Origin: Cytophagaceae bacterium
GTDB lineage: Bacteria > Bacteroidota > Bacteroidia > Cytophagales > JAIYAX01
NCBI GenBank assembly: GCA_027488815.1
Contig: JAIYAX010000009.1
Span: 1 to 64,000 of the forward strand
DNA length: 64,000 nucleotides
Direction of reading: 5' to 3'
Made by a program: the position numbers and the translations under genes. Below the pieces are notes generated by a model. That model was not told the DNA's origin. It worked only from the letters and a program-made list of their open reading frames with translations, and searched no databases. Every line of letters starts with the position of its first letter. Within the stretch, counting starts at the first letter, position 1. Below are positions 1 to 64,000 of the stretch, in pieces.

Positions 1-146
1 AGTACGATTACTTTGTTTTCTTCTTCCTCTAAAAGTCGAAGTCCGGCACGAATAACTTCGCTAACACTTTTATAGCGACCTGCTGAAACTTGACTACTTA
101 CAAACTGGTCAAAATAGTCTCCAAGTGATATTGATGTATTTTTCAT
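1..146 (-). CDS. ParD-family antitoxin, N-terminal part (cut by window edge)
   Basis: The reverse strand from an ATG at 146 reads 48 residues beginning [16 protein letters not shown] and containing [21 protein letters not shown]. This is the hallmark N-terminus of ParD/CopG-type ribbon-helix-helix antitoxins, which repress their own promoter and neutralise a ParE toxin. The ORF runs off the left edge, so its C-terminal toxin-binding tail and any parE gene are outside the window. A palindrome at 169-185 sits in the expected place for autoregulation. The gene faces away from the defence operon and lies beyond its left flanking block. The family call rests on motif recognition alone. Confidence 0.85.
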
Positions 147-163
147 TTTGTCTGGATTTCTCT

Positions 164-185
164 CAAACTTACCAATTTTTGGTAA
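164..185 (-). promoter_or_regulatory. parD promoter -7 box with overlapping palindromic operator
   Basis: On the minus strand 171-164 reads TAAGTTTG, matching the Bacteroidota -7 consensus TAnnTTTG, 18 bp before the parD start codon. Overlapping it at 169-185 is a palindrome with perfect 7-bp arms (TTACCAA / TTGGTAA) around a 3-base centre. ParD proteins bind such palindromes in their own promoters, so autorepression is a reasonable inference. No convincing -33 TTG is present at ideal spacing. Confidence 0.5.
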
Positions 186-389
186 ATATACAGACGCTCA
201 GTTTCTACCTTTCAACTAAGGTTGTTGTTTAGCAGTGTGTTTCGGCAAACTTGCCGCTAACCTTTAGACTAGCCCAATCATGGAATAAAGCGATGCTCTC
301 ATACACCCTCGTTGCAAACGAGGGCGATTGGACCTTATGTCCACCGAGTAGTTGAAATGCTTTCCTGTCAACGGTTTTGGTGACTGCAT

Positions 390-552
390 AGCAACTGATT
401 TTTGTTTGTCGATGGGTTGTGCGGTTGCGTATTTTTTATTTTCAGAAGGGGAGGAGATTTTTTTTAATTCAATTTTGTCAGGGTGGGAAAGGTGGAAGCT
501 CTTTTGTAAGCTTTGGTTTGTGCTTGGGCTTGTGTGGCTTGCAAATGTGCTT
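390..552 (-). repeat. Left flanking block of the defence operon (inverted relative to the right block)
   Basis: Read on the minus strand, this block has the same order of elements as 8061-8217 on the plus strand. First is a long imperfect stem-loop (arms 496-511 and 537-552, 13 of 16 positions paired, loop 25 bases). Then comes a 20-base AT motif (476-457) identical to 8139-8158, a 13-base spacer, a 15-base motif (443-429) identical to 8169-8183, and an 8-base motif CAGTTGCT (397-390) found at the matching place in the right block. The two copies therefore face each other across the operon, with the stem-loops nearest the genes. Confidence 0.75.
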
Positions 553-583
553 ACACCTGTGCGGAAGAAGTTGAATTCTATGA

Positions 584-1546
584 TCATGTTAGGTCATTAA
601 AGTACTGTTCAATTATAAACCTAGCCAATCCAGCATACTCTCTATTTGATTCTTTAAATTGATGTAGAATATTTAATTCTCTTCGCATAATTCCTTCAAA
701 CCAAGTGACCTTTTCGTTGGAATCTTCAATATGGTTATTAAAGTTTATCATGGCCTCTTCAACTCTTCTAATCTGAGCCTTGATTTGAATTACTTTTTCT
801 TCTCTCGACTGAACCAAGCCAATTCGCTGTAAAGCATAAACTCTAATAGAAGTTGTGGCTTTAGTTTCTTCGAAATTATTTAACCCAATTGAAGGTCTGA
901 TTATACCGTTCTCATCATATTCAAAATATTTTTCAATTTCAGTGTCTGTACATGGTTTTAGTAATAATCTCTCTGTTTCCTCAAGTTCAAATGCTATTTT
1001 ATAATTATTTGGGTTCGTGGAAAATAAATTTCCATGAGAATAATTGAGACGATAAGTTTCAGTCAATAAAGGGAATTGATTTAATTTACCTTGTACAACT
1101 TCACTTATTGTTTTATTTTCCATTACCTCATGAGTATTGGTTTGATTGCAAAAAGGACAAGCAAATAATAAATTATTCCAATCTGATGCTAGCCAATAAT
1201 ATCCTGGCTTTGTTATTGGATTATTTTCACCATATCCACCTTTTGGTCTAAAGTGCTCAATATCTCCATTGTAAATACTTGTAATTTTACTTTCACAATA
1301 AGCACATTTACCATGGGACATTTTTTTAAGTTGTTTCCTAACCTCTTTGTTTGCATACACATTAAATGATTCTTTAATTCTCACACCGCTTGCTCCCATT
1401 CTTTTATATTGTAACTGGTGATTTGCAACAATAGAAAAGAAAGAAATTGCATCTTTCGATTCCCATTCACCTTCACTTTCTGGGGCAAGCCCAGTTTTAA
1501 GAATATCTGGACATTCTATTCTATCAACTTTGATCATTCGGTTCAA
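584..1546 (-). CDS. Stand-alone HNH endonuclease, PtuB/TIGR02646-like
   Basis: The last gene of the island operon encodes 320 residues with the zinc-binding HNH fold of Septu/retron-associated nucleases: CAYC at 81-84, IEHFRPKGG at about 96-104, a YYW...W..LL segment, and CPFCN at 130-134. The His in IEHF is the expected catalytic residue of a metal-dependent DNA nuclease. The frame opens at an ATG at 1546, but a second ATG at 1537 gives MIKVDR, which matches the MIKID start of the upstream paralogue and is probably the true start. It overlaps the stop of the HNH-ATPase gene by 12-23 bp, so translation is likely coupled. PtuB-like proteins normally work with a PtuA ATPase, here supplied by the upstream gene. 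Confidence 0.85.
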   Translation of the reverse strand: MNRMIKVDRIECPDILKTGLAPESEGEWESKDAISFFSIVANHQLQYKRMGASGVRIKESFNVYANKEVRKQLKKMSHGKCAYCESKITSIYNGDIEHFRPKGGYGENNPITKPGYYWLASDWNNLLFACPFCNQTNTHEVMENKTISEVVQGKLNQFPLLTETYRLNYSHGNLFSTNPNNYKIAFELEETERLLLKPCTDTEIEKYFEYDENGIIRPSIGLNNFEETKATTSIRVYALQRIGLVQSREEKVIQIKAQIRRVEEAMINFNNHIEDSNEKVTWFEGIMRRELNILHQFKESNREYAGLARFIIEQYFNDLT

Positions 1547-3620
1547 TATTTAGACTTAACCAAATTTCCTTAACTCTATCAACCACTTCCTTTTTAAGTG
1601 ATTCTCTATTCGGGATTTCCTTAGAAAACATCACTTTTTGAGCAAGCAAATTGTCAATTACTGTGTACATTAGTTCTTCTCTTAAGGATGAACCTAAATG
1701 TTTTTTGTTTCTCAATTCATCCTTCAAAGTATTTAACTCTTTTAGTTCTGTTGCAGTTATATTTTTCTGCATGCTCAATAGTTGATAGTATCTGTTAAAT
1801 TTTGCTTCAAGCTCAGGGTCTAATAGGCTGCTTAATCCAAAATATTCAGAAGACAATAATTGGTCAACTCTTAAAGAGGATGGGTCTGGTAATTCACAAA
1901 TTGCTTCTACTTCGTTCTCAACATTTCTCAAAAGAACAACTTCACCTAAATGTGACCCTCTTAAACATAATGGATGATGTGTTGATACAATAAATGTTAC
2001 TCTTGGAAACACCTCCCGTAATTGATTTACAATTCTCATCTGCCATCTTGGGTGAAGTTGATTTCCAAGTTCATCAATTATTACTATTCCTGAAATCTTA
2101 TTCATATCGGCATGGCCACTTGATAGCTTCATCATAATATCAAGTGCCAAGGTTATGGTACTTTTATAACCGTCACTAAAATTTGTAAATGGGATTTCTG
2201 GTGTATTTTCAAAGACAATTTCATTACGTAATATGGTTAATGTGTTGTCTTTTAAATCGTGTGGAAGTAATTTTTTGATAGAATAAGCAATTGAATCAAA
2301 TAGCTTTTTATTGGTTTTAAAAATATTTTTGAGCCATCGAGTGGAATCATTTAATGATTTAATAGGGTTTAGTAAATTTTCATAGCTCACTGGATTAAGG
2401 TTTTGTTTGCTTTCTAACCCCTCTTCAGATGAAAGGCGAAGTGAACCATAGCCAAGTAAAAATGAATTGAATCTGCCGTTTTGAATTATTGATTTGTCCT
2501 TTCTTTTTAGAACTGTGATTATCAAGTTGTCATTGTTTCTTTCTTTGATAAGAATTTCAGCCTTTTGCTTATTTTTTTGAATAAGACCGGAAATGATTTG
2601 ATCACCAGTTTCTATATTTGATTTGATACCTATTGCTAATGCTTGTAAAATTGAACTTTTACCAACACCATTTTCACCAAGTAAAAATAGCCATGCTCTA
2701 TTTTCATCGACATCAATAGGAAAGTCAATCTTTAAATCAGTAATACTCTTAAAGTTTTTAACGTGAATATATTCAAGAGGAAAATAGTCCGATTTTGTTA
2801 TTTCAATTTTACTCCTTTTAACTTTTCTTTGTTTTAACTTATCATCAACGAATTCTTCATATGAGACATTGTCATTTTTAATATATTTTCTAAAAAATGG
2901 GCTTGAATCGAGTTCTTCTATGAGCGCTTCATGTTTGGCAAACAAAAATTCAATGTGTGGCTCTCTATCAAATATTTGATTTATATAATCAAATTCTTTT
3001 GTGGTATTTTTTGATGCTCGATCAATAATAGTCTTAATCTCAGAAATGGCCTTGATTCTGTTACTAACTAATGAAGTTCTGTTTAGTTTGAGAAGTTCTA
3101 TCGTTTGAAAACCTTCGTCTGTCTCCGAATGAATTTCTCCTTTGGAAAATGTGAAATAATTTCTAGGTTCATCTTCACAAGGATTTAATAACAATTTTCT
3201 CTCCCTTTCTATATCGTCTGCTTTAGTTTTAGCACGTTTTCCTTTGATTGGAAAATAGTTCGCTTTATACTGATTGCATTCTTTACAAGAATAAACAAGG
3301 TTTTTCCACTCATAAACAAGCCACCAATACAAATCTGGAAAATAATCTGTTTTGTCTCTTACTCCATCGTGTGGCCTAAATCTGTCTATAACACCATCCT
3401 GCGGTAATTCAATCTTAGTTTCACAATATCCACATTTGCCATGAAATGTTTTATGCAGAATTGGTTTTAAAGGGACGTCAATATCCGAATTAAATGGAAA
3501 ATCATATCTTTTTTGACTTCTATTTTTTGTGCTATAGAATTCATTCAGTTTTTCCACTGCCAAATCTAATGACTCAGAGTTCAAGTATTCTGGTATTTTC
3601 CCTTGGTCAATTTTGATCAT
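1524..3620 (-). CDS. HNH nuclease fused to SMC/OLD-like AAA ATPase (PtuB-PtuA fusion)
   Basis: A 698-residue protein with two parts. Residues 1-130 form an HNH domain (CGYC at 63-66, IDRFRP at 78-83, W..LVYSCKECNQ around 106-117, NYFP after it). From about 280 follows an ABC/SMC-type ATPase starting YIHVKNFKSI, with Walker A GENGVGKS at 315-322, a signature-like FSDGYKS, Walker B IVIIDELGNQLHP, and an STHHP switch His. In Septu the ATPase (PtuA) and HNH protein (PtuB) are separate; here they are joined. The position that is His in IEHF of the neighbouring HNH protein is Arg here (IDRF), so this HNH domain may be inactive or belong to a variant subfamily. It overlaps the upstream NurA-like stop by 4 bp (ATGA). 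Confidence 0.88.
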   Translation of the reverse strand: MIKIDQGKIPEYLNSESLDLAVEKLNEFYSTKNRSQKRYDFPFNSDIDVPLKPILHKTFHGKCGYCETKIELPQDGVIDRFRPHDGVRDKTDYFPDLYWWLVYEWKNLVYSCKECNQYKANYFPIKGKRAKTKADDIERERKLLLNPCEDEPRNYFTFSKGEIHSETDEGFQTIELLKLNRTSLVSNRIKAISEIKTIIDRASKNTTKEFDYINQIFDREPHIEFLFAKHEALIEELDSSPFFRKYIKNDNVSYEEFVDDKLKQRKVKRSKIEITKSDYFPLEYIHVKNFKSITDLKIDFPIDVDENRAWLFLLGENGVGKSSILQALAIGIKSNIETGDQIISGLIQKNKQKAEILIKERNNDNLIITVLKRKDKSIIQNGRFNSFLLGYGSLRLSSEEGLESKQNLNPVSYENLLNPIKSLNDSTRWLKNIFKTNKKLFDSIAYSIKKLLPHDLKDNTLTILRNEIVFENTPEIPFTNFSDGYKSTITLALDIMMKLSSGHADMNKISGIVIIDELGNQLHPRWQMRIVNQLREVFPRVTFIVSTHHPLCLRGSHLGEVVLLRNVENEVEAICELPDPSSLRVDQLLSSEYFGLSSLLDPELEAKFNRYYQLLSMQKNITATELKELNTLKDELRNKKHLGSSLREELMYTVIDNLLAQKVMFSKEIPNRESLKKEVVDRVKEIWLSLNIEPNDQS

Positions 3621-4966
3621 CTTCCCATTAATTTTTTAGCAAATTTTTCAAGAATATTTGTGCTTGGGTGATTAGTAAGTGATATAAGTTTATTGGCAAG
3701 TGCAACAGGAATAAGTGCGTTCTCATATATATCGCATTTCAGTTTGTCAATATTCAACAATATCTCCTGAACATTTTTTAAGTCTGTCAATTCTGGAACT
3801 GCATAGTATTTATTATGGTCTGTAACTGGAATTGTCAGAACATATAATCTGTCATCATGTGATTTATAAATGAATTTTCCACTGTAATATGATGTGCTTG
3901 CATATTGGCTATTAGATTTTCCCGGAATTATATAACTGTAGATGTGATTATTATTCAAAAGGAGTACTTGACCAGAAATAAGCTTATCCTTAATTTGTTT
4001 TGCATGATCTACAAATGGGCCAGAATTTTCAACGCCTACAATGTTTATTCTATTTGATTTATTTAAAAAGTTAACGAGTGTCTGCATAGGTTTGTGCATT
4101 CTAGCAGTCTCACCATTGAAGCTCAATGGACCATCTTTCACAAAAAGAAATCTATCAACCAACTTGTCTTCTATTTCAATTAGACTTTTAATGGTATGAA
4201 TCATTAAAAAACTTTCAATCAAGCTACTGGTATAGCTAATGATTCCTTCAGCCCCTGTATCATTATCGGCTTTTTCAAATAGCCTGAAAACATCAGTTAT
4301 GAATATTTCTTGTTTACATTTAGAATGTGTACATTCCCAAGAATAAGCGGGGATATTTATTTTCGCTTTCTCTAGCTTTATGTCATTAGTTCCACAATGA
4401 GGGCAATGTGATAAATTATAATCTAGAATTGAGGAATGTACGTCATACCCTTCAAACAAAAACCAATACAATGTTTCTAACATTGATGTTGATCCAGAAT
4501 GTTTTTTTTCAAAAAATAATTGAATCGCCTTCCTTACAGAGGTTTTTAGATCATCCCCCTTCTTTAATGATACATTTTTTGTCGGAAGGATAAGCTTTTC
4601 TCTTTTTATGTCCTTTAGTTTTCTGATGTCGGTTGGCGAAACAAACGGTTTTTGTTTCATGTCCTCCAAATCAGAACTTTTAATTAGTAGTGAGCCAAAT
4701 TGAAAAAATGTAATCAGTGAAGAAGGAAAGCTTTTTTTGACGGGAATCGTAGTTTCTTCTCCATCAACCGCAATTATATAATCAATTGTATTTTCCAGAG
4801 GATAAACAATATTATGGAGCAATTTAGGATTAAGTTCTACATCTTCTGCTTCAACTGGAATAGTGCAATTCGATAAATATTCCTTTACCTCTTCATCATT
4901 AATAATGTGAGTATGAGAAATACGACTTCCTCTTTCAAAACTTCCTCCATTGTTAATATCTGTCAT
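3617..4966 (-). CDS. NurA-like nuclease with inserted zinc ribbon
   Basis: A 449-residue protein directly downstream of HerA, 6 bp from its stop. NurA nucleases pair with HerA hexamers to process DNA ends. Consistent features are IIAVDGEE (Asp68) near the N-terminus, FLFVKDGPLSF (Asp278), a VGVEN strand, and an ALANKLISLT segment near the C-terminus like the end of NurA domains. Between the two acidic motifs lies a four-Cys zinc ribbon (CPHC at 188-191, CTHSKC at 212-217), which is not part of classical NurA. Sequence similarity to NurA is weak, and the call leans on position beside HerA plus motif order. It could instead be another RNase H-like nuclease. Confidence 0.65.
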   Translation of the reverse strand: MTDINNGGSFERGSRISHTHIINDEEVKEYLSNCTIPVEAEDVELNPKLLHNIVYPLENTIDYIIAVDGEETTIPVKKSFPSSLITFFQFGSLLIKSSDLEDMKQKPFVSPTDIRKLKDIKREKLILPTKNVSLKKGDDLKTSVRKAIQLFFEKKHSGSTSMLETLYWFLFEGYDVHSSILDYNLSHCPHCGTNDIKLEKAKINIPAYSWECTHSKCKQEIFITDVFRLFEKADNDTGAEGIISYTSSLIESFLMIHTIKSLIEIEDKLVDRFLFVKDGPLSFNGETARMHKPMQTLVNFLNKSNRINIVGVENSGPFVDHAKQIKDKLISGQVLLLNNNHIYSYIIPGKSNSQYASTSYYSGKFIYKSHDDRLYVLTIPVTDHNKYYAVPELTDLKNVQEILLNIDKLKCDIYENALIPVALANKLISLTNHPSTNILEKFAKKLMGR

Positions 4967-4972
4967 GATTAA

Positions 4973-6982
4973 TTATTTAAAGAGTTCAATTTGTACAGGA
5001 ACTACAAATGGATTGGAATACGTTTTCATTCTCACAAAACCCTTATCATTCTTAGCACTAAATCTGATTAAAGCGTCAGCGAAATCACTGAAATCATAAA
5101 ATTTTCGTAATTCTTTAACTTCATCTTCGTTGTTTAAATGTGCAATAAACCAATTTTGTGTATTCTTTAGAATGTTTGAACTAATTGAACTTACTTCTTG
5201 TGTTGCATATGTCATACCTAAATATAGTTTAGCTCCTTCCTTAGCAATTCTATTATAAATTTGACTTAAATCCTTGTCATCCTTTTTTGGAAAAAGATTA
5301 TGAGCTTCTTCAAAATAGAATTGAATAAAATTATTTGGTTTAGCGTCAATAAAATTTTTCATTGAACTATTAAATATAGCTCGACAAATTTTTTCTGAAT
5401 ATAGATTTTGAATTTCGGGGTCTCCTTGTGATAAATCGACAATAATAATTTTCCCTAATCTAAGTTTTGAGTTTATTTCATCTTCAAACAACACATTCGA
5501 AGTTGGTGAATGATATTTAATTAAGGGTTTAAGCTTGATATAGCTATTAATAGGACCTTTTTCCTCTGGTTGTCTATATTGTGATATAAACCTTAATAGT
5601 GCTTTCAAGTCATTGTCAGCCCATTCATGTCCGTTTTTTGATTCATACTCTTTTAAATATTTCCATGTTCTATAGTTTTTCCAAACTTGAGTGAACCAAA
5701 GGATAGCTTGATCGTACTTAATTCCAGCTTTAGGTGTTATAGATTTCCCTTCTATAATTTGGTCATCAATTCCTTCTGCTTTACCTTGAAATTTAATGTT
5801 ATCAATACCCCAAATTGGGAAGCCTGCTAGTTTTAGGCAGCAACGATATGCCGCAACTTTTCGATAGTAATTTGTTTGTTCAGAAATATCTTCGGGTTTC
5901 TCAAGGTTTATGCCTAAAAAATCCTCTACATAATCTGATTGTTTACCAAATTGCTTGAAATAACCTCTAATAAGTTCTAAACCTGGAATGAGCTCTTTAT
6001 AGAAATTTATTTTCATTACTTCAAATCCTTCTTTTTCTAGGACGCTATATCTAGTTACTTTCTCTGTATACTTTTCAAATATCGCTGTTCCGTCCTGCAA
6101 ATTTTTGTTAGCATATTCACCATTGATGTCAAATATAATTTGTCCAACCTCTTTTTTGGGTACTTCATTTAAATGAAATGGTTTGGTATTTTCTTCAAAA
6201 CTTTCATTTGTTGGTTTAGTTTGTTGAGTTGATTTTTGGGATAATTCCTCCGTTGCTTGAATAAGTTTTTTAACAGTATTAGATTTTCCCGTTCTGGTCA
6301 TTCCAAAAAGAGCTGTTCGCTTTCCTAGAATATCTTGTGTGTGCATATAAACAGTTTCATCTCCCTTAGTTTGTTTAGAAGAAAACTTTTGACGACTGGA
6401 ACTATATCTTACTGTTCCAATTGGGAAGTTAGAGTCTGGTTTTAATGGACCATCCGTATCTCTTAAATTTACGATATACCGAAGATAATTGCCAGTCGGT
6501 TTATAAACTTTATAGAGATGAGGCGAATAGAAATTTTCTAAATCTGCCCCGAATTCAATCGCACCATCAGGTTTCTTATAAAATGTCCCCAATACCGAAC
6601 ATTCTAAGCCAGAACAACTAAATTCAAATCTTGTAAATTGGTCTATCTGTCTGTGCTTTCCAGCAGTTTTTAATTCTTCTTTAAAATATTCAATTCTTGA
6701 ACTAATCACGCTACTATCACTTGGTATTGCACATGGATTTAATGCTCTAAGCAAAAGTACTTCATGAACTGCTTCGTCCCCGAAATCGTTCTCATAAAAA
6801 GCTAATAGAAAACATCCTTGAGCTATACCGCCTACGTTGTATTTCCAATCATCACATGTTAGAATACTTGTCTTATCGTAATCAATTTTAAAAGGATTGC
6901 CAACAAATGATTTGGAATCCTTAATTATTTCAAAAATGTCGGTATTTGCAATGTTTTCGAGTTCTTTGCGTAGATCTTCCAT
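4973..6982 (-). CDS. HerA-type ATPase/DNA translocase
   Basis: A 669-residue member of the HerA-FtsK family. Walker A is GMTRTGKSNT at 227-236. A DINGEY segment follows, then IIVDLSQGDP, and a Walker B FYFEEAHNLFP, where the EEAH form is characteristic of HerA. The downstream stretch LGMTYATQEVSSIS and the final ATPase strand also fit HerA. HerA forms hexameric rings that pump DNA to a partner nuclease such as NurA, SIR2 or DUF4297 in defence settings. Here the NurA-like gene follows within 6 bp and the methyltransferase stop lies 1 bp upstream. The N-terminal 200 residues are not confidently assigned and could include the HAS-barrel or a target-recognition part. Confidence 0.9.
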   Translation of the reverse strand: MEDLRKELENIANTDIFEIIKDSKSFVGNPFKIDYDKTSILTCDDWKYNVGGIAQGCFLLAFYENDFGDEAVHEVLLLRALNPCAIPSDSSVISSRIEYFKEELKTAGKHRQIDQFTRFEFSCSGLECSVLGTFYKKPDGAIEFGADLENFYSPHLYKVYKPTGNYLRYIVNLRDTDGPLKPDSNFPIGTVRYSSSRQKFSSKQTKGDETVYMHTQDILGKRTALFGMTRTGKSNTVKKLIQATEELSQKSTQQTKPTNESFEENTKPFHLNEVPKKEVGQIIFDINGEYANKNLQDGTAIFEKYTEKVTRYSVLEKEGFEVMKINFYKELIPGLELIRGYFKQFGKQSDYVEDFLGINLEKPEDISEQTNYYRKVAAYRCCLKLAGFPIWGIDNIKFQGKAEGIDDQIIEGKSITPKAGIKYDQAILWFTQVWKNYRTWKYLKEYESKNGHEWADNDLKALLRFISQYRQPEEKGPINSYIKLKPLIKYHSPTSNVLFEDEINSKLRLGKIIIVDLSQGDPEIQNLYSEKICRAIFNSSMKNFIDAKPNNFIQFYFEEAHNLFPKKDDKDLSQIYNRIAKEGAKLYLGMTYATQEVSSISSNILKNTQNWFIAHLNNEDEVKELRKFYDFSDFADALIRFSAKNDKGFVRMKTYSNPFVVPVQIELFK

Positions 6983-6983
6983 A

Positions 6984-7955
6984 TTATTTTTTGATGAGTG
7001 GTGATTTAAGTTCAGGATTGCTAAATCTAATTATCGCCTGTTTTATATAATCTTCTTTTATTTCAAAGGACATCCATTTTCTCTTCAATGCCTCTGCACA
7101 GTAGCCTGTTGTATTGCTCCCAGAAAAAGGGTCTAGAACTAAATCATTTTCATTGGTCAAAAATTTGATGAAAAAATTAACTAATCCACCTGACATTCTA
7201 GCTGGGTGAGGAATCACTTTTTTTTCTCTGCACTTAGTTAAGAAAAAATCATTCGAGTTGGTATTTGAAAAACTGAGTACGCTGTGAGGTAGCCTAACAT
7301 CCCTGCTCTCGTCTAATTGTTCCATCTCAAAAAAATTATGAGCAATACTCCCACCATGATCTTTCAAGAAGCCTTTTTCACTTATGTTGTGTTCGGAAGG
7401 TCTTTTCCCTGAATTGTATTTTTGTTTTTTAAGTAATTGTTTCATGCTTTTGCTGTAAGGTCTGAGCACATTACTATTATCAGCTTTGGGGAAATCATTT
7501 TTAGCAATCCACCAAACATGGGTGTAACTATCAACTGTTCGAAGACGATTAACAGTTACCCACTGTGCAGGAGATGGCAATTTAGAAGGGTTATAACAAA
7601 TGAATTCCTGAATTAGTCTAAGATTTGCTTTTGGATGTTTAACCAATCCAAATAAACATTCAAGATGAAGTAAAGATTGAACAGGTCTTTCAGGTTCCCA
7701 CGAGTTGCCTATTTCGATAATCAAAGAGCCATCATCAGTGAGTAGGTCTGAAAATATAGGGGCCAATTCTGTAAACCATTTTTGATATTCTTCTCCTTTT
7801 TCATTTCCATATTTCTTTTTACTATTCAAAGGAAAGGGCGGAGAAGTGATTATTAAATTCACTTTCCCCTTTAATGATTTGTGTAGCTCACCACTCAATA
7901 AGTCTATTGAATCACCTACAATTAATTTCCCCTTTTTAGAATTATATAATTTCAT
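6984..7955 (-). CDS. Beta-class site-specific DNA methyltransferase
   Basis: The first gene of the island operon. Its 323 residues show the permuted order of beta-class (N4-cytosine or N6-adenine) DNA methyltransferases: catalytic motif IV TSPPF at 37-41, and the SAM-binding motif I DPFSGSNTTG at 275-284 followed by W.SFEI. TSPPF is seen more in N4-cytosine enzymes, but the base specificity cannot be read safely. In a defence operon it most simply marks host DNA so that the downstream HerA/NurA and HNH nucleases spare it. A -7 box (TAAATTTG on the minus strand, 7994-7987) lies 31 bp before the ATG. Confidence 0.9.
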   Translation of the reverse strand: MKLYNSKKGKLIVGDSIDLLSGELHKSLKGKVNLIITSPPFPLNSKKKYGNEKGEEYQKWFTELAPIFSDLLTDDGSLIIEIGNSWEPERPVQSLLHLECLFGLVKHPKANLRLIQEFICYNPSKLPSPAQWVTVNRLRTVDSYTHVWWIAKNDFPKADNSNVLRPYSKSMKQLLKKQKYNSGKRPSEHNISEKGFLKDHGGSIAHNFFEMEQLDESRDVRLPHSVLSFSNTNSNDFFLTKCREKKVIPHPARMSGGLVNFFIKFLTNENDLVLDPFSGSNTTGYCAEALKRKWMSFEIKEDYIKQAIIRFSNPELKSPLIKK

Positions 7956-7986
7956 CTTCGATTGCGAGTGTTGTGATTAATTTCTT

Positions 7987-8000
7987 CAAATTTATATTTG
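7987..8000. promoter_or_regulatory. Overlapping divergent -7 boxes upstream of the defence operon
   Basis: The minus strand reads TAAATTTG at 7994-7987, 31 bp before the methyltransferase ATG, and fits the TAnnTTTG -7 consensus. The plus strand reads TATATTTG at 7993-8000, giving a second box pointing into the right flanking block. No clear -33 TTG at 18-20 bp spacing was found for either box. Confidence 0.4.
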
Positions 8001-8060
8001 TCAAAATACGTAAAAAAAATGCTTGTTCTTGGCACAAATGTAATTCGGTGCGTTAGGAGA

Positions 8061-8217
8061 TTTGGCTCTTTTGCTTTTGCCGAAGGGCTGGCTTTGAGTG
8101 TCGGGGCAAAAGCAAATGTGCCAAATGTGCGGCTGGCTAAAATTGAATTAAAAAAAATGTGCGGTGGGGAAAATAAAAAATACAGAAGGGTCGGCAATGA
8201 GTGTCGGCTCAGTTGCT
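8061..8217 (+). repeat. Right flanking block of the defence operon
   Basis: The block opens with a long stem-loop, arms 8061-8081 and 8105-8125 pairing at 18 of 21 positions with a 23-base loop. The arms centre on GGCAAAAGCAAA and its complement. It continues with the 20-base AT motif at 8139-8158, a 10-base spacer, the 15-base motif at 8169-8183, and CAGTTGCT at 8210-8217. The same elements in the same order and similar spacing occur inverted at 552-390. Confidence 0.75.
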
Positions 8218-8330
8218 GTCCAGTTGAAATATGGTCTGTATGTTGGTCACCTGTCAAAATTAGCGTTTCGTTTTATGTTTATAGTTGTCCGTTTGGTCGT
8301 TGTTGTGTCGTCTGTTAGGCTTGCTTGTAA

Positions 8331-8890
8331 CTACTCCGTTGGCGAAGCATTTCGCCTATTTCCCATATCGCTGAAGTCCATCTGATCCAAAGGGCTCTTG
8401 ATCTGCTCACCGCCCTTGCAGGTAATCCCGCCATGGCGAGCCAAGTGATGCGTGTTAATCTCCTTCGTTTTGACCGAAGCTTGACCTTGTAAGTAAGGTA
8501 TGTCTGTGCCTCGCTCAAGAATTTGACTGGCAAAACGATGACGCAAGGTGTGCACCCTCGCAAAAGGCTTGGCCCTGGCCTTTTCCAACGCTCTGCGAAG
8601 GATAACCTGTACACTTTTAGTCGTACAGGGTTCCTTTAAAGGCTCCTCAAATAGCCTATCGTCGGGTTTAGGCTTGGAGATAGCGTTGCAAAGCATAGGT
8701 TTCAATGGTTTGGCTAATATAGTGTATCTGTCTTTTTTCCCTTGCCTGTTTAGATAAATATTTTCCCTTTGTTTATGAGCAAGTCTTCTACCCAAAGTTC
8801 GAGTAGCTCTGCTTTCTGCTACCGAAGAGAGCAGCGGCAAACGTAACCCTTCGATCCCCTGCACGACATACCCTTCCCCAAGAAACACAA
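8331..8890 (-). pseudogene. Tyrosine recombinase (XerC/D-like integrase), degenerate
   Basis: Minus-strand reading gives recognisable pieces of a Bacteroidota tyrosine recombinase: GKKDRYTIL, RALEKARAKPFARVHTLRHRFASQ (split here only for description; key residues are the LRH of the R..H pair), ILERGTDIPYLQ, and the typical tail IKSPLDQMDF. The protein is broken. The LLGH motif after YLQ is lost, the catalytic Tyr of the usual IYTH motif is Asn (INTH), foreign residues sit before IKSPLD, and the N-terminal core-binding half is missing or out of frame upstream of GKKDRYT. The open frame continues to 8999 only by running through the terminator of the NmrA gene. It is probably the remnant of the enzyme that once mobilised this locus. 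Confidence 0.8.
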
Positions 8891-8915
8891 AAAGCCGAAC
8901 GATTTCGTCCGGCTT
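8887..8915 (-). terminator. Terminator of the NmrA-family gene
   Basis: On the minus strand an 11-bp near-perfect stem (arms 8915-8905 and 8902-8892, AAGCCGGACGA / TCGTTCGGCTT) is followed by a short T-rich run. It lies about 46 bp past the stop of the reductase gene at 8962. A T-run on the plus side (8921-8926) means it could also act in the other direction. Confidence 0.6.
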
Positions 8916-8961
8916 ATTGGTTTTTTGCCTCTCCAGGGTAGGAGCTGAAAAAGCTGCCCGA

Positions 8962-9852
8962 TTAGTTTTGCTGATACACCCCTGCAAACAAACCGGCAAA
9001 GTTTTCCAGTTTAGTGGGGCTAAGTTTAAGATCAGAGTGCTTTACAAAGTCAGACTGCATGGCTCCACTTTGTATGGCCTGTCCCATCTCCACGTAGTTT
9101 TTTGCTACCTCCTGGCTGAGACCCATACCCACCATGGCCCCGAAGGCATCTTCATCCTTGAATGCTACCCAAGGCAGTTGTGGCTTTTCTACTGCTGAAC
9201 CCAGCACTTGTGCCACTTCAGAGGCTTTACGTACATCACTTACAACATAGTGTACCGATTTGCCTGTAAAATTTGACTTGTTAAGTGCCTCAAATGCCTC
9301 CTGAGCAATATCACCGGTGTCTACGAGTGCCATTTTAACATCAGCGCTGTAATTGGATCCTAAGATGTTCATGTTTTTCACCATGCCGACGTTGCCCAGG
9401 TAGTTGAGGTAGAAAAACCCCGGGCGCAGATGAAGTACATCTACCCCCTCCAGTTGATCCAATGCCTGCTCAACACGGTACAATCCACTTACGGGTCCGC
9501 AACCTTCAGGCATGTGGGCACCGATGCTGCTGAGGTTAACGACTTTTTTCACTCCACTGCTTTTGATCGCCTTTGCATACAGAGCACCTATGCTTCCGAT
9601 ATAGCCTTTCCAGTCGGTAGCACCAAAATGGGGAGGAACCATGGTATAGACAGCATCGGCACCTTGAAATGTCTGATGTAAAAACGCTTCATCTTCTACA
9701 GAACCTATGGCAGGAATGGCTCCCAATGCTTTGATGGTCTCGGCCTTATCAGCCTTGCTGCTGATCACGGTCACCTGATGACCTGCTTTAACTAATTTCT
9801 CGGTAAGTGGCTTGGAGATGTTCCCCAATGAGCCTGTGATGACATATTTCAT
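8962..9852 (-). CDS. NmrA-family NAD(P)-binding reductase
   Basis: A 296-residue atypical short-chain dehydrogenase of the NmrA/QorB type. It starts MKYVITGSLGNISKPL, where TGSLGNIS replaces the usual TGATGxxG nucleotide-binding loop. VNLSSIGAH and a Y..E segment follow. No catalytic Tyr-x-x-x-Lys is evident, as is common in this group. These proteins act as quinone or other NAD(P)H-dependent reductases or as redox sensors. It is divergently transcribed from an HxlR regulator, sharing an 83-bp promoter, which suggests a quinone/electrophile-responsive pair like QorR-QorB (inference). Confidence 0.8.
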   Translation of the reverse strand: MKYVITGSLGNISKPLTEKLVKAGHQVTVISSKADKAETIKALGAIPAIGSVEDEAFLHQTFQGADAVYTMVPPHFGATDWKGYIGSIGALYAKAIKSSGVKKVVNLSSIGAHMPEGCGPVSGLYRVEQALDQLEGVDVLHLRPGFFYLNYLGNVGMVKNMNILGSNYSADVKMALVDTGDIAQEAFEALNKSNFTGKSVHYVVSDVRKASEVAQVLGSAVEKPQLPWVAFKDEDAFGAMVGMGLSQEVAKNYVEMGQAIQSGAMQSDFVKHSDLKLSPTKLENFAGLFAGVYQQN

Positions 9853-9864
9853 TTTTTTCTTGTT

Positions 9865-9919
9865 TTGTTTTTAACTGTTGCAAAGCTATGTTTGTACTTA
9901 CTTTTTAACTAGTACTTAC
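9865..9919. promoter_or_regulatory. Divergent NmrA/hxlR promoter with GTACTTAC repeats
   Basis: For the HxlR gene a -33 TTG at 9865-9867 is 19 bp before a -7 box TATGTTTG at 9887-9894, a near-ideal Bacteroidota promoter. For the reductase the minus strand reads TAGCTTTG at 9888-9881, 29 bp before its ATG, so the two -7 boxes overlap. The octamer GTACTTAC occurs at 9894-9901 and 9912-9919, 18 bp apart. It lies just downstream of one -7 box and upstream of the other, where a bound regulator would affect both genes. Confidence 0.6.
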
Positions 9920-9935
9920 CCTAAAGTGTGTATAA

Positions 9936-10331
9936 ATGACGGCTATCAAAAACGGCACAACCAATCAAATCAATAAGGAACGCATCTTCTTCTCCTGCCC
10001 GGTAACCTTTACATTGGAACGTATCGGTGGTCGATGGAAGCCACTCATCATCTACAACTTGCTCGCCGGCCCTTTGAGATATGCAGCCTTGCGCCGCAGC
10101 CTGCCCGGTATTACGGAGAAAATGTTGATCCAGCAGCTTAAGCAGTTAGAGCAAGACGGCTTAATCATCAGAAAAGTGGAGCCTGTTGTGCCTCCACATG
10201 TCGAGTATAGCCTCACGGAAGCAGGGCATGAGATGAAAGAAGTCTTGCAGGCGATGTCGGGCTGGGCATTCAGGCACGGCACTCACCTCGTGGCATCGGA
10301 GATGAACGCTACCAGTTCAATACCTGTTTAA
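9936..10331 (+). CDS. HxlR-family transcriptional regulator
   Basis: A 131-residue winged-helix protein with the HxlR/DUF24 signature CPVTFTLERIGGRWKPLIIYNLL, here beginning at Cys21, then RRSLPGITEKML and VPPHVEYSLTEAG. The Cys before the first helix is the position used by YodB/QorR-type members to sense quinones and thiol stress, so a redox-switch role is plausible but inferred. It probably controls the divergent NmrA gene. Its 3' end overlaps the convergent response-regulator gene by 23 bp. Confidence 0.88.
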   Translation: MTAIKNGTTNQINKERIFFSCPVTFTLERIGGRWKPLIIYNLLAGPLRYAALRRSLPGITEKMLIQQLKQLEQDGLIIRKVEPVVPPHVEYSLTEAGHEMKEVLQAMSGWAFRHGTHLVASEMNATSSIPV

Positions 10332-11061
10332 GTTTATCGTACCCGCTACGGCTTACCGGAAGTCTTATCCCATTTTTTAAAATCGCCACATAGCTGTCTT
10401 TTTCCATTGCCTCCAGCTTATTGAGGGAACTGATCTTGATCATAAAGGATCTGTGAATTCGTACAAATTGCCTCGGATCAAGAACTTCCTCAAAATAATT
10501 CATGGTTTGTTTCTTCAGAAGAAATTCACCCGGAAGATGTAGCCTTACATAATCATCATAGGCCTCGATATACACCAATTCATGTGTCGAAATCATCCGG
10601 ATGGAAGTGCCATTTTTCACGACAATTCTTCGGCCTTCTTCCTCATGCTTTCCACTTTGACGGTTCAGCTGGTCAAGGGCTTTTTGTTGCTCCTGCTTTT
10701 GCTCAATACCCGCCTGCTGTAACTTAGCAAATGCTTTTTCAAGTCTTTCCAGAGCGACAGGTTTCAGCAGGTAGTCAATGGCTCCGGCTTCAAATGCCTT
10801 AATCGCATATTGGTCATAGGCAGTGATAAAAATGACTGCCGGGGGATTTTCCATTACTTCAAGCAACTCAAATCCATTTAGTTTGGGCATATGTATATCC
10901 AACAGGATCACATCGGGTCTTTGGATCTTCAGGCTTTTTAAGGCTTCAAATCCATCGCTACAGCTATCCAGAACCTGAACTTCTTTCATACTTGCCAGAT
11001 GCTCCTCCAGCAGGCTGCGGGCGAGGGGCTCATCATCTACGATCAGGACTTTGATGCTCAT
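10309..11061 (-). CDS. LytTR-family response regulator
   Basis: A 250-residue protein with an N-terminal receiver domain (DDE at 9-11, phospho-acceptor Asp55 in LLDIHMP, Lys in LLKPV) and a C-terminal LytTR DNA-binding domain (VYIEAYDDYVRLH, RIHRSFMI, LPVSRSGYDKLK). It overlaps the upstream histidine kinase stop by 4 bp, so the two are a cognate pair. LytTR regulators in Bacteroidota commonly control envelope or surface functions; the target genes are not evident. Confidence 0.93.
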   Translation of the reverse strand: MSIKVLIVDDEPLARSLLEEHLASMKEVQVLDSCSDGFEALKSLKIQRPDVILLDIHMPKLNGFELLEVMENPPAVIFITAYDQYAIKAFEAGAIDYLLKPVALERLEKAFAKLQQAGIEQKQEQQKALDQLNRQSGKHEEEGRRIVVKNGTSIRMISTHELVYIEAYDDYVRLHLPGEFLLKKQTMNYFEEVLDPRQFVRIHRSFMIKISSLNKLEAMEKDSYVAILKNGIRLPVSRSGYDKLKQVLNW

Positions 11062-12074
11062 GCGGCGGGTAGGGTTATACTTACGATAAAAAGGCCATTC
11101 TCTTGCTTGATTTGAACCAAGTCGCTCCTCCGGTACTGCAATTGTAACCTGCGGGCCACGGAATGAAGTCCAAAACCTTTTCTTTGGCCCGGATTCGAGG
11201 TTTTTTCATGAGCCGGGTTGGACAAGACAATATTCAGTCCCGAAGCTAGTCGCTGAATTCGGATTGTTAAGGTCATCGGCTTGCTTTCATTCCCCAGGCC
11301 ATGCTTGATGGCATTTTCAAGCAGAGGTTGAAGCAACAAAGAGGGCATTGGCCAGCCCGAAAGACCTTCCTCTTGTTCAAAAACAACATTAAGCCGATCC
11401 CCAAAGCGCACCTGCTCTATCGAAAGATACGAGCGAAGTAGTTGCAACTCCTCTTCCAATGTGCTTTGACTGCCGGATACACGGTCAACCGTACCTCTCA
11501 AAAAATCAGCAAGCTGCATGGTCATCGCCCTTGCTTCTGCGGGTTTTTGACCGATCAATGCATAGATGGAGTTGAGACTATTGAACAGGAAATGAGGCTG
11601 CAACTGCTGCCGCAAATGGAAAAGTTCGGCATCTACAGCCATTCTTTCTGTCTCTTTTTGTTTTTCAGCCTGCTGTTTTTGCTCGGTGAGCAGGCTACCA
11701 AACCAGCCGGAAAGAACCATGATCACAATGATCAACCAGGCAAATACAGCTCTCAAACTTAAATTTCCGGTAAGCCAGGCCAGATCATTCTCATTCACCC
11801 TCAGAAATATCCTGGGAGCAATCCGCTCATGAGCCAAACTGATCAAAACGGCTACAATCAGGGTATAGACCATAAGAAAAGCTCCATTGCGCAAGCCCGG
11901 GCTGTAGTAGCGCAGCAATTGAAGCATCATCAGACCTGCTAACAACAGCATCAGCTGAAATAAGAAGGCATCCTGAAGGGCACTTTGCCAATCAATGCCA
12001 CTGAATACCAAAACCAATTCATGCAAAAGCACACAAGAAGCAAAGGCCGGGATCATCCAACGGGGTGTAGCCAT
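11058..12074 (-). CDS. LytS/YehU-type sensor histidine kinase
   Basis: A 338-residue membrane kinase with four hydrophobic segments in the first 130 residues, a short coiled coil rich in K/Q/E, and a His_kinase domain with the phospho-acceptor His161 in LQPHFLFNSLN. The ATP-binding N box is LLQPLLENAIKHG. It pairs with the LytTR regulator downstream. The start at 12074 lies only 24 bp after a predicted terminator of the LiaF-like gene, so it may depend on readthrough or a promoter in that short gap. Confidence 0.92.
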   Translation of the reverse strand: MATPRWMIPAFASCVLLHELVLVFSGIDWQSALQDAFLFQLMLLLAGLMMLQLLRYYSPGLRNGAFLMVYTLIVAVLISLAHERIAPRIFLRVNENDLAWLTGNLSLRAVFAWLIIVIMVLSGWFGSLLTEQKQQAEKQKETERMAVDAELFHLRQQLQPHFLFNSLNSIYALIGQKPAEARAMTMQLADFLRGTVDRVSGSQSTLEEELQLLRSYLSIEQVRFGDRLNVVFEQEEGLSGWPMPSLLLQPLLENAIKHGLGNESKPMTLTIRIQRLASGLNIVLSNPAHEKTSNPGQRKGFGLHSVARRLQLQYRRSDLVQIKQENGLFIVSITLPAA

Positions 12075-12097
12075 TTGGGAGTTTGAAGGTCAATGAT

Positions 12098-12122
12098 AAA
12101 AAAAACACGGCATTGGGCCGTG
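12098..12122 (-). terminator. Terminator between the LiaF-like gene and the histidine kinase gene
   Basis: Minus-strand stem of CACGGC/GCCGTG (12122-12117 with 12111-12106) around a 5-base loop, followed by a run of eight T on the minus strand. It lies 25 bp after the LiaF-like stop. The plus strand also has a T run (12124-12128), so it could be bidirectional. Confidence 0.65.
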
Positions 12123-12146
12123 CTTTTTATCGGGTATCAGGTTTCT

Positions 12147-12860
12147 TTAGATGTATTTGATGTCAAGACCTCCGAAAAGTACATTTCCTCTTATAAGGAG
12201 CACCTTTTCACCAGCCTGCCCTGTGGGAATGCTACGTTTATCCTCAACTCCACCAAAGACCGAAAGCACCTCTGATTTGACTTGCCAATGGGAAGGTACT
12301 TTGAGGGTAACTCCACCAAAGAGCACAGTGACATCCATGACTGCGGTATCTTCAATTTCAGTATGATCAAAATGGATGTCAGAGCCACCAAACACGGTGA
12401 CCACCTCAGCCCCTTTGAAGTTTTTACTAAGCACATTACGCTTGACACCACCAAATATGGTACTTACCCTGATGTATTGGTCTCCGACCAAGTCAGCCTC
12501 GCTGAGGTTTAACTTTTTGAAGTTTGCTCCGGGTTTGAAAAGCCCCCCAAAAATAAACCATAACCCGACTGCAATAATGAGGATAGGCCAAAAGAACATT
12601 CTGATTTCATACTCTCTAAACAAATCTTCAATTAAAAAGAAACCACCAATGAGGATCAAAATGAAAGAGGCAGGGTTTGAGAACTTGGAATTGATACCCA
12701 GTACAAGGCCAATGACGATGAGGATGAACTCCCATTGAAAAAGCCAGCGGGGGACGATAAGCAAATCAGCTTTATTGAGCAACAGGAGTAATCCTGCAAG
12801 TACGATAATTGATCCGGCGATGACACGACCGCTTTTGATCGGGGAGCTTGAGTTTGACAT
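12147..12860 (-). CDS. LiaF-like membrane protein (DUF5668 domain)
   Basis: A 237-residue protein. Residues about 10-110 contain four hydrophobic segments (SIIVLAGLLLLL, FILIVIGLVLG, FILILIGGFFLI, PILIIAVGLWFIFGG) like the LiaI/LiaF transmembrane region. The C-terminal part has repeated VFGG/LFGG turns (STIFGG, TVFGGSDIHF, VLFGGVTLKVP, VFGGVEDKR, VLFGGLDIKY) forming the beta-helical cell-wall-antibiotic response domain. In Firmicutes LiaF inhibits the LiaRS system. Here it lies beside a LytS/LytR-type pair, suggesting an analogous modulator role (inference). Confidence 0.8.
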   Translation of the reverse strand: MSNSSSPIKSGRVIAGSIIVLAGLLLLLNKADLLIVPRWLFQWEFILIVIGLVLGINSKFSNPASFILILIGGFFLIEDLFREYEIRMFFWPILIIAVGLWFIFGGLFKPGANFKKLNLSEADLVGDQYIRVSTIFGGVKRNVLSKNFKGAEVVTVFGGSDIHFDHTEIEDTAVMDVTVLFGGVTLKVPSHWQVKSEVLSVFGGVEDKRSIPTGQAGEKVLLIRGNVLFGGLDIKYI

Positions 12861-12894
12861 GTTGTTTAATTGTTTTTACGCTACAACATTAGCA

Positions 12895-12940
12895 GATCCC
12901 TCATAGGCTGCCCAGCACTATTAGGCCAGTGATCCCTCAT
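12895..12940. repeat. Direct repeat upstream of the LiaF-like gene
   Basis: The 10-mer GATCCCTCAT occurs at 12895-12904 and 12931-12940, 36 bp apart, inside the 113-bp gap upstream of the LiaF-like gene. Paired direct repeats in this position resemble LytTR-type binding sites in layout, but no known consensus was matched. Confidence 0.35.
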
Positions 12941-12973
12941 GGTCGGTAAACAAAGTGAATGGGTCGGTGAAAC

Positions 12974-13567
12974 TTATTTGAGTTTTCGACTGATGCTTGA
13001 GGCCTCCTTGTTTTTCCCTGTCTTGAGGTAATGGCTGTGCAGCCATCGGTAGTTTTGCTGCATCAGAGAGTGCTTTTTGCCTAAGGTCTTTTCGGCCTCC
13101 ATCACGTTGAGGTGGATGTCGAGTGCATTCTGTTCATCTCCCTCCAGTTCATACAAATCAGCCAGCCGCAAAAGAGCCTCAACCCTAATCACACTTGCAG
13201 GCCCAAGGTGTTCTTCAGCCATTTCTGAAACTTTTCGATAACCCCTTTTTGCTGCTTCTTTCTCGTTCTGCTCGACATGTGCCTGCAAAGCAATGAGCAG
13301 GCATTCCAGATAGGAGGGGATCATATTTTCTCCTAAAAACAATTCCGAAGCCTCATAGGCTTTGGTTTCAGCTGTTTTCCATTCCCTTTTTTTCAAGCCT
13401 TCAAGGGCTTCTTCTTTAATCTGAGCGGCCTGCGTTTGCAGACTTTGACCTAGTACAAAGTTTCCTTCCAGGCCGAACGCCGAAAAAAGGACCAGCAACA
13501 GATAAAAAACGAAGCCGGGACACCCCGGCTTCAGTCTATTTTTTAGGTTTTTTAGCAGGGCTAGCAT
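12974..13567 (-). CDS. Secreted TPR-like hypothetical protein
   Basis: The frame encodes up to 197 residues. It has a basic N-terminus, a hydrophobic stretch FVFYLLLVLFSAFGL, and then helical A/E/K-rich pairs (WKTAETKAYEASELF, VRVEALLRLADLYELEGD, ALDIHLNVMEAEKTLG) of tetratricopeptide type. No specific family was recognised. The ATG at 13567 lies inside the end of the M16 peptidase gene, and the predicted terminator of that gene falls within the signal-peptide codons. The true start is therefore uncertain; no other ATG gives a signal peptide. Confidence 0.6.
   Translation of the reverse strand: MLALLKNLKNRLKPGCPGFVFYLLLVLFSAFGLEGNFVLGQSLQTQAAQIKEEALEGLKKREWKTAETKAYEASELFLGENMIPSYLECLLIALQAHVEQNEKEAAKRGYRKVSEMAEEHLGPASVIRVEALLRLADLYELEGDEQNALDIHLNVMEAEKTLGKKHSLMQQNYRWLHSHYLKTGKNKEASSISRKLK
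13503..13532 (-). terminator. Terminator of the M16 peptidase gene
   Basis: Minus-strand perfect 9-bp stem (GAAGCCGGG at 13532-13524 with CCCGGCTTC at 13519-13511) and a 4-base loop, followed by GTTTTTTATC. It begins 4 bp after the peptidase stop at 13536. It overlaps the reading frame of the downstream TPR-like gene. Confidence 0.85.
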
Positions 13568-16502
13568 CGTCTTTTGCAGGCCTCATTTCAGGTTTTTCGC
13601 TTGGTTGTACCTTCTCAACGGGTGCAGCTTCAGGCTCCATGGGGCTAGTGCCGCTAGCAGGTATTCCACTGATGATATTGCCATCCTTGTCCATTTCCAC
13701 GATGGGGTAGCCAAGCTTAAGTAAACCGGGAAGTATGCTTTTCTTGTCACCTACAACCAACAGATAGGCCTTTTCGGATTGCAGTTGCTTTTTAGCCAGG
13801 GTGTTGATCTCTGCCTGAGAAATCTTCTGTAGGATGTCATTTTGCTTTGTAGTGTAATCTTCAGGCAATTTGTACTGAAGGATCCTTCTCAGAAAGCCTG
13901 CCTTTTGAATGGGCGTTTCATAATTTCTGGCTTCACTCTGCCCAATTGCCGAACGCATAAAGGACAGTTCAGTCGAGTTAATGCCTTTCTCTTTGAACAG
14001 GTTGATCTCCTTCATGAATTCAATGACGGAAGCATCTGTTTTGTCACCTTTCACCCCGGCAGAAGCTGTAAAGGATCCATAATCCTCACCTCCGGAAAAG
14101 AAAGAACGGGCGCCATACGTATACCCTTTATCCTCCCTCAGATTTAGGTTGATTCGGCTGTTAAATGCCCCGCCCAGATTGAAATTCATCAAACTGGAGC
14201 GATAATATGTCCCCAGGGCATCATAAGGCATAGAAGTAAAGCCGATGCGAATCTCTGATTGTGGTGCCTTTTCTTTGTCAATCACAAAAAGACGGGTTAC
14301 ATCATTGAAACGGGCCGGAGGCAAAGGAGCTATGCTGTAATCAGGTCCGCTCCATTTCTTGAGGAAGTCCAATTTCTGCTCCAGGGTTTTCTGATTGATA
14401 GCACCTACTACCACCATCTGACCCTTTTTTGGGCTGAAATAACTCTTGTAGAAGGATTTTACATCATCTAGCGTTATGCTCTCAACACTGGCGGTGGTAC
14501 CTGAAGTTGGGACACCCAGGATATGGTTGTCTCCCCAAAGCAGCTTGGCAAAGGCCTTATTGGCTATGGCCACTGGCTGGGTACTTTGGTTGGCAATCCC
14601 TTCCAGTTGTTGATTTTTTAGTCGTTTAAAATCCTCTTCCGAGAAACGTGGTCTGAAGAGTTTTTCAGCAGTAAGATCCAGTGTTTTATCCAGGTTTTTA
14701 ACCAGACTTTGAATAACCAGTGTGATGTTGTCCGAACCTGCGCTGAAATAAACGCTGCTACCCAGTTTGTCCAACTCATTGGCTATGTCTTCAGAGCTGT
14801 ATTTCTCAGTAGACTCATTCATCAAATCCGACACCAGGCTGGCAAGCCCTGCCTTATTCAGGTTGGTAGCGTTTAGGCGATGGCCCCCTGGCATGCTCAA
14901 CTGTATGGTAACGAGCGGTAACTCTTCATTTACCGTTCCGATATACCGGATACCGTTTTCAAATCCACCTTTGTAAAGAGCTGGTACTATGACCACAGGA
15001 TTTGGTCCTGCTTCCGGCTTTACCCTGCGATTGAAACTGTCCCTCGCCTTCACATATTTCAAGCCCCGGTAATCTTCCTTAATGGAAATGGCTCCCTCTG
15101 TTTTAGAGACCACATATTTTTCCTGTGATGCTGCCAGTTTACCTTCTCCGAAAGGAACGACAGATAGCACTACACTGAATTTGTTTTTCACATAGTTGTT
15201 ATACACCCTTAGCACATCCTCTTTGGTAAGGGCGGCGTTGGCCTTGGTTGCAATAGGGGTGTAGTTGGGATTACCTGAAAAAGTTTGATATGCAGCTAAC
15301 TGAGACACTTTTCCAGATACACTTTGCAAACTGTTGATCAGGCCGGTCTCATAGGCAGCTTTAAATCGGATTAGGTCGTCATCGGTGACACCACGGCTCT
15401 CAAACTCTAAAAGGGTGTTTCTTACGATGGCCTCCATCTCTGCCAGACTTTTTCCGGGGAAGGCTACGACTGTCATCGACAGCTCACCTGACAGTTCAGT
15501 ACATGGATGATTGACCTGAGCCTGCACGGCAAGCTGGTTTTTCACAAAATTCTTGTAAAACAGGGAGTTGTTTCCACCTCCAAGGATTTCAGCCAGGCAG
15601 TCAAGTGCTACCTCATCAGGGTGGTAAAAGGGCACTGTTGGGAAGGTCAGTTGCAGCAGTGGAAAGCGCACTTTGTCCTCGTACCAGGTGTACCTGTTTT
15701 TTTCAAGTTGAGGAGCAGGCAAGCTCATTTTTTTCACTTCAGGGCCACGGGGTATAGTTCCGAAATACTTTTCGGTCAGTTTCAAAACCTCCTGAGGATT
15801 TACATCTCCACCCACTGTAAGGGTAGCATTGTTAGGCCCATACCAGCGTAAGAAAAAGTTCTTGAGGTCTTCAACAGAAACTCTATCAAGATCTTCTACA
15901 TATCCGATGGTTAACCAGGAGTAGGGGTGGCCGTAAGGATATAGGGTTTTGGATGTGGTCTCACCTACGAGTCCGTAAGGTCTGTTATCGTAGTTCTGTC
16001 CACGCTCGTTTTTTACGGTTGATCGCTGAATTTCAAATTTTTGCTGGGTTACTGAGTCAAGCAAGAAGCCCATACGATCCGCTTCGAGCCATAAAGCAAT
16101 CTCGAGTTGATTGGCGGGAAGAGTTTCGAAATAGTTTGTTCGGTCCCGGTTCGTGGTACCGTTCAAGGTTCCTCCGGCCTCAGAAACGATCTTAAAATGT
16201 TGCTCATCGCCCACATTCTCAGAGCCTTGAAACATCATGTGCTCAAAAAAATGAGCAAAACCACTTTTGGCAATCTCTTCCCTGGCTGAGCCCACATGGT
16301 AGGTCACATCTACATGGACGATAGGGTCACTATGATCCTCATGAATGATCAGCGTAAGGCCGTTGGCCAACTGATATTTTTCATAGGGGATGATAATTTC
16401 GTTTGGATTGGTGGATTGGACTTTTTCAATCAGGCGGGTTTGCGCCTGTAGTTCCAGAAGGCTGCTCATGAAGAGTGTGGCTGATAGAATGAAGATTTTC
16501 AT
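13536..16502 (-). CDS. M16-family zinc metallopeptidase, two-domain
   Basis: A 988-residue secreted peptidase with signal peptide MKIFILSATLFMSSLLELQA. The first M16 domain carries the inverted zinc motif HFFEH at 84-88 and the third ligand Glu166 in VKNERGQ. The second M16 half (from about 500) lacks HxxEH and serves as the inactive clamp half, as in pitrilysin-like enzymes. After the catalytic halves is an unusual Pro/Glu/Lys-rich tail of about 45 residues (APVEKVQPSEKPEMRP, ending KKPKK), likely disordered. It probably degrades peptides in the periplasm or outside the cell. Confidence 0.93.
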   Translation of the reverse strand: MKIFILSATLFMSSLLELQAQTRLIEKVQSTNPNEIIIPYEKYQLANGLTLIIHEDHSDPIVHVDVTYHVGSAREEIAKSGFAHFFEHMMFQGSENVGDEQHFKIVSEAGGTLNGTTNRDRTNYFETLPANQLEIALWLEADRMGFLLDSVTQQKFEIQRSTVKNERGQNYDNRPYGLVGETTSKTLYPYGHPYSWLTIGYVEDLDRVSVEDLKNFFLRWYGPNNATLTVGGDVNPQEVLKLTEKYFGTIPRGPEVKKMSLPAPQLEKNRYTWYEDKVRFPLLQLTFPTVPFYHPDEVALDCLAEILGGGNNSLFYKNFVKNQLAVQAQVNHPCTELSGELSMTVVAFPGKSLAEMEAIVRNTLLEFESRGVTDDDLIRFKAAYETGLINSLQSVSGKVSQLAAYQTFSGNPNYTPIATKANAALTKEDVLRVYNNYVKNKFSVVLSVVPFGEGKLAASQEKYVVSKTEGAISIKEDYRGLKYVKARDSFNRRVKPEAGPNPVVIVPALYKGGFENGIRYIGTVNEELPLVTIQLSMPGGHRLNATNLNKAGLASLVSDLMNESTEKYSSEDIANELDKLGSSVYFSAGSDNITLVIQSLVKNLDKTLDLTAEKLFRPRFSEEDFKRLKNQQLEGIANQSTQPVAIANKAFAKLLWGDNHILGVPTSGTTASVESITLDDVKSFYKSYFSPKKGQMVVVGAINQKTLEQKLDFLKKWSGPDYSIAPLPPARFNDVTRLFVIDKEKAPQSEIRIGFTSMPYDALGTYYRSSLMNFNLGGAFNSRINLNLREDKGYTYGARSFFSGGEDYGSFTASAGVKGDKTDASVIEFMKEINLFKEKGINSTELSFMRSAIGQSEARNYETPIQKAGFLRRILQYKLPEDYTTKQNDILQKISQAEINTLAKKQLQSEKAYLLVVGDKKSILPGLLKLGYPIVEMDKDGNIISGIPASGTSPMEPEAAPVEKVQPSEKPEMRPAKDDASPAKKPKK

Positions 16503-16650
16503 AAGAAATTTACATCGGTGTTCGTGTGGGTCTCATCAAAATGAGAGAAAATTCCTTTTCCTACGGAATGGAGTTTCAATAATACACCTTTTTATAAGTA
16601 AGAGAACGTAGATTTTACTGCAAAGGTGCCCGAAAAGTTGTTGAAAGGCA

Positions 16651-17412
16651 TCAGGAGCTTATTTGCCTTAACATAGTTTCCATCCGCTGATAGACTTCAG
16701 CTTTGAGGCTTGCAACTTCTGCAAAGGCCGGATGCTCCGGCGGAACCGGCTCACAAAAGGCTACTTTGACCACGCCTGGCTTAGCGGTAAAGGGTACATC
16801 TCTTGGCATAAGTTCTTTGGCACCGGATATCACCATGGGTACTATGCAGGTTTGTGTGTCAATAGCAATGCGAAAGGCTCCGTCGTAAAAAGGAGTTAAG
16901 TACTCTTTGCCTCGGTTCATTTTACCTTCAGGGAAGATGACCACTGAAACCCACTGGTTTAGGAAACGTTTCAATTGTAAAATACTGGCTTTACGGCTTT
17001 CAGTACTGCTCCTGTCTACCATGACCACTACGTGCTTGTAGAGCATTCCAAAAACCGGGTATCTCGTCATTTCTATTTTACCTAAAGGCCTGAACTGCCC
17101 GGGAATAGCACGAGCCAAAGCAGGAGTGTCTAGAAAAGATCCATGATTACAAACAAAAATGGCCACCGGTTGCTCTTTTGCCCTGCTTTTGTACAAAACC
17201 TTAAACCAAATGCCACTCCAGAGGCTGAACCACCTGGCCCATGTTCGAATAAAAAAGAAAGAGATGGCACCTCCTTTTACCTCATGGATCATAAGAGGAA
17301 TGACCATCGGTATGAAGAAAAGCAGCAGCCCGGAGCTGAACGCCAGTGCCATCCAAAAGAAATATATAGTCTGAATCAGGCGAATCCAGATGGATGGATG
17401 TTTTTTGGTCAT
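16651..17412 (-). CDS. plsC: 1-acylglycerol-3-phosphate acyltransferase
   Basis: A 253-residue membrane-bound acyltransferase of the PlsC family. The catalytic H(X4)D box is NHGSFLD at 89-95, the substrate box is FPEGKMNRG at about 160, and a hydrophobic segment spans residues 15-42. It makes phosphatidic acid from lysophosphatidic acid. Family members with other acceptors exist, so the exact lipid is not certain. It is divergent from the small lipoprotein gene, 39 bp apart. Confidence 0.88.
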   Translation of the reverse strand: MTKKHPSIWIRLIQTIYFFWMALAFSSGLLLFFIPMVIPLMIHEVKGGAISFFFIRTWARWFSLWSGIWFKVLYKSRAKEQPVAIFVCNHGSFLDTPALARAIPGQFRPLGKIEMTRYPVFGMLYKHVVVMVDRSSTESRKASILQLKRFLNQWVSVVIFPEGKMNRGKEYLTPFYDGAFRIAIDTQTCIVPMVISGAKELMPRDVPFTAKPGVVKVAFCEPVPPEHPAFAEVASLKAEVYQRMETMLRQISS

Positions 17413-17433
17413 TGAATAGAATTTGTAGGTTTG
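17405..17433 (+). promoter_or_regulatory. Promoter of the small lipoprotein gene
   Basis: TTG at 17405-17407 is followed after 18 bp by TAGGTTTG at 17426-17433, a good match to the Bacteroidota -33/-7 promoter. It is 18 bp before the ATG at 17452. The -33 element lies inside the start of plsC on the other strand. Confidence 0.6.
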
Positions 17434-17451
17434 TAAAAGAGCAAAAAAAAG

Positions 17452-17625
17452 ATGAAGCGATCCTCCTTTAAGATAATGTCCGGCCTTCGTTTCCGTCCGG
17501 TCTCCCTGTTTGTGCTTGGCTTTGTACTCTTGATCATGCTCAGTGAATGTCGCCTTTCAAAACCGAAGCGACTGGGAAAAATGCCTAAGAGAGGGGCTAT
17601 CCCATGCCCTACCAAAGATTGTTGA
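17452..17625 (+). CDS. Small lipoprotein of 57 residues
   Basis: The plus strand from ATG 17452 encodes 57 residues: a basic N-terminus (MKRSSFKIMSGLRFR), a hydrophobic stretch (VSLFVLGFVLLIM), a lipobox LSEC with Cys33, then a short basic tail ending GAIPCPTKDC. Short lipoproteins ending in a PCPxKDC-like motif recur in Bacteroidota, as I recall; the function is unknown. A well-placed promoter at 17405-17433 supports it. It sits between divergent plsC and co-directional cmk. Confidence 0.7.
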   Translation: MKRSSFKIMSGLRFRPVSLFVLGFVLLIMLSECRLSKPKRLGKMPKRGAIPCPTKDC

Positions 17626-17675
17626 CAGGTAAGATTTTAGATCAATGCGTCAGAAAGGGCTGTAGCATTTTCAGC

Positions 17676-17683
17676 TATATTTG
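17676..17683 (+). promoter_or_regulatory. -7 box of the cmk promoter
   Basis: TATATTTG at 17676-17683 fits TAnnTTTG and is 27 bp before the ATG at 17711. It would place the transcription start downstream of the alternative TTG start at 17681, which argues for the ATG. No good -33 TTG was found. Confidence 0.5.
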
Positions 17684-17710
17684 CACCCGGCCTCGCTTGA
17701 ATACTGCCGG

Positions 17711-18427
17711 ATGAATAAAATCATTGTCGCTATTGATGGATACTCTTCCTGTGGGAAAAGCACTACTGCCAAAGCAGTGGCTCATGCTCTCGGCTATATT
17801 TACATCGATACAGGGGCTATGTACCGCTCAGCTACACTTTATATGATGGAGCACTACATTGACTTATCCAATCCAAAGGCAGTAGAGCAAGCATTGGCGC
17901 AGATGTCGATCCAGTTTCATCACAACAACCGCACAGGCAAAAATGAAACCTTTCTCAATGGCTTGAACGTTGAAGAGGAAATCAGGCAGATGAGAGTGAC
18001 AGACCGGGTAAGTGAGGTAAGTGCCGTTCCAATAGTGCGTAAGGCTATGGTGGCACAGCAACAACGCATGGGCCGCAAAAGAGGGGTTGTCATGGATGGA
18101 AGAGACATTGGCACGGTTGTTTTTCCTGATGCCGAAGTCAAAATGTTTATGACAGCGGATCTCAATATACGGGCTGTGCGCAGACAGCAGGAATTACTTG
18201 CAAAGAATGAAATGGTCAATTTAAACGTTATCAAAGAGAATTTGGCTAAAAGAGATCAGATCGATGCCAACAGGTCGGAAGGTCCTCTGAGGCAAGCTGA
18301 AGATGCCATTTCACTTGATACAAGTTATTTGACCATCGATGAGCAGGTTGATTTAGTGGTCGGCTATTGCTTATCAAGGATTTTTGAAAAACAACAGGCT
18401 TTGAACTCTGCCGGCACTCTTGGCTGA
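17711..18427 (+). CDS. cmk: Cytidylate kinase
   Basis: Encodes about 238 residues of CMP/dCMP kinase, which phosphorylates CMP for nucleotide synthesis. It has the P-loop GYSSCGKST, the CMP-binding DTGAMYRS, a V.DGRDIGTVVFPDA motif and LAKRDQIDANR. The start at ATG 17711 (MNKIIVAIDGY) is preferred because upstream codons overlap the -7 box. The 3' end overlaps the longest ispH frame by 8 bp, but the likely ispH start is 31 bp further on. Confidence 0.94.
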   Translation: MNKIIVAIDGYSSCGKSTTAKAVAHALGYIYIDTGAMYRSATLYMMEHYIDLSNPKAVEQALAQMSIQFHHNNRTGKNETFLNGLNVEEEIRQMRVTDRVSEVSAVPIVRKAMVAQQQRMGRKRGVVMDGRDIGTVVFPDAEVKMFMTADLNIRAVRRQQELLAKNEMVNLNVIKENLAKRDQIDANRSEGPLRQAEDAISLDTSYLTIDEQVDLVVGYCLSRIFEKQQALNSAGTLG

Positions 18428-18458
18428 TCCTTCAGGTCTGTTAAAGAAGTATAAAAAC

Positions 18459-19349
18459 ATGAAAGTAACCATAGATGAGAACTCAGGCTATTGCTTCGGC
18501 GTAGAGTTTGCCATTCAAATGGCTGAGGACGAGATGGCTGAAGAAGGGCAACTCTATTGTTTGGGGGACATCGTGCATAATTCCATGGAGGTCAAAAGGC
18601 TGCATGACAAAGGTCTTCGCATCATCAATAGGAAGCAGCTCAAAGAACTTAAAGAGGCTAAAGTGCTCATTCGAGCGCATGGCGAACCCCCTGAAACCTA
18701 TCAGACGGCCATAGAAAATAACCTGACCTTGGTTGATGCCTCTTGTCCGGTAGTACTTAAACTACAGAACAGGGTGAAATATGCCTATGACCATATCCGC
18801 CCACAAAAAGGGCAGATCGTCATTTATGGTCAGCAAGGACATGCAGAGGTAGAGGGTATCAGCGGGCAAACCCATAACGAAGCCATCGTGATTACAGGCG
18901 AGCAAGACCTGAATAAGATTGACTTCATGAGACCGATCACCCTTTTCAGCCAGACTACTAAAAGCACAGCAGGCTTCTATCGGATCAAGGAATTGATCGA
19001 AGAAAGGATCATATCCATCCACGGTGAGCTAAAGGAAGAAATGTTTGATGCCAATGACAGCATTTGTAGGCAAGTCTCAAACCGGGAGCCTCAGTTGGAG
19101 AAATTTGCCCATCAACATGAAGTGATCATTTTTGTGAGTGGCCGCAAAAGTTCCAATGGACAGGCACTCTATAAAGTATGTAAGAACTCAAATCCAAACA
19201 GCTATTTCATAGAAAATGCCGATGAGCTTGAGCCCAAATGGTTTGATCAGGTAGAAACGGTTGGAATTTGCGGAGCGACTTCCACGCCCATGTGGCTTAT
19301 GGAGCAGGTTTCGCAGGCAATATTAGCCCAACAGACAGTCGTTCATTAA
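18459..19349 (+). CDS. ispH: 4-hydroxy-3-methylbut-2-enyl diphosphate reductase
   Basis: A 296-residue IspH/LytB, the last enzyme of the MEP isoprenoid pathway, a [4Fe-4S] protein. The three cluster Cys are in GYCFGV (Cys12), DASCPVV and GICGATSTP. The active-site segments RAHGEPP and SGRKSSNG are present. The frame opens at a TTG at 18420, but the ATG at 18459 gives the conserved N-terminus MKVTIDENSGYCFGV. It lies directly downstream of cmk, probably in one transcript. Confidence 0.95.
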   Translation: MKVTIDENSGYCFGVEFAIQMAEDEMAEEGQLYCLGDIVHNSMEVKRLHDKGLRIINRKQLKELKEAKVLIRAHGEPPETYQTAIENNLTLVDASCPVVLKLQNRVKYAYDHIRPQKGQIVIYGQQGHAEVEGISGQTHNEAIVITGEQDLNKIDFMRPITLFSQTTKSTAGFYRIKELIEERIISIHGELKEEMFDANDSICRQVSNREPQLEKFAHQHEVIIFVSGRKSSNGQALYKVCKNSNPNSYFIENADELEPKWFDQVETVGICGATSTPMWLMEQVSQAILAQQTVVH

Positions 19350-19387
19350 AAATTCACTATTGAGCCAAACCGATCACAAACAATTTA

Positions 19388-19395
19388 TAGTTTTG
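19388..19395 (+). promoter_or_regulatory. -7 box of the nqr operon promoter
   Basis: TAGTTTTG at 19388-19395 matches TAnnTTTG and lies 37 bp before the nqrA ATG at 19433. The nearest upstream TTG (19360-19362) is 25 bp away, longer than the usual spacing. Confidence 0.45.
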
Positions 19396-19432
19396 CACTC
19401 CGTAAATCAGACGATACACGTTCTCATTGCTC

Positions 19433-20800
19433 ATGTCCAAAAACATTAAAATCACCAAGGGCTTCGATATCAGGCTGGCTGGTTCCGCTGCGGCTACCCA
19501 GAGTCCAGAAGTTCATCCTGAAACTTACGTGATCAAACCCACCGATTTTTATGGGATCGGAAGACAAAAACTCCTGATTCAACAGGGTGATCAGGTAAAG
19601 GCAGGGTCTCCACTATTTTTTGACAAAAACGACGAGCGTATTCAATATACCTCCCCGGTAAGTGGCGAAATTGTTGAAGTGAATCGTGGCGAGAAAAGGA
19701 AAATACTAGAAATCAAGATCCTGGCTGATAAAGAGAACAGTTATGTTTCCTTTAACAAATACGATCAGTCAGGAATAGAATCGTTGTCAAAAGAGGATGC
19801 TCTTCAGCAATTATTATCCTCAGGAGCCTGGGCCAATATCATTCAAAGACCCTATGCCATTGTGGCAAAGCCTGGAGACAGTCCCAAAGCCATTTTCGTC
19901 AGTGGTTTTGACTCTCACCCTTTAGCTCCTGACTACAAAGTTATATTCAAGGAAGACGAAACAGCTTTTCAGGCTGGTCTGAGCATCCTTCGCAAGTTCA
20001 CTTCTGGTAAAGTTCACCTTACAGTTCATGCCGACCAACCTGCGATACCAATGTTCAGCAACGCCAAAGGAGTTCAGTTGAACAAGATTTCAGGGCCTCA
20101 TCCATCAGGAAATGTAGGAGTTCAGATTCACCATATCGATCCGATTAACAAAGGAGATATTGTTTGGACTGTTAGCGTACAAGGCGTGATCTGCATTGGC
20201 AGGTTATTCACCGAAGGTAGGTACAATACCTCCAAGTGGATAGCCCTTTGCGGTTCCGAAATTAAGAATCCCAAATACTACAGGGTCTTTGCAGGTGCCT
20301 CCGTAAATCTACTCCTTAAAGAACAGCTCAAACAAAACCATGTAAGGGTGATCAGTGGTAATGTGCTCACCGGTGAACGTATTGCAGCCGATGGACATAT
20401 GGGCTACTATCATCAACAGGTGACCGTGATTCCAGAAGGAGACTATCAGGAGTTCCTCGGTTGGATACTCCCTTCAGCCAAAAAACTCAGTTTTCAAAGA
20501 GCATTTGGATTGCTTTCGTTCCTGAACCCATCCTCAAAGGAATATGTTCTAGACTCAAATACTCATGGTGAAGAGCGTGCCTTTGTTCAAACCGGTGTTT
20601 TTGAAAAAGTCATGCCGATGGATATCTATCCCATGCAGTTGGTCAAGGCCATTTTAGCCAAAGATTACACTGAAATGGAAGCTCTTGGTATTTATGAAGT
20701 AGCCGAAGAAGATTTTGCACTCTGCGAATTTGTGGATGTGTCGAAGAATGACATACAGCAAATCGTAAGAGAAGGATTGGAACTGATGATCAATAGTTAA
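19433..20800 (+). CDS. nqrA: Na+-translocating NADH:quinone reductase subunit A
   Basis: About 455 residues beginning MSKNIKITKGFDIRLAG, with KPTDFYGIGRQKLLIQQGDQVKAG, SPVSGEIVEVNRGEKR and FVSGFDSHPLAPDY, all typical of NqrA. NqrA is the large peripheral subunit of the sodium-pumping NQR complex in the inner membrane, thought to bind quinone. The TTG at 19427 is an alternative start, but ATG at 19433 fits the family. First gene of the nqrABCDE run. Confidence 0.96.
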   Translation: MSKNIKITKGFDIRLAGSAAATQSPEVHPETYVIKPTDFYGIGRQKLLIQQGDQVKAGSPLFFDKNDERIQYTSPVSGEIVEVNRGEKRKILEIKILADKENSYVSFNKYDQSGIESLSKEDALQQLLSSGAWANIIQRPYAIVAKPGDSPKAIFVSGFDSHPLAPDYKVIFKEDETAFQAGLSILRKFTSGKVHLTVHADQPAIPMFSNAKGVQLNKISGPHPSGNVGVQIHHIDPINKGDIVWTVSVQGVICIGRLFTEGRYNTSKWIALCGSEIKNPKYYRVFAGASVNLLLKEQLKQNHVRVISGNVLTGERIAADGHMGYYHQQVTVIPEGDYQEFLGWILPSAKKLSFQRAFGLLSFLNPSSKEYVLDSNTHGEERAFVQTGVFEKVMPMDIYPMQLVKAILAKDYTEMEALGIYEVAEEDFALCEFVDVSKNDIQQIVREGLELMINS

Positions 20801-20807
20801 CCCACGT

Positions 20808-22007
20808 ATGAAGTTTTTACAGCACATTTTACACGAGCAAAAGAAGAATTTTCTACCCGGTGGAAAGCTGGAGAAATTCTATTATGCATTCGAAGCCATT
20901 GAAACGCTCATGTTTGTCCCTGACAGCACCACAGCTTCCAGAGGAGTACAGGTACGTGATGCGATTGACCTCAAGCGAATGATGATGACCGTGATCATCG
21001 CCATGATCCCTTGCCTGTTGTTTGGAATGTGGAACGTAGGCCATCAGCATGCATTGGCCACAGGTGCAGCAATGGAGTTTATGGACAAAATGATCTTCGG
21101 GGCTATTCAGGTATTGCCGATCGTGATTGTTTCGTATGGAGTAGGTTTAGGAATCGAGTTTGGGTTTGCGATCATGCGTAAACACCCGGTGAATGAGGGC
21201 TTCCTGGTTACGGGAATGTTGATCCCCCTATGCCTTCCAGCAACTATTCCTTTGTGGATGGTTGCCATAGCAACGGCCTTTGCAGTCGTTATTGGTAAGG
21301 AAGTTTTCGGAGGAACAGGGATGAATGTGCTTAACCCGGCACTTACGGCCAGAGCCTTTCTGTTTTTTGCCTACCCAGCCTACATGGCCGGTGAAATATG
21401 GACAGTACTTGGCGACCAAAAGGCCAATCTGGTAAACGGCTATTCGGGTGCTACAGCTCTCTCGATCGCTTATGAAACCTCCTCCAGTGGACAGGGAGAA
21501 GTGGTAGCAGCCATGAACAATAGCTGGAGCGATGGTCTCTTTTCTTTTTGGAACTTATTCATGGGAGTTGTCCCCGGCTCTATCGGTGAAACAAGTACGT
21601 TAATGTGTTTGATAGGGGCTGTGATCCTGATCGTGACAGGAGTTGGAAGTGCCCGAATTATTGTTTCGGTTTTTGCCGGGGGATACCTTACAGGATTGTT
21701 ACTTAACGCACTGGCGGTGAACGCATTTATGGCATTGCCTGCTCACTACCATTTGGTGATGGGTGGTTTTGCGTTTGGTGCAGTATTCATGGCCACAGAC
21801 CCGGTGAGTGGATCGCAAACCAATTCTGGAAAGTGGATTTATGGCTTCCTGATCGGAGCCATGTGTGTGCTGATCAGGGTGTTCAATCCGGCCTACCCTG
21901 AAGGGATGATGCTTGCCATTCTTTTGATGAATGTACTTGCCCCCCTGATTGATTTTTATGTAGTTGATGCTAACAAAAAAAGAAGATTAAAACGTGCAAC
22001 AGTCTAA
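20808..22007 (+). CDS. nqrB: Na+-translocating NADH:quinone reductase subunit B
   Basis: A 399-residue integral membrane subunit with many hydrophobic segments (TVIIAMIPCLLFGMWNVG, ALTARAFLFFAYPA, FAFGAVFMATDPVSGS). The covalent FMN-binding motif is SGATAL, in NGYSGATALS, where the Thr carries FMN through a phosphoester bond. NqrB forms part of the sodium channel. It starts 7 bp after nqrA, and nqrC begins inside its 3' end. Confidence 0.96.
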   Translation: MKFLQHILHEQKKNFLPGGKLEKFYYAFEAIETLMFVPDSTTASRGVQVRDAIDLKRMMMTVIIAMIPCLLFGMWNVGHQHALATGAAMEFMDKMIFGAIQVLPIVIVSYGVGLGIEFGFAIMRKHPVNEGFLVTGMLIPLCLPATIPLWMVAIATAFAVVIGKEVFGGTGMNVLNPALTARAFLFFAYPAYMAGEIWTVLGDQKANLVNGYSGATALSIAYETSSSGQGEVVAAMNNSWSDGLFSFWNLFMGVVPGSIGETSTLMCLIGAVILIVTGVGSARIIVSVFAGGYLTGLLLNALAVNAFMALPAHYHLVMGGFAFGAVFMATDPVSGSQTNSGKWIYGFLIGAMCVLIRVFNPAYPEGMMLAILLMNVLAPLIDFYVVDANKKRRLKRATV

Positions 22008-22734
22008 CGCCTATATCCTCATCTATACGGTCATTCTTACGATCGTATGTGGAGTATTGCTCTCTATGACCGCTATCGGTCTTAAAGAACCGCAGCAAAA
22101 GAACATTGAGCTGGAAAAAAAGTCCAATATCCTCTCGGTAGCCATGAAAGTTAGCGAGGGTGATGACGTTGAGAAAATTTACAAAGAGCGTGTTAAATCC
22201 TACGTGGTTGACGTGCAGGGAAAGGTCGTTGAAGGGCAGAAAGCAGAAAACATTGTCGTTGTGACCGAATACAAAAAACCGGTAGAGCAGAGATTACTGC
22301 CTGTTTATGAGATACTAAACCCTGAGGGAACTGATCTTGAGGCATATGTTTTCCCTGTATATGGTTTTGGCTTGTGGGACAATATCTGGGGCTATGTAGC
22401 TCTTAAGAAAGATCTTAACACCATCAATGGAGTAAACTTCGACCACAAGGCAGAAACCCCTGGCTTGGGTGCCCGAATCACCACAGAAGAGGTAAGAAAC
22501 AGGTTCATTGGTAAGCAGATATTTGATGCTTCAGCCAGCATCACAGGTGTAAAAATGATGAAAGGCGAAGGAAACGATTACAGTACACAGCCAAATCAGG
22601 TGGATGGTATGTCCGGAGCCACCATTACCGGTACCGGAGTATCAAAAATGCTTTTGGAATACATGAACTGTTACCAAAGCTTTATCAAATCAAAGAAGAG
22701 CCAGTCGGCCACAGCCTTGTTAATCACTGAATAA
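21994..22734 (+). CDS. nqrC: Na+-translocating NADH:quinone reductase subunit C
   Basis: A 246-residue subunit with one N-terminal membrane helix ([18 protein letters not shown]) and a periplasmic FMN domain. The second covalent FMN site is [30 protein letters not shown] is also typical. It starts with GTG at 21994, overlapping nqrB by 14 bp, so translation is probably coupled. Confidence 0.95.
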
Positions 22735-22736
22735 AT

Positions 22737-23402
22737 ATGAGCGAAGTAAGCACTGCCGTCCCATCGGTAAAACCTGCCGAACCCCTGTTATCTAAAAAGA
22801 ACAGGAAATTGATATCCAATCCATTGGATGCTGACAACCCGATCACCGTTCAGGTTTTGGGCATTTGCTCAGCACTGGCCGTTACTGTTCAAATGAAGCC
22901 TGCCATCGTGATGTCACTCGCAGTAATGTTTGTGACTGCTTTCTCCAACCTTTTCATCTCACTGATCCGTAACACAATCCCTTCCCGAATCAGAATTATT
23001 GTTCAGCTATCAATAGTTGCCCTTTGGGTTATCATCGTTGATCAGTTGTTGAAAGCTTACGTTTATGATGTGTCCAAGCAGCTTTCTGTGTTTGTAGGTT
23101 TGATCATCACCAACTGCATTATCATGGGTAGGTTGGAAGCTTTTGCCATGGGCAATAAGCCGTGGCCTTCATTCCTGGATGGAATAGGAAACGGACTAGG
23201 TTATGGAGTAATTTTGGTATCTGTGGCTTTCTTCCGAGAGTTGATGGGTTCCGGATCCCTGTTTGGATTTAAAGTATTTGAAACTGCCGGTATACCATTT
23301 ATAGGAAACGGGTTGATGATGCTTCCTGCCGGAGCTTGTATCATACTTGGTTTATTGATTTGGGCTCAAAGGGCCCGCAACGGTTATCGTGAAGCGCATT
23401 AA
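22737..23402 (+). CDS. nqrD: Na+-translocating NADH:quinone reductase subunit D
   Basis: A 221-residue membrane subunit homologous to RnfE/NqrE. It shows [17 protein letters not shown], an intramembrane cluster Cys in LGICSALA, the second in TNCIIMGR, and [10 protein letters not shown]. NqrD and NqrE together hold an iron centre within the membrane. It starts 2 bp after nqrC. It has a polar N-terminal extension of about 30 residues before the first helix. Confidence 0.95.
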
Positions 23403-23414
23403 TTTTTTAAAGAA

Positions 23415-24029
23415 ATGGAAAACTTGATTAGCATTGGAGTACGCTCCATCTTTATCGACAACATGATTTTTGCCTACTTCCTGGGCATGTGTTCATTTCT
23501 GGCTGTGTCAAAGAATGTGAAGACAGCTTTTGGACTTGGCGTAGCGGTGATCTTCGTATTAGGCATGACAATTCCATTGAACTGGATGCTTCAGAACTAC
23601 GTGCTGAATGAAGGAGCTTTAAGTTGGATCAGCCCTGAATTCGCAACGATTGATCTTTCCTTCCTTGGATTCTTGTTGTTCATCGCCGTGATTTCAGCGT
23701 TCACTCAATTGACAGAGATGGCAGTAGAGAAGTTCTCTCCTGCACTTTACGGCTCACTGGGTATTTTCCTTCCCTTGATTGCTGTGAACTGCTCTATTCT
23801 GGGCGGTAGCTTGTTTATGATCGGTAGACCTTATACCCTTGCTGAGGCCACTGTTTTTGGATTTGGCTCTGGCATCGGCTGGCTTCTGGCTATTGTGGCA
23901 TTGGCTGCTATCCGTGAAAAGTTGAAGTACAGCAATGTGCCTGCTCCACTCCGTGGGCTAGGGATTACCTTCATTTTGGTGGGTCTGATGTCGCTTGGAT
24001 TTCTGAGCTTCATGGGCTTCGCCATCTAG
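23415..24029 (+). CDS. nqrE: Na+-translocating NADH:quinone reductase subunit E
   Basis: A 204-residue membrane subunit with [19 protein letters not shown], the second Cys in [13 protein letters not shown], and C-terminal [22 protein letters not shown]. It pairs with NqrD. It is the last nqr gene here and is followed by a clear terminator. The NADH-oxidising subunit gene nqrF does not follow. Confidence 0.95.
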
Positions 24030-24375
24030 GTAAGTTTTTCAATCCAATTTTACAAAGGGAGCTTCTGCTCCCTTTTTTATTGTTATGCCAATGTTAAGAC
24101 ATTGACTTCAAAAAAAAGGATGTGTTAATTAGATTAAATCTAAAGTGCAATAAATACGAATTAGGCCAAACATAAAAATCTATAAATCAATTTGATACGC
24201 AAGTTTATTCGTAAAAATGAAATAAGCAAAGGGGTACTGGATTGGAGAACTTTTCCTTCAACATAAAGGCATTGTTAAGAAGGCCATCAAGTGATTGCAT
24301 AAGAGTAACATGATCTACACATTCAGGTAAAGTCTATGAAGGACTTTTGTGATGTAATAAACCCTAACAATACCC
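24030..24375. other. Intergenic region upstream of the DUF839 gene
   Basis: No gene is seen in these 346 bp. After the nqr terminator the sequence is AT-rich. A perfect palindrome with 7-bp arms (TTAGATT A AATCTAA) at 24129-24143 is a possible operator. No confident TAnnTTTG box was placed. The long leader suggests regulated expression of the secreted protein that follows. Confidence 0.4.
24054..24079 (+). terminator. Terminator of the nqr operon
   Basis: Perfect 8-bp stem AAGGGAGC/GCTCCCTT (24055-24062 and 24067-24074) with loop TTCT, running into six T. It lies 25 bp after the nqrE stop. Confidence 0.9.
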
Positions 24376-26385
24376 ATGAAAAAAATCTACTTGCTGGCAA
24401 TTGTATTATTCGTTGCCTTCACTGCAGCCAAGGCCCAATTTGCCTTTCCTGTTGAAATTACGACTGTGAACTGGGGAACTACCTCTGTTCAAATGCCTCC
24501 TTCTCCTCTGAGAACACAAATTCTGTTCATCGGAGGTCATGACTCTGTAGCTCATACTGCGATTAACCATGTTGGTGGAAACTTTACACCTGGTTTTTCA
24601 AGAGCTAAGCAGTGGCACGACTACATCGGCTTTACTCAGGATACTATCTCAGGATCTCAAGACTTGGGTTGGTTATCAATCAACCACGAAACAGTTTTCA
24701 GAGATGATCGTCTTGGTGATGGTGGTGGAATGACCGTTTTCAAAGTAAGACGTGTTAGCGTACCAGGCCCAGGTGTTGACTCAATAGTTGTTGTTCCTCA
24801 GAACCTTTCAACTCAAGGCTTCCCTAACGTTTCAACTCGTTTCTTCAACGTGGATTTCAAAAACACAGTAGGTGAAACAGGTATGAACTGCGGTGGTATC
24901 ACCAGCTACAACGATGGAAGAGTTTGGACAGCTGAAGAGTGGTTCAGAACTTCTACTTCTTCTATTTTTACTGCTCAGAATGCAGGTTTCTCTGCTGCTG
25001 GTCCATTACCAATGCTGGATAGCGGAGTTGCTGCACTAGGTAATGGTGTTCGTGACACAGCTGCTTTTACCATAACAGGTACTCCTTGGGCAAATTTCAA
25101 TGGCCAGACCATCGCCAAGTGGAGAAACTTCAACTGGATGGTAGAAATCAACCCACGTACAGGAAAAGCCATCCGTAAGCAGTACAACTGGGGCCGTTCC
25201 GGTTGGGAAGGCGGTATCGTAGCCAATGACAACAGAACAGTATATCTTGGTGATGATGCAACTCCAGGTTTGTTCGCAAAATTCGTTGCTACTACAGCTG
25301 GTAATTTTACTCAGGGTGATTTGTTCTTCCACAAGTACAATCCAAACGATCCTAATGGTTCTAATCCTGACAGTCATTGGGTTAAAATCAATAACAATAA
25401 CTTGGATACCATGTTGAACTTCAACGATTACGCTAAGCAACTAGGTGCTACAGCTTTCGATCGTTTAGAGTGGGTTACAATGGATAGAAGTACAGGTATG
25501 ATCTACTTCACAGAAACTGGAAACGATAACGTAAACCTGACTAACTTCCAGAATGTGGTGATCAATCCACACATGGTACAAGCGTACAGAGCTCGTTATC
25601 AGCAGCGTTTTGGAGTTGCTTTCCCGGGTACAGATGCTCAGGCAATTTCGAATATCAAAGGTTCAGTTGACTCACTGCGTTTCAAAGATTACTATGGACG
25701 TATATTGAGATACAATCCTACGACAGGCTTGGTTACAACGCTACTTGAGGGTGGTCCTTACTTTGCATCATCTCCTTCAGTTGCCAGCTATCCATCTAAG
25801 CACCTGACCAACCCTGATGGACTTGGATACATGACAATAAACGGTCGTCATTTCCTGATCATCAACGAAGATTTGAACGGTCGTACGTTCGGTCGTACTC
25901 CATCTGAGTTCCAGTCTTCTGGTAATGATTACTGCGAAATGTACTTGCTTGATCTGGCTATCCAGAACCCAACTGTTAACAACCTTATCCGTATTGGTAT
26001 GACTCCTTTCGGATCTGAAGTTACAGGAGCAAAAGCGTCTTTTGACGGTAAGACCATTTTCTTCAACGTACAGCACCCTTCAAAGAACAATCCTTTCCCT
26101 TACAACAACTCAATGACCTTAGCTATCAGCGGTTGGGATGAGGCTGTAACATTGGGCTTGCTTGATGATAACTCAAAGAAAGGTGATGCATTCAGCATCT
26201 GGCCAAACCCAGTTGCTCGTGAGCTTTACCTGAACAAGATTCAGGATGTAGCAATCTACGATGCTACTGGAAAGCGTCTTGAAGTGTTCCGTAATGTTGA
26301 GCGTATCGATATGAGTGCTTATACTACAGGCGTTTACTACGTACGTAATGCTGAAGGCCAAACTCAGAAATTAGTAGTTGAGTAA
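24376..26385 (+). CDS. DUF839/PhoX-like secreted protein with T9SS sorting domain
   Basis: A 669-residue protein with signal peptide MKKIYLLAIVLFVAFTAAKAQ, a DUF839 (PhoX-type calcium/iron phosphatase) fold suggested by LGWLSINHETVFRDDR, GGMTVFKVRR, DRLEWVTMDRSTGMIYFTETGND and a YGRILRY..T segment, and a C-terminal type-A sorting domain (WPNPVARELYL... TTGVYYVRNAEGQ, ending KLVVE). It is exported by T9SS and cleaved at the surface. PhoX enzymes hydrolyse phosphomonoesters, but the substrate is not shown. Codon use is strikingly biased to GGT, GCT, CGT, AAC and TTC compared with neighbours, as in highly expressed genes. Confidence 0.8.
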   Translation: MKKIYLLAIVLFVAFTAAKAQFAFPVEITTVNWGTTSVQMPPSPLRTQILFIGGHDSVAHTAINHVGGNFTPGFSRAKQWHDYIGFTQDTISGSQDLGWLSINHETVFRDDRLGDGGGMTVFKVRRVSVPGPGVDSIVVVPQNLSTQGFPNVSTRFFNVDFKNTVGETGMNCGGITSYNDGRVWTAEEWFRTSTSSIFTAQNAGFSAAGPLPMLDSGVAALGNGVRDTAAFTITGTPWANFNGQTIAKWRNFNWMVEINPRTGKAIRKQYNWGRSGWEGGIVANDNRTVYLGDDATPGLFAKFVATTAGNFTQGDLFFHKYNPNDPNGSNPDSHWVKINNNNLDTMLNFNDYAKQLGATAFDRLEWVTMDRSTGMIYFTETGNDNVNLTNFQNVVINPHMVQAYRARYQQRFGVAFPGTDAQAISNIKGSVDSLRFKDYYGRILRYNPTTGLVTTLLEGGPYFASSPSVASYPSKHLTNPDGLGYMTINGRHFLIINEDLNGRTFGRTPSEFQSSGNDYCEMYLLDLAIQNPTVNNLIRIGMTPFGSEVTGAKASFDGKTIFFNVQHPSKNNPFPYNNSMTLAISGWDEAVTLGLLDDNSKKGDAFSIWPNPVARELYLNKIQDVAIYDATGKRLEVFRNVERIDMSAYTTGVYYVRNAEGQTQKLVVE

Positions 26386-26410
26386 TCCTCAGAAAATCAG
26401 TTAACATACT

Positions 26411-26450
26411 AGAGCGCCGGCCCACTCGTTGGTGTCGGCGCTCTTTGTTT
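26411..26450 (+). terminator. Terminator of the DUF839 gene
   Basis: Perfect 9-bp GC-rich stem AGAGCGCCG/CGGCGCTCT (26411-26419 and 26436-26444), a 16-base loop, then TTGTTTT. It lies 25 bp past the stop and separates this gene from the redox cluster. Confidence 0.85.
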
Positions 26451-26479
26451 TATACACCCATAAAATCATTAAGCCGTTT

Positions 26480-28429
26480 ATGAGAAAAGCTTACTTTTTT
26501 CTGATTTCCGTTTCCCTTTTTCTTGTTGCGGTGATTTCTTCATTTCAGCAATCTCCCGGCAATCAGCCAATGCCAAAAGAGAGATTAGCCAAGCAATTGT
26601 CAGAGGATGTCAACCTCCTGCTCGGCCAGATGATATTAGCCGCTGACCATTGGGAAGAGGTCAGGTCAGGAAAACGAGACATAAATGCCTATCGAAAAGA
26701 ATTTTCAAAATTAAGGCTCGCCTATAAAAAGGTTGAATTTCTGGCCGAATACTTTGAGCCTAACCTGATAAAACTCAATATCAACGGGGCACCCCTGCCT
26801 AAGCTGAATTTGGGAACAGAATCCATGATGGTGGTTGAAGAGCCCAACGGACTTCAAACCTTGGATGAACTTATTTTTAGTGAGGAATATGTTCAGGAAC
26901 AAAACAAAATCAGCGATTTGCTGGCTAAACTTAGAAATGAAATGTCCTGGTTCAGGGGATTTCAAAAACAAGTGCTCACCGATCGGGAGATCTTTGAAGC
27001 GGTTCGTTTATCCCTTATTCGCACGTTCACACTTGGCCTTACCGGATTCGATTGCCCCGGATCAGTGAATTCGATTGAAGAGGCTAAAACGGTCCTTTTG
27101 TCCTTGCAGAATGCGGTGACTATGTACCTGCCCTACACTTCCAAAGGATTTAGCTCAAAATCAAAGAAACTTAGCTCCACCTTTGCCTCCGCCATCAAAT
27201 ACCTTGAGAGCCATCCAGGCTTTGATGAACTGGATCGCATGCATGTGCTGACAAACTTTATTAACCCACTTTATACATTAGTTCTCGATTTGCACCTGGA
27301 GTTAGGTATCGAGTTTAAAAATCCAAGGCATGCTTTGCTACAGCCCTGGAATTACAGCAGCAAAAATCTGTTTGATGAAAACCTGCTGAACAAGTACTAC
27401 TATACCGGTCTTGCCCAGCGTACCAACCGGGATACCTTAGCGAAACTGGGTAAACTATTGTTTTTTGATCCTGTTCTATCCGCTTCAAACGACCGCTCCT
27501 GCGCTTCCTGCCACCACCCTTCCAAGGCTTTTACAGATGGAATGGCCAAGAGCTTGGCCACCGGTATGCAGGGAACAGTTGACCGCAACTCTCCTACCTG
27601 TATAGATGCGGTTTTCGCAGACCGTTTTTTCTATGATCTACGTACCGATGTGCTGGAAGACCAGATTGAACATGTGGTGCATAGCAGTAAGGAATTTAAT
27701 ACAAACTACGCTGAGCTGAGCAGAAAGCTTGGCCAAAGCCCTGAATACAAGGCTATGTTCAGAGGAGCTTTTCCTGAGTTTGGCGAAGAACCCATTAATG
27801 AATCCTCCATCGCCTCAGCTCTGGCAGCTTATGTCGCCTCTCTGACTTCATACAATTCAAGTGTAGACAAATACATCAGAGGCGAACAAAAGGACTTGCC
27901 GGCTGAAGTAAAAAAAGGATTTAACCTGTTCATGGGAAAAGCGGCTTGCGGCACCTGTCATTTTGCGCCCGTCTTTAATGGTCTCGTTCCTCCCACTTTT
28001 CTGGAGAGCGAATCTGAGGTGCTGGGAGTGCCTGCTACCACAGATACCCTTAAGCCACGCATTGACCCGGATCCGGGGCGAGTAGCTGCTAAGGTGAAAG
28101 AACGAGTGGATATTTATCTGCACTCTTTCAAAACGCCTACCGTTCGAAATACGGCTCTTACCGCCCCTTACATGCACAACGGGGTTTATAAAAGTCTGGA
28201 AGAAGTGATGGATTTTTACAATAAAGGTGGCGGTGTTGGACTGGGAATTACACTTCCAAATCAAACCTTACCGCCGGATCCCCTGGGCTTGAATCAGGGA
28301 GAAATCAAAGCCATCATCTCCTTCATGAAAGCATTGAGTGACACCTCCGGCTTGACGGATGTACCTACCCGATTACCCTTATTTGCAGAAACTTCACTTA
28401 ACAACCGGAAGATAGGTGGAAACTACTAA
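26480..28429 (+). CDS. Di-heme cytochrome c peroxidase with N-terminal helical domain
   Basis: A 649-residue secreted protein starting at ATG 26480 (MRKAYFFLISVSLFLVAVISS). Residues from about 320 are a bacterial di-heme peroxidase/MauG-like domain: CASCHHPSKAFTDG near 340, the second heme site CGTCHFAP near 490, and a late FKTPTVRNTALTAPYMHNG segment with an axial Met candidate. The first 300 residues are helical and resemble imelysin-like iron-regulated domains only loosely. It could reduce peroxide or oxidise a partner. The Rieske gene overlaps its 3' end by 14 bp. Confidence 0.85.
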   Translation: MRKAYFFLISVSLFLVAVISSFQQSPGNQPMPKERLAKQLSEDVNLLLGQMILAADHWEEVRSGKRDINAYRKEFSKLRLAYKKVEFLAEYFEPNLIKLNINGAPLPKLNLGTESMMVVEEPNGLQTLDELIFSEEYVQEQNKISDLLAKLRNEMSWFRGFQKQVLTDREIFEAVRLSLIRTFTLGLTGFDCPGSVNSIEEAKTVLLSLQNAVTMYLPYTSKGFSSKSKKLSSTFASAIKYLESHPGFDELDRMHVLTNFINPLYTLVLDLHLELGIEFKNPRHALLQPWNYSSKNLFDENLLNKYYYTGLAQRTNRDTLAKLGKLLFFDPVLSASNDRSCASCHHPSKAFTDGMAKSLATGMQGTVDRNSPTCIDAVFADRFFYDLRTDVLEDQIEHVVHSSKEFNTNYAELSRKLGQSPEYKAMFRGAFPEFGEEPINESSIASALAAYVASLTSYNSSVDKYIRGEQKDLPAEVKKGFNLFMGKAACGTCHFAPVFNGLVPPTFLESESEVLGVPATTDTLKPRIDPDPGRVAAKVKERVDIYLHSFKTPTVRNTALTAPYMHNGVYKSLEEVMDFYNKGGGVGLGITLPNQTLPPDPLGLNQGEIKAIISFMKALSDTSGLTDVPTRLPLFAETSLNNRKIGGNY

Positions 28430-29129
28430 CGAACAACGCAGAAAAACGCTCATGCGCCTGGGATGGGTAGCAGGGGCGGCCGCATTGGGCCAGGGACTGG
28501 CTGCATGCCAACAAGATGAGAAAGAACAGCCGCAACCGGCGCAACCCAGCCTGGAGTGGGGCACCATGGCGGCAGTGTTCCCTTACAGCACTGAGTTTGT
28601 CTATACCTGGCGCTGGACAGCCAAAGAACTGGAAAAGGTAAAATTGTCCTTTAAACGAGAGGATGATACTGATTTCAGTCCATTGGCTGAGGTCAATGCG
28701 GCTGATGGAAGCTACAATTGGCTATTGTCCGGGGTGCTAGAAGAAGTAACCCTTAAGATCGCCTCTCTGGATGGCAAACTTGAGAAAGTATTGAATGTAA
28801 AGTTTCAACGCCTGAGCGGTGAAGTAATTAACATTGCCAGCTACCCAACTCTGCTACAGGTAGGAGGGGTAAGTATTGTCTCCAACGGAGCAACAGGTGA
28901 GCTTTTTATCCGCAGAAAAACTCTTGTGGAATTTATTGTAGTAGCCGCCGGGTGCACTCATGCCGGATGCTTGGTGGAGGATAACCCGGGGCAGGGTATT
29001 ATCTGTAACTGTCATGGCTCAACCTACACCCAAACGGGTCAGGTGACTCAAGGGCCTGCCATGTTCGACCTGCAACTTTTTCAGTCCACCTACTATCCTG
29101 AACAGAATAAACTGATCGTAGTGCCATAA
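28416..29129 (+). CDS. Rieske [2Fe-2S] lipoprotein
   Basis: A 237-residue protein with a twin-Arg-like N-terminus (RRKTLMRLGWVAGAAA) and lipobox LAAC, so it may be Tat-exported before lipidation. Near the C-terminus are the cluster ligands CTHAGC (from Cys180) and CNCHGS, with the extra Cys pair that forms the disulfide of high-potential bc1-type Rieske proteins. The middle part is a beta-rich domain without clear relatives. GTG start at 28416 overlaps the peroxidase gene; the product likely carries electrons to or from it. Confidence 0.88.
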   Translation: METTNEQRRKTLMRLGWVAGAAALGQGLAACQQDEKEQPQPAQPSLEWGTMAAVFPYSTEFVYTWRWTAKELEKVKLSFKREDDTDFSPLAEVNAADGSYNWLLSGVLEEVTLKIASLDGKLEKVLNVKFQRLSGEVINIASYPTLLQVGGVSIVSNGATGELFIRRKTLVEFIVVAAGCTHAGCLVEDNPGQGIICNCHGSTYTQTGQVTQGPAMFDLQLFQSTYYPEQNKLIVVP

Positions 29130-29140
29130 AAATAGCTAGT

Positions 29141-30673
29141 TTGGCACCTGTGCGACCCTATCTGTTTTGTCTCTTTGCCCTACTTGCTATCAATGCCTGC
29201 AAGCAGAAGTCCAAACCTCATGCTGATGGAAAACAGCTAGCTGAGCACTATTGTCAGGGTTGTCATGTTATGCCTGATCCAGCTCAATTGGATAAAGCCA
29301 CTCTTAGGAACTATGTGCTTCCAAGGATGGGTTATTTTATGGGCATTTACCCCAATGACAGCGTTCGTTTAAGTCTTTTTGAAGAGGGTGAAGGAGGAGA
29401 AAGGGTAAAGTCAGCAGGTATTTTTCCTGATAAACCTGCACTCGACTCTGCTGAATGGGCTGCCCTTTGCAATTATCTCATCAGTCTGGCACCCGACAAC
29501 CTTGTACAACCCTTAGGGATGGATGCAACTGATACTACCTGGATATTTGACGTCAGCATCCCGCCTCTTGAATTATCCCCTCCCAGCATTACCCTGGCTC
29601 GCTTCAGTAAGTTTGGAGGGCTCTACTTGGGAGATGCGAATACACAGACACTCAACAAGCTTAGCAATGATTTTAGGCTGGAGGGTACTGCTAAAGTAAG
29701 GGAAGGGGTCGTATCCATGGCAGAGACTAAGGATCTGTTGCTGCTCACCGTAATGGGTTCATTTTCACCCACAGATGCAGCTAAAGGGTTTTTGATGGCA
29801 CTTCCAGCTAAACAAGCACCAAGCATCATCATCGATAGTTTACAAAGGCCGGTACATACCCAGTATGGCGACTTGGACGGCGATGGCAGACCCGATGCAG
29901 TGATTTGTGAATTTGGCAAATGGACAGGTAGTTTAAGCTGGTGGAGAGACATGGGAGGCTCAGGCTTCGAGCGCAATGTACTTAGGGCCAAACCAGGGGC
30001 TTTGTGCAGCGAACTGAGAGATTGGAATAAAGATGGTAAACCCGATATCATTGCATTGTTTGGCCAGGGGGATGAGGGCCTTTTCCTTTTTGAAAATCAG
30101 GGAGGAGGGAAGTTTCTGGAAAAACGACTGTTAACCTTCGGCTCCTCCTGGGGATCAGTTAGTTTTCAACTTGTTGATATGAATGCCGATGGTCTCGAGG
30201 ATGTGCTTTATATCTGTGGAGACAATGCCGATTATCCACCTATTCTGAAACCTTATCATGGGATCAGGGTGTACCTACAGCAAGCGAACCAGAGTTTTGT
30301 TGAGAGTTTGCATTTGCCTCTTTATGGGGCTTACGGTGCAAAAGCAGCTGATTTTGATCTGGATGGTGATTTAGATATTGCAGCTATTTCTTTTTTCCCT
30401 GATTACAGGCGCTCCACCCATGGTGGCTTTATGTTTTTTGAGCAAACTACTCCGGGGAACTACAAGCGCTCCACCATTGCCGAAGCACATCTTGGTCGTT
30501 GGATCGTGATGGATGCTGCAGACATGGATCAGGACGGCGATTTGGACCTCCTTTTAGGCTCTCTGGCGTTTGAAATTGTTCCCCCTCATCCATTGCTTGA
30601 GCGATGGGTGAAAGCAGGCATACCTGCCATTTTACTCCGCAATCGATCGGCGGACAGAAAAAAAGCCGGATGA
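29141..30673 (+). CDS. FG-GAP/VCBS-repeat lipoprotein with one heme c motif
   Basis: About 510 residues with lipobox AINAC, then a single heme-binding CQGCH near residue 38 and a following Met-rich stretch. After that come calcium-binding FG-GAP repeats (DLDGDGRPD, DWNKDGKPD, DMNADGLED, DFDLDGDLD, DMDQDGDLD) of a beta-propeller. The start is TTG 29141 or GTG 29150; no ATG is available. It is 11 bp after the Rieske gene, so a three-gene redox operon is likely. Function unknown; a surface electron-transfer role is inferred. Confidence 0.8.
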   Translation: MAPVRPYLFCLFALLAINACKQKSKPHADGKQLAEHYCQGCHVMPDPAQLDKATLRNYVLPRMGYFMGIYPNDSVRLSLFEEGEGGERVKSAGIFPDKPALDSAEWAALCNYLISLAPDNLVQPLGMDATDTTWIFDVSIPPLELSPPSITLARFSKFGGLYLGDANTQTLNKLSNDFRLEGTAKVREGVVSMAETKDLLLLTVMGSFSPTDAAKGFLMALPAKQAPSIIIDSLQRPVHTQYGDLDGDGRPDAVICEFGKWTGSLSWWRDMGGSGFERNVLRAKPGALCSELRDWNKDGKPDIIALFGQGDEGLFLFENQGGGKFLEKRLLTFGSSWGSVSFQLVDMNADGLEDVLYICGDNADYPPILKPYHGIRVYLQQANQSFVESLHLPLYGAYGAKAADFDLDGDLDIAAISFFPDYRRSTHGGFMFFEQTTPGNYKRSTIAEAHLGRWIVMDAADMDQDGDLDLLLGSLAFEIVPPHPLLERWVKAGIPAILLRNRSADRKKAG

Positions 30674-30687
30674 TTACCCGGCCTTTT
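30661..30687 (+). terminator. Terminator between the redox cluster and efflux operon
   Basis: A GCCGG/CCGGC stem (30665-30669 and 30678-30682) with flanking A- and T-runs overlaps the FG-GAP stop codon. Because A-runs precede it, it can also work on the minus strand for the convergent efflux operon. Confidence 0.65.
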
Positions 30688-30724
30688 CCTATTTAAAATG
30701 TGCAAATAAACTTCTCGATCTTAT

Positions 30725-32149
30725 TTACTTCCAGCCACCGCCCAGCGCACGGTAAAGATTAACCGTTGATATCCTGAGATTTTTTACAGCGTTGACCAAT
30801 TCCAGATTAGCCTTTAGTGCATGTTGCTGGGCAAACAAGACTTCAACATACGAAGCTCTCGCTGTACGATATAGATCTCTAGAAGTGCTGACTGATTGAG
30901 TAAGGATCTGGCTTTGAGCTTGCTTGTAAGCCCTTACTTTTCCTAAATTTTGCTGATTGCTCAATTCTGTCTGCACCTCTGTAAAGCCTCTAAGTAATGT
31001 TTGCTGGTACTGATAAACAGCTTGCACTTGTCGTGAATTAGCCGCAAGCAGCCTGGCTTTCAGGCTATGCCGGTTCAAGACTGGAGTGAACAGGTTACTA
31101 AGGGCGGTATAGGCAATCGAAGCCGGAGTGGTGAACAAAAGTGAGCTGTGAAAAGCCTGCACCCCATAGGAAGCAGACAGGTTAAACATGGGATAAAACG
31201 CCTTTCTTGCCACTTTTACATCCAGTTTTGAGGCTTGTATATCTTGCTCTGCCTGCCTGATGTCCGGACGGTTGAGCAGCAAGGCAGAAGGAAGACCCAC
31301 TGGAAGCTCGGTATTGCTGCTATCATAGAGCACCTCACGTAAACGGCTGATGGGTTGAGGAAAACGACCGATGAGGAAGTTGATCCTGTTTTCCAATTCC
31401 ACTATCTTCTGCTCCGTCATGCTTTCCATTGCACGTGTGTCAATAAGTTGAGCCTCAAACTGCTCCACAGCAAGTTCATTGGCCCGTCCTGCTTCTTTTT
31501 GCAACAAGATCACATCCAAGGCCTGTTGCTCATTTAAGATGGTTTGCCGGATCACCTCAAGCTCATAATCTGCCGCAATCAGCTCGTAGTAAGAGGAAGC
31601 AATTTCAGCCACCAGACTGGATTTGAGCAGGTGCACCCCCTCAATCGTTGAAAGGAAACGTGCTTGCGCCGACTTTTTCTGAGCCCTTAGTTTACCCCAT
31701 ACATCAGCTTCCCAACTGGCTTGAGCTCCCAAATAGAGGTCAGGCAGATCGATAGGCACGATGTTTCCCGGAGTCATTTCTGTGGCTATGTTACCCGCCC
31801 CGTCCATGGTATAAAGTCCAAATCTGCGTATGCCGAGTGCCGGCCCTACGGTTGCAGTTGGAAGCAATGCTCCTTTTGCCGCCTTCACATCTGCACGGGC
31901 AATTTCGACACGCTGCATGGCAATCTGTAGGTCGGGGTTGTAAAGCAATGCTGTATCAATCAATTGGACCAGCAGGCTATCCTTGAAGAAATAATTCCAG
32001 GTCAGGTTGGCCACATTGCTATCTGCCTCTGAAACTTTGCTGAATTTTTCAGGCAGGTTTCCGGACAAACGGGGCTTAACCTCCTGAACGCTACAGCCTG
32101 TAATCCATACAAGTCCGACAATAAAAAGGAGGATTAACTTATTACTCAT
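30725..32149 (-). CDS. RND efflux outer-membrane lipoprotein (NodT/OprM family)
   Basis: About 474 residues starting at ATG 32149 (MSNKLILLFIVGLVWITGC, lipobox ITGC). Two TolC-like repeats are seen, with segments such as IARADVKAAKGALLPT, LNRPDIRQAEQDIQASKLDVKVARKAFYP and the second-repeat SYVEVLFAQQ. It is the outer-membrane exit duct of the tripartite pump. Its start overlaps the RND transporter stop by 8 bp. The longer frame upstream is inside the transporter gene and is discounted. Confidence 0.93.
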   Translation of the reverse strand: MSNKLILLFIVGLVWITGCSVQEVKPRLSGNLPEKFSKVSEADSNVANLTWNYFFKDSLLVQLIDTALLYNPDLQIAMQRVEIARADVKAAKGALLPTATVGPALGIRRFGLYTMDGAGNIATEMTPGNIVPIDLPDLYLGAQASWEADVWGKLRAQKKSAQARFLSTIEGVHLLKSSLVAEIASSYYELIAADYELEVIRQTILNEQQALDVILLQKEAGRANELAVEQFEAQLIDTRAMESMTEQKIVELENRINFLIGRFPQPISRLREVLYDSSNTELPVGLPSALLLNRPDIRQAEQDIQASKLDVKVARKAFYPMFNLSASYGVQAFHSSLLFTTPASIAYTALSNLFTPVLNRHSLKARLLAANSRQVQAVYQYQQTLLRGFTEVQTELSNQQNLGKVRAYKQAQSQILTQSVSTSRDLYRTARASYVEVLFAQQHALKANLELVNAVKNLRISTVNLYRALGGGWK

Positions 32150-35100
32150 GTCTTTTTGGGCTTGGATTTCTTTTGCGCTGCTTTGTAAAATAGGTACCCA
32201 TCTCTGAGAAGATGATGTACAAGCCGGGAACGATGATGACACCGAGAAGTGTTCCGAGCAACATACCACCCGCAGAAGCAGAACCAATGGTGTTGTTGCC
32301 TATTCGACCGGCACCACTTGCCAGCATCAAGGGGATCAGACCGGCAATAAAGGCAAAAGAGGTCATCAAGATAGGCCTGAGTCGTGCTTTGGCTCCGTAG
32401 ATAGCAGCCTCTCTTGGGGTATAACCTTCTTTTTGTTTCATCACCGCAAATTCAATGATCAGAATGGCGTTTTTACCCAGGATACCAATGAGCATGATCA
32501 TGGCGATCTGAGCGTAAATGTTGTTTTCCAGCCCCATGAGGTACAGAAACAAAAAGGCTCCGAACAGACCCACCGGCAATGACAAAATCACCGGAAGAGG
32601 CAACAGGAAGCTCTCGTACTGTGCGGCAAGCAGCAGGTAGACAAACAGGAGGCTGATCAGGAAAATCACCACTGCCTGGTTACCGGCATTGGCCTGATCA
32701 CGTGTAGGACCAGCCCAATCATAGCCAAAGCCTTTGGGCAAATCCTTCGCAGCTACCTCTTTGATGGCCCTGATGGCATCGCCACTGGAGTACCCAGTCT
32801 CCGGCTGTCCATTGATCAAAGCAGAGGTGTACATGTTGTAGCGGGTGATCTGTTCCGGCCCATATACTTTCTCAATAGACAGGAATGCCGAAAAGGGAAC
32901 CATTTGGTCCTGATCATTTTTGATGTATAACTTCATGATGTCGTGAGGATTGGCACGGTACTCCGGCAAGGCTTGAACCATCACTTTGTACATTTGAGAA
33001 AAGCGAATAAAGTTGGTTGCATACTCGCTGCCCAACAAGGTTTGAAGCGTACTCATGGCATTGTCGGCAGTGACACCTTTTTGAGCGGCCTTTTCGATGT
33101 CAATCTTGATCAGGAACTGAGGAAATTTGGCGTTGAACGTCGTGAAAGCATCTTTGATCTCTGGACGGTCATTGAGCTTTTGCACAAATTCGTTGGCCAC
33201 CTCCTGCATTCTGCCCAGATCACCAGAGCCGGTTTTGTCCAGCATACGCATTTCAAAACCACCTGCTGTACCATAGCCCGGCACCGGTGGAGGAGTGAAA
33301 AACTCGATGTTCGCATCCTTGATGTGTCCTGTTAAATCCTTGAATCGGGTGATTAGCTCTTTATCGCTGCTTTCCCGTTCATCCCATTTTTTCAAACTGA
33401 TCAGGTTCATCCCATACACCGCTCCGGTACCTTCTGAGAGCAGGCTGTAACCCGACAAACTGGAAACAGAGTTAACCTCTTTTTGTTGCCCGGCGATGTA
33501 TTGAACCTCGTCGACGGCTTTGGCTGTTCGCTCCAGTGTCGCACCGACGGGTGCTGTGATATTGGCATATATGGTACCTTGATCCTCTTCAGGTATAAAA
33601 CCTCCGGGTACAAAACTGCCCAGCAGTCCGGTTGAAAGACTGAAGCCCAGAAGCATCCCATAGGTAACGGTTCGGCGGTGAGCAATCAGGTACAGCAACT
33701 GCTGATATTTGTCCTCAAGGCCATTGTACCAACGGTTGAACCAGGCAAAGAAAATCCCGATCCCATAAGGTTTTTTATCCCCATGATCGGTGTGCGTATT
33801 TTTTAAGAACAAGGCACACAAGGCTGGTGTAAGGGTCAAGGCGGTTACCCCGGAAAGCACAATCGAGATGGCCATGGTAAGGGAGAACTGACGGTAAAAC
33901 ACACCCGTAGGCCCATCGAGGAAAGAAACAGGAATAAACACCGCTGACATCACCAGGGTAATGGCGATGATTGCACCGGATATCTCTCCCATCGCCAATT
34001 CTGTAGCCCGTCTGGCACTGATCTTGGTCCCATGCATTTTGGCGTGGACTGCCTCAATAACCACAATAGCATTGTCCACCACAATACCTATGGCAAGCAC
34101 CATCGCAAACAGTGTGATCAGGTTGAGCGAAAAGCCCAGCATTTGCATGAAGAAAAAGGTTCCCACCAAAGAAACCGGGACCGCAATAATGGGGATGATG
34201 GTAGATCTTCCATCCTGCAAAAACAGATAAACCACCATTGCTACCAGAATAAAGGCTTCGATCAGGGTCTTGATTACTTCATGGATGGAGGCATCCAAAA
34301 ACTGGGAAACATCATAGCTTACCGTGTATTCCATCCCCGGAGGAAAGGTAGATTTGCTGATCTCCGCCATCTTGGATTTGATGTTGGTGATTACTTGCTG
34401 GGCATTGCTGCCGGGGCGCTGCTTTAGCATAATGGCAGCAGAAGGTTTGCCATTTTCCGAGGAGATCACCCCATAGTTCTGGGCATCAAAATCTACTTCG
34501 GCTATGTCCTTAATTCTGACCAATTCTCCATTTGAAGTACTTTTGATGATCAGGTTACGGTAGGCCTCTTCACTGATGAATTTTCCGGTGTAGCGAAGTA
34601 CATATTGGAGTTCCTGAGCCATTTTGCCTGAGCTTTCACCGATTTTCCCGGGGGCTGCTTCCACGTTTTGAGCCTTGAGCATCTGGATGACCTCCGGGGC
34701 AGAGATTCCATACATCAACATCCTGTCCGGCTTGAGCCAGATCCTCATCGCAAATTCTTTGGAGCCAATGATTTCGGCATAACCCACCCCGTCAATTCGT
34801 TTAAGTTCTTTCAGTACGTTGATGTCGGTGAAGTTCCATAAGAATTTCTCATCCAGAGCAGTATCCTTGCTCAGAATGTTGATGTACAACAACATACTGT
34901 TCTGTACCTTTTCTACCTGAACACCTGCCTTGATTACTTCTTCAGGTAATTCATCTAAGGATGTTGATACACGATTTTGAACATTTACTGCTGCAATGTC
35001 TGGGTTGGTGCCTTGCTTAAAAACGATCTGTATGACACTCACCCCGTCATTTCCGGATACAGAAGACATGTACGACATACCGGGCACACCATTGATGGCC

Positions 35101-35300
35101 CTTTCAAGGGTTGTCACTACGGCCTTTACACTGGTTTCGGCATTGGCTCCGGTATATTTAGTGGTGACGTTTACCTCAGGAGGAGCGATGTCCGGGAACT
35201 GGCTCACCGGCATTTGGAGCAAGGCAATAATACCAAGCATAGTGATGAGAATCGAAATAACCAGTGAAAGCACCGGCCTTCGGATAAATAGTTGAAACAT
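32142..35300 (-). CDS. RND multidrug efflux transporter, HAE1 (AcrB-like) family
   Basis: A 1052-residue inner-membrane pump. It begins MFQLFIRRPVLSLVISI, has the canonical FPDIAPPEV porter segment, the proton-relay Asp pair in IGIVVDNAIVVIEAV, and the second-half equivalent IGILGKNAILIIEFAV. It has twelve membrane helices in two halves, each with a large periplasmic loop. It exports lipophilic compounds using the proton gradient. The substrate is not readable from sequence. Third gene of the efflux operon, 5 bp after the adaptor. Confidence 0.96.
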   Translation of the reverse strand: MFQLFIRRPVLSLVISILITMLGIIALLQMPVSQFPDIAPPEVNVTTKYTGANAETSVKAVVTTLERAINGVPGMSYMSSVSGNDGVSVIQIVFKQGTNPDIAAVNVQNRVSTSLDELPEEVIKAGVQVEKVQNSMLLYINILSKDTALDEKFLWNFTDINVLKELKRIDGVGYAEIIGSKEFAMRIWLKPDRMLMYGISAPEVIQMLKAQNVEAAPGKIGESSGKMAQELQYVLRYTGKFISEEAYRNLIIKSTSNGELVRIKDIAEVDFDAQNYGVISSENGKPSAAIMLKQRPGSNAQQVITNIKSKMAEISKSTFPPGMEYTVSYDVSQFLDASIHEVIKTLIEAFILVAMVVYLFLQDGRSTIIPIIAVPVSLVGTFFFMQMLGFSLNLITLFAMVLAIGIVVDNAIVVIEAVHAKMHGTKISARRATELAMGEISGAIIAITLVMSAVFIPVSFLDGPTGVFYRQFSLTMAISIVLSGVTALTLTPALCALFLKNTHTDHGDKKPYGIGIFFAWFNRWYNGLEDKYQQLLYLIAHRRTVTYGMLLGFSLSTGLLGSFVPGGFIPEEDQGTIYANITAPVGATLERTAKAVDEVQYIAGQQKEVNSVSSLSGYSLLSEGTGAVYGMNLISLKKWDERESSDKELITRFKDLTGHIKDANIEFFTPPPVPGYGTAGGFEMRMLDKTGSGDLGRMQEVANEFVQKLNDRPEIKDAFTTFNAKFPQFLIKIDIEKAAQKGVTADNAMSTLQTLLGSEYATNFIRFSQMYKVMVQALPEYRANPHDIMKLYIKNDQDQMVPFSAFLSIEKVYGPEQITRYNMYTSALINGQPETGYSSGDAIRAIKEVAAKDLPKGFGYDWAGPTRDQANAGNQAVVIFLISLLFVYLLLAAQYESFLLPLPVILSLPVGLFGAFLFLYLMGLENNIYAQIAMIMLIGILGKNAILIIEFAVMKQKEGYTPREAAIYGAKARLRPILMTSFAFIAGLIPLMLASGAGRIGNNTIGSASAGGMLLGTLLGVIIVPGLYIIFSEMGTYFTKQRKRNPSPKRHE

Positions 35301-35305
35301 AAATC

Positions 35306-36442
35306 CTAGCGGTTATCGGTGACCACTTGTTTGATGGGCAGAAGCAACGAGTCCATAGAAACCAGTCTGGGGCTCAGCTTTAATCCCTGTCTCACGTTTT
35401 CAACACCTTCGTATAAGATCATGTCGCTGCTCTTCAGTCCGGAGCTCAGCAAATAGTAGCCTTTGATGCGTTCTTCAGGCATGATGTTAAGCTGTTCCAA
35501 AGTACTATCGGGCTTGATCACAAACACATACACTTTATCCAGAATTTCAAAGGTGGATTTTTGAGGAATCATTAGCTTGTTTTTCAGGCTTCTCTTAACC
35601 AGCACCTTGCCATTGGCGCCGTGGCGAAGTGTTTCCTTTGGGTTCGGGAAGCGAGCTCTGATGGCGATGTTACCGGAAGACTGATCAAACTCGGCCTCGA
35701 TGGTTTCAATTTTACCGGGGTAGGGGTAGAGGGTGTTGTCAGCCAGTTTGAGCAACACTTTTGTCGTTTCGGCATCCTCAGAACTTTTCATATTGAGGTA
35801 GTCGGTCTCCGAAATATTGAAGTAGGCAAATACCTCTGAGTTATCGGAGATGGTTGTGAGCATACTGCCCTCATCGATCAGGCTACCCATTTTGTACGGG
35901 ATTCTGTTGATGATCCCGCCGTAGGGAGCTTTGATTTTGGCAAATCCCAGTTGCAAATTGGCCTGCTCACGGAAAGCATCCGTTTCTTCCACTTTGGCCT
36001 TGAGCGCATCCACCTTGGCTTGAATCAATTCCAACTCGGTGTAGGACACAATCCCCTTGTCCAGCAGGGTTTTGACATTTTTCAATTCAACTTCTGAAGC
36101 CTTGAGGTCGGCAATGGAACTTTTGTAACTGGCTTCAGTTTTTTCCAACTCTTTCTCATACTCCTTGGTACTGATGGAGAACAGCAGTTGACCCGAGCTC
36201 ACCTCTTTACCTTCATCGACATGGATTTTTTCCAGGTAGCCTTTTACCCTGCTGCGAACTTCGACATACCTCACAGAGGCGATGTTGCAAACAAACTCCC
36301 GGTAAAGAAAAGTATCTACCACGAGCGGATGTACCACTTCGAAGGTCTCCGGCGGAGCCTGGGTTTTCACTTGATTACACTGCATGAGCATGAGCCCAAA
36401 CAAGGTAACCATGCCTGTTTTCAAAAGAATAGGTTTAATCAT
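35306..36442 (-). CDS. RND efflux periplasmic adaptor lipoprotein
   Basis: About 378 residues starting at ATG 36442 (MIKPILLKTGMVTLFGLMLMQC, lipobox LMQC). Typical adaptor order: lipoyl half (VRSRVKGYLEKIHVDEGKEVSSGQLLF), coiled-coil hairpin (ELEKTEASYKSSIADLKASEVELKNV and onward), second lipoyl half (APYGGIINRI), beta-barrel and membrane-proximal domains. It bridges the transporter and the outer-membrane duct. The longer frame upstream overlaps the small gene and is not used. Confidence 0.93.
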   Translation of the reverse strand: MIKPILLKTGMVTLFGLMLMQCNQVKTQAPPETFEVVHPLVVDTFLYREFVCNIASVRYVEVRSRVKGYLEKIHVDEGKEVSSGQLLFSISTKEYEKELEKTEASYKSSIADLKASEVELKNVKTLLDKGIVSYTELELIQAKVDALKAKVEETDAFREQANLQLGFAKIKAPYGGIINRIPYKMGSLIDEGSMLTTISDNSEVFAYFNISETDYLNMKSSEDAETTKVLLKLADNTLYPYPGKIETIEAEFDQSSGNIAIRARFPNPKETLRHGANGKVLVKRSLKNKLMIPQKSTFEILDKVYVFVIKPDSTLEQLNIMPEERIKGYYLLSSGLKSSDMILYEGVENVRQGLKLSPRLVSMDSLLLPIKQVVTDNR

Positions 36443-36522
36443 GAGTAATAAGCCTCCCTTGTTAGAGAGGTTGTTTTGGTAAAATGAAAGGAGATTGCTG
36501 CGCTTAGGCAGAGATGTAAAAC

Positions 36523-36840
36523 TTAAGCGATCAGCCTGGGAGGTCGATCCTTGGCACAGGCAGGCACTTGTGGAAAAGTACAGCTGTAGGGTTGAAACTG
36601 ACAAAAAGAAGTCATAATCAGCATGCGAACAATCATTACACTTGGCAGGCTTTGGTGTTCACCATCAGCCTGATTGACCTCGATCACACTTAATGGACTT
36701 TCCTGTTCATTATTAGCAGTAGAGTTTTGAACTGGGATACGTTCGGTCATATCTAAAAGCACCTGTCCGGATTGACGAATCAAACTGAAATCGTCAGAAA
36801 AAAGGAACAAGCAAATAAATAAAAAGGTGACTTTGTACAT
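36523..36840 (-). CDS. Small secreted hypothetical protein heading the efflux operon
   Basis: A frame of 105 residues from ATG 36840: signal-like MYKVTFLFICLFLFS, a polar middle, and a C-terminal part with three Cys (CQFQPYSCTFPQVPAC) and a basic end. No family is recognised. A -7 box (TATCTTTG on the minus strand, 36878-36871) lies 31 bp upstream of this ATG and downstream of the longer frame's start, which supports both the gene and the start chosen. The stop is 80 bp before the adaptor. Confidence 0.5.
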   Translation of the reverse strand: MYKVTFLFICLFLFSDDFSLIRQSGQVLLDMTERIPVQNSTANNEQESPLSVIEVNQADGEHQSLPSVMIVRMLIMTSFCQFQPYSCTFPQVPACAKDRPPRLIA

Positions 36841-36870
36841 GAACATCGGGCCCAAAAGCCAAAAACGCTG

Positions 36871-36878
36871 CAAAGATA
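36871..36878 (-). promoter_or_regulatory. -7 box of the efflux operon promoter
   Basis: The minus strand reads TATCTTTG, matching TAnnTTTG, 31 bp before ATG 36840. No clear -33 TTG is at the ideal distance. Confidence 0.45.
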
Positions 36879-37107
36879 ACAAAAGAAGTCTTGGACTTGT
36901 TTGGCAAAAATTTAAATTCGAACTACCTGACGAGATGGCTCGGCAGATATAGAGTATAGAAGGATGGCTTGCATTGTAAATGCCTGAATTGTAGTAAGAT
37001 TAGCTTGTCATTTTTCTAGGCGACCCAAACAATTTTTAGAAAAATCATTGCCTTCTTCTAATATTTTTTTGTCTAATTTGTATTTCACAACCAAAACAAC
37101 TTTAGAC

Positions 37108-40100
37108 ATGCGACATCTGATCTTTCTGCTTTTGGCGGGTATCTGCTCGTCAGGGCCACTTTTTGCACAGAATTACGGGTTTGAAGCACCGGCTGCTACT
37201 CCACCTGCGGGCTGGTCTGCTGTAACGGGTACATGGAGCACCATCAACTCCGCAACAAACCCAACGGGCGTGCGCTCAGGCAAACAAGCCATGAGCATCA
37301 CAGACCCTGCAACAACCGGAACCACCATGGGAAATACAGTGCCCACGGTAACTACACCCTCAGCAGGTTTTTGGCTGGTCACCATGTGCTGGGGGAGAGA
37401 TACCAACAACAACGGCAGGGTTAACCTTGGCTTCAGGTCCGGTTCAACCAATACTTTAAACCCTTCCTCAACCAGTACAGGACAAGCTCCTAACCTGAGT
37501 AACACCGGGTTTGTAAGAGTGATATCCGTTTCAAACAATACGGTCGCTGCAGGTAGCTACAGCCCTGCTTTGAGGGCTTTTCGATCAACCAGTACCACAG
37601 GCACTACCTTGTTCCTCGATGATTTTATCATTTATGCCTCTACTACGAATGTACCGGATACGATCGCCCCGGCAGCAGTGAGTGGATTAAGTGCCATCCC
37701 CGGAGTTGGATATGATTTAACCTGGACACCAGGCACTGACCTTGGTCCGGATAGCAGTGGCATCGGCGGTGCTGTAATCCTAAGAACCGAAATTGTAGGA
37801 GCTACTGCCCCCGTGCTTAACCCACAGGCTATGTATAGCCCATTGGGTGGAGCAGCGGGTATAGACACAGTGGTGCAGGGAGGCATCACCTGGAGGGTTA
37901 TAGGCTCTTTAAGTGGTAATCCGAATTCATTTACTGATAGCTCTGCCAACAGTTCCATCAGCTACACCTATGCGGTAATTGCCCGTGATCTCGCATTCAA
38001 TTACAGTACGGCTACGGTGGCCTCTACCTCAGGCCCAATCAACATGGCTTACAGCTCAAGCAATACGGTTCAGATTTTGGGAATTGTTTTCCCGGGTGAT
38101 TTCAACAGGGCAATCATTAGAGTACCGGTCGTGGTTTCAGGTACGCTTAATCCACTTTCGCTTACCCAATTCAACTTCAGTACTGCGGGTAGTACTAGCG
38201 CTGCCAACATCTCCAGAGCCAGGGTTTATTTTACCGGTAACTCTACCTTGTTTGATACCAGCAATCAGTTTGGGTCGGCGGTCATCAATCCATCTGGTTC
38301 ATTTTCTGTTACCGGTAGCCAGACATTGACCCCAGGTACAAATATCTTCTGGTTGAATTATGACATCAGCCCATCAGCTATTCCAAATCAGGTTGTCGAT
38401 GCAGAATGTAATGGCTTGGTTTTAGGTGGAAACACTTTTGTCCCTACCACCACCGGCCCTGCGGGTAACAGGCAAATCAAAGCTGCCCTGAATGGTATCT
38501 ACACCGTAGGTGGAACCAATCCTAACTATGACAGTATTGATCAGGTGATCAATGACCTGAACAATTTAGGAATTACAGGTCCGGTGACCTTTAACTTCAG
38601 GCCCGGATCCTACACTGGAGCATTTACACTTAATCCGGTGATCGGTAGTAGCGCAGTGAATACCATCACATTTGCTTCAGAGAATGGTGACAGCAGTCTG
38701 GTTTTTATCACAAACGCAGCTTCGACCAGTGCGACCAATAACTTCACTTTGTTCATCAACGGTGCTGACAACCTGCGCTTCAACCGATTGACACTGGAGC
38801 GAAGCGGAACCACCCAGGCCAACTCAAGGATCATCGAACTGAACGGGTCTGACAATGTTCAATTTGCCAATTGCAGGTTCCTCGCTCAGGCAGGCCCGCT
38901 ATCTGCTGACGCTTCCGGTGTAAGGGCTTGTATTTTCAGCTCTGATGCACAAAACGAGAATAATCTGGAGATAAGAAACTGTAGCTTCAGCGGAAATGGA
39001 AGCAGCGTATGGCTCAACGGCTCCACAGGAACAACAAAGGCTTCGGGTTTGATCATCGAAAACTGCACCATGAATAACTTCTACACCGGGGTTTTTGCCT
39101 TGCATCAGTCCAACCCGATCATCAGAAACAACATCATCAACCGGAACAATACAACGTCTACCCTGGACTATTTTGGTATCAGCCTCAGGTTTGTGGTCAA
39201 TGGGTTTACGATAGAACGGAACCAGGTGAATGCAGAAAACGGGTTTAATGGCATCAGGGTAAGAGATGCCCGTGGTACCCTTGCAAACAGGGCGACCATC
39301 ATCAACAATACTGTGAAAGTAGGCGGTACCGCCGCCAGCAACAGCCGTGGGATTTCACTGGAGGATAGTTCCCAATTCGTAGAGGTGGCTTACAACAGTG
39401 CATGGATCACTGTGGTGAATACGGCCAATGCACGGGTGTTCAACGTCATCGGAACCAATGCACTGGGCATCAATATTTACAACAACTCATTTGTGAATAC
39501 TGGCCAGGGCTTTGCCTACTTTATCGGTGATGCTTCTGTGACAGGTATAGACTCATCCAATAACAACAACATCTGGTCAAATGGTACCAACATTGCCTAC
39601 TGGACCAGCAACCATACAACCTTAAGCAGCCTACGGATCGCATCCGGCAGGGATAATTTATCGGTTAGCGGAGACCCGGCGTATGGAGGAACGGCAATGT
39701 TTACCCCACAGAATGCTTCCCTCAACGGCCTTGCAAAAGCGCTACCAGGCATTACAACAGATGTTTTTGGAAACAGCCGCTCAACCACCAACCCGGATAT
39801 TGGGGCTGTGGAATACATCCCTGTTTCAAATGATTTGGCACTTTTATCTGTCATTGGACTGCCATTCCGATCCTGTACAAGCTCCTCAGTCAACATCCGT
39901 ATGGTGGTGAGAAACCTTGGATCTTCTCCGGTGACGACTTTTACTGCGACTGCAACCTTGGCCGGGCCGGCTCCTGTCAGCCTGAGCAATACCTTTAATC
40001 TGAACCTTGGCCCAGCTGCCATTGATACAGTCACTCTTGGCATATTGAATTTTACAACTGCCGGTAATTACACTGCAGCTTACAGTGTGTCCCTCAGCGG

Positions 40101-41394
40101 CGATGGAAATGCAGCCAACGATACTTTGAGCGGAGCTACTACAGCCGTTCAGAAGCAAAACAATCCAACTTTGATTACTACTAACCCACAGGTTTGCCCT
40201 GGCACACCTGCGCTTTTGATAGCTGATGGTAGTCAAAGCATTCAATGGTTTTCAAATTCTGCACTTACCCAATCATTGGCTTCGGGCGATACCCTCCTGA
40301 CCGCTCCCATCAACAGCGCTACTACTTTTTACTTTGCCAATGATATAGGGCAGACGGTGAAGATGGGTTTACCTGCCATTCTGGGTAGTGGTACTTCAGG
40401 TGCAGGCACCACCAACTTTGGACTGGTGTTTGACGTCCTGGCCCCATGCAGGCTCAATTCGGTGCTCTTACATCCTGTAGGGACTGCCGGTGCTTCCGGA
40501 TCTCTGACCATTGATGTCATTGATGGCAACAGCAACATCATTCATACCGCAACAGTCACGGTTCAAACCAACCCGATAGCCTCGGTTATTCCGCAAAGGG
40601 TAAATCTGAATTTTAATTTACTTCCGGGGACCAATTACAAGCTGCGTCCAAGACAGTTTGTTAGCCCAGTCACCGGATTGGTGTTTAATCCATCAGCCTC
40701 GGCACCTGTGGGAGGTAACTATGGTTATCCCTTCGTTTTCCCCGGAAACCTGATCATACAAACCAGTACGTTGACGGCGGCGCCTACCAACACTGCCCGA
40801 AATGACCTTTACTATTACTTTTATGACTGGGAGGTATCCAACTCATCAGGGTGCCCAGGTGTAGACTCAGTTACCGTGAATAATGCTTCTGTACCTCCAG
40901 TACCTGCATTTACTTTTTCTGTGAACCAAAGTACGGTCTCATTCTTCAATGCCACCAGTGGGGGTAGTACATATTCATGGGATTTTGGCAACAGCATCGG
41001 TACTTCAACAGCGGTGAACCCCGTTTACAACTATCCTGCAATTGGTAGTTATCTGGTCACCTTGCAAGCCTCAAATAGTTGTGGAGGTCCGGTAGTTTCA
41101 ATTGCAAATGTTAATATTCTTGTGCTGGGATCAGATCAAGAATTGAACGCAGCATTGGATTTTGAAGTATATCCTGTTCCTGTCAACATTGAATTGTTTG
41201 TGAAATTCCCTACTCAGAAAGCGCAAGCCACTTTGCAGATCTTGGATATGCAGGGTAAGGCAGTACAGGTAAAACAGCTTTATCCCGGGGAGGAACTAGT
41301 GCAGCTTAGGGTTGATTCCTTACCCTCAGGTATTTATCTGGTCCAAATGATTGCTAACGGAAAAACCCTCAGAAGACGTATTGTAATCGAATAG
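37108..41394 (+). CDS. Giant T9SS-sorted surface protein with beta-helix and PKD domain
   Basis: About 1428 residues from ATG 37108 with signal peptide MRHLIFLLLAGICSSGPLFA. In order: an N-terminal jelly-roll-like domain; a fibronectin-like segment (TIAPAAVSGLSAIPGVGYDL); a beta-sandwich repeat region; a right-handed parallel beta-helix (about 480-900, NN-rich turns such as IIRNNIINRNN); a CARDB-like domain (NDLALLSVIGLP..); a PKD domain (YSWDFGNSIG, NYPAIGSYLVTLQASN); and a C-terminal type-A sorting domain ending RRRIVIE. Probably an adhesin or polysaccharide-binding surface protein. Confidence 0.85.
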   Translation: MRHLIFLLLAGICSSGPLFAQNYGFEAPAATPPAGWSAVTGTWSTINSATNPTGVRSGKQAMSITDPATTGTTMGNTVPTVTTPSAGFWLVTMCWGRDTNNNGRVNLGFRSGSTNTLNPSSTSTGQAPNLSNTGFVRVISVSNNTVAAGSYSPALRAFRSTSTTGTTLFLDDFIIYASTTNVPDTIAPAAVSGLSAIPGVGYDLTWTPGTDLGPDSSGIGGAVILRTEIVGATAPVLNPQAMYSPLGGAAGIDTVVQGGITWRVIGSLSGNPNSFTDSSANSSISYTYAVIARDLAFNYSTATVASTSGPINMAYSSSNTVQILGIVFPGDFNRAIIRVPVVVSGTLNPLSLTQFNFSTAGSTSAANISRARVYFTGNSTLFDTSNQFGSAVINPSGSFSVTGSQTLTPGTNIFWLNYDISPSAIPNQVVDAECNGLVLGGNTFVPTTTGPAGNRQIKAALNGIYTVGGTNPNYDSIDQVINDLNNLGITGPVTFNFRPGSYTGAFTLNPVIGSSAVNTITFASENGDSSLVFITNAASTSATNNFTLFINGADNLRFNRLTLERSGTTQANSRIIELNGSDNVQFANCRFLAQAGPLSADASGVRACIFSSDAQNENNLEIRNCSFSGNGSSVWLNGSTGTTKASGLIIENCTMNNFYTGVFALHQSNPIIRNNIINRNNTTSTLDYFGISLRFVVNGFTIERNQVNAENGFNGIRVRDARGTLANRATIINNTVKVGGTAASNSRGISLEDSSQFVEVAYNSAWITVVNTANARVFNVIGTNALGINIYNNSFVNTGQGFAYFIGDASVTGIDSSNNNNIWSNGTNIAYWTSNHTTLSSLRIASGRDNLSVSGDPAYGGTAMFTPQNASLNGLAKALPGITTDVFGNSRSTTNPDIGAVEYIPVSNDLALLSVIGLPFRSCTSSSVNIRMVVRNLGSSPVTTFTATATLAGPAPVSLSNTFNLNLGPAAIDTVTLGILNFTTAGNYTAAYSVSLSGDGNAANDTLSGATTAVQKQNNPTLITTNPQVCPGTPALLIADGSQSIQWFSNSALTQSLASGDTLLTAPINSATTFYFANDIGQTVKMGLPAILGSGTSGAGTTNFGLVFDVLAPCRLNSVLLHPVGTAGASGSLTIDVIDGNSNIIHTATVTVQTNPIASVIPQRVNLNFNLLPGTNYKLRPRQFVSPVTGLVFNPSASAPVGGNYGYPFVFPGNLIIQTSTLTAAPTNTARNDLYYYFYDWEVSNSSGCPGVDSVTVNNASVPPVPAFTFSVNQSTVSFFNATSGGSTYSWDFGNSIGTSTAVNPVYNYPAIGSYLVTLQASNSCGGPVVSIANVNILVLGSDQELNAALDFEVYPVPVNIELFVKFPTQKAQATLQILDMQGKAVQVKQLYPGEELVQLRVDSLPSGIYLVQMIANGKTLRRRIVIE

Positions 41395-41419
41395 CTTTAA
41401 GCTGCTGTTGTTAGAATCG

Positions 41420-41458
41420 ATCGGGCTTGTTCTTCTTGGGCAAGCCCGATTTTATTTT
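41420..41458 (+). terminator. Terminator of the giant surface protein gene
   Basis: Perfect 10-bp stem ATCGGGCTTG/CAAGCCCGAT (41420-41429 and 41441-41450), 11-base loop, then TTTATTTT. It begins 25 bp after the stop. Confidence 0.88.
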
Positions 41459-41592
41459 AGATCAAAGCATTTACGGGTATTCATTTTCTTCATCATGTAT
41501 TTTTATCTAGTAAGACCATCTTGTCCTAAAAATAAGTCACCTCAATATATTTTGACTAGTTAGTTCGCAGCAGAACAAATACAATTAAAATA

Positions 41593-42726
41593 CTACCTCA
41601 CTTCCAACCACCTCGAAAGAAAGCAGTCATAAACCTGATAATAGGTACCTCTATCGTCTGTTTCCTGAAAGATCATTTCCTTGGTCATGAGTGCATCTAT
41701 TGACCTTGTAATCACGGATGTCTGCCCCAGCCTGTATTTCCCATTAAACTCTTTCGAATGCGGTTGATAAAGCTTACCCTCCCTGGCAATGGCCCTGAGC
41801 ATTTGCCATTGTGCAGATGTGAGTAGCTGTCTATACTGGTAAAAAACATGCTCTGTCTCAAGCAATAAGCTATGGCTGACCAATCTGGCTTGCTCTGCCA
41901 CTACTTTTTTTATACCCGTACTGAATATCCTGTTCATCAGTTTCTGCGTGTAGTAGGTATGCGATCTTGTATAATCAAGTACAAAATCGATAGCCTCATC
42001 TGAAATCGATCGCTTCGACTGAGTGTATTTTGATCTGATAAACTCTGTATAGGCTTCATTGGTTATTGCTCCCAGTTTCAGTGTCTGTGAGCTTTGATAA
42101 AAGGGTCGTTTGCCACTATGAAACATCTCCGTAAGCAAATGCTGATTGCTGCCGCTAAAGAGCATCCTTACGTGTTTAAGAGGTTGGATGTTGGTTCTGA
42201 TAAGGGCCTCTACATTTTGCTCAGGGTAATTCAAAATCTGCTGAAACTCATCAATCGCCAGAAAAATATGCTGACCTTGAGCATCCAGAAATCTGAAAAT
42301 TCCCCCTAAAGTCTTCTCATACTCTATGGTCTCCTTGAACTCAATACTTACCTGAGGGTTTCCTGTGATTGGATCGATACTGATGACGGGTCTAAGGCTT
42401 TTGATCCATTCCATGAACTTCCTGCCAACCGTATGTTTCTCTGTAAAGGTGATTAGTACAGCCCCTGCGAGCTGATTGGTCATCTCTGCCAAATTTTGTG
42501 TTGCATAGATGTCCAGATAGATGGATTTGAAGCTCTTCTTTTTCTCCATCAAGTCCAATACATGATGAATAAGGCCCGTTTTTCCCATTCTCCTGATGGA
42601 CATCAGGGTGGTATTTGTGCCATTGCTTGCATGCTCAATGATCCTTTCTGTCTCTGATTTGCGATCACAGAAGTATTCCTCTCCGAAATATCCCGAAAGC
42701 ACAAAAGGGTTTTCTGGCTTGATCAT
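41593..42726 (-). CDS. AAA ATPase of the archaeal-type (ATPase_2) family
   Basis: A 377-residue STAND-like ATPase. Walker A is SIRRMGKT at 43-50, lacking the usual first Gly as is common in this family, and Walker B is HIFLAIDEFQQIL near 155. A sensor-like LFSGSNQHLL and a C-terminal winged-helix part (TSVITRSIDALMTKEMI) follow. Relatives occur in archaea and Bacteroidota, often as single genes with unknown role, some linked to toxin-like or mobile loci. It stands alone between unrelated genes. Confidence 0.78.
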   Translation of the reverse strand: MIKPENPFVLSGYFGEEYFCDRKSETERIIEHASNGTNTTLMSIRRMGKTGLIHHVLDLMEKKKSFKSIYLDIYATQNLAEMTNQLAGAVLITFTEKHTVGRKFMEWIKSLRPVISIDPITGNPQVSIEFKETIEYEKTLGGIFRFLDAQGQHIFLAIDEFQQILNYPEQNVEALIRTNIQPLKHVRMLFSGSNQHLLTEMFHSGKRPFYQSSQTLKLGAITNEAYTEFIRSKYTQSKRSISDEAIDFVLDYTRSHTYYTQKLMNRIFSTGIKKVVAEQARLVSHSLLLETEHVFYQYRQLLTSAQWQMLRAIAREGKLYQPHSKEFNGKYRLGQTSVITRSIDALMTKEMIFQETDDRGTYYQVYDCFLSRWLEVR

Positions 42727-42924
42727 TTCACAAAGTTACACATTTTGCGTTACACATTTTGTGTATTAATTTTAGACTTATTCAACTTTGGAAAGCTATA
42801 TTGGCTCCGTGTTATGCATTAGGTTGCTATCAAGGCATTCTCAATGCCCTGTAGCTTAGCCCTTATATCCCTGTAGCATTATCCTAGGAAACTTATGTTG
42901 TTATGAAAGCCTATACCATTCGCT

Positions 42925-43431
42925 TCAATGCAAATAAACCCCTTCCTCACCCGGCTCAAAAGACACCCGGATATGCTCCTGAAGGGTTGTGGCCAGTTGA
43001 TATCCACAGAAATTCACGCCTACCGGGAATTGGTGGTGGCCACGATCAACCAGTACAGCTACCTGCAACCTGAGCAAGTCATAGCGGAGCAAAGGCCTCA
43101 AGGCATACATGAGGGTTTTTCCGCTGTTCAACACATCATCAACCACCACTACTACGGCCCCGGAAAGCTCAGTTTCCGGTTGCAGAGCCACTTCACTTTT
43201 TACCGGGTCTTGCTTGTCGATTTTCAGTCTGCTCAAACTCGCCTGTTTACAGCCTACCAACTTCAGTTCATCCAGCAGCTTTTTCGCCAGCTTTTCTCCA
43301 TTACCGGTCACGGCAGCCAATATCAGTCGTTCACAGTCAAAATGCTGCTCGTAGATCTCATAGGCCAATCTGGAGATGATCAACCTCATCTTTTCTTTGC
43401 TTAAAACCTGTGTAGACGTATCCATAGACAA
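42925..43431 (-). CDS. Phosphoribosyltransferase (PyrR/HPRT-like)
   Basis: A 168-residue protein with a type I PRTase fold: the PRPP loop VVVVVDDVLNSGKTL near 92-106 and an early LILAAVTGNGEKLAKKL segment. It could be a purine salvage enzyme or a PyrR-like RNA-binding regulator; the exact base cannot be read. It is divergent from a secreted protein gene. Confidence 0.82.
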   Translation of the reverse strand: MSMDTSTQVLSKEKMRLIISRLAYEIYEQHFDCERLILAAVTGNGEKLAKKLLDELKLVGCKQASLSRLKIDKQDPVKSEVALQPETELSGAVVVVVDDVLNSGKTLMYALRPLLRYDLLRLQVAVLVDRGHHQFPVGVNFCGYQLATTLQEHIRVSFEPGEEGVYLH

Positions 43432-43526
43432 ATTTTTACAAACCTATGATTTTAACCTTGATCTTAGGCCCTATTGCGATTTTGAGTATTATGCAATTGT
43501 TCCTATTTTGCCTACAAAAAAATAAA

Positions 43527-44342
43527 ATGAGAAAAAATTTTACCCTTTTGGCATTTGTTCTCCTGACAAACATTTGCTTTAGCCAGTCTGTTTGCAACCC
43601 TACAGGCAATTTATTCATTTATTCAAACTATGAGGGAGGAGTACTTTACCTCAATGTTGATGTAAATGTGCCTGACATTAAGATCGGAATTGTGACCTAT
43701 GAAACGGTTGTGTTGAATCTGATAGGTCCTTTTGCTTCGAATGTCACAGGGGTTCATTACGCCGGTGCGGCAGACTCAGTTGACAACAGTTGCAGCCTCA
43801 ACTTAGGTTTGGTGCAGATCAATGGATTGGGGGCTGGAGGCAGCTCAGTAGTCTCCCTATCACCGGTCAGCACTTTGACAAACTCATTTGGCTCATCAAC
43901 CATCAGCTGTGGACTCTCCTGCCAAACCAACGTTAATCAGGGAGGCTGCAACACCCCTGATCAAATTGAACATTACATTCAGCAACAGTTCCCTACGGCT
44001 ATCCTTCGTAGCCATACCACCACTTATAGCTGCTGGACAGGTGATACCCTCAACTTATCTTCAGGCGGCAACTGTTGTGCCCTTTTGGCTTTAGGACTTG
44101 AGCCTAAGCCGATGATTAGTAACAAGGGCTTGAATCTATACCCCAATCCGGTAAGCTCAGGTTTCAGACTTGACCTGGAGCAAGAGGAGTTTGTTGAAAT
44201 CTATGATGCTCAGGGTCGATTGGTGTTTGGGCAATTGCTAAAGCCTGGAACGGATGAGATTTCTATGATTAATCAAGCCTCCGGAATCTATCACCTCAGA
44301 CTGAAAGGCAGCAATCGATCTGCCAAACTGATCAGGGATTAA
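43527..44342 (+). CDS. Small T9SS-sorted secreted protein
   Basis: About 271 residues from ATG 43527 with signal peptide MRKNFTLLAFVLLTNICFSQS. The central part is Cys-, Gly- and Ser-rich with beta-character, including SCGLSCQTNVNQGGC. The C-terminus is a type-A sorting domain (LNLYPNPVSSGFRLDL, EIYDAQGRLV, ASGIYHLRL, ending LIRD). No catalytic domain was recognised. Confidence 0.75.
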   Translation: MRKNFTLLAFVLLTNICFSQSVCNPTGNLFIYSNYEGGVLYLNVDVNVPDIKIGIVTYETVVLNLIGPFASNVTGVHYAGAADSVDNSCSLNLGLVQINGLGAGGSSVVSLSPVSTLTNSFGSSTISCGLSCQTNVNQGGCNTPDQIEHYIQQQFPTAILRSHTTTYSCWTGDTLNLSSGGNCCALLALGLEPKPMISNKGLNLYPNPVSSGFRLDLEQEEFVEIYDAQGRLVFGQLLKPGTDEISMINQASGIYHLRLKGSNRSAKLIRD

Positions 44343-44492
44343 CTACTAAATTCACTTTACAGCTTGTCGACTAAAGGCCGTTGATAGTACTAACCGATAG
44401 ACAGGGTCGTACCATTTAAATTTTCTACTGTTGGCAACTGTATGCTTTAAGCCTCAGTTAATCTTTATCCCCCAGTATACCTTTAGTCGGCC

Positions 44493-45326
44493 TCAGGGGA
44501 ACGCCTGCAACCTATGGGCAGAAATGATTTTACCCTCTTTTACTTCATAAAGCATCAGCAGTTCAAGGCCCTGTTCCTGGCCTGCCCTTCCGGTGATCCA
44601 TTCATGGTCAATTACTTTAGGGCCCAGAGCCACTCTGTTGAGCAGTCTGCTGTTTAGATTTGGTGAGCTTTCAAACAAGTCTCCATAGAGTTTTTCAAGT
44701 TCAGCCCTTCCTTTGGCAACAGGTGTAGCGTTTCCCCATCGGTACAGGGCTACTGTATCAGAAAAGGTTTCCAAAAAGGCATTAAGGTCTCTTTTGTTAT
44801 AGGCTTGTAGCTGTTGCTCAACCACTTTTGCCGAAGCACTTGCATTCAAGCTGTCTTTTCTCTCATTCAGGGTCAGATATTCTTTCATCAATTCATTGGG
44901 TACGGCCACACTGAGTTGGTAGTGAACGATTTTCCATCCTTTTTTAGATTTCAGCAGCAGGGCGGTGGCTCTGCAAGGTCCCATCCAGGTGTCCAACAAC
45001 TCATCTGCCCAGGCACTTTGGCCGCTGGGATGCAAGATAATGTTTCGTTCAGCCGCTTTAAAGTTCCAAGCTTTTCCTCTGCGGAAGTAAGGCATGGCGT
45101 AGCGCATAAAGTCCTTTTTGCTCCAGCGCTCCCCGGCATCGGTACCGATGTATACCGCATTTTCTGACAGATCATCAAAAAAGCTGCTGTCAGCCAATGC
45201 CGCTTTTTGATGCCAGGCACTGAGCAATTGATCGATTTGGTCTTTCGCAGCAATTTGTGCCTTTACTGACAGGCAAGGCAAAAAGACCAGAAGCAGGAGC
45301 ATTCGTATTTCTTTCCACATCTGCAA
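44493..45326 (-). CDS. Secreted protein with two NTF2-like (SnoaL/DUF4440) domains
   Basis: A 277-residue protein with a signal peptide ending VKAQ. Residues about 28-145 form a SnoaL_3-like domain (WSKKDFMRYAMPYF, GWKIVHYQLS). Residues 165-277 form a second domain typical of DUF4440/SnoaL_2 (YNKRDLNAFLETFSDTVALYRWG, GRAELEKLYGDLF, LMLYEVKEGKI). Fold evidence is good; ligand or reaction is unknown. Confidence 0.78.
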   Translation of the reverse strand: MQMWKEIRMLLLLVFLPCLSVKAQIAAKDQIDQLLSAWHQKAALADSSFFDDLSENAVYIGTDAGERWSKKDFMRYAMPYFRRGKAWNFKAAERNIILHPSGQSAWADELLDTWMGPCRATALLLKSKKGWKIVHYQLSVAVPNELMKEYLTLNERKDSLNASASAKVVEQQLQAYNKRDLNAFLETFSDTVALYRWGNATPVAKGRAELEKLYGDLFESSPNLNSRLLNRVALGPKVIDHEWITGRAGQEQGLELLMLYEVKEGKIISAHRLQAFP

Positions 45327-45411
45327 AGCAACACAATTAATATAATCCCTAACAACACACAGGCTGGGTGCAGGTGATGAGGTAGCTTACAGGAAAAATT
45401 GACGACCATTG

Positions 45412-45460
45412 TTGTATGTTTCAACCGAAGCATTAATTTTGCAGTCCTTTTGAAAAGGAC
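45412..45460 (+). promoter_or_regulatory. rpmE2 promoter and leader palindrome
   Basis: TTG at 45412-45414, 19 bp spacer, and TAATTTTG at 45434-45441 make a good Bacteroidota promoter. Just downstream, 45444-45460 is an 8-bp-arm palindrome (GTCCTTTT G AAAAGGAC) lying in the leader 15 bp before the ATG. A leader hairpin could take part in translational feedback by L31; this is inference. Confidence 0.55.
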
Positions 45461-45475
45461 AGGCATCGAAAGACC

Positions 45476-45718
45476 ATGAAAAAAGACATACATCCAAAAT
45501 ACCATGATGTGGTATTTGCTGACAGCTCAAGTGATTTTAAGTTTCTGACACGCTCAACCATGACTTCTCCTGAGACGATCGTTTGGGAAGACGGAAAAAC
45601 CTATCCGGTCATCAAAGTGGAAGTTAGCTCAGCCTCACATCCTTTCTACACCGGCAAAAACCTGTTTGTGGATACTGCCGGCCGTGTGGAAAAGTTTATG
45701 AAGCGTTACAAAAAGTAA
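45476..45718 (+). CDS. rpmE2: 50S ribosomal protein L31 type B
   Basis: An 80-residue protein [17 protein letters not shown]... with [10 protein letters not shown] and [12 protein letters not shown]. It lacks the Cys pairs of the zinc-binding form, so it is the zinc-independent type B of L31. It sits in the large ribosomal subunit near the central protuberance. Confidence 0.97.
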
Positions 45719-45743
45719 TCAGGTTCCCACCTGTTTTGAAATT

Positions 45744-45770
45744 AAGTCCCCTCCCTCAGGGGACTTTTTT
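45744..45770 (+). terminator. Terminator of rpmE2
   Basis: Perfect 8-bp stem AAGTCCCC/GGGGACTT (45744-45751 and 45759-45766), 7-base loop, then T-run. 25 bp after the stop. Confidence 0.9.
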
Positions 45771-45777
45771 ATTTTTG
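45770..45777 (+). promoter_or_regulatory. Candidate -7 box for the GlmU-like gene
   Basis: TATTTTTG fits TAnnTTTG and ends 16 bp before ATG 45794, but it lies in the T-rich tail of the rpmE2 terminator and such matches arise easily in T-rich DNA. Confidence 0.3.
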
Positions 45778-45793
45778 TTTTTTACTGTTCACC

Positions 45794-47011
45794 ATGCCTA
45801 TACCTTCCTGCCTGCTATATGATGTCCCGGCTGCACGAAAGCGCTTATTGCCACTGACCTTTACAAGACCCATCGGTGAGCTGAGGGTTGGTGTGCTCAC
45901 CATTCGTGAAAAGTGGGAGTGTTTTACCAGGTTCGGGGCCTCCTGCTGGGGCGAGACATACCTTCAATCCTTATATCCCTTGCAGATTCAACAGGATCAG
46001 TTGCTGCTGCATGGAGGCCTGTTGCCCACGATGGATTTGGTCAGGGAACTGGCCGCTTTACCTCTGGGGGTGGCACTTTACCAGCAAGATGAGTTTATCG
46101 CCTACCGTTGCTCAGCCAACGATGCACTTGCCTTCGTCAAAGGGGAGGCGGCACCTTCTCAGGTTAAAGCTTTTAGGGGCATCATCAGGTTCATCCGGGA
46201 GCCATGGGATATTTTTCGGCTCAACGGAGAGGAGATCATCTCGGATGTAAAGCTTCTTACAGCCGGAAGGGTGTCAGAACCAGTAGACGACCCATACACA
46301 AGGGTGTACCATCCGGAGCAGCTTTTTATCGAGCCGGGCGCCCGCATCAGGGCGGCCATCATCAACGCTGAGGCAGGTCCTGTGTACATAGGCAAGGATG
46401 CTGACATTCAGGAAGGTGCCATACTAAAAGGCCCCTTATCTATTGGCGAAGGAGCAGTCGTCAGCCCAGGCAGCAGGTTGAGGGGAGATACCACCATAGG
46501 TCCGGGCTGCAAAGTGGGAGGGGAGATTTCCAATTCGGTGTTTCATAGCTTTAGCAACAAGGCCCATGAAGGCTTTTTGGGCAATTCCGTGATCGGAAGC
46601 TGGTGCAACTTGGGGGCAGATACCAATTGCAGCAATCTGAAAAACAACTATGCTTCGGTAAAAGTATGGAGCTATGAGAAAGAGGCGATGGTAGACACCG
46701 GACTTCAGTTTTGCGGGCTCATCATGGGCGACCATAGCAAGGCCGGAATCAATACCATGTTCAACACCGGCACTGTGGTGGGAGTGGGGGCCAATGTGTT
46801 TGGGGGAGGATTTCCTGAAACATTTATTCCCTCTTTTTCATGGGGAGGCCCTCAGCAGAAATGGGAAGAGTATCAGATTGATAAAATGCTGGATACCACA
46901 GCCAAGGTGATGGCCCGACGCCAATTGACATTAACATCCGAAATGAAAGAGATGCTTCGTCATGTGCATCAGCTTAGCCACCGTAACCGTAAGCGCTTTT
47001 TTCTGATATGA
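45794..47011 (+). CDS. GlmU-like sugar nucleotidyltransferase/acetyltransferase
   Basis: A 405-residue protein of the alternative Bacteroidota GlmU family. The N-terminal half has YDVPAARKRLLPLTFTRPIGELRVGV. The C-terminal half is a left-handed beta-helix with hexapeptide repeats (GPVYIGKDADIQEGAILKG, ISNSVFHSFSNKAHEGFLGNSVIG, KAGINTMFNTGTVVGVGANVFG). The family likely makes UDP-GlcNAc for peptidoglycan and LPS precursors. The stop overlaps holB by 4 bp. Confidence 0.88.
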   Translation: MPIPSCLLYDVPAARKRLLPLTFTRPIGELRVGVLTIREKWECFTRFGASCWGETYLQSLYPLQIQQDQLLLHGGLLPTMDLVRELAALPLGVALYQQDEFIAYRCSANDALAFVKGEAAPSQVKAFRGIIRFIREPWDIFRLNGEEIISDVKLLTAGRVSEPVDDPYTRVYHPEQLFIEPGARIRAAIINAEAGPVYIGKDADIQEGAILKGPLSIGEGAVVSPGSRLRGDTTIGPGCKVGGEISNSVFHSFSNKAHEGFLGNSVIGSWCNLGADTNCSNLKNNYASVKVWSYEKEAMVDTGLQFCGLIMGDHSKAGINTMFNTGTVVGVGANVFGGGFPETFIPSFSWGGPQQKWEEYQIDKMLDTTAKVMARRQLTLTSEMKEMLRHVHQLSHRNRKRFFLI

Positions 47012-48129
47012 GGTTTGCAAAGGTCATCGGCTCAGCCACCATCAAAGAGCGACTGGTATCAGCTGCTCAATCCGGGCATGTACCTCATGCCTTGCTGTTT
47101 CATGGTGACCCGGGTTCAGCAGCTTTTTCATTGGCGAAGGCACTAGGGGCCTATCTGCTTTGTGAGAACCAGCAGGCAGGCAGGGACAGTTGCGGGCAAT
47201 GTGCCGCTTGCCACAAATACGACAAAGGCATTCACCCGGACCTGCATTTTATCTACCCGGTTCCGGGAGCTGCTGAAAGTGATCAGGGTGAACCTGAAAT
47301 GCCTTTTCTGCCGGAGTGGCGCAACCTCTGGCAGACCCATCATTTTCCGGAGCTCAACGGCTGGGCTGAGGCGGTGCAAAGCACAGGTAAGGCCTTCCTG
47401 ATTTCAAAAAACGAAAGCAGGGTGATCAACAAAGCGGCCTCACTCAAAGCGTTTGAAGGCAGATATAAATTGATCTTCCTGTGGTTACCGGAAATGATGA
47501 ATCCCACAGCGGGCAATCGTTTGCTCAAATTGCTGGAGGAGCCACCCGCTCAGACCCTGTTTATCCTGATATCAGAAGAACCGGACAAGGTGATGGCCAC
47601 CATTTTATCGAGAACACAAATCATTCACGTACAGCCCTTCAACTCGGAGGAGATCCAAAGCTATCTGGAGGGGGAGCATCAGCTTTCCACATCGGAGGCA
47701 GTCTTGATCGCCGGAAGGTCCGAGGGCAGCATCCTGAAAGCACTGGCATGGCTGAATTCCGAGGGCACCGATGCGGTCAATTTTGCCCTTCAATGGTTCA
47801 GAGACAGCCGTGACCTCAATGCCGCTGGCCTGAGCGAACGCAGCGACGCCTTTGCTAAGCTGAACAAGCAAGATCAGAAAGCAGTCATTCAGCAAGCCTT
47901 TCAATTGGTAAGGGAGAGCATGGTGTACCGATTTGCTACGGAAGAATTGCTGCGGCTGCCGGAAGAGCGTAAAGAGATCATACGCAGGCTAAGCACCAAA
48001 CTCAGCCTCGAGCGCTGCGAAGCCTTGCTTAAGATTTTAAACGATACCGGCTACCATCTTGAGCGCAATGCCAATTCCCGCCTTACTTTCTTCGATACAT
48101 CGCTCTTGTTGCATGAGCAACTACAGTGA
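47008..48129 (+). CDS. holB: DNA polymerase III delta' subunit
   Basis: A 373-residue clamp-loader subunit. It has the early HALLFHGDPGSAAFSLAKAL, the four-Cys zinc module (CENQQAGRDSCGQCAACHKY), the IHPDLHFIYP segment, and LLKLLEEPPAQTLFIL...TILSRTQ typical of delta'. The P-loop is degenerate (no GKT), as expected for delta', which does not hydrolyse ATP. Overlaps the GlmU-like gene by ATGA. Confidence 0.93.
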   Translation: MRFAKVIGSATIKERLVSAAQSGHVPHALLFHGDPGSAAFSLAKALGAYLLCENQQAGRDSCGQCAACHKYDKGIHPDLHFIYPVPGAAESDQGEPEMPFLPEWRNLWQTHHFPELNGWAEAVQSTGKAFLISKNESRVINKAASLKAFEGRYKLIFLWLPEMMNPTAGNRLLKLLEEPPAQTLFILISEEPDKVMATILSRTQIIHVQPFNSEEIQSYLEGEHQLSTSEAVLIAGRSEGSILKALAWLNSEGTDAVNFALQWFRDSRDLNAAGLSERSDAFAKLNKQDQKAVIQQAFQLVRESMVYRFATEELLRLPEERKEIIRRLSTKLSLERCEALLKILNDTGYHLERNANSRLTFFDTSLLLHEQLQ

Positions 48130-48188
48130 AAGCCTTTTTACGTTAAGTTTGGGTTAATTTTTTACTGCTCAGATGATCTTTTTGTGAA

Positions 48189-48644
48189 TTGAGCCCATCA
48201 TTAACTAAAAAAAAGCTAGCCTTACCCATCATTGGCCGCTCCGATCTGGCAGACTTCCCTGATCTGGAGCTTTACCAAATTCCGGTGAAAACGGACACAG
48301 GCGCATATACCAGCTCAATCCACGCTGTGGGCATTCGCACCAGGCGGATAGGGGGAGAGTATTACCTCTTGTTCAGCGTGGCCGGAATGAACCACCCCGG
48401 CAGCCCACGTAAGCAATACCGCTTCAAAGACTTTGTCCTGAGAAAGGTGACCAGTTCCAATGGTTTGTCCGAGATCAGATATGTGATCAGAACCCACATC
48501 AGACTGATGGGTAAAAACATCCGCACCGAATTTTCACTTACCAACCGCTCTACCATGCGCAGCCCTGTTCTTTTAGGTCGTAAATTGCTGAAAGGCAGGT
48601 TTTTGGTCGATGTGAGTCAAAAGAACCTTAGCCTAAAAAAATAA
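48189..48644 (+). CDS. RimK-linked retropepsin-like protein
   Basis: A 151-residue protein with TTG start, of the RimK/ATP-dependent zinc protease family (PF05618). It shows [14 protein letters not shown], the aspartic-protease-like [10 protein letters not shown] and [20 protein letters not shown]. It is immediately upstream of rimK (5 bp gap), matching the common pairing of these genes. Its role is probably trimming or regulation of the glutamate tails that RimK-type ligases add (inference). Confidence 0.85.
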
Positions 48645-48649
48645 AAACG

Positions 48650-49558
48650 ATGAATCTCATCATCTTGTCCAGAAATCCGGGCCTTTATTCTACCCGCCGC
48701 CTGGTAGAGGCTGCCCAGCAACGAGGCCATCTGGTCGAAGTCATTGACCATCTCAAATGCTCCGTGGTGATGGAGCAAGGTAATCCGGGGATCATTTACA
48801 AAGGGAGGGTAATCAGCGGAGTTGATGCCATCATCCCTCGTATCGGAGCTTCGGTCACCTTCTATGGAACAGCCATTGTCCGCCAGTTCGAAACCATGGG
48901 GGCATTTTCAGCGGTCAAGTCTCAGGCCATCAGCCGATCCCGTGACAAACTCCGCACCATGCAGATTTTAAGTCGTTCAGGCATAGGCATGCCCAAAACC
49001 GCTTTTGCTTATCACCCTAAAGATGTTGATGAGCTAATCAAAGAAGTAGGAGGCACCCCCCTTATCATCAAGTTGCTGGAAGGCACACAGGGGATCGGGG
49101 TCGTATTGGCAGAAACCAGAAATACTGCAAAATCAGCCATTGAAGCCTTTTATGGTCTGGATGCCAACATCATGATCCAGGAATTCATCAAAGAGAGCGG
49201 AGGATCCGACATCAGGGCGTTTGTGGTAGACGGTAAGGTGGTCGGCGCCATGAAAAGGCAAGGGAAGGAAGGAGAGTTCAGGTCCAACTTGCACCGTGGT
49301 GGCAAGGGCAGGGTGATCAAGCTCAACCGGATCGAAAGAGATGCCGCCCTTCAGGCCTGTAAAGTCCTGGGTCTGGACATTGCCGGGGTGGATATGCTCA
49401 TTTCCAATCGTGGACCGCTTATTCTGGAGGTGAACTCCTCTCCGGGTTTGGAGGGTATTGAGGGAGCCACCGGGGTCAACATTGCAGGAAAGATTATTGA
49501 ATTTATTGAGCGAAATCTGCCCGGAAAACGCAGGCGCAAAGACCAAATAGGCATTTAA
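48650..49558 (+). CDS. rimK: RimK-type alpha-L-glutamate ligase
   Basis: A 302-residue ATP-grasp enzyme. Typical segments: [93 protein letters not shown], and [14 protein letters not shown] near the C-terminus. RimK adds glutamates to ribosomal protein S6 in E. coli; the acceptor here is not known. Confidence 0.95.
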
Positions 49559-49577
49559 TCCCTTACTTTGCAGGCTC

Positions 49578-50303
49578 ATGAGCATGACACATGAACAGGT
49601 ACACGGTCATCAGGGATGGGTTGCTTCCGTACAAGAGTACCTCGGGGAGTTTGTCTATGGTGGCATCGATGGCAGTGTGACCACTTTTGCTGTGGTGGCC
49701 GGGGCGACAGGAGCAGGCTTGCCCAGCGGTATCGTGATTATTCTGGGGCTTGCGAACTTAATTGCAGACGGTTTTGCCATGTCCGTTGGCAGCTACCTGT
49801 CTACTAAATCTGAAAAAGACAATTACGAGAAGCACCGTAGAATTGAATACTGGGAGGTGGAGCATATCCCCGAAAAAGAGAAAGAAGAAGTGCGGGACAT
49901 CTACCGCAAGTACGGTTTTGAAGGAGAGCTTCTGGAGCAAATCGTGGCTAAGATCACTCAGAACAAGGACATCTGGGTAGATGTGATGATGCGTGAAGAG
50001 CTGGAGATGATGCCGGAAAACAAATCACCTCTGGCCATGGGTGCTGTCACATTTGCTTCTTTTTTAATCATGGGCCTGGTCCCATTACTTGCTTACCTTT
50101 GGGACTATTCCTTTGGGAGCACATTGCCATTGTTTGGCATCAGTTGTCTGCTGACTTCCCTTACTTTTGTGCTGATTGGATTCCTGAAAGCGATCGTGAC
50201 CCATACCCACAAGCTAAAAGCCATTGCTGAGACACTGTTTTTAGGAGCTGCTGCAGCAGGTTTAAGCTATTGGGTAGGATATTTGCTTGAGGGATTGGTT
50301 TAG
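49578..50303 (+). CDS. VIT1/CCC1-family iron/manganese transporter
   Basis: A 241-residue membrane protein with FVYGGIDGSVTTFAVVAGATGAGL, LIADGFAMSVGSYLSTKSEKD and the cytosolic E-rich loop (HIPEKEKEEVRDIYRKYGF ... MMREELEM) that binds metal in VIT1. Five membrane helices. It moves Fe2+ or Mn2+ out of the cytosol. The start is 49578 or the ATG two codons later at 49584. Confidence 0.92.
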   Translation: MSMTHEQVHGHQGWVASVQEYLGEFVYGGIDGSVTTFAVVAGATGAGLPSGIVIILGLANLIADGFAMSVGSYLSTKSEKDNYEKHRRIEYWEVEHIPEKEKEEVRDIYRKYGFEGELLEQIVAKITQNKDIWVDVMMREELEMMPENKSPLAMGAVTFASFLIMGLVPLLAYLWDYSFGSTLPLFGISCLLTSLTFVLIGFLKAIVTHTHKLKAIAETLFLGAAAAGLSYWVGYLLEGLV

Positions 50304-50353
50304 GTCTGTTCAGACAAGACGAGTTTATTGAAGAAAAAACGAAAAACAAAAGA

Positions 50354-51004
50354 ATGAAATCAATCACATGGGCAGCCATACTGCTGCTGACAATGGCCAT
50401 CAGCGCACAGGCGCAGAAACCCAACAAGAAAAAAGACTACCTCATCACCATCAGTACCGAGTTCGGAGATATGGAGCTTATCCTGTTTGACGAGACCCCT
50501 CGGCATAAGGAAAACTTCGTGAAACTGGTCAACAACAAGTACTACAATGGCACCACTTTCCACCGCATCATCGATAATTTCATGATCCAGGGTGGCGACC
50601 CCTACTCCAAAGACGATGACCCCAATAACGATGGCATCGGAGGCCCTGGCTACACCTTGCCAGCGGAGTTTAGTGCAGGCTATAAACATGTGTTCGGCAG
50701 TCTGGCGGCTGCAAGACAAGGCGATAACATCAACCCCAAGAAGGAGTCCAGCGGATCGCAATTCTATATCGTCGAAAACCGAAATGGAACTCCTTTTTTA
50801 GACGGTCAATATACCGTGTTCGGCCAGGTGGTTAAGGGTCTGGAAGTCATCGAGAAGATTGCCGTGCAGCCCAAAGGACCTAGTGACCGCCCCCTCAAAA
50901 ACATTAGCATGACCCTCAAAGCCGAGCTGCTCAAGAAAAAGAAGATTACGGAACGAACAGGCTATCAGTATCCGGCTGCTGAGAAAAAGAAAGCTGATAA
51001 ATAG
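50354..51004 (+). CDS. Secreted cyclophilin-type peptidyl-prolyl isomerase
   Basis: A 216-residue protein with signal peptide MKSITWAAILLLTMAISAQAQ and a cyclophilin domain: NNKYYNGTTFHRIIDNFMIQGGDP, the catalytic Arg in FHRI, SSGSQFYIV, and YTVFGQVVKGLEVIEKI. It speeds prolyl isomerisation of secreted proteins in the periplasm. Lys-rich C-terminal tail. Confidence 0.95.
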   Translation: MKSITWAAILLLTMAISAQAQKPNKKKDYLITISTEFGDMELILFDETPRHKENFVKLVNNKYYNGTTFHRIIDNFMIQGGDPYSKDDDPNNDGIGGPGYTLPAEFSAGYKHVFGSLAAARQGDNINPKKESSGSQFYIVENRNGTPFLDGQYTVFGQVVKGLEVIEKIAVQPKGPSDRPLKNISMTLKAELLKKKKITERTGYQYPAAEKKKADK

Positions 51005-51012
51005 GTTCCGGG

Positions 51013-51933
51013 ATGGACAGGGTATTAATCACAGGAGCCAATGGATTGCTTGGCTCCAAGCTTATCGAACTTTACGGCAAGCATAAGGACCATATTATTT
51101 TTGCCACCTCCCGAGGGGTGAACCGCTTTCAAAAGCTGCCCTCCAACGCTACGTATCAGGCACTTGACATTGCTGAGGAAAGTCAGGTGGAAGCTGTGCT
51201 TAGTTATCTGGCTCCTCAGGCGGTTATTCATACCGCTGCTATGACCAATGTGGATCAATGTGAACTTAATCACGAGGAATGCCTGAAGCAGAATGTCACC
51301 GCTGTTGAAATACTGTCAAGAGTATGTAGTAAAATGGGGATTTTTCTCTTGCACCTTTCCACTGACTTTATTTTTGACGGTAAGAACGGTCCATACCGAG
51401 AAACAGATAAACCCGCACCGATCAGTTTTTATGGTCAAACCAAGCTCAAAGCAGAGCAGATCATTCAATCCACCACAGGGCTGCAATGGGCCATCGCCCG
51501 GACAGTATTGGTGTACGGCTATGCGCCAGGACTGAGCAGAAGCAATATCGTACTGTGGGCCCGGCAAAACCTGATGGCAGGTAAGGAAATTCAGGTGGTT
51601 GATGACCAGTGGCGCACACCCACCCTTGCCGAGGATCTGGCGATGGGCTGCTACCTGATCGTTGACAATGCCTCCAAAGGCATCTACCATCTTTCCGGAC
51701 CTGATCTTTTCACTCCTTACGACATTGCTCAGGCGGTGGCAGATCATTTTAAGCTGGATAAAAAGCTGATCCATCGGGCAAATGCAGGCACCTTCAGCCA
51801 GCCGGCCAGCCGGCCTCCACGTACAGGATTTATCATTGACAAGGCACGTACCGAATTGGGCTACAGCCCACATACCTTCAAAGATGGGCTTGCGCTGCTG
51901 CAAAGCCAGCTTGAGGCCCAATCTACAGCATGA
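51013..51933 (+). CDS. RmlD-like NAD(P)-dependent sugar reductase
   Basis: A 306-residue extended short-chain dehydrogenase: nucleotide loop GANGLLG at 8-14, LSTDFIFDG, catalytic YGQTK (Tyr140, Lys144), and WRTPTLAEDLA typical of dTDP-4-dehydrorhamnose reductase (RmlD). No other rml gene is nearby, so the substrate is not certain. The stop overlaps the GWxTD gene by 4 bp. Confidence 0.85.
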   Translation: MDRVLITGANGLLGSKLIELYGKHKDHIIFATSRGVNRFQKLPSNATYQALDIAEESQVEAVLSYLAPQAVIHTAAMTNVDQCELNHEECLKQNVTAVEILSRVCSKMGIFLLHLSTDFIFDGKNGPYRETDKPAPISFYGQTKLKAEQIIQSTTGLQWAIARTVLVYGYAPGLSRSNIVLWARQNLMAGKEIQVVDDQWRTPTLAEDLAMGCYLIVDNASKGIYHLSGPDLFTPYDIAQAVADHFKLDKKLIHRANAGTFSQPASRPPRTGFIIDKARTELGYSPHTFKDGLALLQSQLEAQSTA

Positions 51934-53192
51934 CCCAGAGAAAGGCACTGATACGTTTAATGGTATTGGGGCTGGGCTCATGGCTGCTCACGGCTTGTGG
52001 TGCCAGGCTGCTTCCTTCCAAAATCAATTATTCACAAGAGTACAATGAGTTGGAAGGCTACAAACCCCGCTATGCTTTTCATAAGTCTCCTGCTGGGCAT
52101 AAGGTTTTCTTTTTGCTTAATCCGGCTCTGGTGGACGAGCAAAGTGACCGGCTCATGATCGACCGTAAGTTTGTTCCAGTCTTTGAGTTTTTCGCATCGC
52201 ACTCCGACCGCAGGCCTTTATTAATGGACACACTCCAATGGGAAGATTATCAGATTTTTCCGGTGAGCCAGGGTGTGCTTTTTACTTTTGAAGTCGGCTT
52301 AGATGAGATGGCAGGTGGGTTGGCCCTTCTCAGCTTTCAGGATAAGGTGAATGAAGTCAGCAGGGTGCATTATCTGTCTTTGCCCTCCAAAGAAAATACT
52401 CTGGAACTTAATTACATGGTCACCTACGCCAATGGAATGCCAATCATGGAGCACTATGCCAACTGTGACGATACCCTTGTACTTCGTAACATAGATGATC
52501 GGGAAGAACAATTGTTTGTCACCTACTACAGTCAGGAGTTCAGACCGGCCGCACCCCCAATGGCGGTCTCCTTCCGCAACGAAGACCAGCAGCTGGCCAT
52601 TGACACCACTTTTGCGATCGCATTGAAAAAACCCTTCATGCTGACCCAACCCGGGCTTTACTTGTTTCAAAAAGATACCAATGATGCCCAAGGCTTTTCG
52701 ATAAGAGTCGGGTGCTACCGTTTCCCAAGGCCTTCCCGCTCAAAAGAGCTGATCGATGCACTCATCTACATCACCACCACGGATGAGCGAGCCAAGATCA
52801 TCAAGGCGGTAAACCCCAAGAGAGAGCTCGATAACTTCTGGCTGGCTCAGGGAGGCAACCGTGAATTTGGCAGGCAAATGATCAGAAACTATTACCGCAG
52901 GGTGGAGTTTGCCAATTTGTACTTTACCACCTACAAGGAAGGTTGGAAAACGGATCGGGGCCTGGTCTACACCGTTTTTGGCCCACCTTCAAAAGTGCGT
53001 AGATTTGACCAGTCTGAGGAATGGGAGTATTCCAAAAAAACAGCAGCATCGGAGCAGCGATTTGTCTTTGTCCGTAAACCCAACCTGTTTTCAGCGTATC
53101 ATTTTGAGTTGGTCAGGCAGGTGGAGTATGACATTTTTTGGTACAGTGCCGTAGAGCAGATCAGGAAAGGACTTAGCGAAGAAAAGAAATGA
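51930..53192 (+). CDS. GWxTD-domain lipoprotein
   Basis: A 420-residue lipoprotein (signal LMVLGLGSWLLTAC) with the C-terminal GWxTD motif YKEGWKTDRGLVYTVFGPP preceded by LDNFWLAQGGN. The family is restricted to Bacteroidota and relatives, with no established function. It overlaps the genes on both sides by 4 bp, so it is cotranscribed with the reductase and rlmB. Confidence 0.85.
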   Translation: MTQRKALIRLMVLGLGSWLLTACGARLLPSKINYSQEYNELEGYKPRYAFHKSPAGHKVFFLLNPALVDEQSDRLMIDRKFVPVFEFFASHSDRRPLLMDTLQWEDYQIFPVSQGVLFTFEVGLDEMAGGLALLSFQDKVNEVSRVHYLSLPSKENTLELNYMVTYANGMPIMEHYANCDDTLVLRNIDDREEQLFVTYYSQEFRPAAPPMAVSFRNEDQQLAIDTTFAIALKKPFMLTQPGLYLFQKDTNDAQGFSIRVGCYRFPRPSRSKELIDALIYITTTDERAKIIKAVNPKRELDNFWLAQGGNREFGRQMIRNYYRRVEFANLYFTTYKEGWKTDRGLVYTVFGPPSKVRRFDQSEEWEYSKKTAASEQRFVFVRKPNLFSAYHFELVRQVEYDIFWYSAVEQIRKGLSEEKK

Positions 53193-53938
53193 ACCAATTG
53201 GGAAGTGCTCAAATGATTTTTGGCTTTCATCCGGTGATGGAAGCCCTTCAGGCCGGCACAGGTATTGATAAAATCATGATCCATCGTGAGGCGGAGCACC
53301 AGAGCACTTCAGGACTTATCACGCTGGCAAGGAGCAAAGGGGTTGAAATTCAAAAAGTGCCACTCAGCCGCCTCAACCTCATCACCCGCAAAAACCATCA
53401 GGGGATCATCGCCTGGATCTCGCAGATCAGCTATGCTTCCCTTGAAAACATTATTGCCAACTGCTTTGAGTCAGCACAGATGCCCTTGGTGCTGGTGCTT
53501 GACAGGATCACCGACGTACGAAATCTGGGAGCTATCGCCCGAACGGCTGAGGCTGCCGGGGTTCATGCCCTGGTGGTGCCATCAAAGGGTTCAGCCCAGA
53601 TCAACAGCGATGCTATCAAAGCCAGTGCCGGTGCCCTGATGCACGTACCTGTCTGCAAGGAAGCTCATCTGGAGCAATCCCTCCGTTACCTGAAAGACTG
53701 CGGCCTGCGGTTGGTTGCCGCCACCGAGAGAGGCAGTACCGGACTATTTGAAGCAGATTTCACAGGCCCTTTGGCCATTATTCTAGGCTCTGAGGAAGAC
53801 GGTATATCTTCAGAGATACTAAGGGTGGCCGACGAATTGGTCGCCATACCGATGGCAGGCAGCATTGGCTCGCTCAATGTATCCGTATCGGCTGGAGTGC
53901 TGCTGTATCAGGCCTTGCGGGCTCGAAAGGAAAGCTAA
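53189..53938 (+). CDS. rlmB: 23S rRNA 2'-O-methyltransferase RlmB (SpoU family)
   Basis: A 249-residue SPOUT enzyme. N-terminal substrate-binding domain (IFGFHPVMEAL), then the knot motifs VLVLDRITDVRNLGAIARTAEAAG, IILGSEEDGIS and SLNVSVSAGVLLYQ. RlmB methylates Gm2251 of 23S rRNA; close paralogues act on other sites. The 3' end overlaps the convergent guanylyltransferase gene by 4 bp. Confidence 0.9.
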   Translation: MNQLGSAQMIFGFHPVMEALQAGTGIDKIMIHREAEHQSTSGLITLARSKGVEIQKVPLSRLNLITRKNHQGIIAWISQISYASLENIIANCFESAQMPLVLVLDRITDVRNLGAIARTAEAAGVHALVVPSKGSAQINSDAIKASAGALMHVPVCKEAHLEQSLRYLKDCGLRLVAATERGSTGLFEADFTGPLAIILGSEEDGISSEILRVADELVAIPMAGSIGSLNVSVSAGVLLYQALRARKES

Positions 53939-55011
53939 ATATATTCGTTGTTTTTACCGGACTTAAGGTCAGCCACAAATTCCTTAACCCGCTGTTCTTC
54001 CTGCTTGGGGCATATCATGGTCACCCCATCATGTTCGGCTACAATAAAATCATCCAGGCCAAACACTACCGTTAGCCGATCCTCAGAAGTTTTGATGATG
54101 TTGTTTCTGGACTGGTAAAGCATCACATTCCCGGATACAACGTTACCATCTTCATTTTTGTCGGAAAGTTCGTACAGCGATTTCCAGGTGCCCAGATCTG
54201 ACCAGCCAAACTCTGCCGGGATCACATACACATTCGCCGCTTTCTCCAGGATGGCATAGTCAATCGAGATATTTTTGCTTTGGGCGTACACCTGCTCTAT
54301 GAAAGTGCTTTCTTCCGAAGTGCTCAGTTTAGATTTGCCTTGCTCGAATATCTCCCAGAGGTAGGTGAGGTATTCTTTGAAACTCGCCATAATCGCTTTG
54401 CAGTTCCAGATAAAGATCCCTGCATTCCAGACAAAATCCCCACTCTCAATGAATTTTCGGGCGAGCTCCAGTTCCGGCTTTTCAGTAAAGGTTTTCACCT
54501 TTTTGATCATCCCCTGGCCTTCATCGTGGAATTGTATATAGCCATAGCCAGTATCCGGGCGATGGGGTTTGATTCCTAAGGTAAGCAAAATATCCCTGCC
54601 CTTTACAGCCTGCAAGCCATGATCAACGATGTTTCGGAAAGCTTCCGGTTTAGTAATGACATGGTCGCTGGGGCATACGATGATGGAGGCTTGCGGATTT
54701 TCCAGGCTGATGATGTAGCTGGCATAAGCGATACAAGGAGCCGTATTGCGCCTTACAGGCTCTAATAAAAGCCGTCTGGGTTTGATCCAGGGCAAATCCC
54801 GAAGCACAAGATCACGGTACTCAAGGCTGGTCACCACCAGAATGTTTTCCCTGGGGATCAGACCTTCAAAACGATCAACAGTTTCTTGAAGCATGGTCTT
54901 ACCGGTTCCCAATACATCATGAAACTGCTTGGGATGATGGGTACGGCTAAATGGCCAAAAACGGCTTCCAATACCCCCGGCCATCACAACCGCATAGCAA
55001 TTTTTATCCAT
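53935..55011 (-). CDS. manC: Mannose-1-phosphate guanylyltransferase
   Basis: About 358 residues from ATG 55011 (MDKNCYAVVMAGGIGSRFWPFSR). GGxGxRxxP motif at 12-20, then HHPKQF, VCPSDHVI, FTEKP, WNAGIFIW and GWSDLGTW. It makes GDP-mannose for glycans. The longer frame to 55188 has no supporting homology. It lacks the C-terminal isomerase domain of bifunctional ManC enzymes. Confidence 0.92.
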   Translation of the reverse strand: MDKNCYAVVMAGGIGSRFWPFSRTHHPKQFHDVLGTGKTMLQETVDRFEGLIPRENILVVTSLEYRDLVLRDLPWIKPRRLLLEPVRRNTAPCIAYASYIISLENPQASIIVCPSDHVITKPEAFRNIVDHGLQAVKGRDILLTLGIKPHRPDTGYGYIQFHDEGQGMIKKVKTFTEKPELELARKFIESGDFVWNAGIFIWNCKAIMASFKEYLTYLWEIFEQGKSKLSTSEESTFIEQVYAQSKNISIDYAILEKAANVYVIPAEFGWSDLGTWKSLYELSDKNEDGNVVSGNVMLYQSRNNIIKTSEDRLTVVFGLDDFIVAEHDGVTMICPKQEEQRVKEFVADLKSGKNNEYI

Positions 55012-55305
55012 TGACCTGTTGTTGTAATAAATGCTGCGAAATAAACATAAAAAAAGGCTGGTTACTCTTTTTATTTGAGCAATAATCAGGCCCCCTGAAA
55101 CAAAAAAGTTGAAAGACTCAGGCTTTTTTATTACTTTGCCCTTAGGTTGACATAGGGTAAACAAATGGTTTGGCTTTTCGTTACCCATACGAATAGCTTG
55201 AGGTGTATGAGAGCTATTGTTAAAACCTAAAAAATGATCAGGGACATAAATCTCCTGAAACCGCTGTATTTTTATTTTTTACAACACTAGAATTGAAATT
55301 TTATC

Positions 55306-57510
55306 ATGAGTGAAACCCTGGCTGAAGTAGTGTCTTCACATTTAAAAGCCAAGCTGAAAGAAGTATTTGGCTTTAGTGCCTTCAGGGGAAATCAGGAAGC
55401 CGTTATGAACAGCATCCTCGAGGGCAAGAATACCTTTGTTATCATGCCCACCGGGGCAGGAAAGTCCCTTTGCTACCAATTGCCGGCCATCGTTTCTGAT
55501 GGCACCGCTATCGTTATCTCTCCCCTGATCGCCCTGATGAAAAATCAGGTGGATCAGCTGAATGCCTTTGGAATAAATGCCCAGTTCCTCAACTCCACCC
55601 TAAACAAATCGGAGATGAACAGGGTAAAAAAAGAGGTGCTTTCCGGCGAATGCAAACTGCTCTACGTTGCTCCCGAGTCGCTGACAAAGGATGAGAATAT
55701 CCTCTTTTTGAACAATGCCAAATTATCTTTCGTAGCCATTGATGAGGCACATTGTATTTCCGAATGGGGGCATGACTTTCGACCGGAATACCGCCGTATC
55801 AAGTACATTATCGATCAGTTGGGTAACCTGCCCATCATTGCACTTACCGCTACAGCGACCCCTAAGGTACAGGAGGATATCCTCAAGAACCTGGAGATCG
55901 AAGATGCCAATATTTACAGGTCTTCCTTTAACCGCAAAAACCTCTACTACGAGGTCAAGCCAAAGGTTAATGTGAACAAGGCCTTGATTAAGTTCATCAA
56001 AAACCACAAAGGTAAGTCGGGCATTATCTATTGTCTCAGCCGTAAAAAAGTAGAGGAACTGGCTGAGTTTTTACGGGTTAACGACATAAAGGCTTTGCCC
56101 TATCATGCCGGGCTCGACAGCCATGTGCGTGAAAACAATCAGGATGCCTTTCTCAACGAACAGGCGGATGTGATCGTTGCCACCATCGCTTTTGGAATGG
56201 GTATTGACAAGCCGGATGTGCGCTTTGTGATCCACTATGATGCCCCCAAATCACTGGAAGGCTACTATCAGGAAACAGGAAGAGCCGGCAGAGACGGGTT
56301 GGAAGGCAATTGTGTGATGTTCTTTTCAGAGAACGATATCATCAAGCTGGAGAAATTCAACAAAGACAAAGCCGTTACCGAGCGTGAAAACGCCAAGTAC
56401 CTGCTCGAGGAGATGACTGCTTTTGCAGAAACCGGCCTATGCAGAAGGAAATTTATCCTCAATTATTTTGGAGAAGTATACGACGAGGCAGAGTGTAAGC
56501 CAGGCATGTGTGATAACTGCCGCCATCCCAGAGAGCGGTTTGAGGCCACTGAAGATGCCAAGTTTGCCATCAGAGCAGCCCTAGATACCGATCAGCGATT
56601 CGGAATCAGTCACCTGAGCGATGTGCTCATGGGAGTGATGAACGACTATGTCGAAAGCTACCATCATGACAAGCTGGACATCTTTGGGGCAGGAAAGGAG
56701 AAGGATGCCAAATACTGGAACACGATCCTAAGACAACTGGCGGTTAACGGCTTTTTTGAAAAAGAAATAGAGAACTACGGCGTCATCAAGGTGACTGAAA
56801 AGGGAACTGCTTTTCTGGAAAATCCATATGAGTTGAGGTTTGTCAAAGACCATGACTTTGAAGCAGATTTGCTTGAAGATGAAAAAGACGATCAGGTAGG
56901 GTCAGCCGGAGGCAAATCCTATGACGATGCCTTGTTTGAGTTACTCAAAGGCCTGCGGAAGAAGATTGCGAAAGAGAGAAATCTACCTCCCTATGTCATT
57001 TTTCAGGACCCTTCCCTTGAGGAAATGGCCACCACTTATCCCACATCACCTGAGGAAATGGCTCAGATCAATGGGGTTGGAATGGGCAAAGTACAGAAAT
57101 TCGGTAAGCCCTTTCTCGAACTGATCACCCATTATGTGACGGAAAACGAAATTGAGACAGCGGCTGATGTAGTGGTAAAAACAGCTGTCAATAAATCCAA
57201 GCTGAAAATATTTGTGATCCAGCAAATCGACCGGAAAGTTGACCTGGATGATATCTGTAGTCAAAAGAGCATCAGTATGGATGAGCTCCTGCAAGAAATG
57301 GAGCATATCTGCTACTCCGGCACCAAGCTGAATATTGATTACTACATCGATCACATCATTGAAGAAGATCGTCAGCAGCAGATTTATGACTATTTTCTGG
57401 GTGCACTGACGGATCATATCGGCACGGCATTTAAGGAGTTGGAAGAGGAATTTACCGAAGAGGAGCTACGGCTCATGCGGATCAAATTCCTGAGTGAATA
57501 TGCCAACTAG
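55306..57510 (+). CDS. recQ: ATP-dependent DNA helicase RecQ
   Basis: A 734-residue helicase. FGFSAFRGNQEAV, Walker A MPTGAGKSLCYQLPA, DEAH in AIDEAHCISEWGHDFRPEY, TATATPKVQEDI, and GRAGRDG give the two RecA-like lobes. The RQC zinc site is CRRKFILNYFGE ... CKPGMCDNC. A winged helix and an HRDC domain (residues about 540-620, FQDPSLEEMATTYPTS) follow, plus a C-terminal extension. Used in recombination and repair. Confidence 0.96.
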   Translation: MSETLAEVVSSHLKAKLKEVFGFSAFRGNQEAVMNSILEGKNTFVIMPTGAGKSLCYQLPAIVSDGTAIVISPLIALMKNQVDQLNAFGINAQFLNSTLNKSEMNRVKKEVLSGECKLLYVAPESLTKDENILFLNNAKLSFVAIDEAHCISEWGHDFRPEYRRIKYIIDQLGNLPIIALTATATPKVQEDILKNLEIEDANIYRSSFNRKNLYYEVKPKVNVNKALIKFIKNHKGKSGIIYCLSRKKVEELAEFLRVNDIKALPYHAGLDSHVRENNQDAFLNEQADVIVATIAFGMGIDKPDVRFVIHYDAPKSLEGYYQETGRAGRDGLEGNCVMFFSENDIIKLEKFNKDKAVTERENAKYLLEEMTAFAETGLCRRKFILNYFGEVYDEAECKPGMCDNCRHPRERFEATEDAKFAIRAALDTDQRFGISHLSDVLMGVMNDYVESYHHDKLDIFGAGKEKDAKYWNTILRQLAVNGFFEKEIENYGVIKVTEKGTAFLENPYELRFVKDHDFEADLLEDEKDDQVGSAGGKSYDDALFELLKGLRKKIAKERNLPPYVIFQDPSLEEMATTYPTSPEEMAQINGVGMGKVQKFGKPFLELITHYVTENEIETAADVVVKTAVNKSKLKIFVIQQIDRKVDLDDICSQKSISMDELLQEMEHICYSGTKLNIDYYIDHIIEEDRQQQIYDYFLGALTDHIGTAFKELEEEFTEEELRLMRIKFLSEYAN

Positions 57511-57516
57511 TGGCAT

Positions 57517-57540
57517 AACCGGACTTGGTCCGGTTTTTTT
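57517..57540 (+). terminator. Terminator of recQ
   Basis: 7-bp stem AACCGGA/TCCGGTT (57517-57523 and 57529-57535), 5-base loop, followed by a T-run. 6 bp after the stop. Confidence 0.88.
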
Positions 57541-57582
57541 ATGTTCTTTAGGTACAAGTCCCGGAAAGAGAGATACTTCTTT

Positions 57583-57590
57583 TATTTTTG
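57583..57590 (+). promoter_or_regulatory. -7 box of the purD promoter
   Basis: TATTTTTG at 57583-57590 matches TAnnTTTG, 31 bp before the purD ATG at 57622, after the recQ terminator. Confidence 0.45.
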
Positions 57591-57621
57591 AGGTCTGGCC
57601 TAATGCCATAAGTAAAACAAC

Positions 57622-58923
57622 ATGAATGTATTAATCCTGGGCTCAGGAGGTCGAGAAAATGCTTTTGCAGAGCTGCTGTCACGCAGCACATCTGCCCCCA
57701 AGCTGTACATAGGCCCCGGCAATGGAGGCAGTGATCTGTATGCTGAAAGGGTAGAACTCAATTTAGCAGACCCTTCAGGGATTGCAGCAGCCTGTAAGCA
57801 GCATGGCATTCATCTGGTGCTGATAGGGCCTGAACAACCCCTCGTTGAGGGCCTTGTGGATTACCTGAATGTTCATCTTCCGGAGCTAATGGTGATTGGG
57901 CCTACAGCCTCAGCAGCAAGATTGGAAGGAAGCAAGGCCTTTTCAAAAGTGCTGATGCAGAAATATGACATTCCCACTGCAAGGTATCGATCCTTCACCC
58001 GAGGGCAATTGCTGGAAGCATTGGAATATGTTGCAGCCCATCCATTGCCGGTCGTGATAAAAGCCGACGGGCTGGCAGCAGGCAAGGGAGTGATTATTTC
58101 GGAAAACACTGCCGAAGCGCTGGAAACCACAAGATCAATCCTGGAGCAAGCCCGGTTTGGCGAAGCAGGTCAGCAGGTAGTTATTGAAGAGTTTTTAAAA
58201 GGAATTGAATTATCGGTTTTTATCCTTACCGATGGTCAGAACTTTGTGTTGCTTCCCGAAGCCAAAGACTATAAACGTGTAGCTGACGGAGATCAAGGGC
58301 CCAATACAGGAGGAATGGGTGCCGTTTCTCCGGTCCCTTTCTTCAACGAAGAGCTGCGAGAAAAGGTGGAGCGCAAAATCATCAGACCTACTCTGGAGGC
58401 TTTGCAAAGTGAAGGCATTTTCTATTCAGGCTTCATTTTCTTTGGCCTCATGAAAGTTAACCAGGAACCTTATGTGATTGAGTATAACTGCCGGATGGGT
58501 GACCCTGAAACAGAAGCCGTATTGCCCCGAATTGATTCTGATTTTATGGACCTTTTACTGGCTTGTGCCGAGCAACGACTGGGAGCCCATGCTGAACTGA
58601 AGCTGGCAGAAAAGAAGGCATTAACCGTGATCGTTGCCGCTAAGGGCTATCCCGATGCACCTGAAAAAGGTAAAAAAATAGTGTTTACTCAGCCGGCAGG
58701 GGCAGAAACACTCGTTTTTCATGCCGGCACCCGCAAAGAGCCGGATGGCAGCTACCTCTCCTCGGGAGGGCGTGTGTTGGCCATCACCTCCCTGGCCGAT
58801 GACCTTGAAGCGGCGGCAGAAAGTAGCTACCAATACATCAATACCATTACTTTTGAAGGGGCTACTTACCGAAAAGACATAGGCCAGGATATCATCAACT
58901 ATATTCGCAAAGCAGAGCATTGA
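57622..58923 (+). CDS. purD: Phosphoribosylamine-glycine ligase
   Basis: A 433-residue ATP-grasp enzyme of purine synthesis. MNVLILGSGGRENAFAELL, IGPEQPLVEGLVDYL, KADGLAAGKGV, FLKGIELSVFILTDG, GPNTGGMGAVSP and EYNCRMGDPETEAVLPR are all canonical. First gene of a run with ricT, gldH and the hydrolase, 3 bp before ricT. Confidence 0.97.
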   Translation: MNVLILGSGGRENAFAELLSRSTSAPKLYIGPGNGGSDLYAERVELNLADPSGIAAACKQHGIHLVLIGPEQPLVEGLVDYLNVHLPELMVIGPTASAARLEGSKAFSKVLMQKYDIPTARYRSFTRGQLLEALEYVAAHPLPVVIKADGLAAGKGVIISENTAEALETTRSILEQARFGEAGQQVVIEEFLKGIELSVFILTDGQNFVLLPEAKDYKRVADGDQGPNTGGMGAVSPVPFFNEELREKVERKIIRPTLEALQSEGIFYSGFIFFGLMKVNQEPYVIEYNCRMGDPETEAVLPRIDSDFMDLLLACAEQRLGAHAELKLAEKKALTVIVAAKGYPDAPEKGKKIVFTQPAGAETLVFHAGTRKEPDGSYLSSGGRVLAITSLADDLEAAAESSYQYINTITFEGATYRKDIGQDIINYIRKAEH

Positions 58924-58926
58924 AAA

Positions 58927-60120
58927 ATGGGAGCTTGTACATCATGTAGTTCAGGTGCTTGTGGCACTGCAGTAGGGGGTTGTAAAAACAACGGCGGCTG
59001 TAAAACAGGAGGTTGCAACAAAATGAATGTGTTTGACTGGATCAGCCGTATGGAGTTGCCAGTAGATGGCATCCGCTTTCGGTTTGTGGAGGTCAGGTTC
59101 AAAAATGGCCGGAAAGATTTTTACCACAATACCAACGATCTGGAACTGGTGACTGGCGATGCAGTAGTAGTTGAAACTCAGGGCGGTCACCACATTGGTC
59201 ATGTGAGCATGATGGGCGAGCTGGTAAGGTTACAGATGCAGAAGAAAAAAGTCGACCCGGAAAGCAGCGACCTTAAGACCATTTACCGGATGGCAACGGC
59301 CAAAGATCTCGAGAAGTATGAGCAGGCCAGAAACAGAGAAATGGCCTCTATGTATCGTAGCCGGGAACTGATTTTACAGCATAATCTGCAAATGAAGCTT
59401 TCCGATGTGGAGTTTCAGGCTGATAATACCAAGGCTATTTTTTATTACTCAGCAGAGGAGCGGGTGGACTTCAGGGAACTGATCAAAACCATGGCCTCGG
59501 AGTTTAAGGTAAGAATTGAAATGAAGCAGATCAGCTTGAGGCAAGAGGCTGGTCGACTGGGTGGTCTGGGTGTATGTGGCCGTGAACTATGCTGCAGCAC
59601 CTGGCTGGCAGATTTTAAGAATGTAGCCACTTCGGCTGCACGCTATCAAAATCTTAGCCTTAACCCTGCAAAGCTCTCCGGGCAATGTGGACGACTGAAG
59701 TGTTGCCTTAACTATGAGTTGGATACCTACATGGAAGCCCTCAAGGATATTCCTGAAGTGGAGGGAAGCATTCGTACACAGCGTGGGGAAGCCAGGCTTC
59801 AAAAAACGGATATCTTCCGGAAGCTCATGTGGTTTGCTTACCGTGATGATGAGTCCAACTGGATACCTGTGTCTACAGAAAGAGTTAAACAACTGATCGA
59901 GTTTTCAGCCAAGGGCAAGACAGTGGACTTTCTAACAGAAGAGGAGGCTACACAGGCTTCAAAACCCCAAAATACTGCCACAGCTATCGTTACCGGTGAG
60001 CTTACCCGACTCGACAGTAAGCTTGACCAGCAACGGAAAAAGAAGAAACGAAAGAAAAAGAAGCGCAAAGGTGGACAAAACCCATCCACAGCCTCCACTA
60101 ACCCACCCTCTGACACTTGA
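58927..60120 (+). CDS. ricT: PSP1-domain protein RicT-like
   Basis: A 397-residue protein with a Cys-rich N-terminus (MGACTSCSSGACGTAV, then GGCKNNGGCKTGGC), the PSP1 C-terminal domain core (VEVRFKNGRKDFYHN, YSAEERVDFRELIKTMASEFKVRIEM, RLGGLGVCGRELCCSTWL, CGRLKCCLNYEL), and a Lys/Arg-rich tail. B. subtilis RicT is part of an Fe-S complex with RicA/RicF; partner genes are not seen here. Confidence 0.9.
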   Translation: MGACTSCSSGACGTAVGGCKNNGGCKTGGCNKMNVFDWISRMELPVDGIRFRFVEVRFKNGRKDFYHNTNDLELVTGDAVVVETQGGHHIGHVSMMGELVRLQMQKKKVDPESSDLKTIYRMATAKDLEKYEQARNREMASMYRSRELILQHNLQMKLSDVEFQADNTKAIFYYSAEERVDFRELIKTMASEFKVRIEMKQISLRQEAGRLGGLGVCGRELCCSTWLADFKNVATSAARYQNLSLNPAKLSGQCGRLKCCLNYELDTYMEALKDIPEVEGSIRTQRGEARLQKTDIFRKLMWFAYRDDESNWIPVSTERVKQLIEFSAKGKTVDFLTEEEATQASKPQNTATAIVTGELTRLDSKLDQQRKKKKRKKKKRKGGQNPSTASTNPPSDT

Positions 60121-60605
60121 AGAAATCCTTGATGATCCTGTTCGCAGGACTACTCTTTTGCAACAGTTGTACTGACCCGGCTGTACTGAGCGAACAAGTC
60201 AGAAACCTACCTGCTGAAGGCTGGAGGGCAGACAGTACCCTGAATTTTACAATTGACATCCCTGATACAAGCAAGGGATATGATTTCCTTTATTTATTGA
60301 GAACAGAGCTAAGGTACCCTTACAGTAACTTGTTTTTGCGCTATACCCTCATAGACAGCATGGGCAATGTCATAGAAACCAGACTGGATGAAATGATGCT
60401 ATCTGACCCTAAAACGGGGGAACTCAAAGGGAGTGGATTTGGTGATATCCGGCAGCATGTATTTCTTTTTTTACAAAACCGTAAGCTCCCCTATGCCGGT
60501 CAGTATGGATTAAGCCTTAAGCACTACATGCGCACCGACAGCCTTCCCTATCTGCTTTCAGCGGGCATCAAAATTCAAAAAACAGATGTCCCAGGCCTCC
60601 CCTGA
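60117..60605 (+). CDS. gldH: Gliding motility lipoprotein GldH
   Basis: A 162-residue lipoprotein (LLFCNSC lipobox) with TTG start overlapping the ricT stop. It shows WRADSTLNFTIDIPDTSKGYDFLYLLR, YPYSNLFLRYT, and GFGDIRQHVFLF typical of GldH, needed for gliding motility and T9SS function in Flavobacterium. Its place right after a PSP1 gene matches other Bacteroidota. Confidence 0.88.
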   Translation: MKKSLMILFAGLLFCNSCTDPAVLSEQVRNLPAEGWRADSTLNFTIDIPDTSKGYDFLYLLRTELRYPYSNLFLRYTLIDSMGNVIETRLDEMMLSDPKTGELKGSGFGDIRQHVFLFLQNRKLPYAGQYGLSLKHYMRTDSLPYLLSAGIKIQKTDVPGLP

Positions 60606-61488
60606 GTCCAGGCTGATCATCCTTCATGGGAATGGAGCTGATCAGTTGGCGGTCAGGTATTTTCCATCGGCAAGCGGTAAAGGAAAGGGGATAGTGCTTA
60701 TTCATGGCAGCGTGGAGAACGGCCGTATCTTTTACTCGAAATCCGGTAAAGGATTGGCTCCATACCTGGCTTCTCAGGGTTATGAAGTATTTGTACCTGA
60801 CCTTAGGGGTAGGGGAGAGTCCAGGCCACTTATCAATTCGGAGAGTCGTTTCGGAAATCTGGAGATCATCAAACACGATTTTGTGTTGTATGAACAGCTT
60901 GCCAAAGAATATTCTGACCCTTCCCCATTGATCTGGATGGGCCATAGTTGGGGTGGTGTACTCATCTTTCAGGCTTTGTTCAGAGCATTTATACAGCAGC
61001 CATCAGCGGTGGTTTGCTGGGGTACCAAAAGAAGAATTTCAGTGTTGAGCTTACGAAGGTTGGTGATGGTCGAAGGCTTTTGGGTGACACTCTCCTTTCT
61101 ACTCAAAAAAAGATATGGATATCTGCCTGCAAAGAATTGGGGTATGGGCTCCGACAATGAAAGTAAGGCCATGCATGAGGAAACATTACGTCTGGTTTGG
61201 GACAAGAAATGGATTGACCCATCAGATCAATGGGATTATCGGCTCCCAAGGTCATTTACCAAACTTCCATCTGCCCTGTTTTTGACGGGTAGTCACGACC
61301 ATGTGCTTGGCCATGCAAAAGACGTACGTATATTCATGAAAGAATGTGGCTATCACCCGGAAGAGCTTTTGCTTTGTGGCAAGGATACCGGGTACACTGT
61401 CGACTATACCCATGTTAGCCTGCTTACACACCCTTCGGCAGGTCAGGAGCTTTACCCTAAAGTCTTAAGCTGGTTGCAGAGAAACTGA
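60586..61488 (+). CDS. Alpha/beta hydrolase
   Basis: A 300-residue hydrolase. GIVLIHGSVENGRIF gives the oxyanion loop, the nucleophile elbow is GHSWGG (Ser121), and DLRGRGESR is typical. A His in YTHVSLL near the C-terminus would complete the triad. It overlaps gldH by 20 bp. The substrate is unknown. Confidence 0.85.
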   Translation: MSQASPESRLIILHGNGADQLAVRYFPSASGKGKGIVLIHGSVENGRIFYSKSGKGLAPYLASQGYEVFVPDLRGRGESRPLINSESRFGNLEIIKHDFVLYEQLAKEYSDPSPLIWMGHSWGGVLIFQALFRAFIQQPSAVVCWGTKRRISVLSLRRLVMVEGFWVTLSFLLKKRYGYLPAKNWGMGSDNESKAMHEETLRLVWDKKWIDPSDQWDYRLPRSFTKLPSALFLTGSHDHVLGHAKDVRIFMKECGYHPEELLLCGKDTGYTVDYTHVSLLTHPSAGQELYPKVLSWLQRN

Positions 61489-61631
61489 TCTCAGATTCAT
61501 GTCCACTGGCTTTTTGACTGATGTATGAAAAAGGCCCAAAAAGTTCCTTTTATTTCAACCGACTTGATGTACTTGAAACCGGGAATCAAGGGTTAAAAAA
61601 AGCACCCTCTCCTGCTCTAAATACAGATTAG

Positions 61632-62519
61632 ATGTTGAAGTACGCCAGAAAAAAGCTTGGAGAACTCAGCCTGTGGTTTTCAGAAATCACAGAAAGACCG
61701 CTTTTGGCGACCTTCATGGTCTTTGTGTTTATGCTTTTGCTCATGCTTTCGGTGAGTTTCAGGCAGTTTTTATACAACTATGAGCAGTTCAGTTCCAACC
61801 TGATGGCAGAAGGTTTTGGGACGGTATTTGACTTACTTGTCATTGGTATCTTTCTCCTTTGGATCAATAAACTTGGGGAGCGAAAGGCCCTTATCAGAGG
61901 GTATCAGGAAGAAATTGATGATTTCAGAAACTGGAACAACGATGAGGCGATGTTCAAAATCGTAGGCAGTATCAAGCGTCTCAACAAGCATAAAATACAT
62001 CAGCTGGAGCTATATGAATGCCACATGCGCAATGCCAAGTTGGAGTACATCAACCTTGCCGGTTCCAACCTGAACTTTACTGATCTGAGCCTGGCCAACC
62101 TGATGGGAGCAGACATGAGCGGCATACGGGCCAATCAGGTGGATTTTGATACGGCCAAACTCAATGAAGCCATTTTTCGGAAGGCTATGCTGGCAGGGGC
62201 TAATTTTAATCTGGCAGTAGCTATCCGGGCTGATTTTTCAGAGGCGATGTTGATCAAAACCAATTTTTCAGGAGCCATGTTGATGGAGGCCTGCTTTCAT
62301 AAAGCCCAGTTGATCGAGGCCGATTTTAGCGACGCCAACTTGTACAAGGCCGACCTCAGGGGTGTGCTGGGACTTACGGTAGAGCAACTTTCAAAGGCCA
62401 AAACCTTGCAAAAGGCTCAAATGGATGAACTTCTGGAGGCAGAGCTTGAAGTTCGTTTTCCCTGGCTGTTCAGAGAGGAAGGTGCTGTTCAGCAAAAAAT
62501 CAGTTTGAATCCTGATTGA
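61632..62519 (+). CDS. Membrane-anchored pentapeptide-repeat protein
   Basis: A 295-residue protein with two hydrophobic segments (LLATFMVFVFMLLLML, FDLLVIGIFLLWI), a helical linker, and pentapeptide repeats A(D/N)LxxA from about 135 to 250 (LAGSNLNFTDLSLANLMGAD, ANFNLAVAIRADFSEAML). Such repeats fold into a square beta-helix. Function unknown. The stop overlaps aroA by 31 bp on the other strand. Confidence 0.82.
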   Translation: MLKYARKKLGELSLWFSEITERPLLATFMVFVFMLLLMLSVSFRQFLYNYEQFSSNLMAEGFGTVFDLLVIGIFLLWINKLGERKALIRGYQEEIDDFRNWNNDEAMFKIVGSIKRLNKHKIHQLELYECHMRNAKLEYINLAGSNLNFTDLSLANLMGADMSGIRANQVDFDTAKLNEAIFRKAMLAGANFNLAVAIRADFSEAMLIKTNFSGAMLMEACFHKAQLIEADFSDANLYKADLRGVLGLTVEQLSKAKTLQKAQMDELLEAELEVRFPWLFREEGAVQQKISLNPD

Positions 62520-63736
62520 GCAAAAGCTTTCCAGAACTCGGGAAATGACTTTTTAACTACCATAGGATCAGCGATCCTTATCTCCTGTGTTCTCCCTAAT
62601 ATTGCCAAAGACATGGCCATTCGGTGATCCTTAAACACCGGGAAAGGCTTCTCTGCTTCCCAGACTGCTTTTCCTTGGATTCTCAAATAACTTGTTTCAT
62701 CGGTTTCAACTGTCACGTTCATAGACTTTAAAAGATTACCCAAGGCCAAAATCCGGTGACTTTCTTTGAGCGGCAACGTTTGCAAGCCTTCCGCAAGCAG
62801 CGTTTGCCCTAAAGCGGCACACGTCAATACTATTGCCGGGCATAAATCGGGACATTGCCTGAAATTGAATTGCAGAAGGGGTAACAAGGGAGCTTCAACC
62901 TTGGCGATACTAATCCCTTCAGGTCTTTCTGATGTATTTACCCCCAAATATTCAAAATACTGAGCAGCAATACGGTCTCCCTGAGCACTATCAAGACGCA
63001 AGCCAGGAAGCAATAGGCTTTCTCCGATGGCAGAAAGTGCAATCATGCCATACCAGTAAGAGGCTGAAGACCAATCGCTCTCTGCATTTGCCTGATGTAG
63101 CGGAGGTCCATTCCAAGGCGAAACCAAAATTCTCTGTCCTTCTTTTCGGTAGGATTGCCCCGCCCTTGACAGGCTTGACAAAGTTAAATCGATATAGGAA
63201 GAAGAGCTTTGCTCCCCTACCAGCTCCAGTTCCATTCCCTGAGGGAAAAAGGGAGCAATCAGCAAGAGTGCTGAGCTGAACTGAGAGCTAAGACTTCCAT
63301 CTATGCTCAGAATTGCTTTTTCAGGCAGAGCAGTTCGGCCTTTGATTTCCAAAGGGGGATATCCCTCTTTTTCCAGATATTCGATTTGAGCACCTAAAAT
63401 CCGCAGAGCTTCCACCAATGGCCCGATCGGACGGCGTTTCATACCTTCACTGCATGTGAGTATTGCCGGGCGGTTTTTTAAATAAAAGTAAGCACAAAGG
63501 AAACGTATGGTCGTACCAGCATCAGCGCAATCGACTGTATGAGATGTAGAGGTTAAACCTTTAAGGAGCAATTGGGTGTCAGCGGCAGTGCTAAGAGGTA
63601 TCTCTGACAGGTCTGCACCACTCAAAGCAGCCAGGATGGCCAAACGGTTGCTGTCGCTTTTGGAAATCGGCAGGGTGGCTTCTGCGCTCAGAGCCAGAGG
63701 AGGAAAGATGTGAACGGAAGAATACACTTTCCGCAA
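62489..63736 (-). CDS. aroA: 3-phosphoshikimate 1-carboxyvinyltransferase
   Basis: A 415-residue EPSP synthase of the shikimate pathway. The PEP/shikimate-binding Lys-Ser-Arg are in PISKSDSNR (Lys26), and the segments CADAGTTIRFLCAY, SSQFSSALLL, SDWSSASYW and FKDHRMAMSLAILG are typical. The frame starts at a TTG (63736); GTG at 63727 is an alternative. No ATG gives the N-terminus, so the start is uncertain. Confidence 0.92.
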   Translation of the reverse strand: MRKVYSSVHIFPPLALSAEATLPISKSDSNRLAILAALSGADLSEIPLSTAADTQLLLKGLTSTSHTVDCADAGTTIRFLCAYFYLKNRPAILTCSEGMKRRPIGPLVEALRILGAQIEYLEKEGYPPLEIKGRTALPEKAILSIDGSLSSQFSSALLLIAPFFPQGMELELVGEQSSSSYIDLTLSSLSRAGQSYRKEGQRILVSPWNGPPLHQANAESDWSSASYWYGMIALSAIGESLLLPGLRLDSAQGDRIAAQYFEYLGVNTSERPEGISIAKVEAPLLPLLQFNFRQCPDLCPAIVLTCAALGQTLLAEGLQTLPLKESHRILALGNLLKSMNVTVETDETSYLRIQGKAVWEAEKPFPVFKDHRMAMSLAILGRTQEIRIADPMVVKKSFPEFWKAFAQSGFKLIFC

Positions 63737-63843
63737 AGATGGGCATAGGGCTGTGATCCCTGTTCATTAGAGTCACTAAAAAAAATTGAGCTTCAGATGC
63801 AACTCTTTAAGTTCGTCGTAGTCTTTGGACTGAAAATTATATT

Positions 63844-64000
63844 GTGCAAACTCAAAATTACCATAACCTGCACCAGGCAGTAATTGATCGCTGTAAATCC
63901 GGCGAGAGAAGCGCACAGTATGAATTGTATAAACTCTATTCCAAAGCAATGCTCAACACCGCTTACAGGATTGTTCAAAATACCGCCGAGGCCGAAGACA
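63844..64000 (+). CDS. Sigma-70 family RNA polymerase sigma factor, start of gene
   Basis: The plus strand from GTG 63844 encodes 52 residues before the window edge: QNYHNLHQAVIDRCKSGE and then RSAQYELYKLYSKAML, NTAYRIVQNTAEAED. This is the region 2.1-2.2 start of an ECF-type sigma factor. The frame is open from 63811, and no ATG is present; GTG is the likely start. The rest lies outside. Confidence 0.75.
   Translation, partial: MQTQNYHNLHQAVIDRCKSGERSAQYELYKLYSKAMLNTAYRIVQNTAEAED

Follow-up and report, generated by a model that had tools for sequence, protein, structure and literature searches.

A five-gene operon of Bacteroidota that joins a methyltransferase-HerA-NurA unit to a Septu-type PtuA-PtuB pair

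TdpA and TdpB form an anti-phage complex linked to phosphorothioate marking of DNA. An et al. (Nat Chem Biol) are said to have found that host DNA modification restrains this nuclease complex. Septu of type I is made by adjacent genes for an AAA ATPase (ptuA) and an HNH protein (ptuB). The Walker A/B motifs and the PtuB HNH motif are essential in Septu EcB88 (PMC13096335). The target of PtuAB systems published so far may be tRNA and not DNA. The retron-Eco7 PtuAB is toxic by itself, its toxicity being neutralised by the retron partners (PMC11555353). Hma, a three-gene unit of a helicase, an m5C methylase and an ATPase, is often situated beside type I Septu (PMC8565338).

The window analysed here is a stretch of 64,000 nt from a Cytophagaceae bacterium. 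At 584-7955 on its minus strand five ORFs encode, according to the ORF list and to profile and structure matches, an M.PvuII-like methyltransferase (MTase), HerA, NurA, an HNH-AAA PtuA and PtuB:

6984..7955, minus strand: MTase, 323 aa; Pfam N6_N4_Mtase 6.8e-31; M.PvuII (1BOO) 4.1e-63; MTase motifs
4973..6982, minus strand: HerA/FtsK-type DNA-translocase ATPase, 669 aa; Pfam DUF87/HerA 1.2e-10; TdpA matches
3617..4966, minus strand: NurA-family nuclease, 449 aa, containing a Cys zinc-ribbon insert; Pfam matches across the family and fold
3617..3620, minus strand: nurA/ptuA overlap of 4 bp, kept at every composite locus
1524..3620, minus strand: PtuA, 698 aa; PADLOC PDLC00292 (PtuA1) 4.5e-213, residues 1-693
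584..1537, minus strand: PtuB; PADLOC PDLC00319 (PtuB1) 1.5e-96; TTG start at 1546 in the ORF list

The original prediction had described five genes in one strand with gaps of 1 and 6 bp and overlaps of 4 and 23 bp. The ORF coordinates bear out the common strand, both gaps and the 4-bp overlap; the 23-bp overlap of PtuA and PtuB, however, holds only with the TTG start at 1546. The two genes do overlap, and since the PADLOC PtuB1 match begins at the fourth residue counted from the TTG, the likely PtuB start is ATG 1537, which gives an overlap of 14 bp. The operon is low in GC (31-34% versus ~46% in the flanks) and acquired, and a decayed tyrosine recombinase adjoins it. A scan for sigma-70 promoters and terminators gave a signal at the level of shuffled sequence.

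The MTase is collinear with M.PvuII over residues 4-315 in the PDB sequence comparison, has the motifs TSPPF (37-41) and DPFSGSNT (275-282) and is matched by the PADLOC MTase_II model. Judged by these features, it is a beta-class amino DNA methyltransferase, M.PvuII-like and probably of the N4-cytosine type. Depletion of CAGCTG, a mere guess at the site taken from M.PvuII, gave no clue (15 occurrences observed versus 22.1 expected), with other palindromes behaving similarly.

HerA carries a Walker A motif GMTRTGKS (227-234) and FEEAH (557-561). Its best PDB match by sequence is TdpA (8wet, 1.4e-18), and TdpA is also the best fold match (5.3e-21) of its predicted structure (pLDDT 74.7). The window NurA-like protein alone had no match in Pfam or PDB sequence searches, and comparison of a profile with the PDB returned only zinc-ribbon noise. 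Its identity was settled by the family and by the fold: Pfam NurA matches eight of the 16 members of the family (best 8e-32), and the AlphaFold model of the window protein (pLDDT 87.6) has TdpB (8wfd_G, 3.6e-7) and Deinococcus radiodurans NurA (7f6d_G) as top PDB folds. Residues D68, D278 and H321 are conserved. HerA and a neighbouring gene for a NurA-fold partner are thus present, as had been predicted; both proteins have TdpA/TdpB as nearest solved structures, at the level of remote homology only.

The last two genes had been called a Septu-like pair, which understates the end-to-end matches to PADLOC Septu PtuA1 and PtuB1. In PtuA an N-terminal HNH-like domain is fused to an AAA ATPase with Walker A GENGVGKS (315-322) and Walker B IVIIDEL (512-518). 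In a motif alignment of 15 PtuA and 16 PtuB proteins the PtuA Walker motifs are intact, as is the PtuB HNH motif in all 16 composite loci; in the window PtuB both EHFRP (with His95 in numbering from the ATG) and CPFCN are intact. The two proteins had been read as an HNH pair. In the fused HNH-like domain of PtuA, however, Arg80 replaces the conserved catalytic His, with Arg in 9/9 loci of the window's clade. There is therefore one likely active HNH in that clade, and PtuB is likely the nuclease of the pair.

The order HerA-NurA-PtuA-PtuB, together with an identical 4-bp nurA/ptuA overlap, was found at 16 Bacteroidota loci (the window and 15 others, hereafter composite loci) from five classes of the phylum. 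Because 16 loci share the same order and the same overlap, the five-gene arrangement is well beyond chance. At one locus (L048) the overlap is formed with a downstream ATG, and at another (L093), where ptuA is broken, its first fragment takes part in the overlap. The original prediction was to be given up if the order was not conserved in other genomes; it is conserved, and together with the gene identities it supports one operon combining a HerA-NurA machine, a Septu-like pair and a methylase.

In a scan of 80 HerA loci, NurA lies directly downstream of HerA in 77 and the MTase directly upstream in 59. PtuAB follows NurA in 14 of the 21 Bacteroidota loci of the scan, with L021 and the window in addition, and is missing from 66/80 HerA loci; HerA-NurA pairs that lack PtuAB, mostly with a methylase, occur in 13 other phyla. 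MTase-HerA-NurA is a widespread unit, and the novelty therefore lies in its coupling to PtuAB, not in the combination of HerA with a methylase. On five plasmids a related HNH-AAA PtuA has a PtuB-like neighbour, but HerA, NurA and MTase do not adjoin it; no PtuA relatives were found in phage records and viral contigs. Since each part is found without the other, we see here two separable modules that have become stably joined.

That separability also favours the view that the operon is no more than a transferable package, in which a restriction system (MTase-HerA-NurA) and a Septu pair share a transcript but each works alone. We consider this rather unlikely, given the invariant order and exact overlap at 16 loci of five classes. 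In two draws of 395 genomes that overlap (phylum and class), the window PtuA subfamily was moreover confined to the three genomes that carry the operon. The trees also speak against independence: splits of the NurA and PtuA trees match, and the distances within the two families are correlated (r = 0.88, p = 0.0002). On the other side, the MTase distances show hardly any correlation with the distances of NurA (r = 0.19) or PtuA (r = 0.15). All 14 composite MTases that were tested fall into a single clade (support 99), composite PtuAs form one clade versus four standalone PtuAs (support 96/93), and composites group together in the NurA tree (support 79). In the HerA tree composites fall into two clades, giving two origins for the label; an independent double origin was discarded, as the MTase, NurA and PtuA trees each unite the composites and the AU test did not reject one origin (p = 0.11).

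The coupling of the two modules is strongly supported, and we infer that they work together. With somewhat more confidence than doubt, we read the locus as a composite anti-invader operon, in which a methylation-gated, TdpAB-like restriction core is combined with a Septu-type second effector. The M.PvuII-like methylase would place its mark, probably N4-methylcytosine, at a short site in host DNA, and a HerA hexamer with a NurA dimer would act as a TdpAB-like translocase-nuclease that loads on unmarked DNA and shreds it. PtuA-PtuB, presumably coupled to NurA in translation, would be the built-in second effector: the PtuA ATPase would respond to infection (to phage DNA products or to failure of the first layer) and license cleavage of nucleic acid, either tRNA or nicked DNA, by the PtuB HNH, so that phage growth would be stopped. 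The HNH-like domain on PtuA would serve as a non-catalytic scaffold in the window's clade.

No adjacent methylase of this kind accompanies HerA on cyanobacterial plasmids (L015-L017) or in Puia (L041); the methyl mark may therefore be dispensable or encoded elsewhere. As most MTase-HerA-NurA loci lack PtuAB, the core does not need it, and PtuAB, with related pairs standing alone on plasmids, may act independently. A tighter arrangement, a single integrated machine in which methylation status read by the TdpAB-like HerA-NurA directly controls the Septu toxin, is tentative and to our mind doubtful. If it were true, restriction of unmethylated DNA would come first, its products or its failure would switch PtuAB from silent to growth-stopping, and Septu would serve a restriction system as its licensed second effector.

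The control could also run in the other direction, with PtuAB as the main toxin, restrained by HerA-NurA-MTase as by the RT-msDNA of a retron and freed when a phage disturbs HerA-NurA or methylation. The toxicity of retron-Eco7 PtuAB, the recurrence of PtuAB as a plug-in effector and the ptuA/nurA overlap at every locus are in line with such a guard; yet related PtuAB also exists as a standalone pair and no operon product resembles a known PtuAB inhibitor, which makes it quite improbable.

Two further explanations leave defence aside. In ICETh1 of Thermus one operon, which encodes TdtA (HerA-like) and NurA along with a type IIG enzyme and an N4/N6 methylase, drives DNA donation (PMC5365140), and the window operon, acquired and next to a recombinase remnant, could likewise encode DNA-transfer machinery of a mobile element, pumping and trimming DNA. 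The HerA-like ATPase, NurA-like nuclease and PF01555 methylase are common to both; ICETh1 differs in its demonstrated donation role, in having type IIG Tth111II and an integrase nearby and in that no PtuAB is described (PMC5365140). The stably attached Septu pair, the absence of obvious conjugation genes among ORFs of the neighbouring 12 kb (by inspection) and the nearest solved relatives, TdpAB and other HerA defence complexes, render this highly improbable. Archaeal and Deinococcus HerA-NurA perform end resection (PMC9960219, PMC12977600), but a housekeeping repair role with unrelated neighbours is barely credible for a HerA-NurA of sporadic distribution (14 of 395 genomes in the phylum draw), foreign GC and frequent methylase linkage (59/80 loci), in an operon without rad50/mre11.

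The preferred reading, a restriction core with a Septu-type effector, is made of known parts, and their stable five-gene combination appears to be undescribed so far. The original prediction did not recognise the combination as a named system, which needs amending for genes four and five, as they match PADLOC Septu; for MTase-HerA-NurA-PtuAB as a whole no description was found in open-access literature. From its models, PADLOC would be expected to report no more than 'Septu' and an isolated type II methylase at this locus, and current defence catalogues may therefore not show the coupling. The locus would bring together two questions, what triggers PtuAB and whether HerA-NurA nucleases read DNA modification.

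Compared with type II restriction-modification, the operon has no classical endonuclease gene (Pfam, ORF list) and no cognate site-specific enzyme beside the MTase, its nuclease being HerA-NurA; likewise, the MTase is collinear with that of the PvuII system, but a PvuII-like endonuclease is lacking. The mad1-8 set of MADS is represented by only partial similarity of HerA to mad8 (1.1e-10) and weak similarity of PtuA to MAD3 (9e-5). HerA-DUF4297 and Sir2-HerA (Nezha) are phage-defence systems that likewise pair a HerA motor with an effector enzyme; here, however, the partner is NurA, not DUF4297 or Sir2, and a methylase and PtuAB are present. Hma resembles the locus as a methylase and motor unit frequently adjoining Septu, but the window has an N4/N6 beta-class methylase in place of an m5C enzyme, its nuclease is NurA, and no Hma model was among the PADLOC matches listed (all 12 for HerA, the best 25 of 53 for the MTase). 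Retron I-A (RT-msDNA and PtuAB) likewise uses PtuAB as plug-in effector of another module, which in the window is MTase-HerA-NurA, with no reverse transcriptase among the five proteins. Septu itself is matched over full length by PtuA1 and PtuB1, with ATPase and PtuB HNH motifs intact; the window-clade pair differs in always following HerA-NurA, as sampled, and in the PtuA HNH-like domain without catalytic His. Septu would here have been recruited as a fixed downstream effector of the MTase-HerA-NurA unit, as in retrons. Tdp (PDB 8wet, 8wfd) shares the HerA-family hexameric ATPase and the NurA-fold nuclease, TdpA being recognisable by sequence and both by fold, as remote homologues with 9-17% identity in fold alignments; the window operon encodes PtuAB as well, and its modification enzyme is an N4/N6 methyltransferase, not one for phosphorothioation. 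The recurrent MTase-HerA-NurA unit looks like a version of Tdp in which methylation takes the place of phosphorothioate marking.

The operon is real and conserved. Its five minus-strand reading frames, borne out by the ORF listing, are transcribed in the order MTase, HerA, NurA, PtuA and PtuB, and the gaps of 1 and 6 bp and the 4-bp nurA/ptuA overlap are as given in the original prediction. The ptuA/ptuB overlap also exists, probably at 14 bp rather than the predicted 23: the alignment of the PADLOC PtuB model begins at residue 4, and thus the ATG at 1537 is a likelier start than the TTG at 1546.

The original prediction proposed looking for the same gene order in other genomes. A HerA scan over one genome per species produced 80 loci from Bacteroidota and 13 other phyla (one archaeal, several candidate phyla, and Bacillota, Chloroflexota, Cyanobacteriota, Pseudomonadota and Planctomycetota among the rest). 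HerA is followed directly by NurA in 77 of the 80 and preceded directly by a related MTase in 59. Of the 21 Bacteroidota loci, 14 have the PtuA-PtuB pair behind NurA; none of the 59 loci from other phyla does. The window and one further locus (L021) bring the total to 16 composite loci, in five Bacteroidota classes, where the order is conserved. In all 16, ptuA begins within the nurA stop, the two genes sharing 4 bp; in L048 it is the downstream ATG, by inspection, that gives this overlap, and in L093 the first fragment of a broken ptuA retains it. Two composites have no same-orientation MTase directly upstream: in L041 it was looked for and not found, and in L037 an MTase fragment stands in opposite orientation at the contig end.

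Two draws of 395 genomes that overlap (one by phylum, one by class) yielded PtuA of this subfamily only in the window genome and two others (G021, G057), all three of which have the operon; the best two candidates per genome were scored, and a weak second copy may therefore have escaped notice. A locus with a close NurA (L126) has no PtuAB; its contig ends ∼400 bp downstream. A single clade holds the 14 composite MTases (support 99); the composite NurAs likewise form one, weakly (79), as do the composite PtuAs against four standalone PtuAs (96/93). Composite HerAs fall into two clades, and the AU test does not reject a single one (p 0.11). NurA distances are correlated with those of PtuA (r 0.88). 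Together, these genomic comparisons strongly support the coupling of the MTase-HerA-NurA core with the Septu pair. The MTase is 80-85% identical to that of the window in every composite having one, and NurA 48 to 72%; as PtuA ranges from 36 to 59%, the marking enzyme is, judged by sequence, conserved and the effector diverging fast. Since MTase distances barely track those of NurA and PtuA, loci may exchange the methylase among themselves.

The GC content of the operon, 31-34% versus ∼46% beyond it, suggests that the operon was acquired. The start of the window is a contig end, and the following features flank the operon:
1-146, minus strand, reading frame for a ParD-like antitoxin, truncated where the contig ends
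262-352 and 8015-8335, dispersed repeats of two kinds, a ∼44-nt hairpin and a ∼147-nt element
8331-8999, minus strand, decayed tyrosine recombinase directly upstream of the operon, C-terminus resembling integron integrases

The recombinase scores 46 bits against TIGR02249, far under the cut-off of 265, and has an apparent deletion within its C-terminal catalytic region. An exact 20-nt inverted repeat (457-476 and 8139-8158) brackets the operon. The hairpin repeat (CCCTCGTTTGCAACGAGGG) matches the genome at 24 places, concentrated on contigs such as C10, C11, C16, C17 and C25; the ∼147-nt element has GTTAGGC at its end and a 91% copy on C25. On the latter contig the hairpin repeat separates successive low-GC genes, one of them for a HicA-like toxin, in what is possibly a cassette-array-like island.

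The MTase matches N6_N4_Mtase (Pfam, 6.8e-31) and is collinear with M.PvuII over nearly its whole length (4.1e-63), which makes N4-cytosine methylation its likeliest chemistry. HerA has a DUF87 match (Pfam) and keeps the GMTRTGKS and FEEAH motifs; TdpA is its closest solved sequence, and the six best PDB folds for its model (pLDDT 74.7, moderate) are TdpA chains. For the NurA-like protein alone the domain search gave no match; Pfam NurA matches 8 of its 16 relatives, NCBI annotates its orthologues as NurA, and its AlphaFold model (pLDDT 87.6) finds TdpB first and Deinococcus radiodurans NurA second among PDB folds.

The Septu-like pair was rightly recognized from sequence alone, genes 4 and 5 matching PADLOC PtuA1 and PtuB1 at full length. 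Aligning PtuA N-termini with PtuBs places the EHFRP histidine in 16/16 PtuBs, DHFRP in 6/6 clade II PtuAs, and DRFRP or DRYRP in 9/9 clade I PtuAs, including that of the window (Arg80). In PtuB of Septu EcB88, the His and Asn of the H-N-H motif are essential (PMC13096335). Because the conserved His is replaced by Arg, the HNH-like domain fused to clade I PtuA, which still has its zinc cysteines, is predicted to be structural. A standalone Priestia PtuA has the same Arg; the loss is therefore not unique to composites.

We infer the biochemistry of the operon by analogy. In the Tdp system, modification of host DNA, there by phosphorothioation, reportedly restrains the nuclease complex (An et al., Nat Chem Biol); here methylation would spare host DNA from the HerA-NurA nuclease, and PtuAB would act as a second effector. 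HerA-NurA elsewhere requires ATP for dsDNA cutting (PMC12977600); PtuAB of Septu EcB88 and of retron-Eco7 targets tRNA-Tyr, and that of another Septu targets nicked DNA (PMC13096335, PMC11555353).

Both halves also occur apart. In most phyla MTase-HerA-NurA comes without PtuAB, and five plasmids bear a related HNH-AAA PtuA (∼30-34% identity) with a PtuB-like neighbour, with no HerA, NurA or MTase beside the pair. Other features of HerA-NurA loci are:
L042:12519-13595, KwaB-like protein immediately after NurA, where composites have PtuAB
L073:7033-7791, Cas4-like PD-(D/E)XK protein, same position
L022:8246-8980, HNH protein, same position
L101:1597-8916, three-gene unit before cyanobacterial HerA-NurA: UvrD helicase with PD-(D/E)XK, type III-like methylase, ResIII protein with TnsA-like nuclease domain
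L023:6851-15681, complete type I restriction-modification set (HsdR, HsdM, HsdS), HerA-NurA directly in front
L019:11938-15736, HerA gene split by an IS200/IS605 TnpA-TnpB insertion, Deferribacter megaplasmid

Judged from single loci, the place behind NurA may serve as an effector slot. The three-gene unit with HerA-NurA may be another HerA-NurA-linked restriction system; judged by gene sizes, such a unit is also in L100 and L105.

Among known systems, Hma of PADLOC often adjoins Septu type I (PMC8565338), an earlier case of a methylase-motor unit as its neighbour; Hma models are absent among the PADLOC matches listed for window proteins. An operon of ICETh1 of Thermus, used in DNA donation (PMC5365140), likewise combines NurA, a HerA-like ATPase and a PF01555 methylase, so the MTase-HerA-NurA arrangement is not in itself new. 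Surveys of HerA capture by defence systems mention neither NurA, PtuA nor Septu (PMC10853773, PMC12839542). The original prediction did not recognize the five-gene combination as a named system, and we found no description of it in the open-access literature. What appears new is the joining of a methylation-linked, TdpAB-like core to a fixed Septu effector.
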